From: Desulfurella acetivorans A63
GTDB taxonomy: Bacteria; Campylobacterota_A; Desulfurellia; Desulfurellales; Desulfurellaceae
Assembly: GCA_000517565.1 (NCBI GenBank)
Contig: CP007051.1
Coordinates: 124,001 to 188,000, forward strand
DNA: 64,000 nucleotides
Direction: 5' to 3'
A program made the translations under genes and the position numbers. The notes below the pieces were generated by a model, which saw only the letters and a list, made by a program, of their open reading frames with translations, made no database searches and had not been told where the DNA came from. Positions 1 to 64,000 of the stretch are shown one piece after another (position 1 is the first letter of the stretch; every line of letters starts with the position of its first letter).

Positions 1-144
1 TTCTATTAGTTTTACATTTTCTTTTGTAGCTTTTAGAGCTAGTTTTCTTGGAAATAAAAAATTGCGTGCATAACCATCTTTAACGTCTAAAACATCACCT
101 GCCAATCCTAAATTTTCTATATCTTCAAGTAAAACAACCCTCAT
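1..144 (-). CDS. rplI: 50S ribosomal protein L9, N-terminal part (cut by window edge)
   Basis: The first 48 codons read [16 protein letters not shown] and continue with the [15 protein letters not shown] segment typical of the L9 N-terminal domain, which binds 23S rRNA. The rest lies beyond base 1. I chose the ATG at 144 over an in-frame ATG at 150 because the GGGG Shine-Dalgarno is 8 nt from the former and almost touches the latter. It is the last visible gene of the rpsF-ssb-rpsR-rplI set, a common bacterial order. Confidence 0.93.
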
Positions 145-172
145 ATACATATCCCCTTTTTTTAAACTAAAA

Positions 173-439
173 TCAGCTTTTCAGCTTTGTATTAATGGTA
201 AATGGTAACAATGCCATGATCCTTGCGCGCTTTATGCTTGTGCTGAGTTTTCTTTGATGTTTTGCACACACACCGCTAGCTTTTCTTGAGACAATTTTGT
301 ATCTTTCTGTAATAAATCTAGATAATACATCAGTATTTTTATAATCAATTTCATCAATATTATTGATACAAAAGTAACAAACCTTTTTCTTTGAAAATTT
401 AAATACTCTTTTTCTTTTGTTTTTATCGTTGTTTTCCAT
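173..439 (-). CDS. rpsR: 30S ribosomal protein S18
   Basis: 88 aa, close to the usual 75-90. It has a basic N-terminal tail and the S18 core: the CYFC pair, the segment [19 protein letters not shown], then [15 protein letters not shown]18 binds S6 on the 30S platform. An AAGGAG site lies just before the ATG. It sits between ssb and rplI and is presumably co-transcribed with them. The paired cysteines (residues 21 and 24, plus the later Cys) resemble the zinc-binding S18 form; that is inference. Confidence 0.97.
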
Positions 440-462
440 TTTTACTCCTTTGTTTTTTAATT

Positions 463-855
463 TTAAAATGGTACATCTTCATCGTCTTCAGGCAATTTAA
501 TGTCATCCTTTATATTGTTGTTTGCGCCACCAATAAATTGGAAAGCATTTAAAACAACTTCATGTTTTGAACGTTTGTTGCCGTCTTTGTCTTCCCATGT
601 ACGCAACCTTAAGCGCCCTTCAACAAATAATGGCGTGCCTTTTTTGCAGTATTGCGCTATTGTTTCAGCTTGTTTGCCAAATGCAATAATATCCACAAAT
701 AACACTTCAGTTTTTCTGTTACCATCAGCATCTTTTCCTACATTAGAGTTAACTGCAAGTCCAAATGTTGCAACGCCAACATTTGAGGGTGTATAGCGCA
801 ATTCTGGATCTCTGGTAAGGTTACCCATAAGAAAAATTCTATTTAAGTTTGACAC
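463..855 (-). CDS. ssb: Single-stranded DNA-binding protein
   Basis: 130 aa with one OB-fold. It starts [20 protein letters not shown], as in bacterial SSB, and carries the [16 protein letters not shown] strand region. It ends in the acidic tip DDEDVPF that recruits partner proteins. The linker before the tip is short, so the protein is smaller than E. coli SSB (178 aa). Translation starts at a GTG, supported by AGGAGCGAAA just upstream. It lies between rpsF and rpsR as in many bacteria, and binds single-stranded DNA during replication and repair. Confidence 0.96.
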
Positions 856-863
856 TTTCGCTC

Positions 864-1226
864 CTAAGATTGTGTATTTTGCTCTTGATTTTCTTGCACT
901 GTAGATACTTTTTGTTCACCCTGGGTTAAACGTGCTATATCTTTTTTTAACATTTTGACAGTCATCTGTCTTAAAACATCATCTTTTAGGGCAAGAAAGC
1001 TTTCAATTTGCTTTGGGACAGTTGTATTTGCTTCATAAAAAAGATTTACATAAATACCTTGCCTATATTTTTTAATTGGATAGGCGAGCTGTTTTTTGCC
1101 CCAAATGGCGCTTTTTAATACTTTACCACCACTGCCTTCAATCCTTGACACTACATCTGAGAGTATAGTATCAAATTCTTCATCTGTAACATTTGGTTGA
1201 ACAATGTAGAGAAAATCGTAGTACAT
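864..1226 (-). CDS. rpsF: 30S ribosomal protein S6
   Basis: 120 aa. The N-terminus YDFLYIVQPNVTDEEFD and the core VLKSAIWGKKQLAYPIKKY are characteristic of S6, followed by the strand YVNLFYEANTT. The last 20 residues are a polar, glutamine-rich tail. AAAGGAGG precedes the ATG with good spacing. It is the first gene of the set, with its own promoter and a short structured leader. The leader might respond to free S6:S18, as in other bacteria, but I could not match the described motif. Confidence 0.97.
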   Translation of the reverse strand: MYYDFLYIVQPNVTDEEFDTILSDVVSRIEGSGGKVLKSAIWGKKQLAYPIKKYRQGIYVNLFYEANTTVPKQIESFLALKDDVLRQMTVKMLKKDIARLTQGEQKVSTVQENQEQNTQS

Positions 1227-1248
1227 TAAACCTCCTTTTGGACTTTTG

Positions 1249-1270
1249 GCTATCTTGTTTACAAGATAGC
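1249..1270 (-). other. Leader hairpin before rpsF
   Basis: GCTATCTTG and CAAGATAGC form a perfect 9-bp stem with a 4-nt loop between the predicted transcription start (about 1283) and the rpsF ribosome-binding site. No T-tract follows, so it does not look like a normal terminator for hypB. A role in ribosomal-protein feedback is possible but unproven. Confidence 0.5.
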
Positions 1271-1289
1271 AAGGATATACACCACAATA

Positions 1290-1317
1290 ATTGTATCAAA
1301 TTCTTTAAAAAAATCAA
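1290..1317 (-). promoter_or_regulatory. Sigma-70-type promoter of rpsF operon
   Basis: On the minus strand TTGATT (1312-1317) and TACAAT (1290-1295) are 16 bp apart, about 64 bp before the rpsF start. This separates the ribosomal-protein genes from the hyp genes just upstream. Confidence 0.6.
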
Positions 1318-1330
1318 AATATTATATATT

Positions 1331-1990
1331 TTATTGGTGTTTTAATAATTCTATGTTTTTTTTGATCCAATTTATAAATTCACTTAAGCCTTCATTTTTT
1401 ATGGCGCTTATTTTAAATATTATAGCATTTGGGTTTAATTCTTTTATCTCATTTTCTACTTTTTCTACGTTAAAATTTACAAATTGGGCTATATCCATTT
1501 TGTTAATCAACACAACATCTGCTACATTAAACATTGTAGGGTATTTTTTTACCTTATCATCACCTTCGGGTGTACTTATTAATACAGCATTTTTGTGCGT
1601 ACCTAAGTAAAAACTTGCAGGGCAGACTAAGTTTCCTACATTTTCTATTATTAATAGGTCCAGATCAAGTGATATATCGTTAAGTGCTTTTTGAACCATC
1701 GAAGAATCTAAATGGCATGTGCCAGATGTGTTTATTTGAACAGCTTCTATACCAAGTGCTGCGATACGCTGTGCATCCCTTTGTGTATCTAAATCACCAT
1801 CAATTGCTGCAATTTTATACTCGGGCTTTAGTGCTTCTACTATGCGTTCAATAAGTGTTGTTTTACCAGCACCTGGTGAGCTCATTACATTTAAACTAAA
1901 AATATGATTTTTATCTAGTAGGTTTCTAATGCTATTTGCGATGTCATCGTTTTTTTCAAGTATCTTTTTTTCAACAACGATCCTTTTCAC
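1331..1990 (-). CDS. hypB: Hydrogenase nickel-insertion GTPase HypB
   Basis: 219 aa SIMIBI-class GTPase that drives nickel delivery to the hydrogenase large subunit. Visible motifs: P-loop SSPGAGKTTLIER (about residues 37-49), GDLDTQRDAQRI, the metal site GTCHLD (Cys-His) and NKMDIA for guanine recognition. There is no N-terminal histidine-rich stretch and no CXXCGC motif, so it lacks the nickel-storage extension of some HypB proteins. The GTG start overlaps the last base of the hypA stop codon (TAGTG), with GAGGG upstream, indicating translational coupling. It is the last gene of the hydrogenase operon. Confidence 0.96.
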   Translation of the reverse strand: MKRIVVEKKILEKNDDIANSIRNLLDKNHIFSLNVMSSPGAGKTTLIERIVEALKPEYKIAAIDGDLDTQRDAQRIAALGIEAVQINTSGTCHLDSSMVQKALNDISLDLDLLIIENVGNLVCPASFYLGTHKNAVLISTPEGDDKVKKYPTMFNVADVVLINKMDIAQFVNFNVEKVENEIKELNPNAIIFKISAIKNEGLSEFINWIKKNIELLKHQ

Positions 1991-2340
1991 TATTGTCCCT
2001 CCACATCAACAATTTCTAATTCTTTGCCATTTATTATTGCAAGTGGCATTTGACAATCTGGACAAATCATAACCAGATCATCTGTATTATCAAATTCAAA
2101 AGTTTTACCACAAATACTACACCTTGCTTTTACATTTACATAGATTATATTAAGTTTTGTGTCTTTGATAAAATCTTCTTCTTTTTGTATTGCTTCAAAT
2201 GCAAAAAGAAGGGCGTCAACTACAACGCCCGAAATTGCACCAATTTTAAGGGTAGCGGAAGTTATGCTCAATAGCCCATTTTGGTCTTTTATGTCGCGTA
2301 AAACTTCCACGACAGATTGGGCTATTGCCCCCTCATGCAT
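1990..2340 (-). CDS. hypA: Hydrogenase nickel-insertion chaperone HypA
   Basis: 116 aa from the conserved MHE start; the N-terminal amine and His2 bind nickel. The structural zinc site is CSICG...CPDC, near residues 74-95. An in-frame ATG four codons upstream also exists, but the family start is invariably MHE. The chosen ATG overlaps the stop of the preceding protease gene (ATGCATGA) and has GGTGG upstream. It works with HypB to load nickel into the large-subunit precursor encoded in the same operon. Confidence 0.95.
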   Translation of the reverse strand: MHEGAIAQSVVEVLRDIKDQNGLLSITSATLKIGAISGVVVDALLFAFEAIQKEEDFIKDTKLNIIYVNVKARCSICGKTFEFDNTDDLVMICPDCQMPLAIINGKELEIVDVEGQ

Positions 2341-2812
2341 AACTTCCACCAAATTCTTTTATTTGTTCTAACACTAACTTTTCAACGGAAGGCATTTTTT
2401 CTTCCATTAAAGGCGTTAGCTTAGTAGTTAAGTTATTTGGACATACCGATAGTGGTTCAATTCCAATTACTATTGTCTCTTTTTCTAAGCCCATTAACCT
2501 TACGTGTCCTAAAATGTCTCCCAGGCCAATTTCATGAATAGATGATACAAATGTAATATTTGGAGGAAGCTCTTTTACATTGAATTTATATATACTGCCT
2601 GGCGTATCATTTGCTCTTATTGCATCTATAAAAATAAGTTTATCATTTTCTAAAAAATGCTCAATAAGGAGGAACCCAATGGTTCCCCCATCAAAAATTT
2701 TGACGTTTTCACTGAATGTATATTTTGATTTCAATTTATTAACAAAATGAACGCCAAAGCCTTCATCGCCAAGCAATGTATTACCTAAGCCAATGACTGC
2801 AATAGAGTTCAT
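2333..2812 (-). CDS. Hydrogenase maturation endopeptidase (HyaD/HybD family)
   Basis: 159 aa. It starts with AVIGLGNTLLGDEGFGVH, the family signature with the first acidic metal ligand, then DGGTIG and SSIHEIGLGD, which carry the other Asp and His ligands. The enzyme trims the C-terminal extension of the large subunit after nickel insertion, and the large subunit here has a matching 16-residue tail. Its ATG overlaps the cytochrome b stop (ATGA), so the operon is tightly coupled. It is specific to this hydrogenase by position. Confidence 0.94.
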   Translation of the reverse strand: MNSIAVIGLGNTLLGDEGFGVHFVNKLKSKYTFSENVKIFDGGTIGFLLIEHFLENDKLIFIDAIRANDTPGSIYKFNVKELPPNITFVSSIHEIGLGDILGHVRLMGLEKETIVIGIEPLSVCPNNLTTKLTPLMEEKMPSVEKLVLEQIKEFGGSYA

Positions 2813-3492
2813 TCTTTTTCTGCCTCGTATCCAGAAATCATAGATGATACTGTGCCTTTTTTATCTCCTACATCATGCGCTAATATCATATACACATGAC
2901 CTATAAAAAATACTATAAAAAACCATGTAAGTAATCTGTGCAAATCATACACATGCGCATAGCCGCCCATTAGGCTTACAAACCAGTACAGTACTGTTTG
3001 CATAAAAGACATACCGCGAATGGAGTTTTGACCCATTGTAAACATTACAAGGCCAGATATGATCTGAAAGAAGCAAGCTACAATAAATAAAAAGTAAAAT
3101 AGCGATTGAAGTGGATTGTACTTACTTTTAATTGGCACACCATATGGTTTGAATGTAATATAATACGAAAGCACAGTTTTCCATTCTTTAATATTAAACC
3201 ACTCAAATAATAAACTTTTCCAATCTGCATCGTATCTTGAAAAGAAAGCATAATATAGTCTCATAATAATAGCAAACATAAAGATAAAGCCAAAGGTAAA
3301 GTGAATAAACCTTACATCTGCCATAGCAAAGGTATTGTATGCTTCTCTTGTGCCTGGTGAGTAGATAAACCAGAAGGGATCTGCTATATAAAAACCAGTG
3401 AAAGTTAACACTGCTATACATATAAATGTTGTCCAATGAATGAGTCTTCGTGCAACTGTCCACCTATAGTGCATTTTGACTTGACTATCCAT
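2809..3492 (-). CDS. hyaC: [NiFe]-hydrogenase cytochrome b subunit
   Basis: 227 aa from the ATG at 3492, placed just after the large-subunit stop with GAGGTG upstream; a longer reading frame would run back into that gene. Four membrane helices carry haem-ligand histidines: RLIHWTTF, RFIHFTFG, and HVYDLHRLL with FIGHVYM in the last part. This is the HyaC/HydC family, which anchors the hydrogenase dimer to the inner membrane and passes electrons from H2 to quinone. It is equivalent to Wolinella HydC. Confidence 0.94.
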   Translation of the reverse strand: MDSQVKMHYRWTVARRLIHWTTFICIAVLTFTGFYIADPFWFIYSPGTREAYNTFAMADVRFIHFTFGFIFMFAIIMRLYYAFFSRYDADWKSLLFEWFNIKEWKTVLSYYITFKPYGVPIKSKYNPLQSLFYFLFIVACFFQIISGLVMFTMGQNSIRGMSFMQTVLYWFVSLMGGYAHVYDLHRLLTWFFIVFFIGHVYMILAHDVGDKKGTVSSMISGYEAEKE

Positions 3493-3493
3493 A

Positions 3494-5206
3494 TTACACC
3501 TCGACTTTAAATTCACGCAACTTGCCACTATCTGTATCAATTAAATGCACAGCACACGCCAAACACGGGTCAAATGAATGAATGGTACGGATAATTTCTA
3601 GTGGTTCGTCTGGATTTGGTACTGGCAAACCGGTTAATGAAGCTTCGTAAGCCCCTTTTTGTCCAATTTCATCTCTTGGAGAAGCGTTCCATGTAGATGG
3701 TACAACTACCTGATAGTGTTTAATTGTTTTGCCTTTTATTGTTACAAAATGACCTAAAGAGCCCCTTGGTGCTTCAACAAGCGCAACGCATGCATTTGTC
3801 TCTTCTTTTGGAAATTCAAAGCGCGTCCATGTGCTTTCATCCCCTTGTTTTAGGTTTGCGACTAAATCTTTTATGAACATATAAGCGCCATCACAAATAT
3901 AGGCAGTTTCTAATGCTCTTGCTGCAGTTCTGCCTACTGTTGAATACATTTGTTCAAATTGTGCATTGTGCTTTTTTAAAAATTCATCCAAGCGTTTTCT
4001 CATGTCTTTGTGGTTTATAGCATATCCTACAACCCATCTGGCAAGCGGGCCTACTTCCATAACTTTTCTTTTGTATCTAGGGGCTTTTACCCATGAATAC
4101 TTACCATCACCTTTAACTGTATTATCTGGGTTTAAGCCGGTATATTGAGGTATGGTTTCTTCAATTCCAGGATACAGTCCAACTCTGGGTCCTTCGTACC
4201 AGGAGTGGGCAACGGTTTCTGTTATTGATTTTTCATCCACTGTAGGTTCAAAAATATTTAAGTCGCCTTCGTAAACAACACCTTGAGGTAGATATCTGTA
4301 TTTTGCTTCCCAATCGTTTGTTTCTGGAAAACCACCATAACTTAAGAAATTATAGTTTCCAATTCCCCAACCTTTCACAAACTCATCTTTGTAAAAATGC
4401 ACAAGCATGTCAATATCAGGCAAATATGCGTTATGTATAAAGTTTTTAACACTATCAAGCTTAAACTGAAACTCCGCAAGCCTATTTGGGTCAAGCATAT
4501 CCATTACACTTGATATACCGCCAATTACTAAGCTTTGTGGGTGAGGGTTTTTAGCACCATAAATGGCTTGCATTTGTGCCACGATAACCTGTATATGCAA
4601 AGCATCCAGATAATGACTTATCATTACAAGATCTGCTTCTGGAGGCATTTTATATAAAGGATTGCCAAGGTAAGCATTTGTAAATGGACCTAATTGTCCA
4701 CTTGCTACAAATTTTTCCAGTTTGGCTTTGACTTCTCTGTAATGAGAAACAGAAGCATTATATGGTGTTTTTGAAAATTCATAAGCTAAATCTGCTGCCT
4801 TTTGAGGGTCGGCTTTTAATGCGCCAGCTACATCTGCCCAATCGAGACTATGCAAAGCATAAAAGTGTACTATGTGGTCGTGCATAAACTGAGTAGCATT
4901 AATTAGGTTCCTTATTAGCCTTGCATTTGTTGGTGGTCTTATGCCAAGGGCTACTTCTGTAGCCATAGTGTTGCCTTCATAGTGAGAGTATGTGCAAACA
5001 CCGCATATACGCTGGGCAAGCAAGCCGCCATCCCTTATATCTCTGCCTTGCAAGATAGGTTCTATACCTCTCCATAATGTACCAGAGCTCCAAGCATCTA
5101 CTACTTTGCCATTTTTTATATCAACTTCAATACGCAAATGCCCTTCAATACGTGTAATAGGATCAACTACTAAATGTTGATTAACTTCTTTTTGTACCTT
5201 AGCCAT
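3494..5206 (-). CDS. hyaB: [NiFe]-hydrogenase large subunit
   Basis: 570 aa. The active-site cysteines are in RICGVC (residues 66-71) and DPCLACAVH (546-554). After His554 follows a 16-residue extension that the maturation protease should remove. This is a group 1, membrane-bound uptake hydrogenase whose NiFe(CN)2CO site oxidises H2 on the periplasmic side. AAGGGGAG lies before the ATG. Order small-large-cytochrome b matches Wolinella and Helicobacter. No sign of damage. Confidence 0.97.
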   Translation of the reverse strand: MAKVQKEVNQHLVVDPITRIEGHLRIEVDIKNGKVVDAWSSGTLWRGIEPILQGRDIRDGGLLAQRICGVCTYSHYEGNTMATEVALGIRPPTNARLIRNLINATQFMHDHIVHFYALHSLDWADVAGALKADPQKAADLAYEFSKTPYNASVSHYREVKAKLEKFVASGQLGPFTNAYLGNPLYKMPPEADLVMISHYLDALHIQVIVAQMQAIYGAKNPHPQSLVIGGISSVMDMLDPNRLAEFQFKLDSVKNFIHNAYLPDIDMLVHFYKDEFVKGWGIGNYNFLSYGGFPETNDWEAKYRYLPQGVVYEGDLNIFEPTVDEKSITETVAHSWYEGPRVGLYPGIEETIPQYTGLNPDNTVKGDGKYSWVKAPRYKRKVMEVGPLARWVVGYAINHKDMRKRLDEFLKKHNAQFEQMYSTVGRTAARALETAYICDGAYMFIKDLVANLKQGDESTWTRFEFPKEETNACVALVEAPRGSLGHFVTIKGKTIKHYQVVVPSTWNASPRDEIGQKGAYEASLTGLPVPNPDEPLEIIRTIHSFDPCLACAVHLIDTDSGKLREFKVEV

Positions 5207-5223
5207 ATTACTCCCCTTCTTTG

Positions 5224-6441
5224 TTATTTATTTTCACCTGTATTGTTTTGATCATTTTTATTTTTTTCTTCTTCTTTCTTTTTCTTTTCAGCTTTTGCCT
5301 TAATTATTGAGCCAGCAGCATGTACGCCAACTGCACCGATTGTAATACCAGTTACGAGCTCTCCGATAGCATCGCTTGTAGCTTCTACACCGCCAAAAGC
5401 TGGTATTCTTATGCCTGCTTTATCATTTGGCTCTTCAAATGGTGCCATGGTGTCCCAAAAGTTTGGTTCTGAGCATCCAATACAGCCATGGCCTGCGCCC
5501 ACTGGCCAGTTTGTGCCTTGGTTAAATCTATACCTTGGACAGTTGTTGTATGTAAGAGGTCCTTTACAACCCATTTTATACAGACACCAACCTTTTTTTG
5601 CGCCTTCATCGCCCCATTCTTGAACAAATTCACCTGCATCAAAGTGTGCCCTGCGCTCGCAATTGTCGTGAATCCTGCCACCGTATGCCCAAATTGGCCT
5701 ATAGCTTAAATCAAGTGGTGGGACCCTATCAAACAATAAAATATGTACTAATGTTCCTATCATGTTTACAGCGTTTGGTGGGCAACCAGATACATTAACC
5801 ACTTCACAACCCAATATATCATGAACGCCTTTTGCACCTGTTGGGTTTGGATATGCTGCCTGTACGCCTCCAAAAGACGAACAGGTGCCAAAATTTACTA
5901 TGTATTTTGCGTCTTTTGATATTCTTTTTAATCTATGAAGGCCAGTTTCTGCATTTGAGCCAATACGTAAATATATGCCATCGTCTTTTGTAGGTATACC
6001 CCCTTCTACTACCAATATATAATTGCCTTTGTACTTTGCTATTGCAGAATCCAAAGCTTCTTCAGCTCTTTTGCCTGAGGCCATCATTAATGTATCATGA
6101 AATGCGAGATTAACCGTATCAAAAATTACTTGTTCAATGCTTGGGTTTATAGTCCTTAAAAACGACTCAGTGCAGCCGGTGCACTCTGCAAAGTGGAGCC
6201 AGATTACTGTAGGTCTTGGAGCAATAGCTGCAACTGCTTTTGCAACACGTGGTTCAAATATAGGTGGTAAAGTTAAAGCAGCTGTAATCATTGATGTCCA
6301 TTTCAAAAAATCCCTTCTTGTAAAACCTGCTTCTTTGAGATTGTTGTAGAATAGTTGTTCTTGTTCTTTAGAACAACTGTTTTTTAGCCGTTCATCTACT
6401 TCTGGCAATAAAGCTTCATAGTCAAGAGTGTCTTTTTTCAT
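5224..6441 (-). CDS. hyaA: [NiFe]-hydrogenase small subunit, Tat-exported
   Basis: 405 aa. A long N-region precedes the twin-arginine motif TRRDFLK (residues 41-47) and a hydrophobic stretch, so the folded dimer is exported by Tat. The proximal [4Fe-4S] motif is CTGC (87-90). The extra cysteine of oxygen-tolerant enzymes is a glycine here, so an oxygen-sensitive enzyme is inferred. Medial-cluster ligands are in NNCPRYRF and GHGCIGC with the usual Pro; the distal cluster uses HDNCERR and later cysteines. A C-terminal membrane helix is followed by a Lys/Glu-rich tail. GGAGGGGG precedes the ATG. Confidence 0.97.
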   Translation of the reverse strand: MKKDTLDYEALLPEVDERLKNSCSKEQEQLFYNNLKEAGFTRRDFLKWTSMITAALTLPPIFEPRVAKAVAAIAPRPTVIWLHFAECTGCTESFLRTINPSIEQVIFDTVNLAFHDTLMMASGKRAEEALDSAIAKYKGNYILVVEGGIPTKDDGIYLRIGSNAETGLHRLKRISKDAKYIVNFGTCSSFGGVQAAYPNPTGAKGVHDILGCEVVNVSGCPPNAVNMIGTLVHILLFDRVPPLDLSYRPIWAYGGRIHDNCERRAHFDAGEFVQEWGDEGAKKGWCLYKMGCKGPLTYNNCPRYRFNQGTNWPVGAGHGCIGCSEPNFWDTMAPFEEPNDKAGIRIPAFGGVEATSDAIGELVTGITIGAVGVHAAGSIIKAKAEKKKKEEEKNKNDQNNTGENK

Positions 6442-6471
6442 AGCCCCCCTCCTTCGTATATTTTGAATGCA

Positions 6472-6500
6472 ATTTTAAGAATTAAAATTAGCTTTGTCAA
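6472..6500 (-). promoter_or_regulatory. Promoter of the hydrogenase structural operon
   Basis: Minus-strand TTGACA (6495-6500) and TAAAAT (6472-6477) with a 17-bp spacer, about 31 bp before the hyaA start. Confidence 0.75.
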
Positions 6501-6514
6501 TAAAAAAGCTAATT
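6486..6514. promoter_or_regulatory. Inverted repeat over the hydrogenase -35 element
   Basis: AATTAGCTTT (6486-6495) and AAAGCTAATT (6505-6514) are perfect 10-bp arms separated by 9 bp that contain the -35 hexamer of the hyaA promoter. Position and symmetry suit a repressor operator. The regulator is unknown. Confidence 0.55.
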
Positions 6515-6598
6515 ATTTTTAATTAAATCTTCTAATATTTGATAATAAATATACTGCAAATTACATACAAAACTAAATAATATTATAATAAAGTTATA

Positions 6599-6627
6599 TT
6601 GACATTGAATATTATTGTTGTTACAAT
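6599..6627 (+). promoter_or_regulatory. Promoter of hypFCDE
   Basis: TTGACA (6599-6604) and TACAAT (6622-6627) with a 17-bp spacer. The predicted start, near 6634, leaves a leader of about 66 nt that carries a GAGGGGG ribosome-binding site. Confidence 0.75.
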
Positions 6628-6649
6628 TGTAATACGAGAGGGGGAATTT

Positions 6650-6706
6650 TTGATCCGTAATTTTAAATGTTGTTTAAAAATATTTAATTTCATTAATCGA
6701 TGTTAG
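6650..6706 (+). CDS. Possible 18-aa leader peptide overlapping the hypF start
   Basis: A TTG codon 5 nt after the strong AGAGGGGG site opens an 18-codon frame, MIRNFKCCLKIFNFINRC. It ends at a TAG in 6704-6706, so it overlaps the hypF ATG at 6700 by 7 nt in another frame. hypF has no Shine-Dalgarno of its own: the bases before its ATG are TTCATTAATCG. Ribosomes finishing this short frame could re-start on hypF. The peptide resembles nothing I know, and the TTG start makes the call tentative. Confidence 0.4.
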   Translation: MIRNFKCCLKIFNFINRC

Positions 6707-8907
6707 CAATCAAAGCTAAAGTATATGGTATTGTTCAGGGTGTAGGTTTTAGACCAGCACTTTACAATGCCTTAAAAAAATATACGGGGTGGGTACGAAA
6801 TAGCTCTTGTTGTGTTGAAATTTATATTGAATCTGCAAAACCAATAGATATTAAAAAAGTTATTATAAAAAATAAGCCACAAAATGCTTTTATAAAATCA
6901 ATAGACTCAAGTATACACAAAATAAAAAAAAGCGCCTATAAAAGCTTTATAATAAAATATAGTCAACAAAATACTCAAAAAAATATAAACATAACGCCAG
7001 ATTGGGGTATTTGTAAAAAATGTGAGCAAGAATTATTCGATAGCTCAAACAGGCGTTTTTTGCATCCTTTGATTACATGCACAGATTGTGGGCCCAGATT
7101 TAGTATTGCAAAAGATGGTTTGTTTGATAGAAACAACACCACAATGAACGCATTTAAAATGTGTAAAATGTGTGCAACAGAATATTCTGATAGCTCAAAT
7201 AGGCGTTTTCATGCTCAAACCATTTCTTGTAAAGAATGTGGCCCGAAATATTTTTATGTAAAAAATAAACATGTTGAGTTAAAAGATATCAAAGCCGTTA
7301 AAAAGGCAGCTTTTGATTTGGAAAACTCTAAAGTTGGTTTATTAAAAGGCATAGGTGGTTATCATTTAATTTGCAATGCGTTTGATGAATCTGCTGTTGA
7401 AAAAATAAAACACATAAAAAAAAGGGAAGAAAAACCGTTTGCTGTAATTGCAAAAAACATTGAAACTGCAAAAAAACTTGCTTATCTATCAAAAAAGGAA
7501 ATTGAAATACTAAACTCGCACATAAAACCAATTGTGCTTGCAAAATATAAAGATGAGCGCTTAAAGTTTGTAAATCTCAAAAGCCCATTTGTAGGTTTAA
7601 TGCTTGCTTATGCTCCAATACACTTGCTTTTGTTTAACTTTTCAAACCTTGAGTGTATTGTTGCAACAAGTGCAAATTTAAGTGAATTTTCGCTTATTTA
7701 CAAAGATAGGGATGCTGTAAATTTTGATGGTGTAGATTTTGTACTGCTTCACAATAGGAAAATTATAAGACCAATTGAAGATTCTATTGTACATTTCAGT
7801 TTAAATAAGCAAATAATTTTTAGGTATGCAAGGGGTTATGCACCTTCGCCATTTTATTTAAAAGGCGTAAAGCCCAACATTTTAGCGTTGGGTGCCGATA
7901 TGAAAAATAATATAGCAATAAGCCTTAAAGATACAGTAATTTTATCTCAATACACGCCAGATTTATCAAATTATGAAAACTATGAGCAATTTAATAAAAA
8001 AGTTAATGATTTTTTGTCGTTTTTTGATATAAAAAAAGTTGATATGGCTATTTGTGATAGGCATCCAAATTATTTATCAAGTAATTATGCAAGGCAAACA
8101 TTTGCAAATGTGTTTGAAGTACAGCACCACAAAGCGCATTTTGCAAGCGTTTTAATGGAACACAATCACTGTGGTGATTGTATTGGGATAGTGCTTGATG
8201 GTACAGGTTTTGGTGATGATGGCAATATTTGGGGTGGTGAATTTTTTGTAAAAATGGATAAAACCATAAAACGTATTGGACATATTAAAAATATGAAACT
8301 TTACTTTGGCGAAAAAGCAATAAAAGAACCATACAGAATAGCAGCTTCTTATATTTATGATATAACAGATGATATTGAATATGTAAAATCCTTATTTTCT
8401 GACTATACTGATGTAATTGAGCTTATGCCAAAAACACCTTATTTGATTACAAGCTCAGCAGGTAGATTATTTGATGCAGTAAGTGCCCTTTTAAACATAA
8501 AACACAAAAACACGTTTGAAGCACAATCTGCAATGCTTTTAGAATACGAAGCAAAAAAACACAAAACTTCTAAGATACTTGATTATAAGATTGATAATTT
8601 TGTTGTTGATTTTTCAATGACACTAAAAACAATTGCAAAAAGGCGCGATCTAGTAAGCGCAAGGCTTTTTCATAATACTTTTGTTGAAGCAATATATGAA
8701 AATACAATGTCTATATCAAAACTTACTGGCATAAAAGTGGTTGCGCTATCAGGTGGCGTATTCCAAAACGATATAGTTTTTAGCCTACTATATAAAAAAT
8801 TAACCAAGGCTGGCTTTAATGTATTATTTAACTCAAGGTTTCCAATAAACGATGGTGGTGTAGCCGTAGGTCAAATCTATATTGCAAAGGAGGGATTATG
8901 TGTATAG
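6700..8907 (+). CDS. hypF: Carbamoyltransferase HypF
   Basis: 735 aa. Domains in order: acylphosphatase (VYGIVQGVGFRPALY, residues 8-22); two zinc-finger-like repeats (CKKCEQ...CTDCGP and CKMCAT...CKECGP, about 100-180); a YrdC-like adenylating domain (about 195-380); and a Kae1-like carbamoyltransferase domain with HHKAHFASV and LDGTGFGDDGNIWGGEFF, ending near SGGVFQND. It converts carbamoyl phosphate to the thiocarbamoyl precursor of the active-site cyanides and passes it to HypE. The ATG lacks a ribosome-binding site; see the overlapping leader frame. It heads hypFCDE. Confidence 0.96.
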   Translation: MLAIKAKVYGIVQGVGFRPALYNALKKYTGWVRNSSCCVEIYIESAKPIDIKKVIIKNKPQNAFIKSIDSSIHKIKKSAYKSFIIKYSQQNTQKNINITPDWGICKKCEQELFDSSNRRFLHPLITCTDCGPRFSIAKDGLFDRNNTTMNAFKMCKMCATEYSDSSNRRFHAQTISCKECGPKYFYVKNKHVELKDIKAVKKAAFDLENSKVGLLKGIGGYHLICNAFDESAVEKIKHIKKREEKPFAVIAKNIETAKKLAYLSKKEIEILNSHIKPIVLAKYKDERLKFVNLKSPFVGLMLAYAPIHLLLFNFSNLECIVATSANLSEFSLIYKDRDAVNFDGVDFVLLHNRKIIRPIEDSIVHFSLNKQIIFRYARGYAPSPFYLKGVKPNILALGADMKNNIAISLKDTVILSQYTPDLSNYENYEQFNKKVNDFLSFFDIKKVDMAICDRHPNYLSSNYARQTFANVFEVQHHKAHFASVLMEHNHCGDCIGIVLDGTGFGDDGNIWGGEFFVKMDKTIKRIGHIKNMKLYFGEKAIKEPYRIAASYIYDITDDIEYVKSLFSDYTDVIELMPKTPYLITSSAGRLFDAVSALLNIKHKNTFEAQSAMLLEYEAKKHKTSKILDYKIDNFVVDFSMTLKTIAKRRDLVSARLFHNTFVEAIYENTMSISKLTGIKVVALSGGVFQNDIVFSLLYKKLTKAGFNVLFNSRFPINDGGVAVGQIYIAKEGLCV

Positions 8908-9137
8908 GTATACCAATGCAAATTGTTGAAGTTTATGAAGATGGAATTAGTGGTGTTGTTGAAGCAGGTGGTACAAAGAAACACTGTTTTTTTATGCTAA
9001 TAGACAACCCAAAAGTGGGGGACTATGTGCTTGTGCATGCAGGAAACGCTATTGCAAAACTAGACGAACAGGAAGCAAAAGAAAACATAGAGCTAATAGA
9101 ACAATGCTTATTGGGGGCAAAAGGTGCAACTGAGTAA
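8898..9137 (+). CDS. hypC: Hydrogenase assembly chaperone HypC
   Basis: 79 aa beginning MCIGIPMQIVEV. Cys2, exposed after Met removal, binds the Fe(CN)2CO fragment. HypC and HypD build this fragment and deliver it to the large subunit. The GGAGGG site and ATG lie inside the end of hypF (10-nt overlap). The length and the VGDYVLVHAGNAIAKLDE segment are typical of the family. Confidence 0.97.
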   Translation: MCIGIPMQIVEVYEDGISGVVEAGGTKKHCFFMLIDNPKVGDYVLVHAGNAIAKLDEQEAKENIELIEQCLLGAKGATE

Positions 9138-10212
9138 GTTTAAAGACAAAGATTTAGTATTGGCACTTGCTCAAAGCATAAAAGTCAAATCAAAAAATTT
9201 CGAGAATTTGCGCATTATGCATGTGTGTGGCACACACGAGAATTCTATAGTAAGATACGCACTAAGGGATTTATTGCCAGATAATATTAAGCTTCTTGCT
9301 GGACCTGGATGTCCAGTATGTGTTACAAGCTCAAAAGATATAGATGCTATAATAAACTATGGTATAAAAAATAATTGCACAATTGCCACATTTGGCGATA
9401 TGTTGAGGGTAAAAGGAAGCAATTATTCACTTTTTAGTGCAAGCAAGATGGGTCTTAGTGTTAAGATGGTTTATGGTTTAGATGAAGCGATAGATTTTGC
9501 AAAAAAAAGCAGACAAGATGTGATATTTTTTTCTGTGGGATTTGAAACTACAGCAGCTCCAATTGCAAGCATAATAAAGAGTATAAGCTTGCCAGAAAAT
9601 TTAAGCTTTTTTAGTGTCCACAAATACACGCCAAATGGTGTTTTAGAATTGTTGAAAGCAGGTAAACTAAATATTGATGCATTAATATTGCCTGGACATG
9701 CAAGCATAGTTTCAGGGTTGGTGCCTTATGAAAAGGCCTCAAGCGATTTTAAATTGCCTTGTGTTGCAGCGGGTTTTGAACCAGCTGATATTTTAAGTGC
9801 CATACTTATGATAATAAACCAGATTGAAAATAATACCTGCAAGGTAGAAAACGAGTATGAAAGGCTTTTGAGCTATGAAGGCAACAAACTTGCCCAAAAA
9901 GCTCTAAATGATGTTTTTGATATTGTGCCTTGCATATGGAGAGGGCTTGGCACAATAGAAAATAGCGGTTTTGAATTTAAAAAAACATATGACTTTTTAA
10001 ATGCAAAGGTAAAATTCAATATTCCATTTAGCGAAGATTATATAGAAGAACAAAAAGGCTGCAGATGCGCAGAAGTTATTTTAGGTTTGATTGAGCCAAC
10101 GCAATGCCCAATGTTTTCCAAAGTATGCAATCCTCACAATCCTGTAGGACCGTGTATGGTGTCAGATGAAGGTACATGCAGAAACTGGTGGGAGGTTAAA
10201 GGTGAAATTTGA
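9124..10212 (+). CDS. hypD: Hydrogenase Fe-cofactor assembly protein HypD
   Basis: 362 aa with a GTG start that overlaps the end of hypC by 14 nt; GGGGG lies upstream. Conserved segments: MHVCGTHENS, GPGCPVCVTS, ATFGDMLRVKG, SVHKYTPNGV, LPGHASIVSG, GFEPADIL and the C-terminal GCRCAEVILG, whose cysteines bind a [4Fe-4S] cluster. HypD forms the scaffold complex with HypC, on which iron receives CO and two cyanides with HypE. Full length, no anomalies. Confidence 0.96.
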   Translation: MQLSKFKDKDLVLALAQSIKVKSKNFENLRIMHVCGTHENSIVRYALRDLLPDNIKLLAGPGCPVCVTSSKDIDAIINYGIKNNCTIATFGDMLRVKGSNYSLFSASKMGLSVKMVYGLDEAIDFAKKSRQDVIFFSVGFETTAAPIASIIKSISLPENLSFFSVHKYTPNGVLELLKAGKLNIDALILPGHASIVSGLVPYEKASSDFKLPCVAAGFEPADILSAILMIINQIENNTCKVENEYERLLSYEGNKLAQKALNDVFDIVPCIWRGLGTIENSGFEFKKTYDFLNAKVKFNIPFSEDYIEEQKGCRCAEVILGLIEPTQCPMFSKVCNPHNPVGPCMVSDEGTCRNWWEVKGEI

Positions 10213-11167
10213 CAAAATTACAATGGATCACGGATCTGGCGGTAAATTGACGCTTGAATTAATAGAAAATGTATTTAGAGCAACTCCGGGTCTTGATAGT
10301 GCGATTTTGGGCGATATAGCCTTTACGACGGATTCTCATTCAATAAAGCCGCTATTTTTTAAAGGCGGTGATATTGGCAAACTATCCGTTTGCGGAACTA
10401 TCAATGATTTGTTGTGTGTTGGAGCAAAGCCCATGTATCTATCAAGCGCATTTATAATGGAAGAAGGTTTTGATCTTGATGAGTTAGAAAAAATTGCACA
10501 ATCAATGCGCGATGAAGCAAAAAATGCTAATGTTAAAATTGTATGTGGTGATACAAAGGTTGTTGAAGCTGGCAAAGGCTTTTATATAAATACATCAGGC
10601 ATAGGAAAAATCATAAGGCCAATAGATGGCTCAAACATATGCGAAAATGATCAGATAATTGTAACAGGCAATATTGGAGAACACGGCTTTTCGATTTTAA
10701 ACGAGCGCGAAAACCTAAATCTTGCATCAAATTTGCAATCTGATTGCGCCCAGCTTACAAGCCTAATTTTACCAATAATTGAATCTGATTTAGATGTTCA
10801 CTGGATGAGGGATCCCACACGTGGCGGTATTGCCATGTGTTTAAACGAATTATGTTACAAAAGAGATTTTGGCGTTGAAATATTTGAAGAACTTGTCCCA
10901 ATTTCTGAAGAAGTGTCCTCGATTTCTGAGTTGCTTGGCATTGAACCTTACTATAGCGCAAATGAAGGTAAGATGGTAATAGTTGCAAACCCGGTTGATG
11001 CCCCAAAAATTTTAGATATTTTGCACAGCAATCCACTTGGTAAAAATGCAAATATAATTGGAAATATTACAAAAGATCACCCACAAAAGGTATTGCTTAA
11101 TTTGAATTATGGCACAAAAAGATTGCTTTCTATGCCACTTGTAGAAAAAATGCCAAGGATTTGTTAA
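10202..11167 (+). CDS. hypE: Hydrogenase maturation protein HypE (cyanide donor)
   Basis: 321 aa from a GTG at 10202, which reads MKFDKITMDHGSGGK and has GGGAGG 6 nt upstream, overlapping hypD by 11 nt. An earlier in-frame codon (10166) would add 12 unrelated residues. It has the PurM-like ATP fold: GDIAFTTDSHS, GTINDLLCVGA, DPTRGGIAM. The C-terminus PRIC ends in the catalytic cysteine that is thiocarbamoylated by HypF and dehydrated to thiocyanate. It is the last hyp gene; the next gene has its own promoter. Confidence 0.96.
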   Translation: MKFDKITMDHGSGGKLTLELIENVFRATPGLDSAILGDIAFTTDSHSIKPLFFKGGDIGKLSVCGTINDLLCVGAKPMYLSSAFIMEEGFDLDELEKIAQSMRDEAKNANVKIVCGDTKVVEAGKGFYINTSGIGKIIRPIDGSNICENDQIIVTGNIGEHGFSILNERENLNLASNLQSDCAQLTSLILPIIESDLDVHWMRDPTRGGIAMCLNELCYKRDFGVEIFEELVPISEEVSSISELLGIEPYYSANEGKMVIVANPVDAPKILDILHSNPLGKNANIIGNITKDHPQKVLLNLNYGTKRLLSMPLVEKMPRIC

Positions 11168-11174
11168 AAATAAC

Positions 11175-11202
11175 TTGACTTTTTGTTTTTTTATGTTAAA
11201 AT
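11175..11202 (+). promoter_or_regulatory. Promoter of the RRM protein gene
   Basis: TTGACT (11175-11180) and TAAAAT (11197-11202) with a 16-bp spacer, just after the hypE stop. Leader of about 58 nt. Confidence 0.7.
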
Positions 11203-11266
11203 ACAAGTAATTTGGTGTGGACTATATAGGCGCATCAATAGTAAATTTTTTTTTGGAGTGTGTTTT

Positions 11267-11551
11267 GTGAATACGAACAAGTTGTACGTAGGTAATTTAA
11301 ATTACCGAACGACGGAAGAGAAACTTAAAGAAGTTTTCTCAGGTTATGGTAATGTAGTATCGGTAAAGGTTATTGAAGGTAAAGGGTTTGGATTTGTAGA
11401 AATGGAATCAAAAGACGATGCCCAAAAAGCTAAAGACGCTTTAGACAACACAGATTTAGACGGCAGAAACATCAGGGTAGATGAAGCAAAACCAAGGGAG
11501 TCAAATCCAAGACAAAGGTCAAATTACTCTAACTCAAGAAACAGATTTTAA
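11267..11551 (+). CDS. Small RRM-type RNA-binding protein
   Basis: 94 aa from a GTG at 11267, with TGGAGTG 5 nt before it. Start chosen because the fold begins right after it: NTNKLYVGNLNYRTTEEKL. It holds one RNA recognition motif with RNP2 (KLYVGNL) and RNP1 (GKGFGFVEM), then a short basic Arg/Asn/Ser tail. This family occurs in cyanobacteria, Helicobacter and many other bacteria and binds single-stranded RNA; targets are mostly unknown. It has its own promoter and terminator, so it is a single-gene unit. Similar proteins elsewhere respond to cold; nothing here proves that. Confidence 0.9.
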   Translation: MNTNKLYVGNLNYRTTEEKLKEVFSGYGNVVSVKVIEGKGFGFVEMESKDDAQKAKDALDNTDLDGRNIRVDEAKPRESNPRQRSNYSNSRNRF

Positions 11552-11562
11552 TCCACTTTTAA

Positions 11563-11590
11563 AAGCAGGGTTTTAAGCCCTGCTTATATA
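11563..11590 (+). terminator. Terminator after the RRM gene
   Basis: AAGCAGGG (11563-11570) and CCCTGCTT (11578-11585) form an 8-bp stem with a 7-nt loop, followed by ATATATTT. Confidence 0.7.
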
Positions 11591-11726
11591 TTTCTTAACA
11601 AATTTTGCTGAAAAATATATATTAGTTATCGTCATTAGTATTTTTTGTTATTGTTTAAGTGTACCTTTGTATCTTAAAAATTTTTATTTATATACCCTCC
11701 AATTCTTAAAAGGTTTATATAAAAAA

Positions 11727-11754
11727 TTGAAAAAATATAAATTTGGGTTATAAT
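11727..11754 (+). promoter_or_regulatory. Promoter of the aor operon
   Basis: TTGAAA (11727-11732) and TATAAT (11749-11754) with a 16-bp spacer. The start falls about 20 bp before the aorA ATG. The 130 bp upstream is AT-rich; I see no clear operator or riboswitch. Confidence 0.65.
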
Positions 11755-11783
11755 TAATTAAAAAGTTAATCAGGGAGGTTTCT

Positions 11784-12263
11784 ATGTCAAAGCGAATTAG
11801 AATCGAACCTTCAAAGTGTATTGGTTGTAAAACCTGCGAGCTTGCCTGTTCTTTTAAACATCATGGTATGTTTGCCCCAAGTTTGTCTCGCATCTACAAT
11901 GAAGTATTTTTGGAAGAAGCTTCGTTTGTTACGGTTACATGCCAGCAATGTGATGATCCATGGTGTGCTAGAGCATGTCCATCTGGTGCTATAGTAAAGC
12001 ACCCAGACACAGGTGTGGTAGAGGTAATTGAAGAAAAATGTGTAGGTTGTAGAACATGCGTAAGTGCTTGTCCGTTTGGTATGATAAAGTATGTGGAGTA
12101 CAAACAAAAAGCGGATAAATGTAACCTTTGTGGCGGCGATTACCCGGAGTGTGTCGCATTTTGCCCAACAGGTTGTCTAACATTTGAGGAAGAGGATGCA
12201 CCTCTTAGGACAAAGATTCTAAACTATGTAAATGTTGTAAAAGAAGGACGATTGGAGGTGTAG
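11784..12263 (+). CDS. aorA: Aldehyde oxidoreductase Fe-S subunit (AorA-like)
   Basis: 159 aa with four cysteine groups for [4Fe-4S] clusters: [37 protein letters not shown] and [16 protein letters not shown], the layout of DMSO-reductase-type electron-transfer subunits. No signal peptide, so it is cytoplasmic. Order and sizes of this gene and the next two match AorA-AorB-AorC of the Aromatoleum tungsten enzyme, where AorA forms an electron wire between the W subunit and the FAD subunit. GGGAGG precedes the ATG; the next gene begins 1 nt after the stop. Confidence 0.88.
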
Positions 12264-12264
12264 T

Positions 12265-14073
12265 ATGTTTGGTGGATGGATAGGAAATGTCTTAAGGATA
12301 AACCTCTCTAAAATGACTTATGCTTTTGAGCCTTTAAACTACGAGTGGGCCAAGCTGTATTTAGGCGGCAGGGGTCTTGGTTCAAAGTATTTCATGGAAG
12401 AAGTAGACCCAACGGTTGACCCATTTTCTGAAGATAATAAGCTGATACTTGCCCCAGGACCGTTGACTGGTACATACGGTGCAGCAAATGGTCGCTATAT
12501 GATGATTACAAAATCTCCTCTAACAGGCACGATTGCTTGTTCAAATTCTGGTGGTTATTTCCCAGCTGAACTAAAGTATGCGGGTATTGACCTTGTAATA
12601 ATAGAAGGCAAAGCAGCTCACCCGGTTTATGTTACAATCTATAACAACCAGGTAGCCATAAAAGATGCTTCTAAAATATGGGGCAAAACCTCTGATGAAG
12701 CAGAAGATTATCTACATTCAACTTTCCATAGAGATGCAAAGATTGCTTCTATTGGTCCAGCAGGTGAAAAGCAGGTATTATTCGCAGCTATTATGAATGA
12801 TAAGCACAGGGCAGCAGGCAGAAGCGGTGTTGGTGCTGTAATGGGCTCAAAAAATCTAAAAGCTATAGCTGTAAGGGGCACATTGGGTGTTAAGGTAGCA
12901 GATAGAGTAAAATTTAGAGAAGCGGCAACAGATGCTTTCAGGGCAATAAAAGAATCGCCTGTAACTTCAGCTGGGCTTCCTGCATATGGCACAGCTGTGC
13001 TTGTGAATGTTATAAACCAAAATGGCTTGCTTCCAACAAGAAACTTCCAGGCAGATGTGTTTGAAGATGCAGAAAAAATATCTGGTGAGACACTTGCTAG
13101 CACCTTGCTTGTTAGAAATAAAGCCTGTATGTCCTGCATGATAGGATGTGCAAGGGTTACAAAATTAGTTGACCCTAGGTACAAGGCTCAAACAGGTGAA
13201 GGTCCAGAGTACGAAACAATATTTGCTTTGGGCTCAGATTGCGGCGTATCAGATTTAAGTGCAATTACAAAAGCAAATTATTTATGTAACGAGTATGGTA
13301 TGGATCCAATAAGCGCAGGCGCTACTGTAGCATGTGCTATGGAGATGTTTGAAAAAGGCATAATTCCTCAAGCCGATATAGGCATGCCTCTAAAGTTTGG
13401 AGATGCTGATGCAATGGTTAAAATGATTGAGCTAGCAGGTAAAAAAGAAGGTTTTGGAGAAAAGTTAGCTCTTGGCTCATACAGGCTCGCTAGTTTGTAT
13501 GGACACCCAGAGTTTTCCATGACAGTAAAAAAACAGGAATTTCCAGCATACGATGGTAGAGTAGCTCAAGGTATGGCTTTGGAGTATGCTACATCAAACC
13601 GTGGCGCATGCCATGTTAGAGGCTATATGATTTCACCAGAAATTATGGGTGTACCGGAAAAACTTGATCCTTATACAACAGAAAATAAAGCTTTCTGGAC
13701 AAAAACTTTCCAGGATGTGACAGCAGTGGTGGACTCTGTGGGTATGTGTTTGTTTACCACATTTGCAATAAACATAAACCACATAACAAACCTATTTACT
13801 GCAGCTACTGGCTTGAATTACACGCAAAACGATATGATGAAAGCAGGAGAGCGCATATATAATATAGAGCGCTTATTTAACCTCAAGGCTGGTATTGATC
13901 CATCTCAGGACACACTTCCAAAACGCTTGCTTGAAGAGCCAGTAAAAGAAGGCCCGGCAAAAGGCATGGTTGCAAAGTTATCTGAGCTTTTGCCTGAGTA
14001 CTACAAAGAGCGTGGTTGGGGATCTGACGGAGTGCCAACGCAAGAAAAGCTAAAAGAGCTAAATATTGCATAA
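12265..14073 (+). CDS. aorB: Tungsten-dependent aldehyde:ferredoxin oxidoreductase catalytic subunit
   Basis: 602 aa, the usual AOR length. It interconverts aldehydes and carboxylic acids at a tungsten bis-metallopterin site. Visible features: N-terminal pterin-binding domain ([25 protein letters not shown]); cluster cysteines CMSCMIGC near residue 290 with the fourth probably in VGMCLF; and the pterin motif [10 protein letters not shown]. Context (Fe-S subunit, FAD subunit, MoeA and oxyanion transporter) supports a dedicated tungsten enzyme. Substrate range cannot be read from sequence. A strong hairpin lies 2 nt after the stop. Confidence 0.95.
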
Positions 14074-14075
14074 AA

Positions 14076-14113
14076 TTTTAAGCGCAAAGTCTTTTAAAGC
14101 TTTGCGCTTAAAA
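14076..14113 (+). other. Intercistronic hairpin after aorB
   Basis: TTTTAAGCGCAAAG (14076-14089) and CTTTGCGCTTAAAA (14100-14113) form a perfect 14-bp stem with a 10-nt loop. No T-tract follows on the plus strand, and aorC starts 16 nt later. Protecting the aorAB message or partial attenuation fits better than full termination. Confidence 0.6.
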
Positions 14114-14129
14114 CCAAAGTGAGGGATAA

Positions 14130-15350
14130 ATGCACTATGATTTAATTATAATAGGCAACTCAGCAGCGGGTTTAAGTGCAATAAAGACTATAAGAGCTTT
14201 TGATAAGAAAATGTCTGTTGCTGTATTTGATAAAGAAGCTGAGAGCGCATACTCAAGGGTCCTAACACCTTACTATGCAGGATTTGATACAGATAAAGAT
14301 CATCTCTACATTGTAGATAAAAGCTTTTATGCAAAAAATGGCATTGACGCTTATTTAGGAGATGAAGTATTTAGAGTTGATACAAATAAAAAAACAATCT
14401 ATACGCAGTTTGATACATATACATACAGGTATTTGCTTATTGCAGTAGGTGCTTTTGCAAAACAGTCGCATATAAAGCATGAAAAGGTGTTAACTTTGAG
14501 AAATATATCCGATGCAGATAAATTGCGCAAGTTATTTTCAAATGCAAAATCTGTTGCGGCACTTGGTGCAGGTCTTGTTAGTTTACCAACGCTATCTCAT
14601 TTAAAAGATGATGTTAAAAAACACATAATAGTTTCATCTGATAGAATTTTTTCTCAGGTGGTGGATAAAAGCGCTTCATATATCTTAGAAGAAATATTTA
14701 AAGACAAAAATGTATTTATCTACAAACATGATGATGTAGAAAGCATAAAAGATAATTTGGATGGCTCAATAAAACTTAGCTTAAAATCCAATCATCAAAT
14801 AGATTGTGATTTACTCCTTGTAGGAAAAGGTGTTGTGCCTAATGTAGATTTTCTAAAAGGCGAGATAGAAACAGACAAAGGAATCATAATAGACGATTTT
14901 TGCAAAACAAGCGCTCAGGATGTTTATGCAGCTGGCGATTGTGCTCAAGGTAGAGATTTTGTCACAGGAAAAAGCGTCATTCAAGGTAACTGGATAACGG
15001 CAGTTGAGCAAGCAATTATTGCAGCAAAAAATATTTTAGGTATCAATGTAGCCTACGACGGTAGTATAAAAAACAACACAACAGAGGTTTTTGGTATAGA
15101 TGTTGCTGTTGTTGGTTACAATAAAGACGATGCACAAAATATAGAGTTTTACGATCCAGGCAGGTTTTTTTATAGAAAACTCTTTTTTGATGAATCTGGT
15201 TTTATAATTGGAGCAACACTTATTAAAGACACAAACGATGCAGGACTTTACTATAATCTAGTAAAAACACGCACCAAAATAGATATTTTTCATAATCTAA
15301 ATCAATTTATGAACTATCCAAAATTTTTAAGTAAGCTTAACTATAGGTAG
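14130..15350 (+). CDS. aorC: FAD-dependent pyridine-nucleotide oxidoreductase (AorC-like)
   Basis: 406 aa flavoprotein of the NADH oxidase/nitrite reductase NirB-like group. It has the N-terminal dinucleotide fold (IIGNSAAGLSAIK, with GNSAAG in place of strict GXGXXG), a second fold near residue 147 (AALGAGLVSLP) and the FAD motif DVYAAGDCAQ near residue 270. Placed directly after aorA and aorB, it is probably the NAD(P)-reactive subunit of a three-subunit AOR, as in Aromatoleum. A stand-alone reductase is the alternative. GTGAGGG precedes the ATG. Confidence 0.82.
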   Translation: MHYDLIIIGNSAAGLSAIKTIRAFDKKMSVAVFDKEAESAYSRVLTPYYAGFDTDKDHLYIVDKSFYAKNGIDAYLGDEVFRVDTNKKTIYTQFDTYTYRYLLIAVGAFAKQSHIKHEKVLTLRNISDADKLRKLFSNAKSVAALGAGLVSLPTLSHLKDDVKKHIIVSSDRIFSQVVDKSASYILEEIFKDKNVFIYKHDDVESIKDNLDGSIKLSLKSNHQIDCDLLLVGKGVVPNVDFLKGEIETDKGIIIDDFCKTSAQDVYAAGDCAQGRDFVTGKSVIQGNWITAVEQAIIAAKNILGINVAYDGSIKNNTTEVFGIDVAVVGYNKDDAQNIEFYDPGRFFYRKLFFDESGFIIGATLIKDTNDAGLYYNLVKTRTKIDIFHNLNQFMNYPKFLSKLNYR

Positions 15351-15356
15351 GTTCTC

Positions 15357-16541
15357 ATGACCACATTTTATGAAGCAATCCAATCAATTCAGCCAGAGCT
15401 TGTAGCTCAAACCCAACAGGTTGATTTAATTGAGTCTATAAACAGAGTACTGGCAATTGATATTATATCAAATATAGATTTTCCCCCATTTAACAAAGCC
15501 ACAATGGACGGTTTTGCTTTCAGATTTGAAGATGATTTGCCTAAAAGGCTTAAAATCCAAGATGTAATTTATGCAGGCCAAGAAACAAACATTAAGACCC
15601 AAAAAGGGTATTGCGTGCGCATAATGACAGGCGCTAAAGTGCCAGATGATTGCGATAGTGTGGTAGAATTTGAAGCTGTAATAGAAAAAGACGGTTTTAT
15701 TGAATTTATAAAACCACCAAAAAAAGGTTCAAATATAGCTTACCTTGGAGAGGATTTAAAAAAGAATGAGCTTGTTTTAAAAGAAGGTACTCTAATAAAA
15801 CCAAATATGATCAATTTACTTGCACAACTTGGCTATAAAAGCGTAAAAGTTTACAGAAAGCTCAATATTGGCGTTATTACAACAGGTGATGAATTAGTTG
15901 ATATTGGTGAGCCACAAAAACCAACAAGCGTTGTTGACACCTCGCGCTACAGTTTAATTGCCCAGATAAGACAGTTTAATCAAGAAGCGATTGATTATGG
16001 ACGTATTTTAGATGACCCAAAATTGATCGAACATACACTGCATAGTGCTGTTTTAAACTGTGATATCGTAATAATAACAGGCGGATCTTCATTTGGCGAT
16101 AAGGATTATACCCAGGAAGCGCTAAACGCCATAGGCGCCAAAATACTAATTAGAACCATTGATATGAAACCAGGAAGACCAACAATTATAGCAAAAAAAG
16201 ACAATTGTTTTATTATTGGTTCACCAGGAAACCCGGTATCAACATTTAGTGTCTTTAGGTTGTTTGTAGGAAATATTATTTCAAAGATGTTAAAATGCAA
16301 AGATTTTGATGTGGATTTTCTAAAGTGCAAGATTGATTTTGATTACAAAAAAAAATCGGATAGAATGCATTTTTTGCCAACAAAAGTAGCTTTTTGTCAA
16401 GACGGTTATGTAGCCTATAAGATAAATTACAATGGTTCTGGTGACTTTAGTGCCCTATCTAAAGCAAATGCGTTTTTAGCTATACCAAAAGAAGTAGAAA
16501 TTGCAAAAAAAGGTGAGATGCTCGAATTCTTTTTTATATAG
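15357..16541 (+). CDS. moeA: Molybdopterin molybdenum/tungsten transferase MoeA
   Basis: 394 aa. The N-terminal domain has [14 protein letters not shown] and [13 protein letters not shown]. The central MPT-binding domain has [34 protein letters not shown] and [10 protein letters not shown]. MoeA inserts the metal oxyanion into adenylated molybdopterin. Lying between aorC and the oxyanion transporter, this copy may serve tungsten insertion into AorB. It starts 6 nt after the aorC stop and is complete. Confidence 0.94.
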
Positions 16542-16551
16542 GGTGTACTTT

Positions 16552-17481
16552 ATGAAATTATTTTCCAGGCTTGTATTGGTAATTGCGGTATTATTTTTTG
16601 CAAGCAGGGCTTTTGCTGATGAGCTTGTTGTTATGCAGGCAGGAAGTTTGGCTAAACCGTTTAAAGAAATTGAAGAAGCTTTCAACAAGACTTATCACAC
16701 AAATGTAAAGTTTCAAAATGAAGCTTTTGGCAGTGTAAAGATTGTGAGAATGATTACAGATTTGCATGCTACACCGGATATTGTTGCACTGGCTGATTAT
16801 TCTTTGTTTCCAAAAGACCTGATGCCAAAATACACAAGCTGGTATTTGCAGTTTTCTACAAACCAGGAGGTATTGGCCTATACGCCAAAAAGTAAATATG
16901 CAAAACAAATCAATTCAAACAACTGGTATGAGATACTTTCAAAAAAGGATGTTAGCTGGGGTTACGGCAACCCAAACCTTGACCCAGGTGGCTATACAGC
17001 CGTTATGGTTTTAAAACTTGCTTCTATTTATTATCATAAGCCTCAACTTGCAGATTATCTTTTATCGCATGTCAATAAAAACAACATAAGACCAAAAGCT
17101 GAAGATTTGATTGCTTACCTAAAAGCAGGAGAGCTTGATTACGCTTTTGAGTATTTATCCATAGCAAAACAGTACGGTTTGGACTATGTACAATTACCAA
17201 ATGAAATAAACTTTGGTGATCCAAAATATGCAAAATATTATTCACAGGTATCATTTAAGTTAAAATCCGGTAAAGTAGCACCCGGTATACCAATAATTTA
17301 TGGCATATCAATACCCAATCAAGCAAAACACAAAGAACTAGCTGCAAAGTTTTTAGCCTTTTTAATTTCAAAAGAAGGTCAAAAAATATTAAGCGACAGT
17401 GGACAGCCAGCAATCAGTCCAGCTATAGCTGTAGGGGACATAGCTCAGATACCGCCAGTTGTTAAAAAATTGACTAAGTGA
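16552..17481 (+). CDS. wtpA: Tungstate/molybdate ABC transporter substrate-binding protein
   Basis: 309 aa from the ATG at 16552 (GGGTG upstream; a longer in-frame extension lacks a site). The signal peptide is about 21 residues, ending RAFA before [15 protein letters not shown]. The AGSL oxyanion-binding turn, [22 protein letters not shown] and PGIPIIYGI resemble WtpA/ModA-type proteins, closest to WtpA as far as I can judge by eye. It captures tungstate or molybdate in the periplasm for the permease that follows. Given the AOR genes, tungstate is the more likely ligand. The symbol is provisional. Confidence 0.85.
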
Positions 17482-17500
17482 GAGGAAGCTTTTTCCTCTC
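17480..17500 (+). other. Hairpin between substrate-binding protein and permease genes
   Basis: GAGAGGAA and TTCCTCTC pair perfectly (8 bp, 5-nt loop) from the wtpA stop codon onward. No T-tract. It could stabilise the wtpA message and lower permease translation, a common ratio control in ABC operons. Confidence 0.5.
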
Positions 17501-17510
17501 TTCTATCAAT

Positions 17511-18296
17511 ATGAAGCACAATTATTTAAGCGATAAAGCTCTAAAAGTTTCATTTTTAATCATAAGTTTTTTAGTGATTTTTTTTATAATTGCTCCTCTT
17601 GCGCGTCTTGTGCTTTTTATAAATCTAAAGACTGTTAGCGTAATAGAGCAAAGTTCTGTATTGGAAGCAATTTTTAATAGTCTTTCTTTATCGTTTATTT
17701 GCGGATTGATTTCTATAATAGTTGGTGTGCCATTTGCTTATCTTTTGTCTAAAAATTTTTTTAAAAGATTCAACAAGTTTGTAGAAACAATATCTGATAT
17801 CCCAATTTCTATACCACACACTGTAGCTGGTATAGCTTTGTTATTTATATATGGGAAAGAAGGTATTATCGGCAGTCTTTCTTATAAGTTATTTAAATTT
17901 CAGATTACAGGTACGCGCATTGCCATTACAATAGCAATGCTGTTTGTGTCTTTGCCGTATATGGTTAATGCTGCTAAAGAAAGTTTTAAAAGCATTGATA
18001 AAGAACTTGAAAAAACAGCAAAAATGCTTGGTGCAAGCGAGTTTAATATCTTTAGAGATATTTACCTGCCATTATCAAAAAGTGCAATTTATTCTGGTTT
18101 TATATTGGTATGGGCAAGGGCTATTTCTGAGTTTGGAGCAGTCGTTATGCTTGCATATTATCCAATGACAGCTCCTGTTAAAATTTACAATGCTTTTAAC
18201 GAAATGAACCTTGAGACATCAGCTGCTATTGCAGCCTACCTTTTGCTTATATGTATTGGTTTCTTTTTGACACTTAGGTTTTTGATAAAGCGATGA
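17511..18296 (+). CDS. wtpB: Tungstate/molybdate ABC transporter permease
   Basis: 261 aa inner-membrane protein with about six helices. The cytoplasmic loop that contacts the ATPase is AKMLGASEFNIFRDIYLPLS (about residues 175-194), followed by the helix with SEFGAVVML, typical of the ModB/WtpB/CysT group. The start is uncertain: the ATG at 17511 has no Shine-Dalgarno, and an in-frame GTG at 17478 overlaps the wtpA stop, adding 11 residues encoded by the hairpin. Translational coupling to wtpA is likely either way. The stop overlaps the start of the ATPase gene. Confidence 0.87.
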   Translation: MKHNYLSDKALKVSFLIISFLVIFFIIAPLARLVLFINLKTVSVIEQSSVLEAIFNSLSLSFICGLISIIVGVPFAYLLSKNFFKRFNKFVETISDIPISIPHTVAGIALLFIYGKEGIIGSLSYKLFKFQITGTRIAITIAMLFVSLPYMVNAAKESFKSIDKELEKTAKMLGASEFNIFRDIYLPLSKSAIYSGFILVWARAISEFGAVVMLAYYPMTAPVKIYNAFNEMNLETSAAIAAYLLLICIGFFLTLRFLIKR

Positions 18297-19311
18297 ATGT
18301 TTTGGAAGTTGAAAATTTAAATGCTACATTTGGCAGCTTTAGATTAAAAGATATAAGTTTTAGTTTAAAAGACAATAGCATTTTAGTAATACTTGGCAAA
18401 AATGGCGCAGGAAAAACCAAGTTGCTTGAGTGTTTATGTGGTTTAGAGCCTATCACATCAGCATTCTAAAAAATACAAATATAGCATACAAAAAGCCACA
18501 GGAAAGAAAAATAGGCTATATTGGTTCAAACCTGGGATTATTTCCACACTTAAGTATTTTGGAAAACGTATCTTATGGTTTAAAGTTCAATAAAGGCAGA
18601 TTAAAACTTGAAGAAATAATAGATATATTCAACTTGAAAGATTTTTTAAAAAGAAAACCACACCAGCTAAGTAGCGGACAAAAACAAAGAGTTGCCCTTG
18701 CAAGAACGCTTTGCACTGACCCTGGTATTATCTTGTTTGACGAGCCCACATCCGATATTTCTTATCTTGAAAAACCTCTTTTATTAAAAGAGATAAAAGC
18801 TATATTAAAAAAATTTAATTACGCAAGCTTGTTTGTAACACACGATATCACAGAAGCAATTTATGTAGCTGATTATATAGGCATTATGAGCGATGGGTAT
18901 CTGAAGTATATCCAGAGCTCAAGCGAGTTTTTGATTTCCCCATACGATATGTATGGTGCAGAATTTTTGGATTTCAATATTTTAAAAGCAAAACGCACTT
19001 CGATAGATAAAGTTAGCATACAAGATCAAATTATAACTACAGACAATCTAGAATTTGATAAAGTGCTTTGTCTTATAAGACCAGATGTGATTATTTTAAC
19101 AAGACAAAAAACAAATCTTGAAAATTGTTTACCATGCGAGGTAATGGATTATAGTTTCAACGGACATGTGTATAGTGTTTATTTAAATTGCGGCTTTAAG
19201 CTAAAAGCAAGTCTCACAAAATACTATTTTGATGAGCTGAATATAAAAATTGGCACCAATGTTTATGCAAGCTTTTCTAGAACGTCTGTTAGAATTTTGC
19301 CAGATCAATAG
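18293..19311 (+). pseudogene. wtpC: Tungstate/molybdate ABC transporter ATPase, split by a -1 frameshift
   Basis: The ATG at 18293 overlaps the permease stop and opens a frame holding Walker A (GKNGAGKTKLLE), which hits TAA at 18467-18469 after 58 codons. The rest of the ATPase continues one base back in another frame: LFPHLSILENV, signature LSSGQKQRVALARTL, Walker B IILFDEP, H-loop FVTHDIT, and a C-terminal domain (about 240-330) as in ModC/PotA-type ATPases. Joining the frames near 18455-18462 gives about 339 aa with everything in order. No convincing slippery heptamer is visible, so a one-base deletion or sequencing error is likelier than programmed frameshifting. Confidence 0.85.
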
Positions 19312-19350
19312 TTGAAAAAAATTACATTATAGCTAATATATTCAATATTA

Positions 19351-19382
19351 AATGCTTTGTGGCAAAGAGCCATTTTTGCATT
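19351..19382 (+). other. Imperfect hairpin upstream of xth
   Basis: AATGC (19351) pairs with GCATT (19378-19382), and TGGC (19360) with GCCA (19369-19372) around an AAAGA loop. It lies between the ABC ATPase and xth. It may end the tungsten transcript, but no T-tract follows. Confidence 0.3.
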
Positions 19383-19418
19383 GAAGGTAATAAATTAAAT
19401 TTTTAGAAAGGAAAAGTA

Positions 19419-20204
19419 ATGAGAATAGCTACATGGAACGTAAACTCTATTAGAGTTAGGCTTGATAAAATTTTAGATTGGATAATCCAAAAAAACATAG
19501 ATGTTATAGCTATGCAAGAAATTAAAGCACCGGATGATAAATTTCCATATAATAATTTCAAAGATTTAGGTTATAATGTTGAAAGTTTTGGAGAAGTTGG
19601 TTTTAATGGTGTTGCAATTGCTTCGAAATTCCCAATGGAAAACATTAAAAAAGGTTTTGCACTTGATGCAAGAGCCCAAAAGCGTATGATAAGCTGCGAA
19701 ATTAATAGTATTAAAATTATAAATGTGTACATACCAAACGGTAAACAAGTTGGAACAGGTGATTATTACTATAAGTTAGATTACCTTTCTAAATTAAAAG
19801 AGTATTTAATTTCTTTAATGAAAGATACAAAACAAATAATACTTATGGGTGATTTAAATGTTGCATTATCAGACCTGGATGTTTATAATAGCTCACAGAT
19901 GAGTGATCAAATCGGCTTTACACACTCAGAGAAAAATGCCTTACAGGATATATTAAATATCGGTTTTTTTGATATATGTCGCGAGTTTCATAAAGACAAA
20001 AAACTATTTAGTTTTTGGGATTATAGAGCAAATTCTTTTTTAAGAAACAAAGGCATGAGGGTAGATTATATTTTGACAACAAAAGAAATTTTTGAAAAAG
20101 TCGTGTTGTGCGATATAGACGAAAAAGAACGTGCAAAGCCTGGTGCATCTGACCACGCACCAGTTTATGCAAAAGTAAACATTAATACAGGCGGTGTATC
20201 ATGA
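19419..20204 (+). CDS. xth: Exodeoxyribonuclease III / AP endonuclease
   Basis: 261 aa, full length for the ExoIII family. Motifs: [29 protein letters not shown] with the metal-binding Glu, IYNVYIPNG-like [36 protein letters not shown] and the catalytic [10 protein letters not shown] at the C-terminus. It cuts DNA at abasic sites during base-excision repair. GAAAGG precedes the ATG. The stop overlaps the glyQ start (ATGA), an unusual pairing that makes xth, glyQ and glyS one likely transcript. Confidence 0.95.
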
Positions 20205-21039
20205 ATTATCAGGACATACCACTAAAATTATCGGAGTTTTGGAAATCGAAAGGCTGTGTAATATTGCAACCCTACGATATTGAGTCTGGTGCAGGAACAT
20301 TTCATCCTGCTACAGTATTAAAATCGCTTGGCGATAAGCCCTGGAGTGTTGCCTATACTGCTCCTTCAAGAAGACCAACCGATGGTAGGTATGGTGAAAA
20401 TCCCAATAGACTCCAGCATTACTACCAATATCAAGTAATTATTAAGCCCTCACCGGAAAACATTCAGGAAATGTATTTAGAAAGTCTTGAATTCTTAGGC
20501 ATATCGGTAAAGCAACACGATATAAGGTTTGTTGAAGATAACTGGGAATCTCCTACGCTTGGCGCATGGGGTCTTGGCTGGGAAGTATGGTTAGATGGTA
20601 TGGAAGTAACACAGTTTACATATTTTCAGCAAATAGGTGGTGTTGATTTAAAACTCATACCTGTCGAAATAACGTATGGCACAGAAAGACTTGGTATGTA
20701 TATTCAAGGTGTAGAAAATGTTTTTGATATGAAATTTAACGATCATTTAACTTATGGCGATATTCATAAGCACGATGAATGGGAATATTCTACATACAAT
20801 TTTGAAGTTGCTGATGTAAAAATGCTTTTTGAGTTATTTAACATGTTTGAAAATGAATCAAACAGGTGCATACAGGCTAATCTTATAAGGCCAGCGTATG
20901 ATTATTGTATTAAATGTTCTCATGTTTTTAACCTGCTTGATGCAAGGAGTGCAATTAGCGTATCAGAGCGTACGCATTATATAAAAAGGGTGCGCGATCT
21001 GGCTGTTGCCATAGCAAAAGCTTATGTAGGAGAAAGCCA

Positions 21040-21043
<4 letters not shown>
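20201..21043 (+). CDS. glyQ: Glycyl-tRNA synthetase alpha subunit
   Basis: 280 aa class II synthetase alpha chain of the bacterial alpha2beta2 type. It starts [20 protein letters not shown], then [35 protein letters not shown] (motif 2 region) and [15 protein letters not shown]-like [14 protein letters not shown], with [12 protein letters not shown] as motif 3. It activates glycine and charges tRNA-Gly with the beta subunit next door. Its stop overlaps the glyS start (ATGA). Length is typical. Confidence 0.97.
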
Positions 21044-25025
<3,982 letters not shown>

Positions 25026-25388
25026 TTGATGCTAATTTGAACCGTTCAAAAGAAGCTCTTCGCGTAGTTGAAGATATAATAAGGTTTGAGTATGATGATG
25101 AAGAATTAGCAACTTTCTCTAAAAGTATACGTGCACTTTTAGGTTCTATTGCAAAAAAACATATTGATTCAATTGAACACAGAGATACACAAAATGACTG
25201 TTTAACAAAAGTAACACTGAAAGAAGAAAAAAATAGAGATTCTTTATTTGATGTTTTAATTGCAAACTTTAAAAGAACCGAGGAATCTTTACGTGTTTTG
25301 GAAGAAGTCTTTAAATTAATTGATATTGACAGTTCATTATTATGCAAACATGCAAGATACGATACTTATATACTGGAAAAAAAAGTGT

Positions 25389-27188
25389 ATGATAGATATA
25401 AAAAACATTAGAAATTTTTCAATCATAGCCCATATTGATCATGGCAAATCAACGCTTGCTGATAGACTGATTGAAAAAACCGGTTCTCTTGATAAAAGGC
25501 AGATGAAAGATCAAGTTTTAGATAATCTTGAAGTGGAACGCAGGCATGGTATAACCGTAAAAGCTCAGGCTGTTAGAATGGAGTATTTATACGACGGTGT
25601 CTTATACGAATTAAATATGATTGATACTCCAGGGCATGCTGATTTTACATACGAGGTATCAAAAAGCTTATCAGCATGCGAGGGTGCATTGCTTGTAGTT
25701 GATGCTACACAAGGTGTTGAGGCACAAACGGTTGCAAATTTATATTTGGCTTTAGAAAATAATTTAGAAATAATACCTGTTATAAACAAAATAGATTTAC
25801 CCACAGCAGATATAGAAAAAACAAAAAGTGAAATAGAAAATTTGGGTTTAGATGCTTCTGGTGCTATTTTGATTTCAGCAAAAAACGATATAGGTACAGA
25901 TAAAGTTTTGGAAGCCATAATAAAATATATACCTCCACCAAAAATCAATAACGAAGAGACACTTAAAGCTCTTATTATTGATTCATGGTATGATAATTAT
26001 AAAGGTGTTGTGTGTCTTGTTAGAGTATTTGAAGGTGAGATTAAGATCCATGACCGTGTAATGATATTTTCAAATAAAAAAGAGTATAATGTTGAAAGTA
26101 TAAGCGTATTGACACCAAAACCAAAAGAAATAGAAACTTTGCATGCCGGTGAAGTTGGTATTTTAATATCCAATATTAAAAATATAGATGATGTGCTTGT
26201 TGGTGATACAATAACACTTGCAAGTAATCCTGCAAAAGCTGCCCTGAAGGGTTTTAAAAAGATAAAACCTTTTGTATATGCAGGTATATACCCAACTGAC
26301 ACTGAAAAATATGATGATCTTAAAGAAGGTTTAGAAAAACTTAAATTAAATGACTCAAGTTTAGAGTTTGAACCAGAAAAAAGCGATTCTTTAGGTTTTG
26401 GCTTTAGATGTGGCTTTTTGGGCATGCTCCATATGAATATAACAAAAGAACGCTTAGAAGAAGAATTTGATTTAGATATAGTTGTTACAACCCCTTCTGT
26501 TTTGTATAAAGTAGAAAAAACAGATGGTAGCATAATTGAGATATCAAATCCCAAAGACTTACCTGAACCCCAATTTATTAGATCTATTTTAGAGCCTTAT
26601 GTAAGCATTGATGTTATAACTCCTTCTGAGTATATTGGTAGCGTATTAAACTTGTTGCAGGAAAAAAGAGGATATCAAAAAAATTTAAGCTATTTATCTG
26701 CAAATAGATGTTTAATTACTTACAGTGCTCCTTTATCTGAAACAATAACAAACTTTTATGACACACTTAAATCAATAACAAGGGGTTACGCTTCTTTTAA
26801 TTACGAATTCGAAGGCTATAAACCATCGGATCTTGTAAAAATGATAATTTTAATCAACAATGAACCTATAGATAGCTTTTCTCAAATCGTCCACAAGGAT
26901 AAAGCTTACGCTCAGGCTCGCGAGGTTTTAACTAAATTAAAAGAATTTGTGCCAAGACAATTGTTTGAGATAAGGCTTCAGGCAAAAGTAGGTGGCAAAA
27001 TTATAGCAAAAGAGGAAATAAAAGCTCTTCGAAAAGATGTGCTTGCAAAATGCTATGGTGGTGATATAACACGCAAAAGAAAACTATTAGAAAAGCAAAA
27101 AGAAGGCAAAAAAAAGTTAAAACAATTAGGAAAGGTTGCTATATCAAAGGAGGCCTTTATGAAACTTTTGGAACCCACAAAAAGATAA
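25389..27188 (+). CDS. lepA: Elongation factor 4 (LepA)
   Basis: 599 aa, the normal LepA length from the ATG at 25389 (MIDIKNIRNFSIIAHIDHG); a longer frame would extend into the preceding gene. GTPase motifs: AHIDHGKSTLADRL (G1), DTPGHADF (G3) and INKIDLP (G4). The LepA-specific C-terminus follows, with CYGGDITRKRKLLEKQKEGK and KEAFMKLL. It back-translocates or remodels stalled ribosomes. lepB follows 12 nt later, a common lepA-lepB pairing. Confidence 0.97.
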   Translation: MIDIKNIRNFSIIAHIDHGKSTLADRLIEKTGSLDKRQMKDQVLDNLEVERRHGITVKAQAVRMEYLYDGVLYELNMIDTPGHADFTYEVSKSLSACEGALLVVDATQGVEAQTVANLYLALENNLEIIPVINKIDLPTADIEKTKSEIENLGLDASGAILISAKNDIGTDKVLEAIIKYIPPPKINNEETLKALIIDSWYDNYKGVVCLVRVFEGEIKIHDRVMIFSNKKEYNVESISVLTPKPKEIETLHAGEVGILISNIKNIDDVLVGDTITLASNPAKAALKGFKKIKPFVYAGIYPTDTEKYDDLKEGLEKLKLNDSSLEFEPEKSDSLGFGFRCGFLGMLHMNITKERLEEEFDLDIVVTTPSVLYKVEKTDGSIIEISNPKDLPEPQFIRSILEPYVSIDVITPSEYIGSVLNLLQEKRGYQKNLSYLSANRCLITYSAPLSETITNFYDTLKSITRGYASFNYEFEGYKPSDLVKMIILINNEPIDSFSQIVHKDKAYAQAREVLTKLKEFVPRQLFEIRLQAKVGGKIIAKEEIKALRKDVLAKCYGGDITRKRKLLEKQKEGKKKLKQLGKVAISKEAFMKLLEPTKR

Positions 27189-27200
27189 AAAGGAGTAGTT

Positions 27201-27845
27201 ATGTCAAAAAAATTTTGGGATTGGACAAAATCAATACTTATAGCGCTATTAATAGCGCTTTTTATAAGGACATTTTTTATTGAAGCTTTTAAAATTCCAT
27301 CTGGTTCAATGGAGCCTACACTATTGCCAGGTGATTATATACTTGTAAACAAGATATCATATGGTATAAAAATACCTTTTACGCATGAATTTTTATGGAA
27401 AGGCAAAGACCCTAAAGTTGGAGATATTGTAGTTTTTAGGTATCCACCTGACCCAAGCGTGCATTTTATCAAACGTTGCATGGGTGTACCAGGTGATACG
27501 GTTCAGATAATAAACAGGCAGGTTTATATAAATGGTAAAAAAGTCTATGAACCATACGCTTATTTTTCGAGTCCTATTATTTATCCAAGAAATACTCAAA
27601 TACCAGGCATTACAACGCCCTACGGTTCAAGAGATAATTGGGGGCCTGTTAAGGTTCCACCACATGAGTATTTTATGATGGGCGATAACAGAGACAATTC
27701 TTACGATTCAAGATTTTGGGGTTTTGTGCCACGCTATGATATTACAGGTGAGCCATTTATTATTTATTTTTCAATTTATCATTGGAAAATAAGGTTCAAT
27801 CGAATATTTAAAATTATAAATACAAATGCTCAAGATGGAAGATAA
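27201..27845 (+). CDS. lepB: Signal peptidase I
   Basis: 214 aa. One N-terminal membrane helix (residues 10-25) is followed by the catalytic serine in IPSGSMEPTLLPGDY and the catalytic lysine in FIKRCMGVPGD. The family box is GDNRDNSYDSRFWG. It cleaves signal peptides from exported proteins on the outer face of the inner membrane. AAGGAG lies before the ATG. It overlaps pgsA by 11 nt. Confidence 0.96.
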   Translation: MSKKFWDWTKSILIALLIALFIRTFFIEAFKIPSGSMEPTLLPGDYILVNKISYGIKIPFTHEFLWKGKDPKVGDIVVFRYPPDPSVHFIKRCMGVPGDTVQIINRQVYINGKKVYEPYAYFSSPIIYPRNTQIPGITTPYGSRDNWGPVKVPPHEYFMMGDNRDNSYDSRFWGFVPRYDITGEPFIIYFSIYHWKIRFNRIFKIINTNAQDGR

Positions 27846-28395
27846 ATTTTGCGATGAAAAAATTATAAATTTACCAAATAGTTTATCCTTTTTTAGAATT
27901 ATACTCATTGCTCCAACAATCTATTTACTTTTAAATGAGTTTTACAAGCAGGCTTTTTTTGTATTATTTATTGCATCAATCACAGACTTTCTTGATGGTT
28001 TTTTGGCTAGAAAGTTAAACCAGACTACACTTATTGGCAAACTTCTTGATCCTTTGGCAGATAAAATTTTGATAAATTATGCATTTTTGCTTTTTACAAT
28101 AAAAGGAGCTATACCACAATTTTTATGGGTTACAGTATTTTTTAAAGATACAGTTTTGATTGTTGGAAGCCTTGTAATTTTGACATACAATAAAGAACAT
28201 GTCATAAAAAGCTCTTATGCAGGTAAACTTGCTACATTTTTTCAAATTGTTCTTTTGCTTTATATTTTGTTTGAGAAACTTAATATTTTGCACAATAATT
28301 TAGCTTTAAGTGTTATCGTATATATAACTTTTGCATTTTCGATTTTTGCCCTCTTGCATTATGTAAAAAAAGCTTTATACTTAATTAAAACTTAA
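27835..28395 (+). CDS. pgsA: CDP-alcohol phosphatidyltransferase (PgsA-like)
   Basis: 186 aa membrane protein with about five helices. The CDP-alcohol transferase motif is complete: TDFLDGFLARKLNQTTLIGK then LLDPLADK, covering all conserved Asp, Gly and Arg residues. It starts INLPNSLSFFRIILIAPTIY, as PgsA proteins do, so phosphatidylglycerophosphate synthesis is most likely; other CDP-alcohol substrates cannot be excluded. The ATG at 27835 is preferred over a frame-mate at 27826. Confidence 0.9.
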   Translation: MEDKFCDEKIINLPNSLSFFRIILIAPTIYLLLNEFYKQAFFVLFIASITDFLDGFLARKLNQTTLIGKLLDPLADKILINYAFLLFTIKGAIPQFLWVTVFFKDTVLIVGSLVILTYNKEHVIKSSYAGKLATFFQIVLLLYILFEKLNILHNNLALSVIVYITFAFSIFALLHYVKKALYLIKT

Positions 28396-28407
28396 TGGAG
28401 GTTTTTA

Positions 28408-28602
28408 ATGAAAAAAAATGTAGGTGGACTTGACCAAAAGATTAGATACGCAGTTGGTGCTGGTTTGATTTTATGTGGATTACTAAAAAAGAAAGCACTC
28501 ATTGTTCCAGGCGCGATGGTGCTTGGCACTGCAATCTTGCAAAAATGTACATTGTACGATTTAATAGGTGTAAATACATATGAACGCAGACAGGATAATT
28601 AA
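28408..28602 (+). CDS. DUF2892 (YgaP-type) small membrane protein
   Basis: 64 aa: KKNVGGLDQKIRYAVGAGLI leads into two short hydrophobic segments and ends near CTLYDLIGVNTY. This is the DUF2892 pattern, also found as the membrane part of the rhodanese YgaP. Function unknown. TGGAGG precedes the ATG. It overlaps the next gene by 23 nt and sits in the lepB-pgsA transcript. Confidence 0.85.
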   Translation: MKKNVGGLDQKIRYAVGAGLILCGLLKKKALIVPGAMVLGTAILQKCTLYDLIGVNTYERRQDN

Positions 28603-29674
28603 AAAAATACTCAAAGACAATATGGGTTTGAAGCCATATGAGCGATGTCTTGTGTTTACAGATATTCTAAATGAGGATGTTGATGAAAAAGAAAAATTAC
28701 GAAGGAAAAAGCTTCCATACATAGCAAAAGCTTTTTTTGAAGAAGCATCCAATATTGCAAAAGCGTTTTATTATGAGTATCCATCACTAGGCTCACCTGC
28801 AAGTGAGCCACCTTTTGAGCTTTGGGAAATAGCTTTTGGGAAATCCTGTACAAGTCAGTTTAAACACCTAAAAGACAAAATAATTGCTAAGACTTTAAGT
28901 GATGAAGAAAAGGCTTTTATAGAAGATATTGTCAAACAAAAGTGCGATTGTGTAGATGTTATTATTGCGCTGCCAAATTATTCTACAAGCCACACATTTT
29001 TTAGAAAACTTTTAACCAATAGCTGCAAAAGCAGATTTGCAAGCATGCCATTATTTGACGAAAGTATGCTTTTTGGACCATTAAGCATTGACATAGAAGA
29101 ACTAAAAGATAAAACGCTTCAAGTATACGAGGTCGTAAAAAACGCTAAAATAATAAAAATTAATGCCAAAAATGGCACACAAATAGAGTTTAATTTAGAA
29201 GGTAGAGAATTTTTAACTGATTATGGTTTATTGGATAAACCGGGTAGTTTTGGAAATTTACCTGCCGGAGAAGTGTTTATTGCACCAAATGAAGGCAAAA
29301 CAAATGGTTATTTTGTAGCAGAGTTTGGACCTACATTTAAGTTTGATGGTAATTTATGTTTTGTTATAAAAGATGGTATGCTAAATGAAATTATAGGAAG
29401 TGATAATTACGCTAAAACGCTAAAAAAGATAATTGATCAGCATCCACAAGCTGCAAATGTAGCTGAGCTTGGCATTGGTACAAACACTAAGGCAAAAGAT
29501 CCACTCAATATCCTAGAAGCTGAAAAAATTTACAGAACCATACATATGGCTTTGGGAGACAATTCATCTTTTGGCGGCAAAGTTAGTGTCCCATTTCATC
29601 AGGATTTTGTACTTTTTAATCCCAATGTGATTGTTATAAAAGACGATGGTTCTCAATATTTGAATTTTGATTAA
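28580..29674 (+). CDS. M29-family aminopeptidase
   Basis: 364 aa metallopeptidase of the aminopeptidase T/AmpS family. The metal-site segments are visible: GNLPAGEVFIAPNEG (Glu), AELGIGTNTKAK (Glu), YRTIHMALGDNSSFGG and VPFHQDFVLFNP (His and Asp). It removes N-terminal residues from peptides in the cytoplasm. The N-terminal half (1-150) is more diverged than usual. The ATG at 28580 lies in the end of the DUF2892 gene. Confidence 0.87.
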   Translation: MNADRIIKKILKDNMGLKPYERCLVFTDILNEDVDEKEKLRRKKLPYIAKAFFEEASNIAKAFYYEYPSLGSPASEPPFELWEIAFGKSCTSQFKHLKDKIIAKTLSDEEKAFIEDIVKQKCDCVDVIIALPNYSTSHTFFRKLLTNSCKSRFASMPLFDESMLFGPLSIDIEELKDKTLQVYEVVKNAKIIKINAKNGTQIEFNLEGREFLTDYGLLDKPGSFGNLPAGEVFIAPNEGKTNGYFVAEFGPTFKFDGNLCFVIKDGMLNEIIGSDNYAKTLKKIIDQHPQAANVAELGIGTNTKAKDPLNILEAEKIYRTIHMALGDNSSFGGKVSVPFHQDFVLFNPNVIVIKDDGSQYLNFD

Positions 29675-29694
29675 TTAGTTAAGGTGGAGGATGT

Positions 29695-31380
29695 ATGAGT
29701 TTCAAAACAAAAATGGTTTTATACGGTGTTTTAAGTGTATTAATTTTTGTTGGTTTGTTTGGTGTATACGCAATTTACTGGAATTTAAACTTAGAAAAGC
29801 AGGAAATTAACTCAACAAAAGAATTAATTATTTCATATAACAAGAAAAACTTGGTTCTCATTATAGATTCTGTGTCATCTATGATTCAAATACCATACGA
29901 AAGGTACAAAAATGGAGAGTTGAGCTTTGATGATGCAAAAGCAGTCGCGCTTGATTTGATTAAAAAGGATAAGTACGGAAATAATAATTATATATTTGTA
30001 GTTGATAGAGATGGTATATTGCTTGCGAACAGGGCAGCCCCTTCGCTTGAGGGGAAAAATGTTTTAGACTTTAAAGATTCAAATGGTAAATATATTTTTA
30101 AAGAAATAATTTCTACTGCTTTAAAACAAGGTTCAGGCTATGTCGAATACAATTTTAAAAATCCTTCAACAAATAAAATTGATAGGAAAGTAACTTATGT
30201 AAAATACGATAAAGATTTTGGATTTATTTTATGCACAGGATTTTATTTGTCTAGCCTAAACAAAGATATTGAACAGCGAAGAAATATAATTATTAAAAAT
30301 ATGATTTCTTCTTTAATTGTATCATCTATAATTGTAATTTTTATAATTGCTGCTGTGGCTTTAATTGGTATGTTATTAGCAAAAAAACTTATTAAACCCC
30401 TCTCTCACATAAACTCTCTTGTCTCCACCCTTGCCAAAGGTGGTGGTGATTTAACTATTGTATTGCCAAAGAACTCAAATGATGAATTTGGAGAACTAAC
30501 AGACAATCTCAACAAATTCATATCAACACTTAAAGATATTGTTAGCCAGATTGTTTCAAAGGCAAAAGAAGTCCAATCTTCTGTAAACTCTCTTGCCACT
30601 TCAGCTGCTCAAATATCTGCTTCAAGCGAACAGGTAGCATCAAACACAAAAGAGATATCACACGCAACAGAAGACACAGCAAATGCACTATCCGGTATTG
30701 CAAGATCAACAGAAGACATAAGGGTATCTTCCGATGAAGCAAAAGAAATAACAGACCAAATGGTAAAACAAATTGAGTCCAATGTAGAAGCAATACTGGA
30801 GCTATCTGATTCTATATCCAAAGCAAGCCTTGATGTAAATGATCTAGGAGAAGCTTCAAAGAAAGTAGGAGACATACTAAAGATAATAAACGACATAACT
30901 GACCAGATAAACCTGCTTGCCTTAAATGCTGCTATTGAAGCAGCCCGTGCTGGCGAGCATGGAAGAGGCTTTGCAGTGGTAGCAGATGAAATCAGAAAAC
31001 TTGCAGAAAAAACACAGAAAGCTACAGATGAAGTAGCTTTGATAATAAAATCCATACAGGAAAAAACCACAAAAGTAGTCAAAGTAATGAACCAAACTCA
31101 GCTTAATACACAGGAAAAAGCAAACTCCATTGCCAAAACCAAAGAAAGTGTTTCAGTTGTATCAGATAAAATCTCCAATGTATCAGACCAGGTAAACTCT
31201 CTATCTGCTGCAACACAGGAGCTTTCTTCTACAGTTTCAGAGCTTGAGATGCAGGTAAAAGAAATCAGCAAAGCCCAGGAAGAAAATGCCAAAGCAGTAG
31301 AAACAATATCAGCCAATGCCCAAAACCTAAAGAACATATCAGAAGGACTGTTATCTAGCGTAGGTAAGTTTAAGACTTAA
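29695..31380 (+). CDS. Methyl-accepting chemotaxis protein with Cache sensor
   Basis: 561 aa. TM1 (residues 7-28), a periplasmic single Cache domain (about 35-195: [36 protein letters not shown]), TM2 (about 205-230), HAMP (about 230-285), then the long coiled-coil signalling domain. The hairpin tip is the invariant [20 protein letters not shown] with [17 protein letters not shown]. No C-terminal NWETF-type tether. The ligand is unknown; single Cache domains often sense small organic acids. GGTGGAGG precedes the ATG. A palindromic repeat follows the stop. Confidence 0.95.
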
Positions 31381-31423
31381 GGTAGCTTTATCTCTTGCGC
31401 CTGGCAATGGCTGCCTACTTTTT

Positions 31424-31529
31424 GTCATCCTGAAGGGCGATAGCGACGAAGAATCTCCCCACTTAAAAGTGAGATCCTTCGCTATCGCTTCAGGATGACT
31501 GACTTCGCTTAACGCTTTAAGGATGACTG
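31424..31529. repeat. REP-like palindromic element, copy A
   Basis: 31424-31499 is a 76-nt imperfect palindrome: GTCATCCTGAAG...GAAGAATCT at the left, AGATCCTTCGCTATCGC...CTTCAGGATGAC at the right. A partial right-end copy (TTCGCTTAACGCTTTAAGGATGAC) follows to 31529. It lies between the convergent MCP and LysE genes and is related to the repeats near 59600 and 63600. Confidence 0.85.
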
Positions 31530-31530
31530 G

Positions 31531-32181
31531 CTAAATTAATACACGAAGTGATCTAACCAAAAAATACAATCCAAACACCAACAAAGCAATACCAAGGCCT
31601 ATATTAATGCGTTTTTCTATTTTTTCAGAAAGAAACTTTTTTGCCCATTTAAGCACAAACGTTAAAGTAACAAGGTAACTAGCAATACCAAAACCACCTG
31701 CAAACAGAAAACATACTTTGTCTAAAGTTGTATAACCATTAATTAAACCAATATCTTTTTGTATCTGGTAAACTGCAAGCCACCAGAATATCATCATAGG
31801 GTTTGTGACAGCTAAAGAAAAGCCTGTGACAAAAGAAACTTTCAGATTTTTTATTATATCGTTTTGTGCTGAAACAGAAAATGTTTTTTTATAATTTATC
31901 AATGTATGTATACCAAGCACAAACAAAATAATACTTGCTAAAAGCCAAAAAACAGACATTACGGTTTCACTTTTCAAAAAAGGTGCAATACCAAAGAATG
32001 CTATAAAACCATACATTGTATCAGATATTGCAGAACCAAGTACAATCATCAAACTTGCGCTTGTTAAATTTGCAAAGGCACGTTTTGCGATCTCTATTTG
32101 CGTAGCGCCAACTGGTATTGCTGTAAAATAACCCATTATATAGATAACAATCAAAGATAAGATAAATTTTATATCATGCAT
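31531..32181 (-). CDS. LysE/RhtB-family amino acid exporter
   Basis: 216 aa, about six membrane helices. The N-terminus MGYFTAIPVGATQIEIAKRA and the segment VTNPMMIFWWLAVY are the LysE/RhtB pattern (the first shows IPVGAT where many members have IPPGP). It exports an amino acid or analogue; substrate unknown. Its ATG overlaps the stop of the decayed glycosyltransferase (ATGCATGA), so it was once, or still is, part of that transcript. Confidence 0.85.
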   Translation of the reverse strand: MHDIKFILSLIVIYIMGYFTAIPVGATQIEIAKRAFANLTSASLMIVLGSAISDTMYGFIAFFGIAPFLKSETVMSVFWLLASIILFVLGIHTLINYKKTFSVSAQNDIIKNLKVSFVTGFSLAVTNPMMIFWWLAVYQIQKDIGLINGYTTLDKVCFLFAGGFGIASYLVTLTFVLKWAKKFLSEKIEKRINIGLGIALLVFGLYFLVRSLRVLI

Positions 32182-32935
32182 TTAAATCCAAATAATTTTT
32201 TATATCAGAAACTATCTCTTTAGTGTTTATACCATAAAAACAACGAATAGTCTTGCATTTTTTTGCAGCTTTGTTTATGCAAGTTATATTTTTGCATGGA
32301 CTATCTGAAACATAAGATTTTGATAAAGCATCCTGTGATGATTTCAAAAAATTTTGTCTATAGGAGTCATACGAGTAAATATTAGCAGGTGTAGCACCAA
32401 AAATTGAAAATATTGCAGTTTTATTTTTAAAGCTTTGTTATGTTCGTTTAACTTATAAGAAGATGCGATATGTAAACCACCTGTGTCTGAGCTTATAAAG
32501 CAATCGCAAAAATCAATCAGTGCTGCATAAGCATCAATAGGTAAGTTATTGCTCAAAGGTATAATCTATTGATTGTGCTCCGATTTTTTTTAACAAATAA
32601 GCAGCTATTTGGATGTTTACTGCATCGCCAATATTTAAATCAGAAATTATTAGAATCCTTTTTAATGAAGATCGTTGGGCTATTTTTTGAGATTTTTTGA
32701 TTTGCATATTTAGCAAGATGTTGTTTGCAAAAATGTATCTAACTGCAGTATTTGCAAAAATACGACTAGCACTTGGTGAAATACCACTTATATAAGATGT
32801 AAGACTTGCAAATAAGTTTGCAACATTAAGTTTTTGATTTACTAAAGAAAATATTTTTAAAAAAAACAAACGAATTAGTTCAATTAAACGGTTTATACGG
32901 ATTAAATAATTTTTTTGCGTGTATTCTTTTATCAT
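32174..32935 (-). pseudogene. Decayed GT9 (heptosyltransferase-like) glycosyltransferase
   Basis: Three pieces of one GT9 gene remain in order. N-part (ATG at 32935, to about 32546): basic helix, then ILIISDLNIGDAVNIQIAAY, the GT9 opening, but the frame stops soon after at IDYTFEQ. Middle part: LIDFCDCFISSDTGGLHIAS, the nucleotide-sugar site. C-part in another frame: TAIFSIFGATPANIY then SPCKNITC, ending at 32174. Perhaps 200 central codons are missing, and removing about 20 nt after SSYKLN would restore the C-terminal frame. Function is almost certainly lost. Neighbours suggest cell-envelope work. Confidence 0.8.
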
Positions 32936-33501
32936 ATCTTAAGTCCAAACATATTAAAAATTCTTATTTGCAATTTAATTAAAAAATCACTTACTTTACT
33001 GAAATAAGCCACAAAAGCATTAAGTAAAGTCAAAGCTACAATTGCAACAAAAAAAGATCCAACAATGTCAAATGGAAAATGCACACCCACAAAAATTCTG
33101 GCATATCCTGTTATTATAGCGAAAATAAAGCTTATTATAGAAATTGTTTTTTCTTTTGCATACCAGAAGCCAAACGATATGGCAAATGCAAGTGTGGCAT
33201 GATCGCTTGGAAATGAAGAGTCTTTGGCGTGCGGTATTAACAGGTTACCAAGTCCTTCAACAAACGGTCTTGGATGGTAATAAAAAAGTCCGATTAAGAA
33301 ATTTATAGAAAGTCCTATCAAAGCTACATAAAAAGCGCATAATGCCTGTTTTTTGCGGTTTGATAGATATACAATAACTAATCCTAAAGCGTAAATATAT
33401 GGAGAAAAAAGCGCAACAAATATGCAAAAAAAATTTAAAATGCCTATTTTTAATAAAGATAAATTGTTAATTGCTAAAAAAATTTGATCATTTAAATTCA
33501 T
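32932..33501 (-). CDS. PAP2-family phosphatase (undecaprenyl-diphosphatase-like)
   Basis: 189 aa, about five membrane helices. The three PAP2 motifs are present: YYHPRPF (variant of KxxxxxxRP), SFPSDHATLAF, and YARIFVGVHFPFDIVGS with catalytic His and Asp. It dephosphorylates lipid phosphates; the BcrC-like arrangement suggests undecaprenyl diphosphate recycling. The stop overlaps the start of the decayed GT9 gene (ATGA). Its ribosome-binding site is buried in a 12-bp hairpin. Confidence 0.88.
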   Translation of the reverse strand: MNLNDQIFLAINNLSLLKIGILNFFCIFVALFSPYIYALGLVIVYLSNRKKQALCAFYVALIGLSINFLIGLFYYHPRPFVEGLGNLLIPHAKDSSFPSDHATLAFAISFGFWYAKEKTISIISFIFAIITGYARIFVGVHFPFDIVGSFFVAIVALTLLNAFVAYFSKVSDFLIKLQIRIFNMFGLKI

Positions 33502-33538
33502 AATACCACCTTTAGCTTATCCTAATAAGGTGGTATTA
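33501..33538 (-). promoter_or_regulatory. Hairpin burying the PAP2 ribosome-binding site
   Basis: TAATACCACCTT and AAGGTGGTATTA form a perfect 12-bp stem with a 14-nt loop. On the minus strand the 3' arm holds the AAGGTGG site and ends on the A of the PAP2 ATG. It may also weaken read-through from pyc, whose stop is 34 nt upstream. No T-tract. Confidence 0.65.
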
Positions 33539-33571
33539 ATTATTGGTTACACAAAAATGATATAGTGTTAA

Positions 33572-36500
33572 TTATTCAAGTTCAATTATCAAATCTTGTT
33601 CTTCTATTGTATCTCCTTCTTTTAAGAGTATATTTTTGACTTTGCCTTCTTTTATGGCAACTATTTTTGTTTCCATTTTCATTGCTTCAGTAATGCAAAG
33701 TGGCTGGTTTTTATTAACAAAATCACCTTCTTTGACAAGTATTTTAGATATTTTTCCAGGCATTGTGGCAATTACATGATTTGGATTTTTTTTGTCGCCT
33801 TTAAGATTTTGTTTTAATGTAGCTTGTAGATTTAGATCTTTTACTGTAACAAATCTTGATTCACCATTTACTTCAAAAGTAAGTATTCTTTGACCTTTAG
33901 AATCTGCTTCTCCTACGGCAATAAGTTTTACAAAAATTGTTTTTCCTTCTTCAAGGTTAATTACAGTTTCTTCACCTACATTTAAAGGAAAGAAAAAGTC
34001 TTTAGTAGACAGTACCCATACGTCGCCATAATCTTTATTAAAATTAAAGTAATCTTCTATAACTTTGCCATACAAAGCGTATGATACAACTTCTCTAAAC
34101 TCTACATCGCTTCCAACAATATTTTTCATTGTTTCTTGCGCCTGATTAAAATTATATTCAGGCAAGATTTCGCCAGGTCTAACGGTTAGGGGTTTTTCAC
34201 CTTTTAATACTTTTTGTTGCAATTCTTTGTCAAAACCGCCATAGGGCTGTCCTAGGTAACCTTTAAAAAAATCCACAACGCTTTGAGGAAGTGAAAGTTT
34301 ATCAGCATTATTTTTGAAATCTTCAATAGTTAAATTGTTTCTAACCAAAAACAAAGCCAAATCTCCAACTACTTTTGAAGAAGGTGTTACTTTAATCAAA
34401 TTGCCCAATGCATCATTTACCTGTTTATACATTTTTTTGATATCGTCCCATTTGTCAAGCAAACCTAAACTTATAACCTGTGGCCTTAAATTGCTATACT
34501 GACCTCCTGGTATTTCGTGTTCATATACTTCTGCTGTTGGTGCTTTTAGACCACTTTCAAACATAAAGTAGTAAGGTCTTACCTTTTCAAAGTAATTGGC
34601 AACAGTATCTAAATCTTCCTGGTTTAGACTAGATTCGTTTGGAGTGTTTTTAAGTGCTGCAACTATGGAGTTTAGTGAAGGCTGACTGGTTAGACCACTC
34701 ATAGAACTAACCGCAGCATCTATTATTTTTGCACCAGATTCTATGGCACACAAAACAGAGCTTTCAGCATTACCTGAAGTATTGTGTGTATGAAAATGCA
34801 GTGGTATACCTACTTCCTCACTTAGAGTTTTAAATAAGACTTTGGCTGCATATGGTTTTAAAAGCCCCGCCATATCTTTTATTGCTATAATATCTGCACC
34901 CATTTTTTCAAGTTTTTTTGCAAGATCTACATAGTAGGAGAGTGTGTATTTATTGTTTTTTGGTGATAATATATCATCAGTGTAAGAAATAGCAGCTTCA
35001 CAGATTCTATCTAGTTTTTTTACTTCTTCCATGGCAATTACCATCTGGTCTGTCCAGTTGAAACAGTCAAAAATCCTAAATACATCAATCCCGCTATCAA
35101 CAGCTTCTCTAATAAAGGCTTTTACTACATTGTCTGGATAATTTGTGTATCCTACGGCATTTGCACCCCTTAAAAGCATTTGAAACGGTATATTTGGGAT
35201 TTTTTGGCGCAACATATCAAGTCTTTCCCAGGGATCTTCTTTCAAAAACCTGTAGCATACATCAAATGTGGCACCGCCCCACATTTCAATTGAAAACAGT
35301 TTGTTCATTTTTCTTGCAACAAAATCAGAAACCTCAAGTAGATCCTTTGTGCGCATCCTTGTGGCAAGCAATGATTGGTGAGCGTCCCTAAACGTTGTAT
35401 CGCAAAATAAAACTTCTTTTGATGATTTGATTTTTTCTACAAAACCTTTTGGGCCTTCTCTTAAAAGCACACCCCTTAAGCCTTCTGGTATTTTGCCTTG
35501 AGCTTTTGGCTTTACTATTGTTGGAAAAACAATATTTTTCGCTTCACCATTTGGTTTGTTAACAATATTATTACCTAAAAATCTTAGAAGTTTGCTGATT
35601 CTATCTCTTGGTTTTTCAAATCTAAATATTTCTGGATGTGTTTCTAAAAAATGAACATTAAAATCGCCTTTTAAAAAGTCTTTGTTTGACACGAGATTTT
35701 CCAAAAATCTTAAGTTGTTTTTAATACCTCTAATTCTAAATTCCCTAAGCGCCCTGTGCATTTTTTTTGCAGCTTCTTCAAATGTTAAACCAAAAGCCGT
35801 AATTTTTACAAGGAGCGAATCGTAAAATGGTGTGATTAATGCTCCAGTATACGCGCTTGCAGCATCAAGCCTTATACCAAACCCTGCGGGTGATCTGTAG
35901 GCTTCAATTTTACCAGTGTCAGGGAAAAAGTTGTTTTGTGGGTCTTCTGTCGTTATGCGGCATTGAAAAGCATATCCTTTTTTGTGTATATTTTCTTGTG
36001 TGCCTAAAATGTCTTTAAGTGGCTGATCGCTTGCAATTTTTATCTGGGATTGAACAATATCTATACCCGTAATCATCTCAGTTACTGTATGCTCTACCTG
36101 CAATCTCGGATTTACTTCCAAAAAGTAATAGTGCTTTTTTTCTTCATCAACCAGATATTCAAATGTAGCTGCATTGTAGAGTTTTGTTTCTTTTGCAAAC
36201 TTTATTGAATCTGAATACATTGATTGTAACAACTCATTTGGTATATTTAGAGATGGTGCAATTTCTACTACTTTTTGGTGTCTGCGCTGGATAGAACAGT
36301 CCCTTTCAAACAAATGTACATAGGTGCCAAATTTATCACCTAAAATCTGAATTTCTATATGTTTGGGATTTTTTACTAATTTTTCGGCTATAATCTCATC
36401 GCTGCCAAACGCTTTTAGGCTTTCTGATTTTGCCATTAAGTATTCTGATTCTAAATCTTGAGGTTTCTCAACAACCCTTATACCTCTGCCGCCACCACCT

Positions 36501-36988
36501 TTTGTAGCTTTAATTAAAATAGGATAGCCATACTCATTGGCAAATTCTTTTAATTCGTTTATGCTTGTTATGCAGTTTTTAGAACCTGGTATTGTAGGTA
36601 TGCCTAATTTTTGTGCTGTTTGTTTTGCCATTAATTTATCACCAAAAATTTCTATAGCGCTAAAGTGCGGTCCGATAAATATAATGCCTGCTTCTATACA
36701 TTTTTTTGCAAATAAAGGGTTTTCGCTTAAAAAGCCGTATCCTGGATGAATTGCATCTATGTGTTTTGATTTTGCAAGTTCAATAATTTCATCCATTGAT
36801 AAATATGCATCAACGGGGCTTTTACCTTCGCCAACAAGATAGGATTCATCACATTTGTAACGATGCAAGGAATAGCGATCTTCGTAAGAGTAGATACCAA
36901 TTGTTTCAATGTTTAGTTCTGTTGCAGCTCTAAAAATTCTTATGGCTATTTCACCTCGGTTTGCTACAAGCAACCGTTTAATTTTCAT
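33572..36988 (-). CDS. pyc: Pyruvate carboxylase, single chain
   Basis: 1138 aa, the usual length of the alpha4 enzyme. Order: biotin carboxylase (1-450; MKIKRLLVANRGEIAIRIF, ATP-grasp KGGGGRGIRVV, EVNPRLQVEHTVTEM), carboxyltransferase (about 520-800; DTTFRDAHQSLLATRMRT, DMAGLLKP, HFHTHNTSG), a linker domain, and the biotinyl domain at the end with EAMKMET (biotinyl Lys). It makes oxaloacetate from pyruvate and bicarbonate, feeding the TCA cycle and gluconeogenesis. It has its own promoter; AAAGGGGG precedes the ATG. Confidence 0.97.
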   Translation of the reverse strand: MKIKRLLVANRGEIAIRIFRAATELNIETIGIYSYEDRYSLHRYKCDESYLVGEGKSPVDAYLSMDEIIELAKSKHIDAIHPGYGFLSENPLFAKKCIEAGIIFIGPHFSAIEIFGDKLMAKQTAQKLGIPTIPGSKNCITSINELKEFANEYGYPILIKATKGGGGRGIRVVEKPQDLESEYLMAKSESLKAFGSDEIIAEKLVKNPKHIEIQILGDKFGTYVHLFERDCSIQRRHQKVVEIAPSLNIPNELLQSMYSDSIKFAKETKLYNAATFEYLVDEEKKHYYFLEVNPRLQVEHTVTEMITGIDIVQSQIKIASDQPLKDILGTQENIHKKGYAFQCRITTEDPQNNFFPDTGKIEAYRSPAGFGIRLDAASAYTGALITPFYDSLLVKITAFGLTFEEAAKKMHRALREFRIRGIKNNLRFLENLVSNKDFLKGDFNVHFLETHPEIFRFEKPRDRISKLLRFLGNNIVNKPNGEAKNIVFPTIVKPKAQGKIPEGLRGVLLREGPKGFVEKIKSSKEVLFCDTTFRDAHQSLLATRMRTKDLLEVSDFVARKMNKLFSIEMWGGATFDVCYRFLKEDPWERLDMLRQKIPNIPFQMLLRGANAVGYTNYPDNVVKAFIREAVDSGIDVFRIFDCFNWTDQMVIAMEEVKKLDRICEAAISYTDDILSPKNNKYTLSYYVDLAKKLEKMGADIIAIKDMAGLLKPYAAKVLFKTLSEEVGIPLHFHTHNTSGNAESSVLCAIESGAKIIDAAVSSMSGLTSQPSLNSIVAALKNTPNESSLNQEDLDTVANYFEKVRPYYFMFESGLKAPTAEVYEHEIPGGQYSNLRPQVISLGLLDKWDDIKKMYKQVNDALGNLIKVTPSSKVVGDLALFLVRNNLTIEDFKNNADKLSLPQSVVDFFKGYLGQPYGGFDKELQQKVLKGEKPLTVRPGEILPEYNFNQAQETMKNIVGSDVEFREVVSYALYGKVIEDYFNFNKDYGDVWVLSTKDFFFPLNVGEETVINLEEGKTIFVKLIAVGEADSKGQRILTFEVNGESRFVTVKDLNLQATLKQNLKGDKKNPNHVIATMPGKISKILVKEGDFVNKNQPLCITEAMKMETKIVAIKEGKVKNILLKEGDTIEEQDLIIELE

Positions 36989-37023
36989 ACAACCCCCTTT
37001 TATTTTCTTGCAATCTTTATTTT

Positions 37024-37053
37024 ACTATATCAAAAGCATACTGGTTAAGTCAA
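37024..37053 (-). promoter_or_regulatory. Promoter of pyc
   Basis: Minus-strand TTGACT (37048-37053) and TATAGT (37024-37029) with an 18-bp spacer, about 35 bp before the start codon. Confidence 0.6.
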
Positions 37054-37132
37054 ATATTTGTTATTTTGTAGCATTTTTCTAGTTAATATTAGAAAAATTA
37101 ATTAAAATTAAACAAAAATTAGTATTATTGAT

Positions 37133-37160
37133 TTGACTTTTAAAAAAATCGTATTAATTT
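37133..37160 (+). promoter_or_regulatory. Possible promoter of the 139-aa protein gene
   Basis: TTGACT (37133-37138) with a weak TAATTT (37155-37160) after 16 bp, about 21 bp before the ATG. Confidence 0.4.
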
Positions 37161-37181
37161 AAAAGAAAAAAGAGGTGATTT

Positions 37182-37601
37182 ATGATTTGTCCTGTTGTTG
37201 AGTGGGAATTGATTGGTTCTGATGATGTAGGTAATGTGTATTACATGGATAAAGAAGGTGCAGGTATAATTTCAGAAGGCATTAAAAATATATGGCTTGA
37301 AAAAAAGTTTAGTAAAGAAGGTTTAGAAAAAGAAATTAAAGAATTATTAAATAAAAAAGCAGATTCTTTAGTTGTTATTGATTATGAGACAATAAAAAAT
37401 GCACAAAGCGCAAGAATGCTATATAGGATAGATTATACAGATAAAACGAAAGTTGAATTTATTTTAAAATTCATATCCTACCATGACAAAGATGGTAATA
37501 CTTTATATTCACAAGCAGACATAGAAGATTTTAAGCCCCTTCCACAAAATATTAAAGATTATTTGTTTGATAAACTGCTTGATGATTTTAACCTAGAATA
37601 G
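37182..37601 (+). CDS. Hypothetical protein, 139 aa
   Basis: I do not recognise it with certainty. It is soluble, acidic at the C-terminus and has no signal peptide: MICPVVEWELIGSDDVGN. The pattern W-x-LIG near the start, VYYMDKEG, a lysine-rich middle helix, MLYRIDYTDK and YHDKDGNTLYS followed by PLPQN resembles exported proteins of the surface-adhesin E type seen in deltaproteobacteria. Those normally have a signal peptide, which this lacks. GAGGTGAT precedes the ATG. It stands alone between pyc (divergent) and nrdR. Confidence 0.75.
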   Translation: MICPVVEWELIGSDDVGNVYYMDKEGAGIISEGIKNIWLEKKFSKEGLEKEIKELLNKKADSLVVIDYETIKNAQSARMLYRIDYTDKTKVEFILKFISYHDKDGNTLYSQADIEDFKPLPQNIKDYLFDKLLDDFNLE

Positions 37602-37659
37602 TTTTTGTTATAAGTTTTCTTCTCATATTTTTTCCATAAGCAAAAAAATAAAAACAGTA

Positions 37660-37689
37660 TTGACATTTTCAAATTTTTATACACAATAT
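37660..37689 (+). promoter_or_regulatory. Promoter of the nrdR-metE-nrdDG operon
   Basis: A consensus TTGACA (37660-37665) is followed after 17-18 bp by a weak -10 (ACAATA/CAATAT, 37683-37689) that lies inside the first NrdR box, so NrdR binding would block RNA polymerase. Confidence 0.55.
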
Positions 37690-37696
37690 ATTGTGT
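37681..37696. promoter_or_regulatory. NrdR box 1 (perfect palindrome)
   Basis: ACACAATATATTGTGT is a perfect 16-bp palindrome identical to the NrdR box consensus ACACWATATATWGTGT. It overlaps the -10 region ahead of nrdR. Confidence 0.92.
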
Positions 37697-37711
37697 TGGT
37701 AGATACTTAAA

Positions 37712-37727
37712 ACACAAAATGTTGAGG
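37712..37727. promoter_or_regulatory. NrdR box 2 (imperfect)
   Basis: ACACAAAATGTTGAGG matches the consensus at 12 of 16 positions. It starts exactly 31 bp after box 1, the three-helical-turn spacing usual for paired NrdR boxes, and overlaps the nrdR ribosome-binding site. Confidence 0.7.
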
Positions 37728-37734
37728 TTTGTTT

Positions 37735-38187
37735 ATGCGTTGTCCGTTTTGTAAAGCATCTGATACACGCGTTATTGATAGCCGTGTTATAGAAGACGGT
37801 AAAGTTATAAAGCGCAGAAGGGTTTGCGATGAATGTGGAAGCAGATTTAACACCTATGAGCGTATCGAGAATATACCTATAGTTGTTATAAAAAATGATG
37901 GCTCAAAAGAGCTTTTTGAAAAAGAAAAAATTATAAAAGGCATAGTAAAAGCCATAAATAAAAGACCACTTACATACGATGATGCAGAAAAAATTGCAAA
38001 TGACATAGAAGACTATATAAAAGCAAAAGAACTTTATGAAATAAACTCAAAAGACATTGGAAATCTGGTAATGGATGCACTTAAAAAACTTGATCAGGTA
38101 AGCTATGTAAGGTTTGCTTCCGTGTATAAAAAATTTGCTGATGCAGAAGATTTTATTGAGCTTTTAAAAGAATTTAAAAATAAATAA
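37735..38187 (+). CDS. nrdR: Transcriptional repressor NrdR
   Basis: 150 aa. Zinc ribbon MRCPFCKASDTRVIDSR with CDECGSRFNTYERI (four Cys), then an ATP-cone (about 47-135; PIVVIKNDGSKELFEKEKI). NrdR senses ATP/dATP and represses ribonucleotide reductase genes. The ATG at 37735 with GAGG upstream gives the normal N-terminus; a frame-mate at 37729 adds two residues. It is predicted to repress its own operon through the two boxes just upstream. metE follows after 14 nt. Confidence 0.97.
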   Translation: MRCPFCKASDTRVIDSRVIEDGKVIKRRRVCDECGSRFNTYERIENIPIVVIKNDGSKELFEKEKIIKGIVKAINKRPLTYDDAEKIANDIEDYIKAKELYEINSKDIGNLVMDALKKLDQVSYVRFASVYKKFADAEDFIELLKEFKNK

Positions 38188-38201
38188 TTTAAGGAGGTTA
38201 G

Positions 38202-40475
38202 ATGTTTAGGACAACGGCTAGTTATTTCCCAAGGATTGGTTTAAAAAGAGAATACAAACAAAACCTTGAATCGTATTGGGAAAAAAAGATTTCAAAAGAA
38301 GAATTTGTAAGTAATATGCAAGAAATCCAAAAATACCGCCTTGATGTATACAGCAAAAGCGGTCTTGATTATATCGTTTGCAACGATTTTACTTATTATG
38401 ATTTTATGCTTGATTTAAGCTTTATGTTTGGTTGCATTCCTGAGCGTTTTTCACACATTCAAGATGAACTAGATTTGTACTTTGCTATGGCAAGAGGGGA
38501 CTCAAAAGCTCAAGCGCAGGAAATGACAAAATGGTTTGATACTAATTATCATTATATTGTTCCTGAATTTGATGGTCATTTTGAGCTTAAAAATAATACG
38601 GTGTTAAAAAACTGGCTTGAAGATAAAAAGCTTGGATATGATACTACACCTGTTATTATTGGACCATTTACATTTATAAGTTTGGGGAAAATTAACGATA
38701 ACAACAAATGGCTTAAACCATCGCAAACTAAAGAATTTAGAAGTTTGCTTTTGAATGTTGCAAAGCAATATAATGCTTTGCTTATTCAACTTCAAGAAAA
38801 TGGTGTAAGAAGGATATGCTTTGATGAACCAGCTTTTGTTCTTGATTATGATAAAAGTTTTTTAAAAGACATATTCGATGCTTACGAAATAGTCAAAAAA
38901 AACATTTTTTTAGATATAACACTTAATTCTTACTACGAAAGTTTATCTTATTTTAATGAAATTATTGAAAATATTAATTTTGATACATTGGGTCTTGATT
39001 TTACTTTTAGAGAAAATGTCGAAAATGTTATTAAATTTGGCTTACCTAAAGACAAAAAACTTCAAATAGGCCTTATTGGCACAAGGCATCCATTTAAAGA
39101 CAACTTAAACGAAGCAAAACAGCTAATAGAGCTTGTTCAGAAAAAACTTAGCTTATCCTCAGATCAAATGATTTTGAGCACAGCTGGGCCTCTAATGCAT
39201 TTGCCTGTTAGTCTCGAATTAGAAAATTTTGATCCGAAAATATCAAATAAACTATTATTTGCTAAAGAAAAACTTCAACACTTAAACTTGCTAAAAAATA
39301 TATTAAATGGAAGATCGGATTATGACTTTTCAGACGAGCAATTGGAAAAAGACGAAAACTATGAAGAAACTCTGTTAACTATAAAAAAATTAAACCCAAA
39401 AAGAGCTCATCCATTTAAATTACGCTACATCGAACAGGTAAAATCACTAAATCTACCAAAGTTTCCTACAACTACAATTGGCAGTTTTCCTCAAACCAAA
39501 GAATTAAGGCAAAAAAGGTCACAATTTATATCTGGCAAAATAAGCGAGAGTGAATACAATCAATACATTAATGATCAGATAAAATACATTGTAAAGCTAC
39601 AAGAAGATTTAGGAATTGATGTACTTGTTCATGGAGAATTTGAAAGAAGCGACATGGTAGAATTTTTTGCCCAAAAGTTAGAAGGTTTTTTATGCACAAA
39701 GCATGGTTGGGTCATTTCTTATGGTTCAAGGGCAATAAGACCACCTATTATTTATGGCAAAGTAAAAAGAACAAAACCTATGACAATAAAAGAGATAGTC
39801 TATGCTCAAAGTTTAACAAAAAAGCCTCTAAAAGGTATGCTAACAGGGCCAATTACAATTCTTAATTGGTCGTTTACAAGGCCTAATGTTCCAAAAGAAG
39901 TAATCGCTTACGAAATAGCACTTGCTTTAAAAGAAGAAGTAATGGATTTACAAAAAGCCAATATAAAGATTATACAAATTGATGAGCCGGCATTTCGAGA
40001 AGGTCTACCTTTAAAAGAGTCAAAGAAAAAGGATTATCTTGAGTTTGCAAGTAAAATCTTTAGATTTGTTGTTGAAGATGTTGACAAATTAACTCAAATT
40101 CATACACACATGTGTTACTCTGAATTTGATGAAATCGTTAATTACATTTATGACATGGATGCAGACTGCATATCCATAGAAGCATCTCGAAGCAAAGGTG
40201 ATATAATTTCAAGTTTTGAGAAATTTAAATATGATCACGCAATCGGGCTTGGTGTGTGGGATATTCATTCTCCTCGTGTACCTAGCGTAGAGGAAATGTT
40301 AGAAATAGCAGAAAGGTCGTTTATGTATATAGATAAAAATCTTTTTTGGATAAACCCTGATTGTGGTTTAAAAACAAGAAAATATGAAGAAGTTATACCT
40401 TCATTGAAAAACATGATTGAAGCTGCAAGAATTTTAAGAAAAAAATATGGAGAAAAAATAGAGGGGGTTTTATGA
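38202..40475 (+). CDS. metE: Cobalamin-independent methionine synthase
   Basis: 757 aa, full length. The N-terminal barrel begins RTTASYFPRIGLKREYK. The catalytic C-terminal barrel starts near residue 420 (FPTTTIGSFPQTKELRQKR). Zinc ligands are seen in HTHMCYSEF (His, Cys), SIEASRS (Glu) and NPDCGLKTRKYEE (Cys). It transfers a methyl group from methyltetrahydrofolate to homocysteine without B12. AAGGAGG precedes the ATG. It lies between nrdR and nrdD and its stop overlaps the nrdD start (ATGA), an unusual place for metE. Confidence 0.96.
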   Translation: MFRTTASYFPRIGLKREYKQNLESYWEKKISKEEFVSNMQEIQKYRLDVYSKSGLDYIVCNDFTYYDFMLDLSFMFGCIPERFSHIQDELDLYFAMARGDSKAQAQEMTKWFDTNYHYIVPEFDGHFELKNNTVLKNWLEDKKLGYDTTPVIIGPFTFISLGKINDNNKWLKPSQTKEFRSLLLNVAKQYNALLIQLQENGVRRICFDEPAFVLDYDKSFLKDIFDAYEIVKKNIFLDITLNSYYESLSYFNEIIENINFDTLGLDFTFRENVENVIKFGLPKDKKLQIGLIGTRHPFKDNLNEAKQLIELVQKKLSLSSDQMILSTAGPLMHLPVSLELENFDPKISNKLLFAKEKLQHLNLLKNILNGRSDYDFSDEQLEKDENYEETLLTIKKLNPKRAHPFKLRYIEQVKSLNLPKFPTTTIGSFPQTKELRQKRSQFISGKISESEYNQYINDQIKYIVKLQEDLGIDVLVHGEFERSDMVEFFAQKLEGFLCTKHGWVISYGSRAIRPPIIYGKVKRTKPMTIKEIVYAQSLTKKPLKGMLTGPITILNWSFTRPNVPKEVIAYEIALALKEEVMDLQKANIKIIQIDEPAFREGLPLKESKKKDYLEFASKIFRFVVEDVDKLTQIHTHMCYSEFDEIVNYIYDMDADCISIEASRSKGDIISSFEKFKYDHAIGLGVWDIHSPRVPSVEEMLEIAERSFMYIDKNLFWINPDCGLKTRKYEEVIPSLKNMIEAARILRKKYGEKIEGVL

Positions 40476-42565
40476 AAACAAACATAGCAAGCATTAATTT
40501 GACAGATTTTTTTAGTAAAGTAGTTGTAATTAAAAGAGACTACTCTAAAGTAGCCTTTGATAAAACCAAGATAGAAAATGCTATCAAAAAAGCGTTTTTA
40601 GCTGTTGGAGAAGAAGATTACTCAACACTTGTTGCAAACAATGTGCTTTTTAGTTTAAAAAGAAAGTTTGCAAACCTTAAAGAAATTAACATTGAAGACA
40701 TTCAAGACACTGTCGAAGAAGAACTTATAAAGCTAGGATTTGCTAAAGTTGCTAAAGCGTATATTCTCTACAGAGAAAAGCGCGCTGCTTCAAGGGATAC
40801 AAAAAAGGCAATTTTTGATGTTGAAAAAACTGTAAGCGAGTATGTAAACCAAACCGATTGGCGCATAAAAGAAAACTCAAATACAACATTCAGCTATCCT
40901 GGTCTTTATTTGCATCTGGCTGGAAGCGTTTTAGCAAACTATGTGTTAAATAATATCTACCCCAAAGAAGTAGCTGATGCACACACAAACGGTGCCATTC
41001 ACATACACGATTTGTCGCATGGTATTGTTGCGTATTGCGCTGGCTGGTCTTTAATGGACTTAATATCAAGGGGATTTGGTGGCGTTGAAGGCAAAATTAC
41101 AGCAAAACCAGCAAGACATTTATCTGCACTTACTGGGCAGATGGTTAATTTTTTGGGCGTAATGCAAATGGAATTTGCAGGCGCTCAGGCATTTAACTCT
41201 GTTGATACGTTGCTTGCGCCTTTTGTAAGGGCTGATAAGCTTGATTATAATGAAGTCAAACAGTTAATCCAACAAATGGTATTTGCAATGAATGTACCAA
41301 GCAGGTGGGGGTCTCAACCGCCATTTATTAACTTTACATTTGACTGGATAGTGCCAGATGATTTAAAAGACAAACCTGTTATTATAGGCGGTGAAGTTTT
41401 AGATACAGTATATGGCGATTATCAACATGAAATGAATATGATAAATAAAGCGTTTTTAGAAACAATGCTTGAAGGCGATGCTCAAGGCAGAATATTTTCT
41501 TTTCCAATACCTACATACAATATTACAAAAGATTTTGACTGGGATGGTCCAAATGTTGATTTGTTGCTTAAAGCTACAGCTAAATATGGTTTACCATACT
41601 TTCAAAATTTTGTTTCAAGTAGTTTAAACCCTGGCGATGTAAGAAGTATGTGTTGCAGACTTCAATTAGACTTAAGAGAATTAAAAAATAGAGGTGGTGG
41701 CGGTCTTTTTGGCGCAAGCGATAAAACAGGTTCAATTGGCGTTGTTACAATAAATTTACCACGTATTGGTTATTTATCAAAAACTAAAGATGAATATTTC
41801 AAAAACTTGAAACGAATGATGGATATTGCAAAAACATCGCTTGAAATCAAACGCAAAGTAGTAGAGCAAAACTTAAAAAACGGTCTTATGCCTTATACTT
41901 TAGCTTACCTTGGGCACTTTAACAATCATTTTTCAACAATAGGTATTGTAGGTATGCATGAGTCTTTATTAAACTTCATGGGAAAAGGTATCCAAACTAA
42001 AGAGGGCAGAAGTTTTGCCATAGAAGTTCTTGAATTTATGAGGGAAACACTAAAAAACTATCAAGAAGAAACAGGTAATCTTTACAATTTAGAAGCAACG
42101 CCTGCAGAAGGTACATCTTATAGACTTGCTTACAAAGATAAGCAGTTATACCCAGACATAAAACAATCAGGCGAATCAGATCCATATTATACAAACTCTA
42201 CATTTTTGCCAGTAAACTATACGGATGACCCGTTTGAAGTATTGGATCATCAATCGCCATTGCAGGTATTATACACATCCGGAACTGTAGTGCATATATT
42301 TTTGCAGGAAAAACCGCAGGAAGATGCGCTAAAGAGTTTCATTAAAAAAGCTTTTGAAAATTATCCAATACCGTATATGACAATAACGCCTACATTTTCA
42401 ATATGCAAAACTCATGGATACATAGCCGGTGAACATTTTAACTGCCCAATCTGTGGTGAAGAAACTGAGGTTTATTCAAGGGTTGTAGGTTATTACAGAC
42501 CAGTTCAAAACTGGAATAAAGGCAAGCAGGAAGAGTTTAAACAACGTTTGGAGTATAATCTGTGA
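40472..42565 (+). CDS. nrdD: Anaerobic ribonucleoside-triphosphate reductase (class III)
   Basis: 697 aa. An N-terminal ATP-cone (about 17-105; VVVIKRDYSKVAFDKTKIENA) gives allosteric control. The catalytic barrel follows, with the DAHTNGAIHIHDL and RGGGGLFGASDKTGSIG segments. Near the end are zinc ligands CKTHGY...CPICG and the glycyl-radical loop RVVGYYRPVQNW (Gly673). It makes dNTPs from NTPs, with formate as usual reductant in this class, and works only without oxygen. It overlaps metE and nrdG by 4 nt each, so all are coupled. Confidence 0.97.
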   Translation: MKTNIASINLTDFFSKVVVIKRDYSKVAFDKTKIENAIKKAFLAVGEEDYSTLVANNVLFSLKRKFANLKEINIEDIQDTVEEELIKLGFAKVAKAYILYREKRAASRDTKKAIFDVEKTVSEYVNQTDWRIKENSNTTFSYPGLYLHLAGSVLANYVLNNIYPKEVADAHTNGAIHIHDLSHGIVAYCAGWSLMDLISRGFGGVEGKITAKPARHLSALTGQMVNFLGVMQMEFAGAQAFNSVDTLLAPFVRADKLDYNEVKQLIQQMVFAMNVPSRWGSQPPFINFTFDWIVPDDLKDKPVIIGGEVLDTVYGDYQHEMNMINKAFLETMLEGDAQGRIFSFPIPTYNITKDFDWDGPNVDLLLKATAKYGLPYFQNFVSSSLNPGDVRSMCCRLQLDLRELKNRGGGGLFGASDKTGSIGVVTINLPRIGYLSKTKDEYFKNLKRMMDIAKTSLEIKRKVVEQNLKNGLMPYTLAYLGHFNNHFSTIGIVGMHESLLNFMGKGIQTKEGRSFAIEVLEFMRETLKNYQEETGNLYNLEATPAEGTSYRLAYKDKQLYPDIKQSGESDPYYTNSTFLPVNYTDDPFEVLDHQSPLQVLYTSGTVVHIFLQEKPQEDALKSFIKKAFENYPIPYMTITPTFSICKTHGYIAGEHFNCPICGEETEVYSRVVGYYRPVQNWNKGKQEEFKQRLEYNL

Positions 42566-43155
42566 AAATAGTAGCAATTCAAAAGGTAAGTTTTATAGAC
42601 TATCCTGGCAAAATAGCATCTGTGCTATTTTGCCCTTTCTGCAATTTAAGATGCCCATATTGCCACAATCCCGAACTTGTATTTTTTAAAGGTGAGATGA
42701 TAGACGAATTTAGCGTTTTATCGTTTTTGCAAAGCCGTATTGGCAAAATTGAAGCGGTTGTTATAACAGGTGGAGAGCCTACTCTACAAAATGATTTGCC
42801 TGATTTTATAACTAAAATTAAAAAACTAAGGTTTCTGGTAAAACTTGATACAAATGGTCATTGCCCTGATATTTTGGCCGATGCAGTTAATCTTGTAGAT
42901 GTAATTGCGCTTGATTTAAAAGCAACATGCGATAAATACAAAACATTTGGCGGTGATTGTGAAAAACTAAAAGAATCCTTTGAGTTACTAAAGCATTTTC
43001 AAGGACATTTAATTATCCGTACCACAATGTATCCACCATTTACAAGTGAAAGTGATTTACAAGAGATGAATAAGTTAATACCAAAAGATTTAAATCATGA
43101 AAGACAGTTTAATGAGTTTAGAGATTTAGTTACGCTGGAAAAGTTTTTAGCCTAG
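42562..43155 (+). CDS. nrdG: Anaerobic ribonucleotide reductase activating enzyme
   Basis: 197 aa radical-SAM protein. The cluster motif is CNLRCPYC (CxxxCxxC) within LFCPFCNLRCPYCHNPEL; GGEPTLQ follows, as in other family members. It generates the glycyl radical on NrdD using S-adenosylmethionine. It is closer in sequence to the archaeal and thermophile type of NrdG (IQKVSFIDYPGKIASVLF) than to the E. coli one. Start overlaps the nrdD stop. Confidence 0.94.
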   Translation: MKIVAIQKVSFIDYPGKIASVLFCPFCNLRCPYCHNPELVFFKGEMIDEFSVLSFLQSRIGKIEAVVITGGEPTLQNDLPDFITKIKKLRFLVKLDTNGHCPDILADAVNLVDVIALDLKATCDKYKTFGGDCEKLKESFELLKHFQGHLIIRTTMYPPFTSESDLQEMNKLIPKDLNHERQFNEFRDLVTLEKFLA

Positions 43156-43173
43156 GCTAAAACCCAGGCTAAA
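43144..43173. other. Palindrome and repeat between convergent nrdG and Fe-S genes
   Basis: TTTTTAGCCTAGGCTAAAA is palindromic, and AGGCT recurs at 43166, followed by eight A. Read on the minus strand, the T-run comes before the stem. It may help end transcription from either side, but it is not a classic terminator. Confidence 0.35.
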
Positions 43174-43180
43174 AAAAAGA

Positions 43181-43879
43181 TTAGGTAGGGATATCTTGAG
43201 TGTAGTAAACATTTGGTAATGTGCCATCTGTTTGTTTTAAAACATGGTATGAAGTAGCTTCTTTGAGTAGTCTTGATACGATTGATTCTTTGTCATTTAA
43301 ATCACCAAAATTTCTTGCATGCATTGGGCAAGCTTCCACACATGCGGGAGGTAAGCCTTTTTCTAATCGTGGCAAGCAAAATGTACATTTATCAACAGAG
43401 CTCAATTCTTCATTGTAGTATCTAGCATCATATGGGCAAGCTTCCATACAGGCTTTGCACCCGATACATTTATCAAAATCAACAAGGACTATACCATCGC
43501 TTTTTCTTTTATAACTTGCACCTGTGGGGCAAACCCAAACGCAGGGAGGATTATCGCATTGATTGCACAATATTGGCAGCCAATTCATTTTATAACTATC
43601 GCTTTGAGCTTTACCAATATATAATACTTTAGTCCTATAGTCCTGTGGGTTTTCTGGTATATGCCATGTGGTTTTGCAAGCAACCTCGCAAGCTTTACAG
43701 CCTATGCATCTATCTTGAACTATTACCATAGCGTAGTTGTGTTCTTTTTTTAGACGCCCTTCCTTTATGGGACTTGGCTGGCTCCATTCATTTTTTTGAT
43801 TAAAAACAATTGGTAATGGTATAAATGATAAAAAAGCAATACTACCTATAACACCTTTTAAAAAATCTTTTCTTTGCAT
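43181..43879 (-). CDS. Exported four-cluster ferredoxin (PsrB/NrfC-like)
   Basis: 232 aa. The N-terminus MQRKDFLKGVIGSIAFLSF resembles a Tat signal with Arg-Lys instead of Arg-Arg. Four cysteine groups follow: CIGCKACEVAC, CNQCDNPPCVWVCP, CIGCKACMEACP and CTFCLPRLEKGLPPACVEAC, as in the electron-transfer subunits of polysulfide, DMSO and nitrite reductases. No molybdopterin catalytic subunit or membrane anchor is next to it; the partner appears to be the cytochrome gene upstream on the same strand. Confidence 0.9.
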   Translation of the reverse strand: MQRKDFLKGVIGSIAFLSFIPLPIVFNQKNEWSQPSPIKEGRLKKEHNYAMVIVQDRCIGCKACEVACKTTWHIPENPQDYRTKVLYIGKAQSDSYKMNWLPILCNQCDNPPCVWVCPTGASYKRKSDGIVLVDFDKCIGCKACMEACPYDARYYNEELSSVDKCTFCLPRLEKGLPPACVEACPMHARNFGDLNDKESIVSRLLKEATSYHVLKQTDGTLPNVYYTQDIPT

Positions 43880-43896
43880 TTTTAATACTCCTTTAA

Positions 43897-44685
43897 TTAA
43901 AGTTTTTTAAGAGGTGTTGGGGGTTTTGGGATTTTTGCACCATGACATTCTGCGCAGTTAAATTGGGCCGTAATTCCCACTTTTTTTGGTGCAAACCATG
44001 CAATGTTTTCATCATATTTTCCTTTGTGCCATTTATTTAGCTCTTCAACCAATTTATATGCTACGCTTGCAGCTACGCGAGCGCATCTATCTTTGCGCTC
44101 TGGGCTATTTATTGGGTAGCCGCTTGCATGCATCCATTTTCCTACGCTAATATGACATAGTGGAGATTCGCTTACAGTATGTACAATTGTTTTTTTATTT
44201 GCTTTAGGGTTTTTGGGAACAAATATAGGCATGTTTGCGTGTGAGTACCAATCAAGCATATTTGAAGCAATAATATGTCCATCTTCACAACCTTCCTGTG
44301 TCATAGGACCAATTATACAGCTTGCAACAACTGCTGCACCATTTACAGAACCGCACAATGTGCCCCAGCCGGCTAATCCGCCTTCAAATATTGCAAAAGG
44401 ATCAATAGGAAATGATTTGTAAGGCTCACCAACTTTTTGTGCTAACTGATGGAAAACACTATAAATTACTGTACCGCCACACCAAAGCCTATACCATTCT
44501 TCATAAGCGATTTGAGCAGTTGTTTCTGGATCAAGCTCTACATAAGGCCATGGCCACTTGTTTGCGCTCCAGTTTTGTGTTTTGTCAGCATTTGCAATTT
44601 GTGTAGCAAATCCACCCACCAATGTGCCAATACCAACAATACTTGCTCTTGTTAAAAAATTTTTTCTTGAAATTTTTTCATCCAT
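43897..44685 (-). CDS. Split-Soret-like cytochrome c (C_GCAxxG_C_C family)
   Basis: 262 aa from the ATG at 44685 (GGAGG upstream); a longer frame to 44802 has no site. A Tat-like signal SRKNFLTRASIVGIG again has Arg-Lys. The body resembles the C_GCAxxG_C_C/split-Soret cytochrome family: WCGGTVIYSV, GWGTLCGSVNGAA, GPMTQEGCEDG and SPLCHISVGKWMHASG. One haem motif, CAECH, lies near the C-terminus. Split-Soret cytochromes are periplasmic redox proteins of sulfur- and sulfate-reducers. With the ferredoxin 17 nt downstream it forms a two-gene redox module. Confidence 0.82.
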   Translation of the reverse strand: MDEKISRKNFLTRASIVGIGTLVGGFATQIANADKTQNWSANKWPWPYVELDPETTAQIAYEEWYRLWCGGTVIYSVFHQLAQKVGEPYKSFPIDPFAIFEGGLAGWGTLCGSVNGAAVVASCIIGPMTQEGCEDGHIIASNMLDWYSHANMPIFVPKNPKANKKTIVHTVSESPLCHISVGKWMHASGYPINSPERKDRCARVAASVAYKLVEELNKWHKGKYDENIAWFAPKKVGITAQFNCAECHGAKIPKPPTPLKKL

Positions 44686-44718
44686 ACAAATACCTCCATT
44701 TGTTTCATTATATATTTT

Positions 44719-44747
44719 CTTATATAACGCTTTTAAATTTTTGTCAA
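44719..44747 (-). promoter_or_regulatory. Promoter of the split-Soret/ferredoxin pair
   Basis: Minus-strand TTGACA (44742-44747) and TATAAG (44719-44724) with a 17-bp spacer, about 34 bp before the start codon. Confidence 0.6.
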
Positions 44748-44827
44748 GAAAATAATTTATCCGATATCTAATAATTTTGTTAGAGTTTACAAAAAGATTC
44801 AATAATATATGTTTGCTATTGTATTTT

Positions 44828-45319
44828 TTATATTTGCTTTAGCTCATCTGACAATTCTTTAAAGAATGTATCAAAGAATTGCTTGTCGGTTATGGATTTT
44901 TCACTTTGCTTGCTTGTGGTTGCAGTTGAGCCAATCGGCAAAAGACCAAACAGTGTAGTTTGCGTGGTTGTCCTTATGACATTTTCATACTGCATGGCAC
45001 TTATAAACACAGTTGATTTATTTTGCGAATTTTGCAAAACATTTATATTTACAACAACAACCGTGCTGTCTTTGCCAGATGGAAAATACCTTGTGGCAAC
45101 AAAACTAAAAGCGTTTGGCTCGTCTTTTTCTATTAAAAAGCCTCTTTTTAGCAATACTGCTTTTGAAGCAAGATAACACTTTTGAGCGCTTACATCAAAA
45201 GTTTTTGAGTTGTCAATGGTTGAGTTTAGAGAACTTTTATATGGGTTTGTTGCGCAAGATGCAATAAAGATTGTAAAAATAAGCATTAATAAACTATATT
45301 TGCCTTGTTTTGCTGCCAT
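44828..45319 (-). CDS. Putative lipoprotein, 163 aa
   Basis: Signal peptide with lipobox IASC (Cys21), so lipid-anchored in the envelope. The mature part has alternating strands: CYLASKAVLLKRGFLIEKD and STVVVVNINVLQNSQNKSTV, then a polar region TTTQTTLFGLLPIGSTATT. This layout is reminiscent of small outer-membrane lipoproteins of unknown role; I do not recognise a specific family. GGAGGAGGGCT precedes the ATG. It is monocistronic, between flagellin and the cytochrome. Confidence 0.8.
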   Translation of the reverse strand: MAAKQGKYSLLMLIFTIFIASCATNPYKSSLNSTIDNSKTFDVSAQKCYLASKAVLLKRGFLIEKDEPNAFSFVATRYFPSGKDSTVVVVNINVLQNSQNKSTVFISAMQYENVIRTTTQTTLFGLLPIGSTATTSKQSEKSITDKQFFDTFFKELSDELKQI

Positions 45320-45395
45320 AGCCCTCCTCCTGTATACATTAACGAAATAATTACCACAAAACTGTCATTTTTTCAAATATAAATTAATGATTTTT

Positions 45396-45432
45396 TAAAA
45401 AATAAAAGCCCAAGGCGTAAACCTTGAGCTTT
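45396..45432 (-). terminator. Terminator of flagellin
   Basis: Arms at 45405-45415 and 45422-45432 pair over 11 bp (one G-U in RNA) with a 6-nt loop. On the minus strand they are followed by TATTTTTT. Confidence 0.85.
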
Positions 45433-45441
45433 CTAAAATTG

Positions 45442-47304
45442 TTATTGCATTAGTCTTAGTACTAATTGCTGAGTTGCGTTTGCTTGAGCTAAAGCGTATG
45501 TACCGGCTTGTGCCAGAACTTGCAGTGTTGCAAATTTTGAAGTTTCTGCTCCAAAGTTGGTATCTGTTATGGCTGATTTTGCCTGTGTAACATTTACTTG
45601 AGCTACCTGGATATTTTGCACTGTTGCATTAATTTGGTTTTCAATGGAACCCAACGATGCTCTAATTTTATCTAACGCTTTTAGTGCAGAGTTTGCAATA
45701 GTTACAGCAAGGCCTGCACTGTCTTGATTTGTTACATCCACATTTGAAAGATTAACATTTGGGCTATATGTGCCAGCAGCTAATCCGGCGTAACCTACAA
45801 ATGCATTATTATTTTGACCGCTAACTGTTATCGCATTATCCGAAGTTAATGTAATTGTTCCATGATAGGAGTTGTTGGCAAGGTATGCTCCTGGACCTGT
45901 AGTAGTACCACCTCCCACATTTTTTAATCCTACTGCAGATAGTAGTTGGGCGGTAGTACCAGCAGCGTTAACAATATTTAAATCACTGCCGTTGTTAGCT
46001 ACAAATCTAATAGTTGACACACCTCCGGTACCTGTAGATGCAATTGCCTGTACGCCTACTACACCAGCTGCCTTAAGCTGAGTATTAATAAGATTAGCGG
46101 CGCTAGCCGCAATACCGTTTTTTGTTGTATCGAACTTACCTAAAGTGATTTTCACACCATTTAAGTAAAAACTTTGCGCAGCAGTTAAAGCATAATTTGC
46201 ACTTCCACCACTAGTTGTTGTCGTACTGTCCTTGATATTGATTATTCCTTGTGTGTTACTTGAAGCCTGTATTGCAATGTTACCACCAGTCGTATTTGTC
46301 AAAACAAGTTGGCCTTGCGAGTTAACGCTTGCAACTACACCAGTTTGACTGGTGTATTGGTTAATGGCATTTACTAAATTTCCACCGGAATCTCCTACAC
46401 CTACTGTAATTTGACCTATATTAACGCCATTTATTAGCAAACCACCAGCAGAAATTACTCCAGCTTGAATTGCTTTCGAGCCAACAACGGTTGTTTTTGC
46501 AGATGCAGATACACCTGTTTGGGCACTTACTGCGTTTATAGCTTTTGCCCAGTTACCTGCATCTAATTGTTGAGTTTGGCTTGTACCAAAAATATTTATG
46601 TTTACGCCATTAATTTGGACATCACCATTTGCAATAGTTGCAAATTGTTTGTTTGCGGAAAAAGCAACCCCAAATTTAGCAAAACTAGTTTGAGTAATAC
46701 CGGTACTTGGTCCGGTACTTGGTGTAACAATATTCACCATTAAAGATGCAGAACCTACAGGTGCGTTATTTGTAAATGTCTGATTTGCTACCCAGCCTAT
46801 TGCATTTGCAGCAGTATTTTGTATGCCAATACCGATAGTTTGATTTTGGTAGGCGCCAATTTGGACAATCTTATTTACAAAGCTGCCATCAAGTAAGTTT
46901 ATACCTTTGTAGGATGTGGTTGCTGCAATATTGTTAATTTCTGCAAGCAAACCGTTTATATTACTTTGCAGAGCCTGTCTTGAAGCTAAATCTTGCGTGG
47001 CGTTTGCAGCTTCAATTGCCTGTTGTGCGATGTTTGTTACCAAATTTATAGATTGCTGTAGTGCTTGATCTGCTATGTTTATCAAGTTTACTGTGTCATT
47101 GCCGTTTGATATTGCCTGACCTAAGTTTGTTGCCTGAAAATTCAAAGAGTCTGCTATAGTCATACCAGATGGATCAACTGCAGCACTTGTTAGCCTCAAG
47201 CCTGTTGATAAACTGTTTAACGTGTTTGATAACTTTGTGTTTGTGTTGTTTAGGCTATCTATAGCCTGCATCGCCGCTATGTTTGTGTTAATTTGAAGAC
47301 TCAT
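45442..47304 (-). CDS. fliC: Flagellin
   Basis: 620 aa. The conserved N-terminal D0/D1 helices (SLQINTNIAAMQAIDSLNNT to about 145) and C-terminal helices (LDKIRASLGSIENQINATVQ to LRLMQ) flank a large Gly/Thr/Asn-rich middle. The middle contains Flagellin_IN-type repeats (GNLVNAINQYTSQTGVVAS and NWAKAINAVSAQTGVSAS). It forms the flagellar filament after export by the type III apparatus. It is longer than typical (about 500), owing to the middle region. It is a single-gene unit with its own terminator and a sigma-28-like promoter. Confidence 0.96.
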   Translation of the reverse strand: MSLQINTNIAAMQAIDSLNNTNTKLSNTLNSLSTGLRLTSAAVDPSGMTIADSLNFQATNLGQAISNGNDTVNLINIADQALQQSINLVTNIAQQAIEAANATQDLASRQALQSNINGLLAEINNIAATTSYKGINLLDGSFVNKIVQIGAYQNQTIGIGIQNTAANAIGWVANQTFTNNAPVGSASLMVNIVTPSTGPSTGITQTSFAKFGVAFSANKQFATIANGDVQINGVNINIFGTSQTQQLDAGNWAKAINAVSAQTGVSASAKTTVVGSKAIQAGVISAGGLLINGVNIGQITVGVGDSGGNLVNAINQYTSQTGVVASVNSQGQLVLTNTTGGNIAIQASSNTQGIINIKDSTTTTSGGSANYALTAAQSFYLNGVKITLGKFDTTKNGIAASAANLINTQLKAAGVVGVQAIASTGTGGVSTIRFVANNGSDLNIVNAAGTTAQLLSAVGLKNVGGGTTTGPGAYLANNSYHGTITLTSDNAITVSGQNNNAFVGYAGLAAGTYSPNVNLSNVDVTNQDSAGLAVTIANSALKALDKIRASLGSIENQINATVQNIQVAQVNVTQAKSAITDTNFGAETSKFATLQVLAQAGTYALAQANATQQLVLRLMQ

Positions 47305-47343
47305 GGTAAACCTCCTTTTTGTTTTTTTGAGCTTCTAAATATT

Positions 47344-47370
47344 GAATCGGATGAATTTTAAAAAATTAAA
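47344..47370 (-). promoter_or_regulatory. Possible sigma-28 promoter of flagellin
   Basis: Minus strand TTTA, 15 bp, then TCCGATTC (47344-47351), against the consensus TAAA-N15-GCCGATAA. It lies about 40 bp before the fliC start. Confidence 0.4.
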
Positions 47371-47437
47371 GGTTTAAAAAAAATTTTTTTAAAGGCACTA
47401 AAATGCTTTATTTTACTAAAAAAACGCTTAGATTATA

Positions 47438-47833
47438 ATGATGAATATTTACGCAGTTTTAGCTGATGCTGTTGTTATAATACATTTTTTATATGCATTA
47501 ACTATTATTGTTGGACTCATTCTAATATATATTGGCAAATATATAAAATGGCATTTTGTAAAAAATGCAACATTCAGGATTATCCATTTAGTTATGATAA
47601 TGATTGTAGCATTTGAGTCTGTTTTTCATATAGAATGTCCTTTGACATACATAGAGTATAAATTGCTAAGTTTGGCTAAAATGCATTATCAAAATACACC
47701 TTTTATAGCTGGTTTTATTAACAAAATACTATTTTGGAATTTGCCAAATGAGTTTTTTGATATGCTCTATATTGCGCTTGCCATATTCATATTACTCAGT
47801 TTTTTTATTGTGCCCATAGATTTCAAAAAATAA
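47438..47833 (+). CDS. DUF2784 membrane protein
   Basis: 131 aa with four membrane helices. The pattern LADAVVIIHFLYALTIIVGL near the start and HIECPLTYIEYKLLS in the middle matches DUF2784, a family of unknown function. No ribosome-binding site is visible; two ATG codons lie in tandem (47438, 47441), and a TATAAT overlaps the first. It sits alone between flagellin and the NifX-like gene. Confidence 0.8.
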   Translation: MMNIYAVLADAVVIIHFLYALTIIVGLILIYIGKYIKWHFVKNATFRIIHLVMIMIVAFESVFHIECPLTYIEYKLLSLAKMHYQNTPFIAGFINKILFWNLPNEFFDMLYIALAIFILLSFFIVPIDFKK

Positions 47834-47862
47834 TTGACAACGGTCATATGTTCATTTATAAT
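47834..47862 (+). promoter_or_regulatory. Strong promoter of the NifX-like/MinD operon
   Basis: TTGACA (47834-47839) and TATAAT (47857-47862) with a 17-bp spacer: consensus at both hexamers. The spacer carries GGTCATATGTTCAT, and TGAC-AACG-GTCA spans the -35; a regulator may bind there. Confidence 0.8.
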
Positions 47863-47883
47863 ACTTTTTAAGGAGGGTTAAAT

Positions 47884-48210
47884 ATGAAAATACTGCTTGC
47901 GACAAAAGGTCAAACATTAGATAGCGCAATAGATGAGAGGTTTGCAAGAGCCAGCTATTTTTTGATTTACGATGACAAAACAGGTCAATTAGATGTAATA
48001 AACAATAATCAAGAGCTTTCGCACGGCGCAGGTCCCCAAGCGGTTCAGATCGCCATAGATAATGGTGCAAGTGCAATAATTTCTGCAATGCCCGGTCAAA
48101 ATGCCCTGCAAGCTATTAGGGCAGCAAATATTAAAATTTACGAGGCAGTTGGTTTAAGCGCAAAGCAGGCTATAGAAAAGTTAAAGTCAAATGAATTAAA
48201 AGAGTTATGA
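47884..48210 (+). CDS. NifX/NifB-like (dinitrogenase Fe-Mo cofactor family) protein
   Basis: 108 aa: KILLATKGQTLDSAIDERFARA, then SHGAGPQAVQIAIDNGASAII and GQNALQAIRAANIKIYEAVG, the NifX/NafY/VnfY fold that can carry metal-sulfur clusters. Small stand-alone members like this usually lie next to MinD-type ATPases with ferredoxin domains and are not tied to nitrogen fixation. AAGGAGGG precedes the ATG. The stop overlaps the next start. Confidence 0.9.
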   Translation: MKILLATKGQTLDSAIDERFARASYFLIYDDKTGQLDVINNNQELSHGAGPQAVQIAIDNGASAIISAMPGQNALQAIRAANIKIYEAVGLSAKQAIEKLKSNELKEL

Positions 48211-49052
48211 TAATAGCAATATTGTCAGGCAAAGGGGGCACGGGCAAAACCACCGTTTCAACAAACCTTGCTTATGTTTTAGACAAAAAAGGCCATAGCG
48301 TAAAACTCATAGATTTAGACGCAGAAGAGCCAAATGCGCATCTTTTTTTTGATATTGACTATAGTGAACATATAGATGTAGATGTAAAAATACCAAAAGT
48401 TGATAATGCAAAGTGCACTCACTGTGGTGATTGCGCAAAAGCGTGTCAGTTTAGCGCTATTGTTGTATCAAGCAAATCAGTGCTTGTGTTTGCACATTTG
48501 TGCCATGCGTGCGGTGCATGTTTACTTGCATGCAAGTATAATGCTTTGGAAGAAATACCAAAAAATATAGGAAAAATTTCTTTGGGTAGTGCAAATGGCA
48601 TTGATTTTGTAAAAAGCCAGATGAATATAGGAGAGCCATCTGCTGTTAGAATTATAAGACAGGCAAAAAAATATACAAATAAAGATAAAATCAACATTTT
48701 AGATTGTCCGCCAGGTGTATCTTGTCCTACAGTTGAATCAATACAGATGGCAGATTTTTGTGTACTTGTAACAGAACCTACACCATTTGGTTTGCATGAT
48801 TTAAAGCTTGCAGTGGATCTTACAAGACAATTTGGTTTAAAAATAGGTATTGTAATAAACAGATACGATAATAAATTTATTGAACTTGAGTCATATTTGG
48901 AAGAAAACAACATACCAATGCTGCTAAAGATACCCTACGATATAAAAATTGCTCAAAGTTACTCAAAAGGTAAGTTGTTTTCAAAAGAAATTCCTCAATA
49001 CGAGAATATGTTTGTTGAATTATACAATAAAATTTTGGAGATAGTGCAGTGA
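48207..49052 (+). CDS. MinD-superfamily ATPase with inserted ferredoxin domain (1)
   Basis: 281 aa. Deviant Walker A SGKGGTGKTTVSTNLA at the start, then two [4Fe-4S] motifs inserted after about 65 residues (CTHCGDCAKACQF and CHACGACLLACKY), then the rest of the ATPase fold (ILDCPPGVSCPTVES, VTEPTPFGLHDLKLAV). This family (Mrp/NubA-related) is thought to act in metal-cluster transfer; the exact target is unknown. It overlaps both neighbours by 4 nt and shares its fold with the next gene, evidently an old duplication. Confidence 0.9.
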   Translation: MIIAILSGKGGTGKTTVSTNLAYVLDKKGHSVKLIDLDAEEPNAHLFFDIDYSEHIDVDVKIPKVDNAKCTHCGDCAKACQFSAIVVSSKSVLVFAHLCHACGACLLACKYNALEEIPKNIGKISLGSANGIDFVKSQMNIGEPSAVRIIRQAKKYTNKDKINILDCPPGVSCPTVESIQMADFCVLVTEPTPFGLHDLKLAVDLTRQFGLKIGIVINRYDNKFIELESYLEENNIPMLLKIPYDIKIAQSYSKGKLFSKEIPQYENMFVELYNKILEIVQ

Positions 49053-49936
49053 TTGTAAAACAGCTTGCTATTGTAAGCGGAAAAGGTGGCACAGGCAAGA
49101 CAACACTTAGTGCTTCTTTTGCACATCTGGCAAAAAATGCTTTGATGGTGGATTGTGATGTAGATGCACCAAATCTACATATTATACTAAAGCCTGAAGT
49201 TAATAAAACATTTGAGTATTTTGGTTCTAAAAAGGCATTTATTGATTTTGATAAATGTATAAATTGTGGTATCTGCGCCTCAGTTTGTCGATTTGAAGCA
49301 ATAGATTTTGAGCAAAATCAATACAGGGTTAAAGAATATGCTTGCGAGGGCTGCAATGCATGCGTGATTGCCTGTCCAGTTAATGCTATAAGTTTGAAAA
49401 AAACTTTAAATGGCAAGTATTTTGAGTCTACCTGCGAGACAGGTTATATGGCACATGCGCTGTTGAACCCAGGTGAAGAAACCTCAGGTGGTTTAATATC
49501 TGAAGTAAGAAAGCTATCTTTAGAAATTGCCTACTCAAAAAAGATAGAATTAATTATTATTGATGGAGCTCCAGGTATTGGCTGTCCTGCTACATCATCA
49601 ATTGTGGGTGCAAAATCTGTAATAGTTGTAAGTGAGCCTACAAAAAGTGGTCTTCATGATCTGGTGCGCATTGTGGAAACAATAAAGCATTTTAAAATAC
49701 CACATGGAATTGTGATTAACAAGTTTGACATAAACGATGAGCAAACAAAAGAGATTGAAAAATACGCTCAAGAAGAAAATTTAGAAATAATTGGCAAAAT
49801 TCCTTTTGATAAAACTATTGTAGAAGCTACAAGAAAAGCAAAGCCAATTATTGAATATGATTGCAAAAGCGCATTTGCTGTAAAAGACATATTTGAAAAA
49901 ACAATCCAAAAGCTAAATTTATCGCCCCAAAGCTAA
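49049..49936 (+). CDS. MinD-superfamily ATPase with inserted ferredoxin domain (2)
   Basis: 295 aa paralogue of the preceding gene: SGKGGTGKTTLSASFA, CINCGICASVCRF and CEGCNACVIACPV, IDGAPGIGCPATSSIVGA and VSEPTKSGLHDLVRIVE. GTG start with GGAG about 9 nt upstream; overlaps the first copy by 4 nt. The two probably form a heterodimer, since they are always adjacent in such loci (recollection, not checked). A hairpin overlapping the stop ends the operon. Confidence 0.9.
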   Translation: MIVKQLAIVSGKGGTGKTTLSASFAHLAKNALMVDCDVDAPNLHIILKPEVNKTFEYFGSKKAFIDFDKCINCGICASVCRFEAIDFEQNQYRVKEYACEGCNACVIACPVNAISLKKTLNGKYFESTCETGYMAHALLNPGEETSGGLISEVRKLSLEIAYSKKIELIIIDGAPGIGCPATSSIVGAKSVIVVSEPTKSGLHDLVRIVETIKHFKIPHGIVINKFDINDEQTKEIEKYAQEENLEIIGKIPFDKTIVEATRKAKPIIEYDCKSAFAVKDIFEKTIQKLNLSPQS

Positions 49937-49953
49937 AAGCCTTGAGGCGATTT
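49920..49953. terminator. Hairpin between the convergent MinD-like and peroxiredoxin genes
   Basis: ATCGCC (49921-49926) pairs with GGCGAT (49946-49951), with further imperfect pairing inside. It is flanked by T-rich sequence on both strands and could serve both genes. Confidence 0.5.
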
Positions 49954-49963
49954 GTATATATTG

Positions 49964-50575
49964 TTAGGAGAGGAGCTCTTCTACTGTTACGTAGTCGCCA
50001 ACGCGACCTGTCATTTTTTCTTCGTCTGTATTGACAGGCAAAGTTTTCTTACCAGGTCTCCAGTTGGCTGGGCAAACTTCGCCTGTCTTATATGAATGCT
50101 GATGGGCTTGGATTTGTCTTATGAACTCATTTACGTTTCTACCTACAGGTGGTGCTTGAACTTCTTCTGCTACTATTACACCATCTGGATTTATTAAAAA
50201 TCTGCCACGTAAAGCAATACCGGCACCTTCTATCATGACATTAAATTTTCTTGAAACCTCACCGGTTGGATCTGCGCCAATAGTTAATTTCAAGCCTTTT
50301 AGTAGTGGCTCTGTTTCTACAAAGCGTTTGTGTGAAAATTTTGTATCTGTTGAAATTGCAAGTATCTCGCAGCCAAGCTCGTTATGTAATACATCATATT
50401 TTGCATTCATTGCAGCAAGCTCAGTTGGGCAAACAAATGTAAAATCTGCTGGGTAGAAGCAAACAATTGTCCACTTACCTGCGTAATCTGCGCTTGAAAC
50501 CTTTTTGTAATGGCCACTTTGTGCATCGTATGCATCCATTTTAAACTCTGGTATTTTTTGAAGAACTAAACTCAT
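49964..50575 (-). CDS. Peroxiredoxin (AhpC/2-Cys type)
   Basis: 203 aa from the ATG at 50575 with GGAGGTGT upstream. The peroxidatic cysteine is in DFTFVCPTE, the resolving cysteine in GEVCPANWRPG, and the family Arg in GRFLINPDG. It reduces peroxides in the cytoplasm, using thioredoxin or a similar donor since no AhpF is nearby. It is divergent from a PerR-like regulator, which suggests peroxide-responsive control. Confidence 0.94.
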   Translation of the reverse strand: MSLVLQKIPEFKMDAYDAQSGHYKKVSSADYAGKWTIVCFYPADFTFVCPTELAAMNAKYDVLHNELGCEILAISTDTKFSHKRFVETEPLLKGLKLTIGADPTGEVSRKFNVMIEGAGIALRGRFLINPDGVIVAEEVQAPPVGRNVNEFIRQIQAHQHSYKTGEVCPANWRPGKKTLPVNTDEEKMTGRVGDYVTVEELLS

Positions 50576-50602
50576 CGTACACCTCCAAATCAATTTTAAT
50601 AA

Positions 50603-50630
50603 ATATTATCAAAAAATAAAAATTTGTCAA
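50603..50630 (-). promoter_or_regulatory. Promoter of the peroxiredoxin gene
   Basis: Minus-strand TTGACA (50625-50630) and TAATAT (50603-50608), 16-bp spacer, about 28 bp before the start codon. Confidence 0.7.
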
Positions 50631-50646
50631 GGAAAAAAATTATTAT

Positions 50647-50674
50647 TTGCAATTTTTTAAAAAAGTATTATATT
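50647..50674 (+). promoter_or_regulatory. Promoter of the PerR-like gene, suggesting a leaderless message
   Basis: TTGCAA (50647-50652) and TATATT (50669-50674), 16-bp spacer. The -10 ends 7 bp before the ATG at 50682, and no Shine-Dalgarno is present. Confidence 0.5.
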
Positions 50675-50681
50675 TGCTTTT

Positions 50682-51107
50682 ATGGAAGTAATTGATTATG
50701 CGTATTTAGAAAGTATACTAAACAAAAAAAATTTAAAAGTAACGCCACAAAGATTGCATATATTATCTCTTATCAAACAGTTTGGTCACATGGATATAGA
50801 TGAATTGTATTTACAGATTAAAAAAAACTACCCCTACATGTCACTTGCAACAATTTACAAAAATATTTCGGTAATGGTAGAAAATGGCATATTAAATGAG
50901 ATAAAAATTGCTCAGCAAAAAACAAAATATGAGTTATTGGCCGACTTTCATGCACATTTTATCTGCACAAACTGTAAAAAAATAGAAGATCTAGATATAG
51001 ATATAAGTTGTATTCTAAAAGGTTTTGATCAAGCAAGCGTGCAAAGCGTCCAATTGCAGATTTATGGTATTTGCAACGCCTGCCAGAAAAAAAAGAATTT
51101 AATCTAA
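50682..51107 (+). CDS. Fur-family regulator, PerR-like
   Basis: 141 aa. Winged helix (about 14-80: LKVTPQRLHILSLIKQFGHM, SLATIYKNISVMVENG), then the metal domain: FHAHFICTNCKKIEDLD with the first CxxC and the regulatory HxH, and C-terminal CNACQKK with the second CxxC for structural zinc. An Asp after the first CxxC (IEDL) and the divergent peroxiredoxin favour PerR over Fur. It probably represses the peroxiredoxin gene until peroxide oxidises its metal site. The C-terminus overlaps the convergent scaffold gene by 9 nt. Confidence 0.88.
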   Translation: MEVIDYAYLESILNKKNLKVTPQRLHILSLIKQFGHMDIDELYLQIKKNYPYMSLATIYKNISVMVENGILNEIKIAQQKTKYELLADFHAHFICTNCKKIEDLDIDISCILKGFDQASVQSVQLQIYGICNACQKKKNLI

Positions 51108-51737
51108 AAAAACTACATCAATGGATTTTACATCCCATCTGTACTCAAATTTCTCGACAATTTCTTCTTTTATTGCATTTGCAAATTGATTTGTATCTTT
51201 AAGATTTAAATATATCGTAAGCTTGCCATCTACAAAATCTATTTTTGAAAGTAGTTTTGATCCTACCAAGTCTCTGCCTGTATTTGGGTCTATTACGCCC
51301 CTTAGGCGTTCTTTTATCAATGCTTCATCAGTTGGCTTATCTTTGGGTACAAGGCCGTTTTTTTCTTCATAGTTTTCAATTGCTCGCTTAAGAGACTGTA
51401 TGGCTAAAATAGAACAGTGTACTTTAACAGCTGGCAAACCTCCAAGTTCATCTACTACTTGAGAATATTTTAAGTTTTTTGCTTCTTCAATTGTTTTGCC
51501 TTTCGCAATTTCAGTAATAATAGATGCTGTTGCAATGTTTGAAGCGCATCCGAAAGATTTAAATTTTATATCTTCAATAACATGCGTATCTTTATTTACT
51601 TTTAATTGTAACTGAACCATATCACCGCAAGCGGGAGAACCTTCTGTTGCTTGAGCATCAGGGTTTTCGATTTCACCTAAGTTTTTTGGATTTAAAAATA
51701 AATCCATAACTTTTTTTGAGTATGGTATACTTGGCAT
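51099..51737 (-). CDS. IscU scaffold fused to a MIP18-like (DUF59) domain
   Basis: 212 aa. Residues 1-120 are IscU: SPACGD (Cys37), KSFGCASNIATAS (Cys64) and VKVHCSILA (Cys108), with Asp39, so all cluster ligands are kept. Residues 130-212 (RGVIDPNTGRDLVGSKLLSK, GKLTIYLNL) resemble the MIP18/SufT-type Fe-S assembly domain. The fusion joins cluster building to a transfer-type domain. It follows the NifS-like gene directly (stop and start adjacent) and is the third gene of the operon. Confidence 0.87.
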   Translation of the reverse strand: MPSIPYSKKVMDLFLNPKNLGEIENPDAQATEGSPACGDMVQLQLKVNKDTHVIEDIKFKSFGCASNIATASIITEIAKGKTIEEAKNLKYSQVVDELGGLPAVKVHCSILAIQSLKRAIENYEEKNGLVPKDKPTDEALIKERLRGVIDPNTGRDLVGSKLLSKIDFVDGKLTIYLNLKDTNQFANAIKEEIVEKFEYRWDVKSIDVVFLD

Positions 51738-52886
51738 TTAATCCTCCTTGTATAGTGGGCTTAAATTTCTTAAAAAAGCTACATCTTCTTTTAAATACTC
51801 TATTGTCTGGTCTATTTCTTTTAATGTGTTAAATTTACCAAACGAAAATCTAATAGAACCATGAGCCAACTCGTGCGTCAAACCGCATGCAAGAAGCACA
51901 TGTGAGGCTTCAAGTGATTTGGAAAAACAAGCACTACCCGTTATCACACTTACGCCCCTTAAGTTTAGCCTTAAAGTCAAAGATTCACCTTCAATAAACA
52001 AAAAAGTTACATTTACTATACCTGGATGAGACATTTTGGGACTATTTATTCTAATGTGCGGTATTTGGTTTATTTTTTCTAGAAAGTAATCTTTTAAGTT
52101 TTTAATATAGTCGTATATTTTTTTGTCAAATATCTCTATAGCTTTTTGCATGCCAACAATTGCAGGTATATTTTGAGTGCCAGCTCTTAAGTTATATTCC
52201 TGATAACCACCAGTAATAAGTGGTTCAAGCTCAATAGAGTTTTTTGCAATTAAAGCTGATGCTCCTTTTGGGCCATAGTATGTATCTGAACCTATAGTTA
52301 AAAGATCAATATTGTATTTTGATAGATCAATATCAAAAAAAGGAAAAGAAAAAGTTGCATCACAGTGATACGCACAATTTTTCTGCTTACAAATTTCACC
52401 AATGCTGATTATATCCTGAAGTGTACCTATTTCTTGATTTACATGTTGAATGCTGACTAAGATTGTATTATCATCAATTAGATTATTTAATTCATTAAGA
52501 TTAACCAATCCTTCGTTGTTGACGCCTATATACCTTATCTCAAAGCCTTTTTTTTGCAAAAACCTACATGTATTTATGATTGATAAATCTTCAATTTTGC
52601 TAATTACGATATTGCCCTTTTTTTTACTAAAAGCTATTCCTTTTAGTGCTAGATTATTTGATTCTGTAGGATTGGATGTAAAAATACACCTATAATCTTT
52701 AGCGTTTAGTTTATCCAATATAAATGCTCTTGCACTCTCAAGTGCTTCTTGGGCAATCAAACCATCTTCATGACTAAATATTGATGATGCTATGGCATAG
52801 TTTTGTGTAAAAAAAGGTATCATTGCTTTTAAGACTTCATCATCTACTTTAGTTGTTGCTGCATTATCAAAGTAAATTCTGTTCAT
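51738..52886 (-). CDS. NifS/IscS homologue lacking the PLP-binding lysine
   Basis: 382 aa, collinear with cysteine desulfurases (YFDNAATTKVD, TESNNLALKG, HVNQEIGTLQDI, GSACFSKSLEASHVL, GSIRFSFGKFNT). The SGHKxYGPKG motif is here GSDTYYGPKG: Thr202 replaces the Schiff-base Lys and Asp201 the His. The PLP-stacking His is Asp100 (KIEDLS for xxEHxA), and the Gln of DATQS is Phe179. The persulfide-type Cys320 remains, as does Arg234. Ordinary desulfurase chemistry looks impossible; a sulfur-carrier or binding role is inferred. The frame is intact and starts 4 nt inside the preceding gene. Confidence 0.88.
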   Translation of the reverse strand: MNRIYFDNAATTKVDDEVLKAMIPFFTQNYAIASSIFSHEDGLIAQEALESARAFILDKLNAKDYRCIFTSNPTESNNLALKGIAFSKKKGNIVISKIEDLSIINTCRFLQKKGFEIRYIGVNNEGLVNLNELNNLIDDNTILVSIQHVNQEIGTLQDIISIGEICKQKNCAYHCDATFSFPFFDIDLSKYNIDLLTIGSDTYYGPKGASALIAKNSIELEPLITGGYQEYNLRAGTQNIPAIVGMQKAIEIFDKKIYDYIKNLKDYFLEKINQIPHIRINSPKMSHPGIVNVTFLFIEGESLTLRLNLRGVSVITGSACFSKSLEASHVLLACGLTHELAHGSIRFSFGKFNTLKEIDQTIEYLKEDVAFLRNLSPLYKED

Positions 52887-53239
52887 TTTTCCCCCTTGCT
52901 ATTAATTAGAGCTTCTTTAAAAGCTTCAATTGCACTATTTGCGCACTCAAGGCGTTCTTTTGGAATACCTACTAAATTAGAATTTAAAAAGTTTTCATCT
53001 ATGCTTAAGGCATTTTCTATTGTCTTATTTTTAAATGTTTTGGCTAGAAAACTTGCAACTGCAATAGCAACAGGACAGGCTTTTACTTTATAATCGATAG
53101 CTACAATTATACCTTGTTTAGTTTTAACATAAAATATGATCTTTGCGTTGAATTCAATATTTTCTCTAACGCCTATGCCATCTGGATCAAGTACAGTATC
53201 TTTAATAGGGTAAAAAAAATGGCTTTCAAAGCTTTCCAT
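52883..53239 (-). CDS. Diverged IscU/NifU-like protein
   Basis: 118 aa that follows the IscU pattern: an N-terminal strand region, then DYKVKACPVAIAVASFLAKT (Cys55) with KTIENAL, and ERLECANSAIEAFKEAL (Cys99), aligning with the second and third IscU cysteines. The first Cys and the CGD motif are absent, so a normal [2Fe-2S] site cannot form in one subunit. It is first in the three-gene operon, behind its own promoter, with GGAGG before the ATG. Assignment is by pattern and context. Confidence 0.72.
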   Translation of the reverse strand: MESFESHFFYPIKDTVLDPDGIGVRENIEFNAKIIFYVKTKQGIIVAIDYKVKACPVAIAVASFLAKTFKNKTIENALSIDENFLNSNLVGIPKERLECANSAIEAFKEALINSKGEK

Positions 53240-53257
53240 ACAACCTCCTATTTAGAT

Positions 53258-53285
53258 ACTATAATACTAACTTTTAAAAAGTCAA
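53258..53285 (-). promoter_or_regulatory. Promoter of the IscU-like/NifS-like/IscU-MIP18 operon
   Basis: Minus-strand TTGACT (53280-53285) and TATAGT (53258-53263), 16-bp spacer. A second TTGACA lies about 22 bp further upstream. Confidence 0.65.
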
Positions 53286-53314
53286 TATATCTTGATAAGT
53301 TTTGTCAAGTTAAG

Positions 53315-53344
53315 CTAAAGCGCCTACTTATTTAGGCGCTTTAG
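53315..53344 (-). terminator. Hairpin at the secG stop codon
   Basis: Perfect 12-bp stem (CTAAAGCGCCTA / TAGGCGCTTTAG) with a 6-nt loop. It contains the secG stop and ends the glycolytic operon. The T-run is weak. Confidence 0.55.
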
Positions 53345-53609
53345 TGGTATTTGTAAATATAGTTGATTGGGTTTGATTTTTGTAGACATAATACGAGATA
53401 GCAACAGAATTAATCATAAACAAAAAGGCTAAAACCCATGTGATTTTGGCAAAAAACGACATTGCGCCTGTTGCTCCAAAAAGTGTATCAGAAGCTCCAG
53501 CGCCAAAGGATACGCCCATATTTGCACCTTTTCCTTTTTGAAGCAAAATAAGAACAATTAATAAAATAGACATTATACCCTGCAGTATCATAAGGACAGT
53601 AAGCATCAA
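53328..53609 (-). CDS. secG: Preprotein translocase subunit SecG
   Basis: 93 aa with two membrane helices. The loop LLQKGKGANMGVSFGAGASD and the segment LFGATGAMSFFAKITWVLAF are diagnostic of SecG, the small stimulating subunit of SecYEG. Overlaps the tpiA stop by 4 nt; tpiA-secG adjacency is common in bacteria. Confidence 0.95.
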   Translation of the reverse strand: MMLTVLMILQGIMSILLIVLILLQKGKGANMGVSFGAGASDTLFGATGAMSFFAKITWVLAFLFMINSVAISYYVYKNQTQSTIFTNTTKAPK

Positions 53610-54322
53610 CTAACTCCTTTTTCTTTTTCAAAATTCAAAGCAATTTCATAAAATTTTTGCGCATCTAAACTTGCACCGCCTACCAAAAAACCATCAACAT
53701 TTTGTATTTTTGAAAGCTCTCCTGCATTTTGAGCATTTACGCTACCACCATAGAGTACTTTTGTGTCTATAAATTTCTTTATAAACTCATGTACCTCAAA
53801 AATTTGCTCAGAATTTGCAACTTTCCCGCTTCCTATTGCCCATATAGGCTCATATGCGATTATAACAGTTTCTTTTATATCTAGCAAATCTTTGGCAAGC
53901 TGATTTTCTATGATTGTAAATGTTTCGTTGTTTTGTCTTTGAGATAAGCTTTCACCCACACATAAAATTGGAGTTATGTTGTGTTTAATAGCGCTTTTTA
54001 TTTTTTTATTAATCATATTGTCATCTTCACCAAACAATTGTCTGCGCTCACTGTGTCCAACAATAACAATCTGACAGCCTACAGATTTTAGCATCATTGC
54101 TGAAACTTCACCAGTATAGGCACCTTCGTCTTCAAAGTATAAATTTTGTGCCCCAAGCTTTATGTTTGAATTTTTAAAACACTCAGATAGGTCTTTTAGG
54201 TAGACAAAGGGTGCACAAACGGCAATTTCTGCTTTGGCATCTGATAATTTTGATTTTATGGCGCAGCCTACCTCTAAAGCCTTTTTGTAGTCAAAATGCA
54301 TTTTCCAGTTAGCTACTATCAT
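53606..54322 (-). CDS. tpiA: Triosephosphate isomerase
   Basis: 238 aa, slightly short for the family (about 250). It starts MIVANWKMH with the active-site Asn and Lys. The catalytic His is in VIVGHSERR and the catalytic Glu in IAYEPIWAIG; the phosphate loop is YGGSVNAQN. It interconverts dihydroxyacetone phosphate and glyceraldehyde 3-phosphate. It begins directly after the pgk stop in the operon gap-pgk-tpiA-secG. Confidence 0.97.
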   Translation of the reverse strand: MIVANWKMHFDYKKALEVGCAIKSKLSDAKAEIAVCAPFVYLKDLSECFKNSNIKLGAQNLYFEDEGAYTGEVSAMMLKSVGCQIVIVGHSERRQLFGEDDNMINKKIKSAIKHNITPILCVGESLSQRQNNETFTIIENQLAKDLLDIKETVIIAYEPIWAIGSGKVANSEQIFEVHEFIKKFIDTKVLYGGSVNAQNAGELSKIQNVDGFLVGGASLDAQKFYEIALNFEKEKGVS

Positions 54323-55501
54323 TTAGGCCTCCAGTGCTTCGATACCTGGCAACTTTTTGCCTTCAAGTAGCTCCAAGCTTGCACCACCTCCTGTGGATAT
54401 ATATGTAATATTGTCTGTTTCGTGTGCACGAGCTATGGCATCTGCTGTATCACCTCCTCCTGCTACACTTAATGCATAGCTTGAGCCTACGATGCGCGCC
54501 ATTTCTCTTGTGCCACGAGAAAACCTGTCGATTTCATATACACCCATGGGACCATTCCATACAATAGATCCGCAATCGTGCATTACTTCTTCAAACATCT
54601 TGCATGAAGCAGGACCTATATCAAGCCCCATATAGCCATCTGGTATTTCCTGGTAGGGTACAATTTTTGTTACAGCTTTTTCGTCCATTTTTTCTGAGAC
54701 TACAAAATCTACAGGAAAGTACATTTTAATTTTTTTATCCTGAGCTTTTTGGTATATATCCTTTGCAGTTTCTAAATAGTCATTTTCTACCAGAGAATTC
54801 CCAACCGGTAAGCCTAATGCTTTATAAAAAGTAAACACCATAGCCCCGCCAATTATAATTTTGTCTACCTTATCAATAAGATTATATACAGCTGATATTT
54901 TTGAAGATACCTTAGCTCCGCCAAGCACAGCAATTAAAGGCCTTACTGGGTTATCCAAAATACGACTGAAGTATGTAATCTCTTTTTTAAGCAAAAAGCC
55001 TGCAGCTTTAATCTCACAAATTTTTGGAAGTGTGTATACAGATGTATGTTTTCTGTGACTTACGCCAAACGCATCATTGATGTACACATCAAATAACTCT
55101 TTTAGTTTTTTTGCAAATTCTATGTCATCTTTTTCTTCGCCTGGCTGAAATCGCAAATTTTCAAGCAACAAACAATCCCCATAATCCATAGAATCTATAG
55201 CTTTTTTGACTTCATCACCAATGCAAGAATCTATAAATTTTACTTCTTTATTCAATAGTCTAGAAAGCCTCTTTGCTACATTTGCAAGAGAGTATTTTGG
55301 GTCTTTTTTGCCTTTTGGTCTTCCCATATGAGAAGCCAATATTACTTTTGCTTTTGCATCCATGCAGTAATTTATGGTAGGCAGTGTTTCTCTTATGCGC
55401 TTATCGTCCATTATGTTTCCTTCATCATCGATTGGCACATTAAAGTCGCACCTGACAAAAACCCTTTTATTTGTAAGGTTAAGCTCATTTATAAAAATCA
55501 T
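54323..55501 (-). CDS. pgk: Phosphoglycerate kinase
   Basis: 392 aa. Motifs: VRCDFNVPID, ASHMGRPKGKKDPK, LLENLRFQPGEE, IGGAMVFTF, and the C-terminal GGGDTADAIA with STGGGASLELLEG. It interconverts 1,3-bisphosphoglycerate and 3-phosphoglycerate with ADP/ATP. It lies 11 nt after gap; with ApgM and pyruvate carboxylase elsewhere in the window it fits a gluconeogenic direction. Confidence 0.97.
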   Translation of the reverse strand: MIFINELNLTNKRVFVRCDFNVPIDDEGNIMDDKRIRETLPTINYCMDAKAKVILASHMGRPKGKKDPKYSLANVAKRLSRLLNKEVKFIDSCIGDEVKKAIDSMDYGDCLLLENLRFQPGEEKDDIEFAKKLKELFDVYINDAFGVSHRKHTSVYTLPKICEIKAAGFLLKKEITYFSRILDNPVRPLIAVLGGAKVSSKISAVYNLIDKVDKIIIGGAMVFTFYKALGLPVGNSLVENDYLETAKDIYQKAQDKKIKMYFPVDFVVSEKMDEKAVTKIVPYQEIPDGYMGLDIGPASCKMFEEVMHDCGSIVWNGPMGVYEIDRFSRGTREMARIVGSSYALSVAGGGDTADAIARAHETDNITYISTGGGASLELLEGKKLPGIEALEA

Positions 55502-55512
55502 AATTTACCCCT

Positions 55513-56558
<1,046 letters not shown>

Positions 56559-56703
56559 GCGCTTTTTAAAAAGGAGAGTAAAATTTTTTTTAAAAAGTTT
56601 ATAAAAAGCGTTTTTAAAACTCTTGACAAAAAAGCGTAATTGGATTATTTTTAACTGTAGGTTTGAGGTTAAGAGAAAAATTATTGCAAGTTAAATTTTT
56701 TTC

Positions 56704-56731
56704 TTGACAAGTGTGAAAAAAGTTGTTAAAT
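56704..56731 (+). promoter_or_regulatory. Promoter of the first porin gene
   Basis: TTGACA (56704-56709) and TTAAAT (56726-56731), 16-bp spacer. Another TTGACA lies at about 56623. Confidence 0.65.
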
Positions 56732-56773
56732 TTAGAAACGAATTTAAAAAAGTTTTCAGTTAGGAGGTTAAGT

Positions 56774-58090
56774 ATGAAAAAAAGGCTAGTCTCACTCGTT
56801 GCAGCAGCTGCGCTTTTGGGCAGTGTCTCATTAGCATCTGCTGGCACAGTTACCACAAAAGGTGACACAAACATTTCTATCGGTGGCTTTATCCAGACCT
56901 ACTTTGACTGGGCAAATAACCAGAAAAATTTGGGCTATCAAGCAAACCCAGAGTATACTGCACCAGGTGTAAAAAATACTCCCGCACAGACATCTTTTGG
57001 TACAAGCACACAATTTTCCAGGATTTCACTAGGCCTTAGCAACCCAACAGAAGGCATAACTGGTGTAGTCGAAGGTGATTTCTTTGGCCCTGGCGCAGCC
57101 CCTGGCACAGGACAACAATTGTATGACAAAGGTAACTTCAGGTTGCGACATGCTTACATTGTAAAAGAATTTTGTCAGGAAGGCTGCAATTACACACCTT
57201 GGCTGTTGATCGGTCAGACATGGGATCCACTTGAGATGCTAAATAGCTTTTCTTTAAATGATATAGTAGGTATAGCTGGTCAAAACTTCGGTGAAGGTGT
57301 AGTTAGGACTTCGCAGATAGGTTTTGGTGTAAAATTTGATCTTGGAAGCGTAAAGCTAAATCCTGGTATTTATGCAGCTAATTTAGGTGGTGATTCCGAT
57401 TTTACAAATAGTTATTTAGTTGCTACTACAGTCCCTACTATACAAAAGCCAGATCAATATACATTGTCCCAAAGGCTTGTTTCACCAGCTTTTGCTTTCA
57501 AATTACCTGTTGAATTTAATACAGGTTTTGGCTCACCAGCCAGTGCTTATGCAGGCTTTGAGTGGCAGCCAATGAAACTTACCAATGCTCCAGCAGGCAT
57601 AGACAACGAGAATGAAAATGCATGGATGGCAACTGTAGGCTTAACGCTGCCTGTATATTTTGTTAACTTAACAGGTAACTTCCATTATGAGCGTGGCATG
57701 ACAGCGTTTGATATGCCACTATTTAACGGTCAATATACTATGCCATCTTTCTACATTGATAGCCCTGGCTCTGTACAAGCAGTTCGTGGCACAAGCTGGA
57801 ACGCACAGGCTCAAATTGATTTTAATAAACTAGCTCAGGTTCCGGTAACATTTGCATTTGGCTATGGTCAAACTGTATTTAGCAATTACGGAGAATTAGC
57901 TGACGGCAACAAGCCTCTTGTTAGAAAGATGGGAACAATGTTTGCAAACGTAAACTATAATTTGACTAAATCTTTGGCATTAGGTTTGGAATATGATAGA
58001 AACAGAACTTACTATGTAGGCGCTGGTAACGATGGTGGTTCTGCACAAAATGGCAATCAAGTATTCTTAAGAGGAATGTATAGGTTCTAA
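56774..58090 (+). CDS. Outer-membrane porin (1)
   Basis: 438 aa from the ATG at 56774 with AGGAGG upstream. Signal peptide of about 23 residues (KKRLVSLVAAAALLGS, cleavage near ASA-GT). The mature chain is aromatic- and glycine-rich with alternating strands, ending in GMYRF, whose terminal Phe is the usual outer-membrane assembly signal. It contains EFCQEGCNYTPWLLIGQT with two cysteines, shared with the next gene. It is a general porin by structure; substrate unknown. Tandem paralogue follows. Confidence 0.9.
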   Translation: MKKRLVSLVAAAALLGSVSLASAGTVTTKGDTNISIGGFIQTYFDWANNQKNLGYQANPEYTAPGVKNTPAQTSFGTSTQFSRISLGLSNPTEGITGVVEGDFFGPGAAPGTGQQLYDKGNFRLRHAYIVKEFCQEGCNYTPWLLIGQTWDPLEMLNSFSLNDIVGIAGQNFGEGVVRTSQIGFGVKFDLGSVKLNPGIYAANLGGDSDFTNSYLVATTVPTIQKPDQYTLSQRLVSPAFAFKLPVEFNTGFGSPASAYAGFEWQPMKLTNAPAGIDNENENAWMATVGLTLPVYFVNLTGNFHYERGMTAFDMPLFNGQYTMPSFYIDSPGSVQAVRGTSWNAQAQIDFNKLAQVPVTFAFGYGQTVFSNYGELADGNKPLVRKMGTMFANVNYNLTKSLALGLEYDRNRTYYVGAGNDGGSAQNGNQVFLRGMYRF

Positions 58091-58115
58091 GATTTAGCTT
58101 TTTTTCTACTGATAC

Positions 58116-58145
58116 AAAACCCTCCCTTTTGGGAGGGTTTTTTTT
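58116..58145 (+). terminator. Terminator after porin 1
   Basis: AAAACCCTCCC, loop TTTT, GGGAGGGTTTT, then more T: a strong intrinsic terminator. Confidence 0.95.
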
Positions 58146-58194
58146 ATGCCCATTTTGATAAGTAAATTATATAGATTAAATTTTTATTTTTTTC

Positions 58195-58223
58195 TTGACA
58201 TATAAAAATAATTTTTTTATAAT
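58195..58223 (+). promoter_or_regulatory. Consensus promoter of porin 2
   Basis: TTGACA (58195-58200), 17 bp, TATAAT (58218-58223): perfect consensus. The leader is about 55 nt and carries AAATGAGAATATT-type repeats around 58250-58270. Confidence 0.85.
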
Positions 58224-58284
58224 ATGAATTAGTAATATTATTACATTCTCATTTAAATGAGAATATTAAAATTGGAGGTGTTAG

Positions 58285-59529
58285 ATGAAAAAAAAGTTGG
58301 TTTCTGCAGTAGTTGCACTATCTATTTTTGGTTGTGTGGGTATTGCAAGTGCTGGTAGTGTTACCACAAAGACTGATACAAATATCAGTCTAAGTGGTTT
58401 TACTCAGATGTATTTTGATTGGGCAAATAACCAGGGATTTTTAGCCAATACTGCAAACCCAGAGTTTATCAAGGCAAACACTAAATCATCTGCGGCACAA
58501 ACATCATTTGGTTCAACTGCAAATTTTACAAGACTGTCTCTTGCATTAGAAAACAAATCCGAAGGCATTAAAGGCTTAATTGAAGGTGATTTTTGGGGTG
58601 GTGGCGCAAATATTTCAACTGATGGTAATGGTAACTTTAGACTTCGCCATGCGTATTTTGTAAAAGAATTTTGCCAGGAAGGCTGCAACTACACACCATG
58701 GCTATTAATTGGTCAAACGTTTAACTCAGGTTTTTATGTTTCCTACACTATGAATGGTCCGTGCAACATTGCAGGCTCATCAAACGGACCTACTAATAGA
58801 ATCCCACAGGTAGGGTTTGGTGTTAAGTTTGATTTAGGAAGCGTAAAGCTAAACCCCCAAATTGCAGCGCAAGATTTATTAACTACATTTATTTCTCAAA
58901 GTGGCTTTGATAGCTATAGATCCACAATGCCGGGTTTGGGTGTAAGATTACCAGTTGAGTTTAATACTGGTTTAGGTAAACCTGCTAGTTTTTATGCTGA
59001 TTTTCAGTGGCAAAATTTAAAATTAACAAAGCAAACAGCTGGTATTGATAGCTCAAACCAAAATTCGTATGAATTTGGCGGTGGGTTAGAGTTGCCAATT
59101 TATTTTGTAAGTTTTAAAACCGATGCGCACTACTCAAAGGGATTTACAAAATATGATTTGCTATATGGCAATGTTATGCCTCCATCATATTACCTAAATG
59201 GTACTTCAATAGAAAAAGTTAGTGCTACAGCATGGGATGCTATGTTAAAGGTTGATTTTAACAGTCTTGCACAAGTACCGATAACAATAGCTGGTGGTTA
59301 CTCTCAGGTAGTATTTGGCAACTTAACTACTCTAAGCAACACAACAACAACCGCGTATGCGCGAAAAGCATCTACAATATTTGTCAATATGGGCTACAAT
59401 TTAACAAAATCAGCAACGCTGGGTTTAGAGTATGACAGGAACAAAACATACTATGTAGGCTCAAACAATGATCCCAATAACGGCAGAGTAAGCAATCAGG
59501 TATTTTTTGTAGGTACTTATAAATTTTAA
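58285..59529 (+). CDS. Outer-membrane porin (2)
   Basis: 414 aa paralogue of the preceding porin: signal KKKLVSAVVALSIFGCVG, then TKTDTNISLSGFTQMYFDWA, EFCQEGCNYTPWLLIGQT, VGFGVKFDLGSVKLNPQI and the terminal TYKF. Both ends are strongly conserved between the two copies, while the middle loops differ, as expected for porins after duplication. It has its own consensus promoter and terminator, so the two are independently transcribed and could be exchanged under different conditions. Confidence 0.9.
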   Translation: MKKKLVSAVVALSIFGCVGIASAGSVTTKTDTNISLSGFTQMYFDWANNQGFLANTANPEFIKANTKSSAAQTSFGSTANFTRLSLALENKSEGIKGLIEGDFWGGGANISTDGNGNFRLRHAYFVKEFCQEGCNYTPWLLIGQTFNSGFYVSYTMNGPCNIAGSSNGPTNRIPQVGFGVKFDLGSVKLNPQIAAQDLLTTFISQSGFDSYRSTMPGLGVRLPVEFNTGLGKPASFYADFQWQNLKLTKQTAGIDSSNQNSYEFGGGLELPIYFVSFKTDAHYSKGFTKYDLLYGNVMPPSYYLNGTSIEKVSATAWDAMLKVDFNSLAQVPITIAGGYSQVVFGNLTTLSNTTTTAYARKASTIFVNMGYNLTKSATLGLEYDRNKTYYVGSNNDPNNGRVSNQVFFVGTYKF

Positions 59530-59559
59530 AAAAGCCTTTTTTTCATATTTAAACCTTTT

Positions 59560-59588
59560 AAAACCCTTCCTTTTTGGGAGGGTTTTTT
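59560..59588 (+). terminator. Terminator after porin 2
   Basis: AAAACCCTTCC, loop TTTTT, GGGAGGGTTTTTT. Nearly the same sequence as the porin 1 terminator, so it was duplicated with the gene. Confidence 0.93.
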
Positions 59589-59840
59589 GTCATTCTGAGC
59601 GAAGCGAAGAGTCCACAAAGTAGATCCTTCGCTGACGCTCAGGATGACTGGCTTCGCTGACGCTCAGGATGACTGGCTTACTGGCTTCGCTTGCGCTTTA
59701 GGATGACGCACACCAATTAGTCATTCTGAAGCGCACGAAAGCGCGCGAAGAATCTCAAATAGATCCTTTTACATGCGTTTTACGATGACACCACCTCCTT
59801 GTCATTCTGAGCAAACTATAGCATAGCGAAGAATCTCCCC
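59589..59840. repeat. Cluster of REP-like palindromic elements, copies B-D
   Basis: The gene-free stretch 59530-59861 holds the porin terminator and then this cluster. Copy B (59589-59648) and copy C (59720-59789) both run from GTCATTCTGA to GATGAC with GAAGA and AGATCC(T) in the middle. Between them the unit TGGCTTCGCTGACGCTCAGG is repeated in shortened forms. Copy D (59801-59840) is a left half only, GTCATTCTGAG to GAAGAATCTCCCC. Confidence 0.88.
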
Positions 59841-59861
59841 ACTTCAATTCAAAAACAAACC

Positions 59862-60119
59862 TTAAACTTCTATATCAATGTGTTTTTTACTGCTTTTTGG
59901 AGTATTTTCTTGAGCTTTTGGTTTTTGATGTTCGCTAATATTTGGATTTTGAGAATTTTGAGCGTTTTCTACTTTTGTGTTTTCTTCTTCTTGTTCTTTT
60001 TTGTGTGCTATTCGCTTTACACTGTCTGCCTGGGCTGCTTGAAGTAGCATGTTATTGTTTACGTTAGACTGAGTGTAGGAGTTTAATATAACACTTTGCA
60101 TATCAATTGGGCCTACCAT
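59862..60119 (-). CDS. Small charged protein of unknown function
   Basis: 85 aa: MVGPIDMQSVILNSYTQSNV, then a helix and a long Glu/Lys/Gln/Asn-rich disordered region, ending KHIDIEV. A start of the M-x-GPIDxQ type with an IDIxV end is, as I recall, shared by small proteins of unknown role in deltaproteobacteria and clostridia, often near flagellar genes. No such genes are adjacent here. It follows apgM by 33 nt on the same strand and may share its transcript. Confidence 0.65.
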   Translation of the reverse strand: MVGPIDMQSVILNSYTQSNVNNNMLLQAAQADSVKRIAHKKEQEEENTKVENAQNSQNPNISEHQKPKAQENTPKSSKKHIDIEV

Positions 60120-60152
60120 TTGCCACTCCTATTTGGTTTTGGGGCATTTTTA

Positions 60153-61295
60153 TTATGTATCTTTAAAAAAGAATTTTCCAAATTCTGTACCGTTTTCTAA
60201 AAAAATACCGATTTTACCTAAATCCTCGCAATATTTTTTTGAGCCAGACTGTCCATGCCAGATGGCAAAAGGCACCGGATCGCTTGTGTGCGTTTTTAGA
60301 CTAATTGGTGTGGGATGATCTGGCAAGCATGCAATTTTTAAATCAAATTCTTTAGCAAATTCAATTGCTGGTGCTGCTATATTTTTGTCAAATAATTCAA
60401 TAGCTTTAATCTTTAGCTCTAAATCTCCCATATGCCCGGCCTCATCTGGTGCTTCAATATGCACATAAGCAAACCCAAGCTCTTTTAAAGCATTGTAGGC
60501 AGCTTTCATTTTGCCGTCGTAGTTTGTATCAATAAAACCAGTTGCACCTTCAACATAAGGTGTTTCAAGTTTTAATAACTTGCCTATGCCTTTCATTAAA
60601 TCCACCGCGCTTATAACTGCGCCATCAATGCCGTAAATTTCCCTGTAGGATGGTGCTTTTGGCGCTTTGCCTTCCCCCCAAAGCCAGATTGCATTTGCTG
60701 ATGTATTATTTATCGGATTTTTTAGGATTTCTTTAGCCATTTGCATGATTTTTATAAGCTCGTTTCTAGCTTCTCCTTTTGGTAGGTAATCGTTTATATT
60801 TTTGTCTGTGATATCGTGTGGTGGTGTAGTAGAGTCTGTTTTGCCATTTTTCCAAACCATTAGGTTTCTGTAGCTAACCCCTGCAAAAAATTTGATATTA
60901 TCAAGCTTTAATTGCTCGTTTAACAAATCAATAAGTTTTTTTGCATCATCTGAGCTAATGTGTGATGCGCTAAAGTCTTTCATAATGTCATTTTCTATGG
61001 TTACAAAGTTGCATCTATAGGCTACATCATCTGGGCCAAGTGCAATATTTTTGGCAAGCGCTTCAATTGGTGCTCTTCCTGTATAGATTTGTTTTGGGTT
61101 ATATCCTATTGCACTTAAATTTGCCACATCAGAGCCAGGCGGCAAACCGTCTGGTACAGTTTTTAAAAGCCCCACTGTGCCACTTGCAAGTTTGTCCATG
61201 TAAGGTGTGTTTGCATATTCAAGGGGTGTTTTATTGTCAAGTTCTTTGATTTTGTAATCTGCCATGCCATCGCCTAATAAGATCAAATATTTCAT
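60153..61295 (-). CDS. apgM: Cofactor-independent phosphoglycerate mutase, archaeal type
   Basis: 380 aa. It starts KYLILLGDGMADYKIKELDN with the metal Asp, and LPPGSDVANLSAIGYNP carries the catalytic Ser (SDVANLS). YTGRAPIEA and the later VHIEAPDEAGHMGD and CLPDHPTP hold the remaining metal ligands. This is the alkaline-phosphatase-superfamily ApgM type, common in archaea and some bacteria, in place of GpmI. It interconverts 3- and 2-phosphoglycerate. yjbQ lies 4 nt upstream. Confidence 0.95.
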   Translation of the reverse strand: MKYLILLGDGMADYKIKELDNKTPLEYANTPYMDKLASGTVGLLKTVPDGLPPGSDVANLSAIGYNPKQIYTGRAPIEALAKNIALGPDDVAYRCNFVTIENDIMKDFSASHISSDDAKKLIDLLNEQLKLDNIKFFAGVSYRNLMVWKNGKTDSTTPPHDITDKNINDYLPKGEARNELIKIMQMAKEILKNPINNTSANAIWLWGEGKAPKAPSYREIYGIDGAVISAVDLMKGIGKLLKLETPYVEGATGFIDTNYDGKMKAAYNALKELGFAYVHIEAPDEAGHMGDLELKIKAIELFDKNIAAPAIEFAKEFDLKIACLPDHPTPISLKTHTSDPVPFAIWHGQSGSKKYCEDLGKIGIFLENGTEFGKFFFKDT

Positions 61296-61299
61296 AAAG

Positions 61300-61689
61300 T
61301 CATCCTTCTATAAATTTTACATACACGCTTCGATTGCGTGGACCATCAAATTCTACAAAAAATATTTTCTGCCAAACTCCAAGTATAATTTTTCCATTTT
61401 CGACTATTACTTCTAATGAAGTGCCAATTAGGCTTGATGCAATATGCGCATCAGAGTTACCTTCAATATGTAAAAAGCCAGCATTTTTGGGTATCAGTTT
61501 TTGCAGGTGGTTTACAATATCTAAACTTACGTCTTTATCGGCGCCTTCGTTTATTGTGATAGCTGCGGTTGTGTGAGGCACAAATATAAGACAAATACCA
61601 TTTTTTTTGGGTAAAACCTGCTGGATTTTATCTGTTATATTTAACAGGCACTTGTGACAATCAGTTTTTATATTGATTTTTTCTAACAT
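61300..61689 (-). CDS. YjbQ/UPF0047 family protein
   Basis: 129 aa. The signature VPHTTAAITINEGADKDV and SSLIGTSLEVIVENGKIILG with PRNRSVYVKF identify UPF0047 (YjbQ). Some members have weak thiamine-phosphate synthase activity, and the family name sometimes reflects this; the true role is unsettled. It pairs with apgM in one transcript. Confidence 0.92.
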   Translation of the reverse strand: MLEKINIKTDCHKCLLNITDKIQQVLPKKNGICLIFVPHTTAAITINEGADKDVSLDIVNHLQKLIPKNAGFLHIEGNSDAHIASSLIGTSLEVIVENGKIILGVWQKIFFVEFDGPRNRSVYVKFIEG

Positions 61690-61727
61690 ATTTTAATACT
61701 AATCACTTTTTGCAAAAAAGTCAATGT

Positions 61728-61946
61728 TTAAATATGGACAAATTCTAAAATTTTGGCTTTTAAAAAAATAAAAAAGATAATTTGCCTGTCTTTGAATTTT
61801 TTAAGTGCAAGTAATGTTTTTTTGATGTTATTTAATCGTTTTAAGCCGTTTTTTTGCAGCGTACTTTCAAGTTCATAAATTTCGCTTTGTATATCAAAAT
61901 TTTTAAGTATCATTTGTATAATTTGTTTTTCGAATTCTTCTCTCAT
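61728..61946 (-). CDS. Possible 72-aa protein
   Basis: REEFEKQIIQMILKNFDIQS is followed by a helix with regular hydrophobic spacing, then a Lys-rich hydrophobic end. No family recognised. The ribosome-binding site is weak. AT-rich low-complexity sequence makes chance possible; it is listed because it fills an otherwise empty 400-bp gap on the strand of its neighbours. Confidence 0.35.
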   Translation of the reverse strand: MREEFEKQIIQMILKNFDIQSEIYELESTLQKNGLKRLNNIKKTLLALKKFKDRQIIFFIFLKAKILEFVHI

Positions 61947-62033
61947 ATCATTCTTTAAGCTATATGGTTTTTATTTCATATTTGTGACTCAATTATGAAA
62001 TAATGTAAATATTTCTAATTAGTTTATATTATC

Positions 62034-62061
62034 TTGACAAATTTTTAATTTTGGTTATATT
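62034..62061 (+). promoter_or_regulatory. Promoter of the FmdE-like gene
   Basis: TTGACA (62034-62039) and TATATT (62056-62061), 16-bp spacer, about 31 bp before the ATG. Confidence 0.7.
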
Positions 62062-62092
62062 ACTATAACAAAATATATCTGGAGGTGTTTCA

Positions 62093-62740
62093 ATGAATGA
62101 TTTTGAAAAATTGGTAGATCAACTAGGTTTAGATGAAAAAAGGTCAAGGCTTCTTGCATCAAGCCTTGCAATTCATGGCCATGTATGCGGTGGTATGCCG
62201 CTTGGCTTTATAGCAGGCGAAGCTGCACTAAAAGCTTTAGGTGTAGAAAGAGAGCAGAATATGGATAAATTTGTAATTCTTGAGTCTGGAGACAATCATG
62301 CAGCAGGCTGTTTTGCAGATGGTGTGCAGTTTTCAACGGGCGCTACATTTGGCAAAGGGCTTATGAAAAAAGACCCAAAAGGTAAGTTTGCTTTCTTGCT
62401 AATAGACAAGCTAACCAAAAAAGCTGTGCATGTACGTATAAAAAATGAAGTGATAAAAAATGCGTTTAATTCACCGTTTATTACAGAGTTTAGAAAAAAA
62501 GGGATAAAGCCATCTGACATACCATCTGAGATTGCTTTTGAGATGCTAAAAAAACCTTTCAATACGCCTGTTGGAGAGCTTATTGAGATTAAAGGTCCAT
62601 TTGAATATGACTTTTTTGAGCCACCCGCAACATTTAACCTTGTAGAATGTGAAGTATGCGGTCAGTTGTGCGCAGAAAATTACGCAAGGATTGAAAACTC
62701 TAAAAAGGTTTGCCTTGAGTGTTTTACTTACTCAAAGTGA
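62093..62740 (+). CDS. FmdE-family protein with C-terminal zinc ribbon
   Basis: 215 aa. The FmdE domain (about 20-160) shows AIHGHVCGGMPLGFIAGEAA and SGDNHAAGCFADGVQFSTGA with conserved Cys and His. The end has a four-cysteine zinc ribbon, CEVCGQLCAEN and CLECF. FmdE is a subunit of formylmethanofuran dehydrogenase, a Mo/W enzyme, but bacterial members like this occur without it. The role is unknown, perhaps related to metal or pterin enzymes. GGAGGTGT precedes the ATG; the transporter gene follows after 7 nt. Confidence 0.88.
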   Translation: MNDFEKLVDQLGLDEKRSRLLASSLAIHGHVCGGMPLGFIAGEAALKALGVEREQNMDKFVILESGDNHAAGCFADGVQFSTGATFGKGLMKKDPKGKFAFLLIDKLTKKAVHVRIKNEVIKNAFNSPFITEFRKKGIKPSDIPSEIAFEMLKKPFNTPVGELIEIKGPFEYDFFEPPATFNLVECEVCGQLCAENYARIENSKKVCLECFTYSK

Positions 62741-62747
62741 GGCTTAG

Positions 62748-63491
62748 ATGCTGACTTTAATACTTGGACCCCTTCTTATATTTATATTTACAATCTTTTT
62801 AACTGTAGCGGGTTTAGGCGCAGCATTTATTGTAATTCCTACGCTGTATTATCTGGGTATTCCACTAAAAGAAGCTATGGCTATTGGACTGCTTCTTAAT
62901 GCTGTGAGTATGAGCTTTGCAAGTATAGGCTACATTAAAAATCACCTTGTAAATTTCAAGGCAGCCACCCCTATAATAGTTTTTGGGATTGTATTTTCAC
63001 CGCTTGGAGCATACAGTACAAAGTATTTTTCAAAAGAACTTTTGCTTTTGTTTTTTGTATTGTTTTTACTTTTTGCCGGTACAATGATGTTGTTTTACAA
63101 ACCAAAGCAAACTGGGCAAAAAAAGGTAAACGATTGGGCACTGGGAAGTATTTTAGGAGTTGGCGCAGGATACCTTGGCGGTTTGCTTGGCGTTGGAGGG
63201 GGAAACTTTATAGTGCCTGGACTGGTCTGGAGTGGATTTAACCCAAAAAATGCATCGGGCACCACCGCTTTTATTGTAATATTTTTGTCTTTTGCGGGCT
63301 TTTTGGGGCACATTGCAATTGGCAAAATTGATATTATGCTGTTGAGCTTATGTATTGCTGCTTCAATTGCAGGTGCTTTGGTAGGTTCTTGGGCAATGAC
63401 CACAAAATTGAATGCCAATCAGGTAAAAAAAATTATAGCTATTGTTTTGTATGTTGTAGCAATAAAGATGATTTGGGGACTTCTAAAATAA
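62748..63491 (+). CDS. TSUP (TauE/SafE) family permease
   Basis: 247 aa, seven or eight membrane helices in two related halves. Signature stretches: AGLGAAFIVIPTLYYLGIPL in the first half and LGVGAGYLGGLLGVGGGNFI in the second. The family exports sulfite, sulfoacetate or similar anions; substrate here is unknown, though co-transcription with an FmdE-like gene is suggestive of metal or sulfur anions. Convergent with the RND gene; a REP element follows the stop. Confidence 0.9.
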   Translation: MLTLILGPLLIFIFTIFLTVAGLGAAFIVIPTLYYLGIPLKEAMAIGLLLNAVSMSFASIGYIKNHLVNFKAATPIIVFGIVFSPLGAYSTKYFSKELLLLFFVLFLLFAGTMMLFYKPKQTGQKKVNDWALGSILGVGAGYLGGLLGVGGGNFIVPGLVWSGFNPKNASGTTAFIVIFLSFAGFLGHIAIGKIDIMLLSLCIAASIAGALVGSWAMTTKLNANQVKKIIAIVLYVVAIKMIWGLLK

Positions 63492-63599
63492 TTTATTGCG
63501 CGAAGTCTTTTTGTCTTTTTGGGAACGCAAAAAAGCGTTTGAAAGGATCTTTACACAATTCAAGGGATTCTTTGTTAACGTATTAGATAACACCGCATT

Positions 63600-63738
63600 G
63601 TCATTCTGAGAAAGCGCAAAGCGCGACGAAGAATCCCATTTACTTTATAATGGTTGCTAGGTAGATTCTTCGCTAGCGCTTCAGAATGACGAAAAAGACA
63701 CTTCAGGATGACTAACTTCGCTTGCACTTTAAGATGAC
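63600..63738. repeat. REP-like palindromic element, copy E
   Basis: 63600-63690 runs from GTCATTCTGAG to CTTCAGAATGAC with GAAGAATCCC and AGATTCTTCGCTAGCG inside, and is a long imperfect palindrome. Shortened right ends (CTTCAGGATGAC, AAGATGAC) follow to 63738. The convergent gap 63492-63765 has no other feature I can see. Confidence 0.88.
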
Positions 63739-63765
63739 AAAATTTGCGTTTGAGTATACTTGTTT

Positions 63766-64000
63766 TTACGTAGTTTTGTTCATATTTTTACCAATAATCA
63801 AATACACTGTAGGTACAATAAATATTGTTAAAAAAGTACCTATGCCCAGGCCACTTGCTATTACAAGACCTATATCAAACCTGCTAACAGCACCTGCGCC
63901 TGTTGCGGCAAGCAACGGGACAACGCCAAAGACCATTGCAGCGGTAGTCATTAAAATTGGGCGTAGCCTAATTTGAGCAGCTTGCTCTATAGCTTGTCGT
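63766..64000 (-). CDS. RND efflux permease, C-terminal end (cut by window edge)
   Basis: 78 codons are visible. RPILMTTAAMVFGVVPLL and FDIGLVIASGLGIGTFLTIF match the last cytoplasmic segment and two final membrane helices of AcrB/MexB-type RND pumps. The protein ends KNMNKTT. These proton-driven pumps export drugs, bile salts or lipids together with a periplasmic adaptor. Substrate cannot be told from this piece. Confidence 0.92.
   Translation of the reverse strand, partial: RQAIEQAAQIRLRPILMTTAAMVFGVVPLLAATGAGAVSRFDIGLVIASGLGIGTFLTIFIVPTVYLIIGKNMNKTT

Follow-up and report, generated by a model that had tools for sequence, protein, structure and literature searches.

A lysine-less IscS homologue between two IscU-like proteins in Desulfurella acetivorans: a candidate PLP-independent partner of IscU

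Sulfur is usually taken to enter Fe-S clusters through cysteine desulfurase. An IscS/NifS homologue that lacks the PLP lysine and is nevertheless encoded between two IscU-like proteins is found in a 64,000-nucleotide stretch (hereafter the window) of the genome of D. acetivorans A63. The question addressed here is whether this protein is a defective desulfurase, an enzyme of another kind, or a partner of IscU that works without PLP.

The three genes are tightly coupled, all on the minus strand, and run from 53239 to 51099 of the window. The first (52883–53239, minus strand) encodes a 118-aa IscU-like, ligand-poor protein (NifU_N, 47.8 bits), the second (51738–52886, minus strand) the 382-aa IscS/NifS homologue, called P0001 in the following (Aminotran_5, 233 bits), and the third (51099–51737, minus strand) a 212-aa fusion of IscU with a MIP18/SufT-like PF01883 domain (IscU::PF01883; NifU_N, 153 bits; FeS_assembly_P, 32.6 bits). 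Genes 1 and 2 overlap by 4 bp, and genes 2 and 3 abut with a gap of 0 bp; the location and coupling of the three ORFs are those given in the original prediction. Just upstream of the trio lies a candidate promoter (TTGACT-N16-TATAGT, 53258–53285, minus strand) that matches the consensus at 10 of 12 positions, a match that does not by itself indicate function, with an AGGAGG (53244–53249, minus strand) between it and the first gene; a hairpin with a 13-bp stem (53314–53345, no strand assigned), detected by a terminator-like scan, separates secG from the trio.

At the other end, the stretch 49964–51107 contains an AhpC-type peroxiredoxin and the gene of a Fur-family regulator, which reaches 9 bp into the convergent IscU::PF01883 gene; the region may be under redox or metal control. 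Farther away, at 47884–49936 on the plus strand, a NifX-like protein (PF02579) precedes two ATPases of the MinD/NBP35 type that carry inserted ferredoxin domains, a region that is syntenic in three Desulfurella genomes. In the D. amilsii genome paper, a dinitrogenase FeMo-co protein and NifU were considered as possible nitrogen-fixation genes (PMC5317093); because of the trio, this reading looks doubtful as far as NifU is concerned.

Alignment of P0001 to E. coli IscS (chain numbering of 1p3w) showed that Lys206 is replaced by Thr202 (codon ACA, 52281–52283), His205 by Asp201 (52284–52286), the PLP-stacking His104 by Asp100 (52587–52589) and Gln183 of the DATQS motif by Phe179 (52350–52352), all on the minus strand, so that the motif at the lysine site reads SDTYYGPKG. 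These four replacements had been correctly predicted, as had the retention of Cys320 (Cys328 in IscS; codon 51927–51929, minus strand) and of Arg234 (Arg240). Cys320 lies in the mobile persulfide loop GSACFS and is invariant across all the sequences aligned. Also retained are Asp176 (Asp180) and the substrate arginine Arg346 (Arg354). Two further changes are Ser203 to Gly199 and Asn155 to Gln151, the latter missing from the original prediction and common to the whole clade described below.

The Aminotran_5, NifS and IscS models cover P0001 end to end, with 370 bits for NifS and 353 bits for IscS, below the respective curated equivalog cut-offs of 530.75 and 643.2 bits. The AlphaFold2 model (pLDDT 93.7) predicts an intact fold, the only segment of low confidence being residues 319–322 in the Cys loop, as expected for a flexible loop, and its best match among solved structures is the IscS of Archaeoglobus fulgidus in complex with IscU (4eb5, TM 0.94). 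P0001 is therefore like canonical IscS/NifS in its full-length class V aminotransferase fold, its length, its loop Cys and its C-terminal SPLY docking segment, and unlike them in its missing PLP lysine, stacking His and Gln183, in the change of Asn155 and in its scores. Since Lys206 and the stacking His are lost, P0001 is not expected to bind PLP as an internal aldimine.

The trio and its surroundings are syntenic across three genomes of Desulfurella, and the two congeners (98% and 85% identity) carry exactly the same pocket substitutions, which are hence not a sequencing error. For the IscS homologue, dN/dS was 0.07 and 0.04; the IscU::PF01883 gene had 0.03 and the gene of the 118-aa protein 0.12–0.15, values near those spanned by the neighbouring genes (0.02–0.16). 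The trio is under purifying selection in the three genomes, and the view that the lysine-less gene is not decaying is borne out. A lysine in close relatives with the same operon, which had been set against the prediction, was not found in the congeners, where Thr202 is identical; however, two proteins from the same class as Desulfurella (L045 and L046) keep the lysine beside an IscU::PF01883 gene, so that this objection half applies.

As for the two scaffolds, the 118-aa protein keeps Cys55 and Cys99, corresponding to Cys63 and Cys106 of IscU, while the equivalents of IscU Cys37 and Asp39 are replaced. Its AlphaFold2 model (pLDDT 94.5) has the IscU fold (TM 0.87–0.89 to solved IscU), so that the fold is present and the ligand set of three Cys and one Asp is not. 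In the 212-aa protein, the NifU_N part has all three Cys, the Asp and the LPAVK motif, and is followed by PF01883. Both proteins are thus what they had been taken for, a diverged IscU-like protein with two of the three ligand cysteines and a complete IscU fused to a MIP18-like domain. The 118-aa gene occurs in Desulfurella only, among the loci examined. Every clade locus examined has an IscU::PF01883 partner of equal size and type (by domain scan at two of them).

A protein search of the complete D. acetivorans genome with P0001 as a query found only P0001 itself, and a scan of the same genome with PF00266 revealed no second NifS-type desulfurase. The other PF00266 matches were one AGXT-type aminotransferase and distant proteins of the HisC, KBL/BioF and ArgD types, assigned by eye from their sequences, and a second desulfurase elsewhere in the genome was rejected on this ground. 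The genome also encodes an MnmA-like protein and an SmsC with a C-terminal CxxC, adjoining SmsB; the SMS system (SmsCB) of M. jannaschii was shown to be able to use sulfide (PMC12192291). NifS-type and NifU_N proteins are both missing from several near-complete genomes of the sister family, and for this reason a desulfurase looks dispensable in this sulfide-producing order; other sister-family genomes have an ordinary Lys-bearing NifS–NifU pair. In one genome of that family, NifS is split into two overlapping frames (L044, 5854–7028), by a frameshift or an assembly error.

When contigs were scanned with the P0001 alignment, the four nearest matches were two Methanosarcinaceae and two Dehalococcoidia proteins, and all four had Thr at the lysine site and IscU::PF01883 downstream. 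In whole-genome searches, close homologues turned up in many genomes of the same class as the Methanosarcinaceae and in 6 of 245 Dehalococcoidia genomes. The resulting clade comprises 38 examined sequences (Methanosarcinia, Dehalococcoidia and Desulfurellia), all paired with IscU::PF01883, and the lysine is absent in 36 of them. Asp100, Gln151, His179, His201, Thr202 and Cys320 are present in all 33 archaeal and Chloroflexota members; the invariance of the replaced positions indicates that the old PLP pocket is selected for something else, and it may bind a new ligand, e.g. a metal or polysulfide. The original prediction raised the question whether Thr202/Asp100 and the flanking genes are conserved in relatives; the residue pair and IscU::PF01883 are, but the 118-aa gene, among the loci examined, is not. 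The four genomes of methanogens and Dehalococcoidia that were searched for it also encode an ordinary Lys-bearing IscS, which Desulfurella does not.

The two clade members that keep both the His and the Lys are L045 (6228–7409) and L046 (5539–6708), which have Asn155 changed to Gln and Gln183 to Leu and stand beside TusA–DsrE2. They have Gln at position 151, no Gln183 and an IscU::PF01883 partner in common with the rest of the clade and are possible intermediates, either still active as desulfurases or not.

A single clade including L045 and L046 received 99 SH-aLRT and, with the pocket columns removed, 100/97 as a clade of 30 rows to which P0001 belongs. P0001, with Asp100, Thr202, Gln151 and an adjacent IscU::PF01883, is accordingly placed by alignment and tree in this Thr-IscS clade (MA0808-like), apart from A. 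fulgidus IscS. With all columns, a single origin of Asp100/Thr202 received weak support (88/59). When the pocket columns were left out, Desulfurella grouped with the Lys-bearing pair as its sister (98/86), so that Asp100/Thr202 would be convergent in Desulfurella and in the archaeal and Chloroflexota group, with His to Asp and Lys to Thr perhaps acquired in parallel, although the single-origin tree was not rejected (p-AU 0.10). A third group of lysine-less IscS was observed in unrelated bacteria (L049, 5536–6726; L115, 2159–3328; L116, 3941–5182), with Thr, Gln or Arg at the lysine site.

The neighbours of these genes bear on the source of the sulfur. Genes for TusA and DsrE2 adjoin 32 of the 35 clade members outside Desulfurella, and the order TusA–DsrE2–IscS–IscU::PF01883 is found at 30 of the 33 archaeal and Chloroflexota loci. 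Both Lys-bearing sister loci have the order IscS–IscU::PF01883–TusA–DsrE2 with overlapping ends, and the relay is therefore not strictly tied to the loss of the lysine. Among the Asp-type lysine-less loci of the A. fulgidus kind, TusA is present at three of three and a DsrE-like gene at two of three; in the third lysine-less group, TusA is near two of three and DsrE2 near one. In contrast, neither gene was found within 2 kb of any of 96 Lys-bearing homologues scanned in the same way. The association gave a Fisher p of 3e-26, in which related genomes are counted that are not independent evidence; only four independent changes are present, a number at which a sign test cannot reach significance. 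Because of these few independent origins, the association should be read as a strong pattern and not as statistical proof.

In Desulfurella this part is missing. None of the three genomes has TusA or DsrE2 next to the trio, and the possibility that they are encoded elsewhere in these genomes was rejected, no TusA and only distant DsrE2 paralogues, none of the operon type, being found; a relay arm in Desulfurella would for this reason be hypothetical. At two other loci, with TusA and DsrE-like genes upstream, an Asp-type IscS stands beside an IscU domain within a 445–474-aa protein (L253, 2635–5158; L254, 720–3249), and at L254 an ordinary IscS–IscU pair lies a few kb away.

Because IscS proteins without the lysine have been reported in A. 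fulgidus and M. acetivorans, P0001 is not a new kind of protein. PMC7585200, with reference to Marinoni 2012 and Pagnier 2014/15, states that the IscS of A. fulgidus, where Asp takes the place of the lysine, shows no desulfurase activity and that a ligand of the [2Fe-2S] cluster on IscU is provided by its Cys. P0001 is like this protein (4eb5, 4hvk, 4r5f) in its fold, in the replacement of Lys and His205, in its loop Cys and in its IscU partner. It differs in having Thr for Lys and in lacking the NDxYGPKG motif; moreover, A. fulgidus IscS keeps the stacking His104, has a scaffold (4eb5_C, 153 aa) without the PF01883 fusion, and falls with L103, L253 and L254 in a separate clade (99).

IscS1 of M. 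acetivorans (MA0808) lacks the Lys and the PLP-binding residues and has an STGSACFS loop, and IscU1 (MA0807) is of 24.2 kDa (PMC7585200), which matches the size of IscU::PF01883. Judged from these reported features, MA0808 most likely belongs to the subfamily of P0001, and the Methanosarcinia members of the clade have Asp100/Thr202, as in Desulfurella. Unlike the M. acetivorans system, Desulfurella lacks the adjacent TusA–DsrE2, His201 and His179, and has the extra 118-aa gene and no second canonical IscS. Of the two ancestral Fe-S systems MIS (minimal ISC) and SMS (PMC12192291), the trio is like MIS in having a minimal IscS plus IscU and no carriers, and SmsCB is encoded in this genome too, but the definition of MIS includes a functional desulfurase. 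What appears to be new is the clade with IscU::PF01883, the link to TusA–DsrE2 and the Desulfurella case. In the open literature, we found no paper on any of the TusA–DsrE2 link, the Thr-IscS clade and the Desulfurella case, nor one naming TusA, DsrE, IscS, IscU and Methanosarcina together.

We therefore favour, with a probability of roughly 0.6, the reading that the trio represents a branch of the minimal ISC machinery that does without cysteine and in which P0001, unable to form a PLP Schiff base and not a cysteine desulfurase, would act as a PLP-independent partner of IscU. The inactivity of A. fulgidus IscS and the retention of the loop Cys and SPLY in P0001 point in this direction. P0001 would keep the IscS fold and dock IscU::PF01883, as the model and the homology to 4EB5 suggest; Cys320 would swing into the IscU site and would there either hand over sulfane sulfur or temporarily ligate the nascent [2Fe-2S] cluster, the sulfur presumably coming from the sulfide/polysulfide pool and not from cysteine. 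In the relatives, TusA and DsrE2 of the same operon would probably deliver this sulfur. Sulfur passes from IscS to TusA in E. coli, and the opposite direction is thus an assumption. In Desulfurella, where the TusA/DsrE2 part appears to have been lost, the 118-aa protein may stand in as a small sulfur carrier, because two Cys are kept and the rest of its cluster site is gone.

The original prediction of a non-PLP relay or a scaffold complex instead of classical ISC thus belongs to the best-supported family of explanations, given that no other desulfurase was found, that the replacements are invariant and that TusA–DsrE2 accompany the relatives, even if the kind of protein was already known. A more ambitious reading of the same gene contexts, which we hold only tentatively and would rather bet against, is that lysine-less IscS is a recurring cysteine-independent sulfur hub, with the lysine lost in at least three lineages: TusA and DsrE2 would deliver sulfane sulfur to the loop Cys, the PLP-free IscS would pass it on to the fused IscU::PF01883, and Desulfurella, with this IscS only, would use the two-Cys carrier in place of TusA/DsrE2.

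The alternative that survives best, though it appears unlikely, is that Cys320 only caps the cluster on IscU and never carries sulfur, sulfide entering directly. Such a role was proposed for A. fulgidus IscS, the nearest solved structure (PMC7585200), and would agree with the lack of TusA in Desulfurella. A mere cap, however, would have no need of TusA, and often DsrE2, beside lysine-less iscS genes in the relatives, including the Asp-type ones; these neighbours favour a relay through Cys320, while their absence from Desulfurella favours either direct entry of sulfide or the 118-aa protein as carrier.

Less likely still is a sulfurtransferase hub for tRNA thiolation or molybdopterin, with SmsCB making the clusters. 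E. coli TusA serves tRNA thiolation, and the genome encodes SmsCB as well as an MnmA-like protein, but a hub of this type would not account for the constant pairing with a complete IscU::PF01883. We give little credit to a PLP- or PMP-dependent enzyme that dispenses with the lysine and acts on another substrate. PMP enzymes with His in place of Lys exist (ColD, E1), and P0001 keeps Asp176, which would face the pyridine N, the Thr70–Thr74 region and Arg346; yet replacements also affect the stacking His and the Gln, as well as Asn155 and the His/Ser on the phosphate side, and A. fulgidus IscS, with fewer changes in its pocket, is described in PMC7585200 as devoid of desulfurase activity. A decaying relic or a sequencing error, although several Hippea-like relatives have dispensed with the ISC genes entirely, can be rejected almost with certainty in view of the identity between congeners, the dN/dS values, the fold predicted to be intact and the same residues in distant members of the clade.

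The reading of P0001 as a PLP-independent partner of IscU would have consequences beyond this locus. Many genes of Methanosarcinia, and some of Dehalococcoidia, are probably misannotated as "cysteine desulfurase". In addition, TusA and DsrE2 of the relatives are concrete candidates for the sulfur donor, which makes the role of lysine-less IscS proteins such as that of A. fulgidus directly testable. D. acetivorans is a culturable sulfur reducer whose sole IscS keeps everything but the PLP chemistry, with no other desulfurase found in its genome; that the only desulfurase-like protein of Desulfurella lacks the lysine, and that its relatives in methanogenic archaea and Chloroflexota have undergone the same loss next to sulfur-carrier genes, suggests that Fe-S clusters may be built here without sulfur from cysteine, and this bears on how such clusters are made in sulfide-rich anoxic settings.
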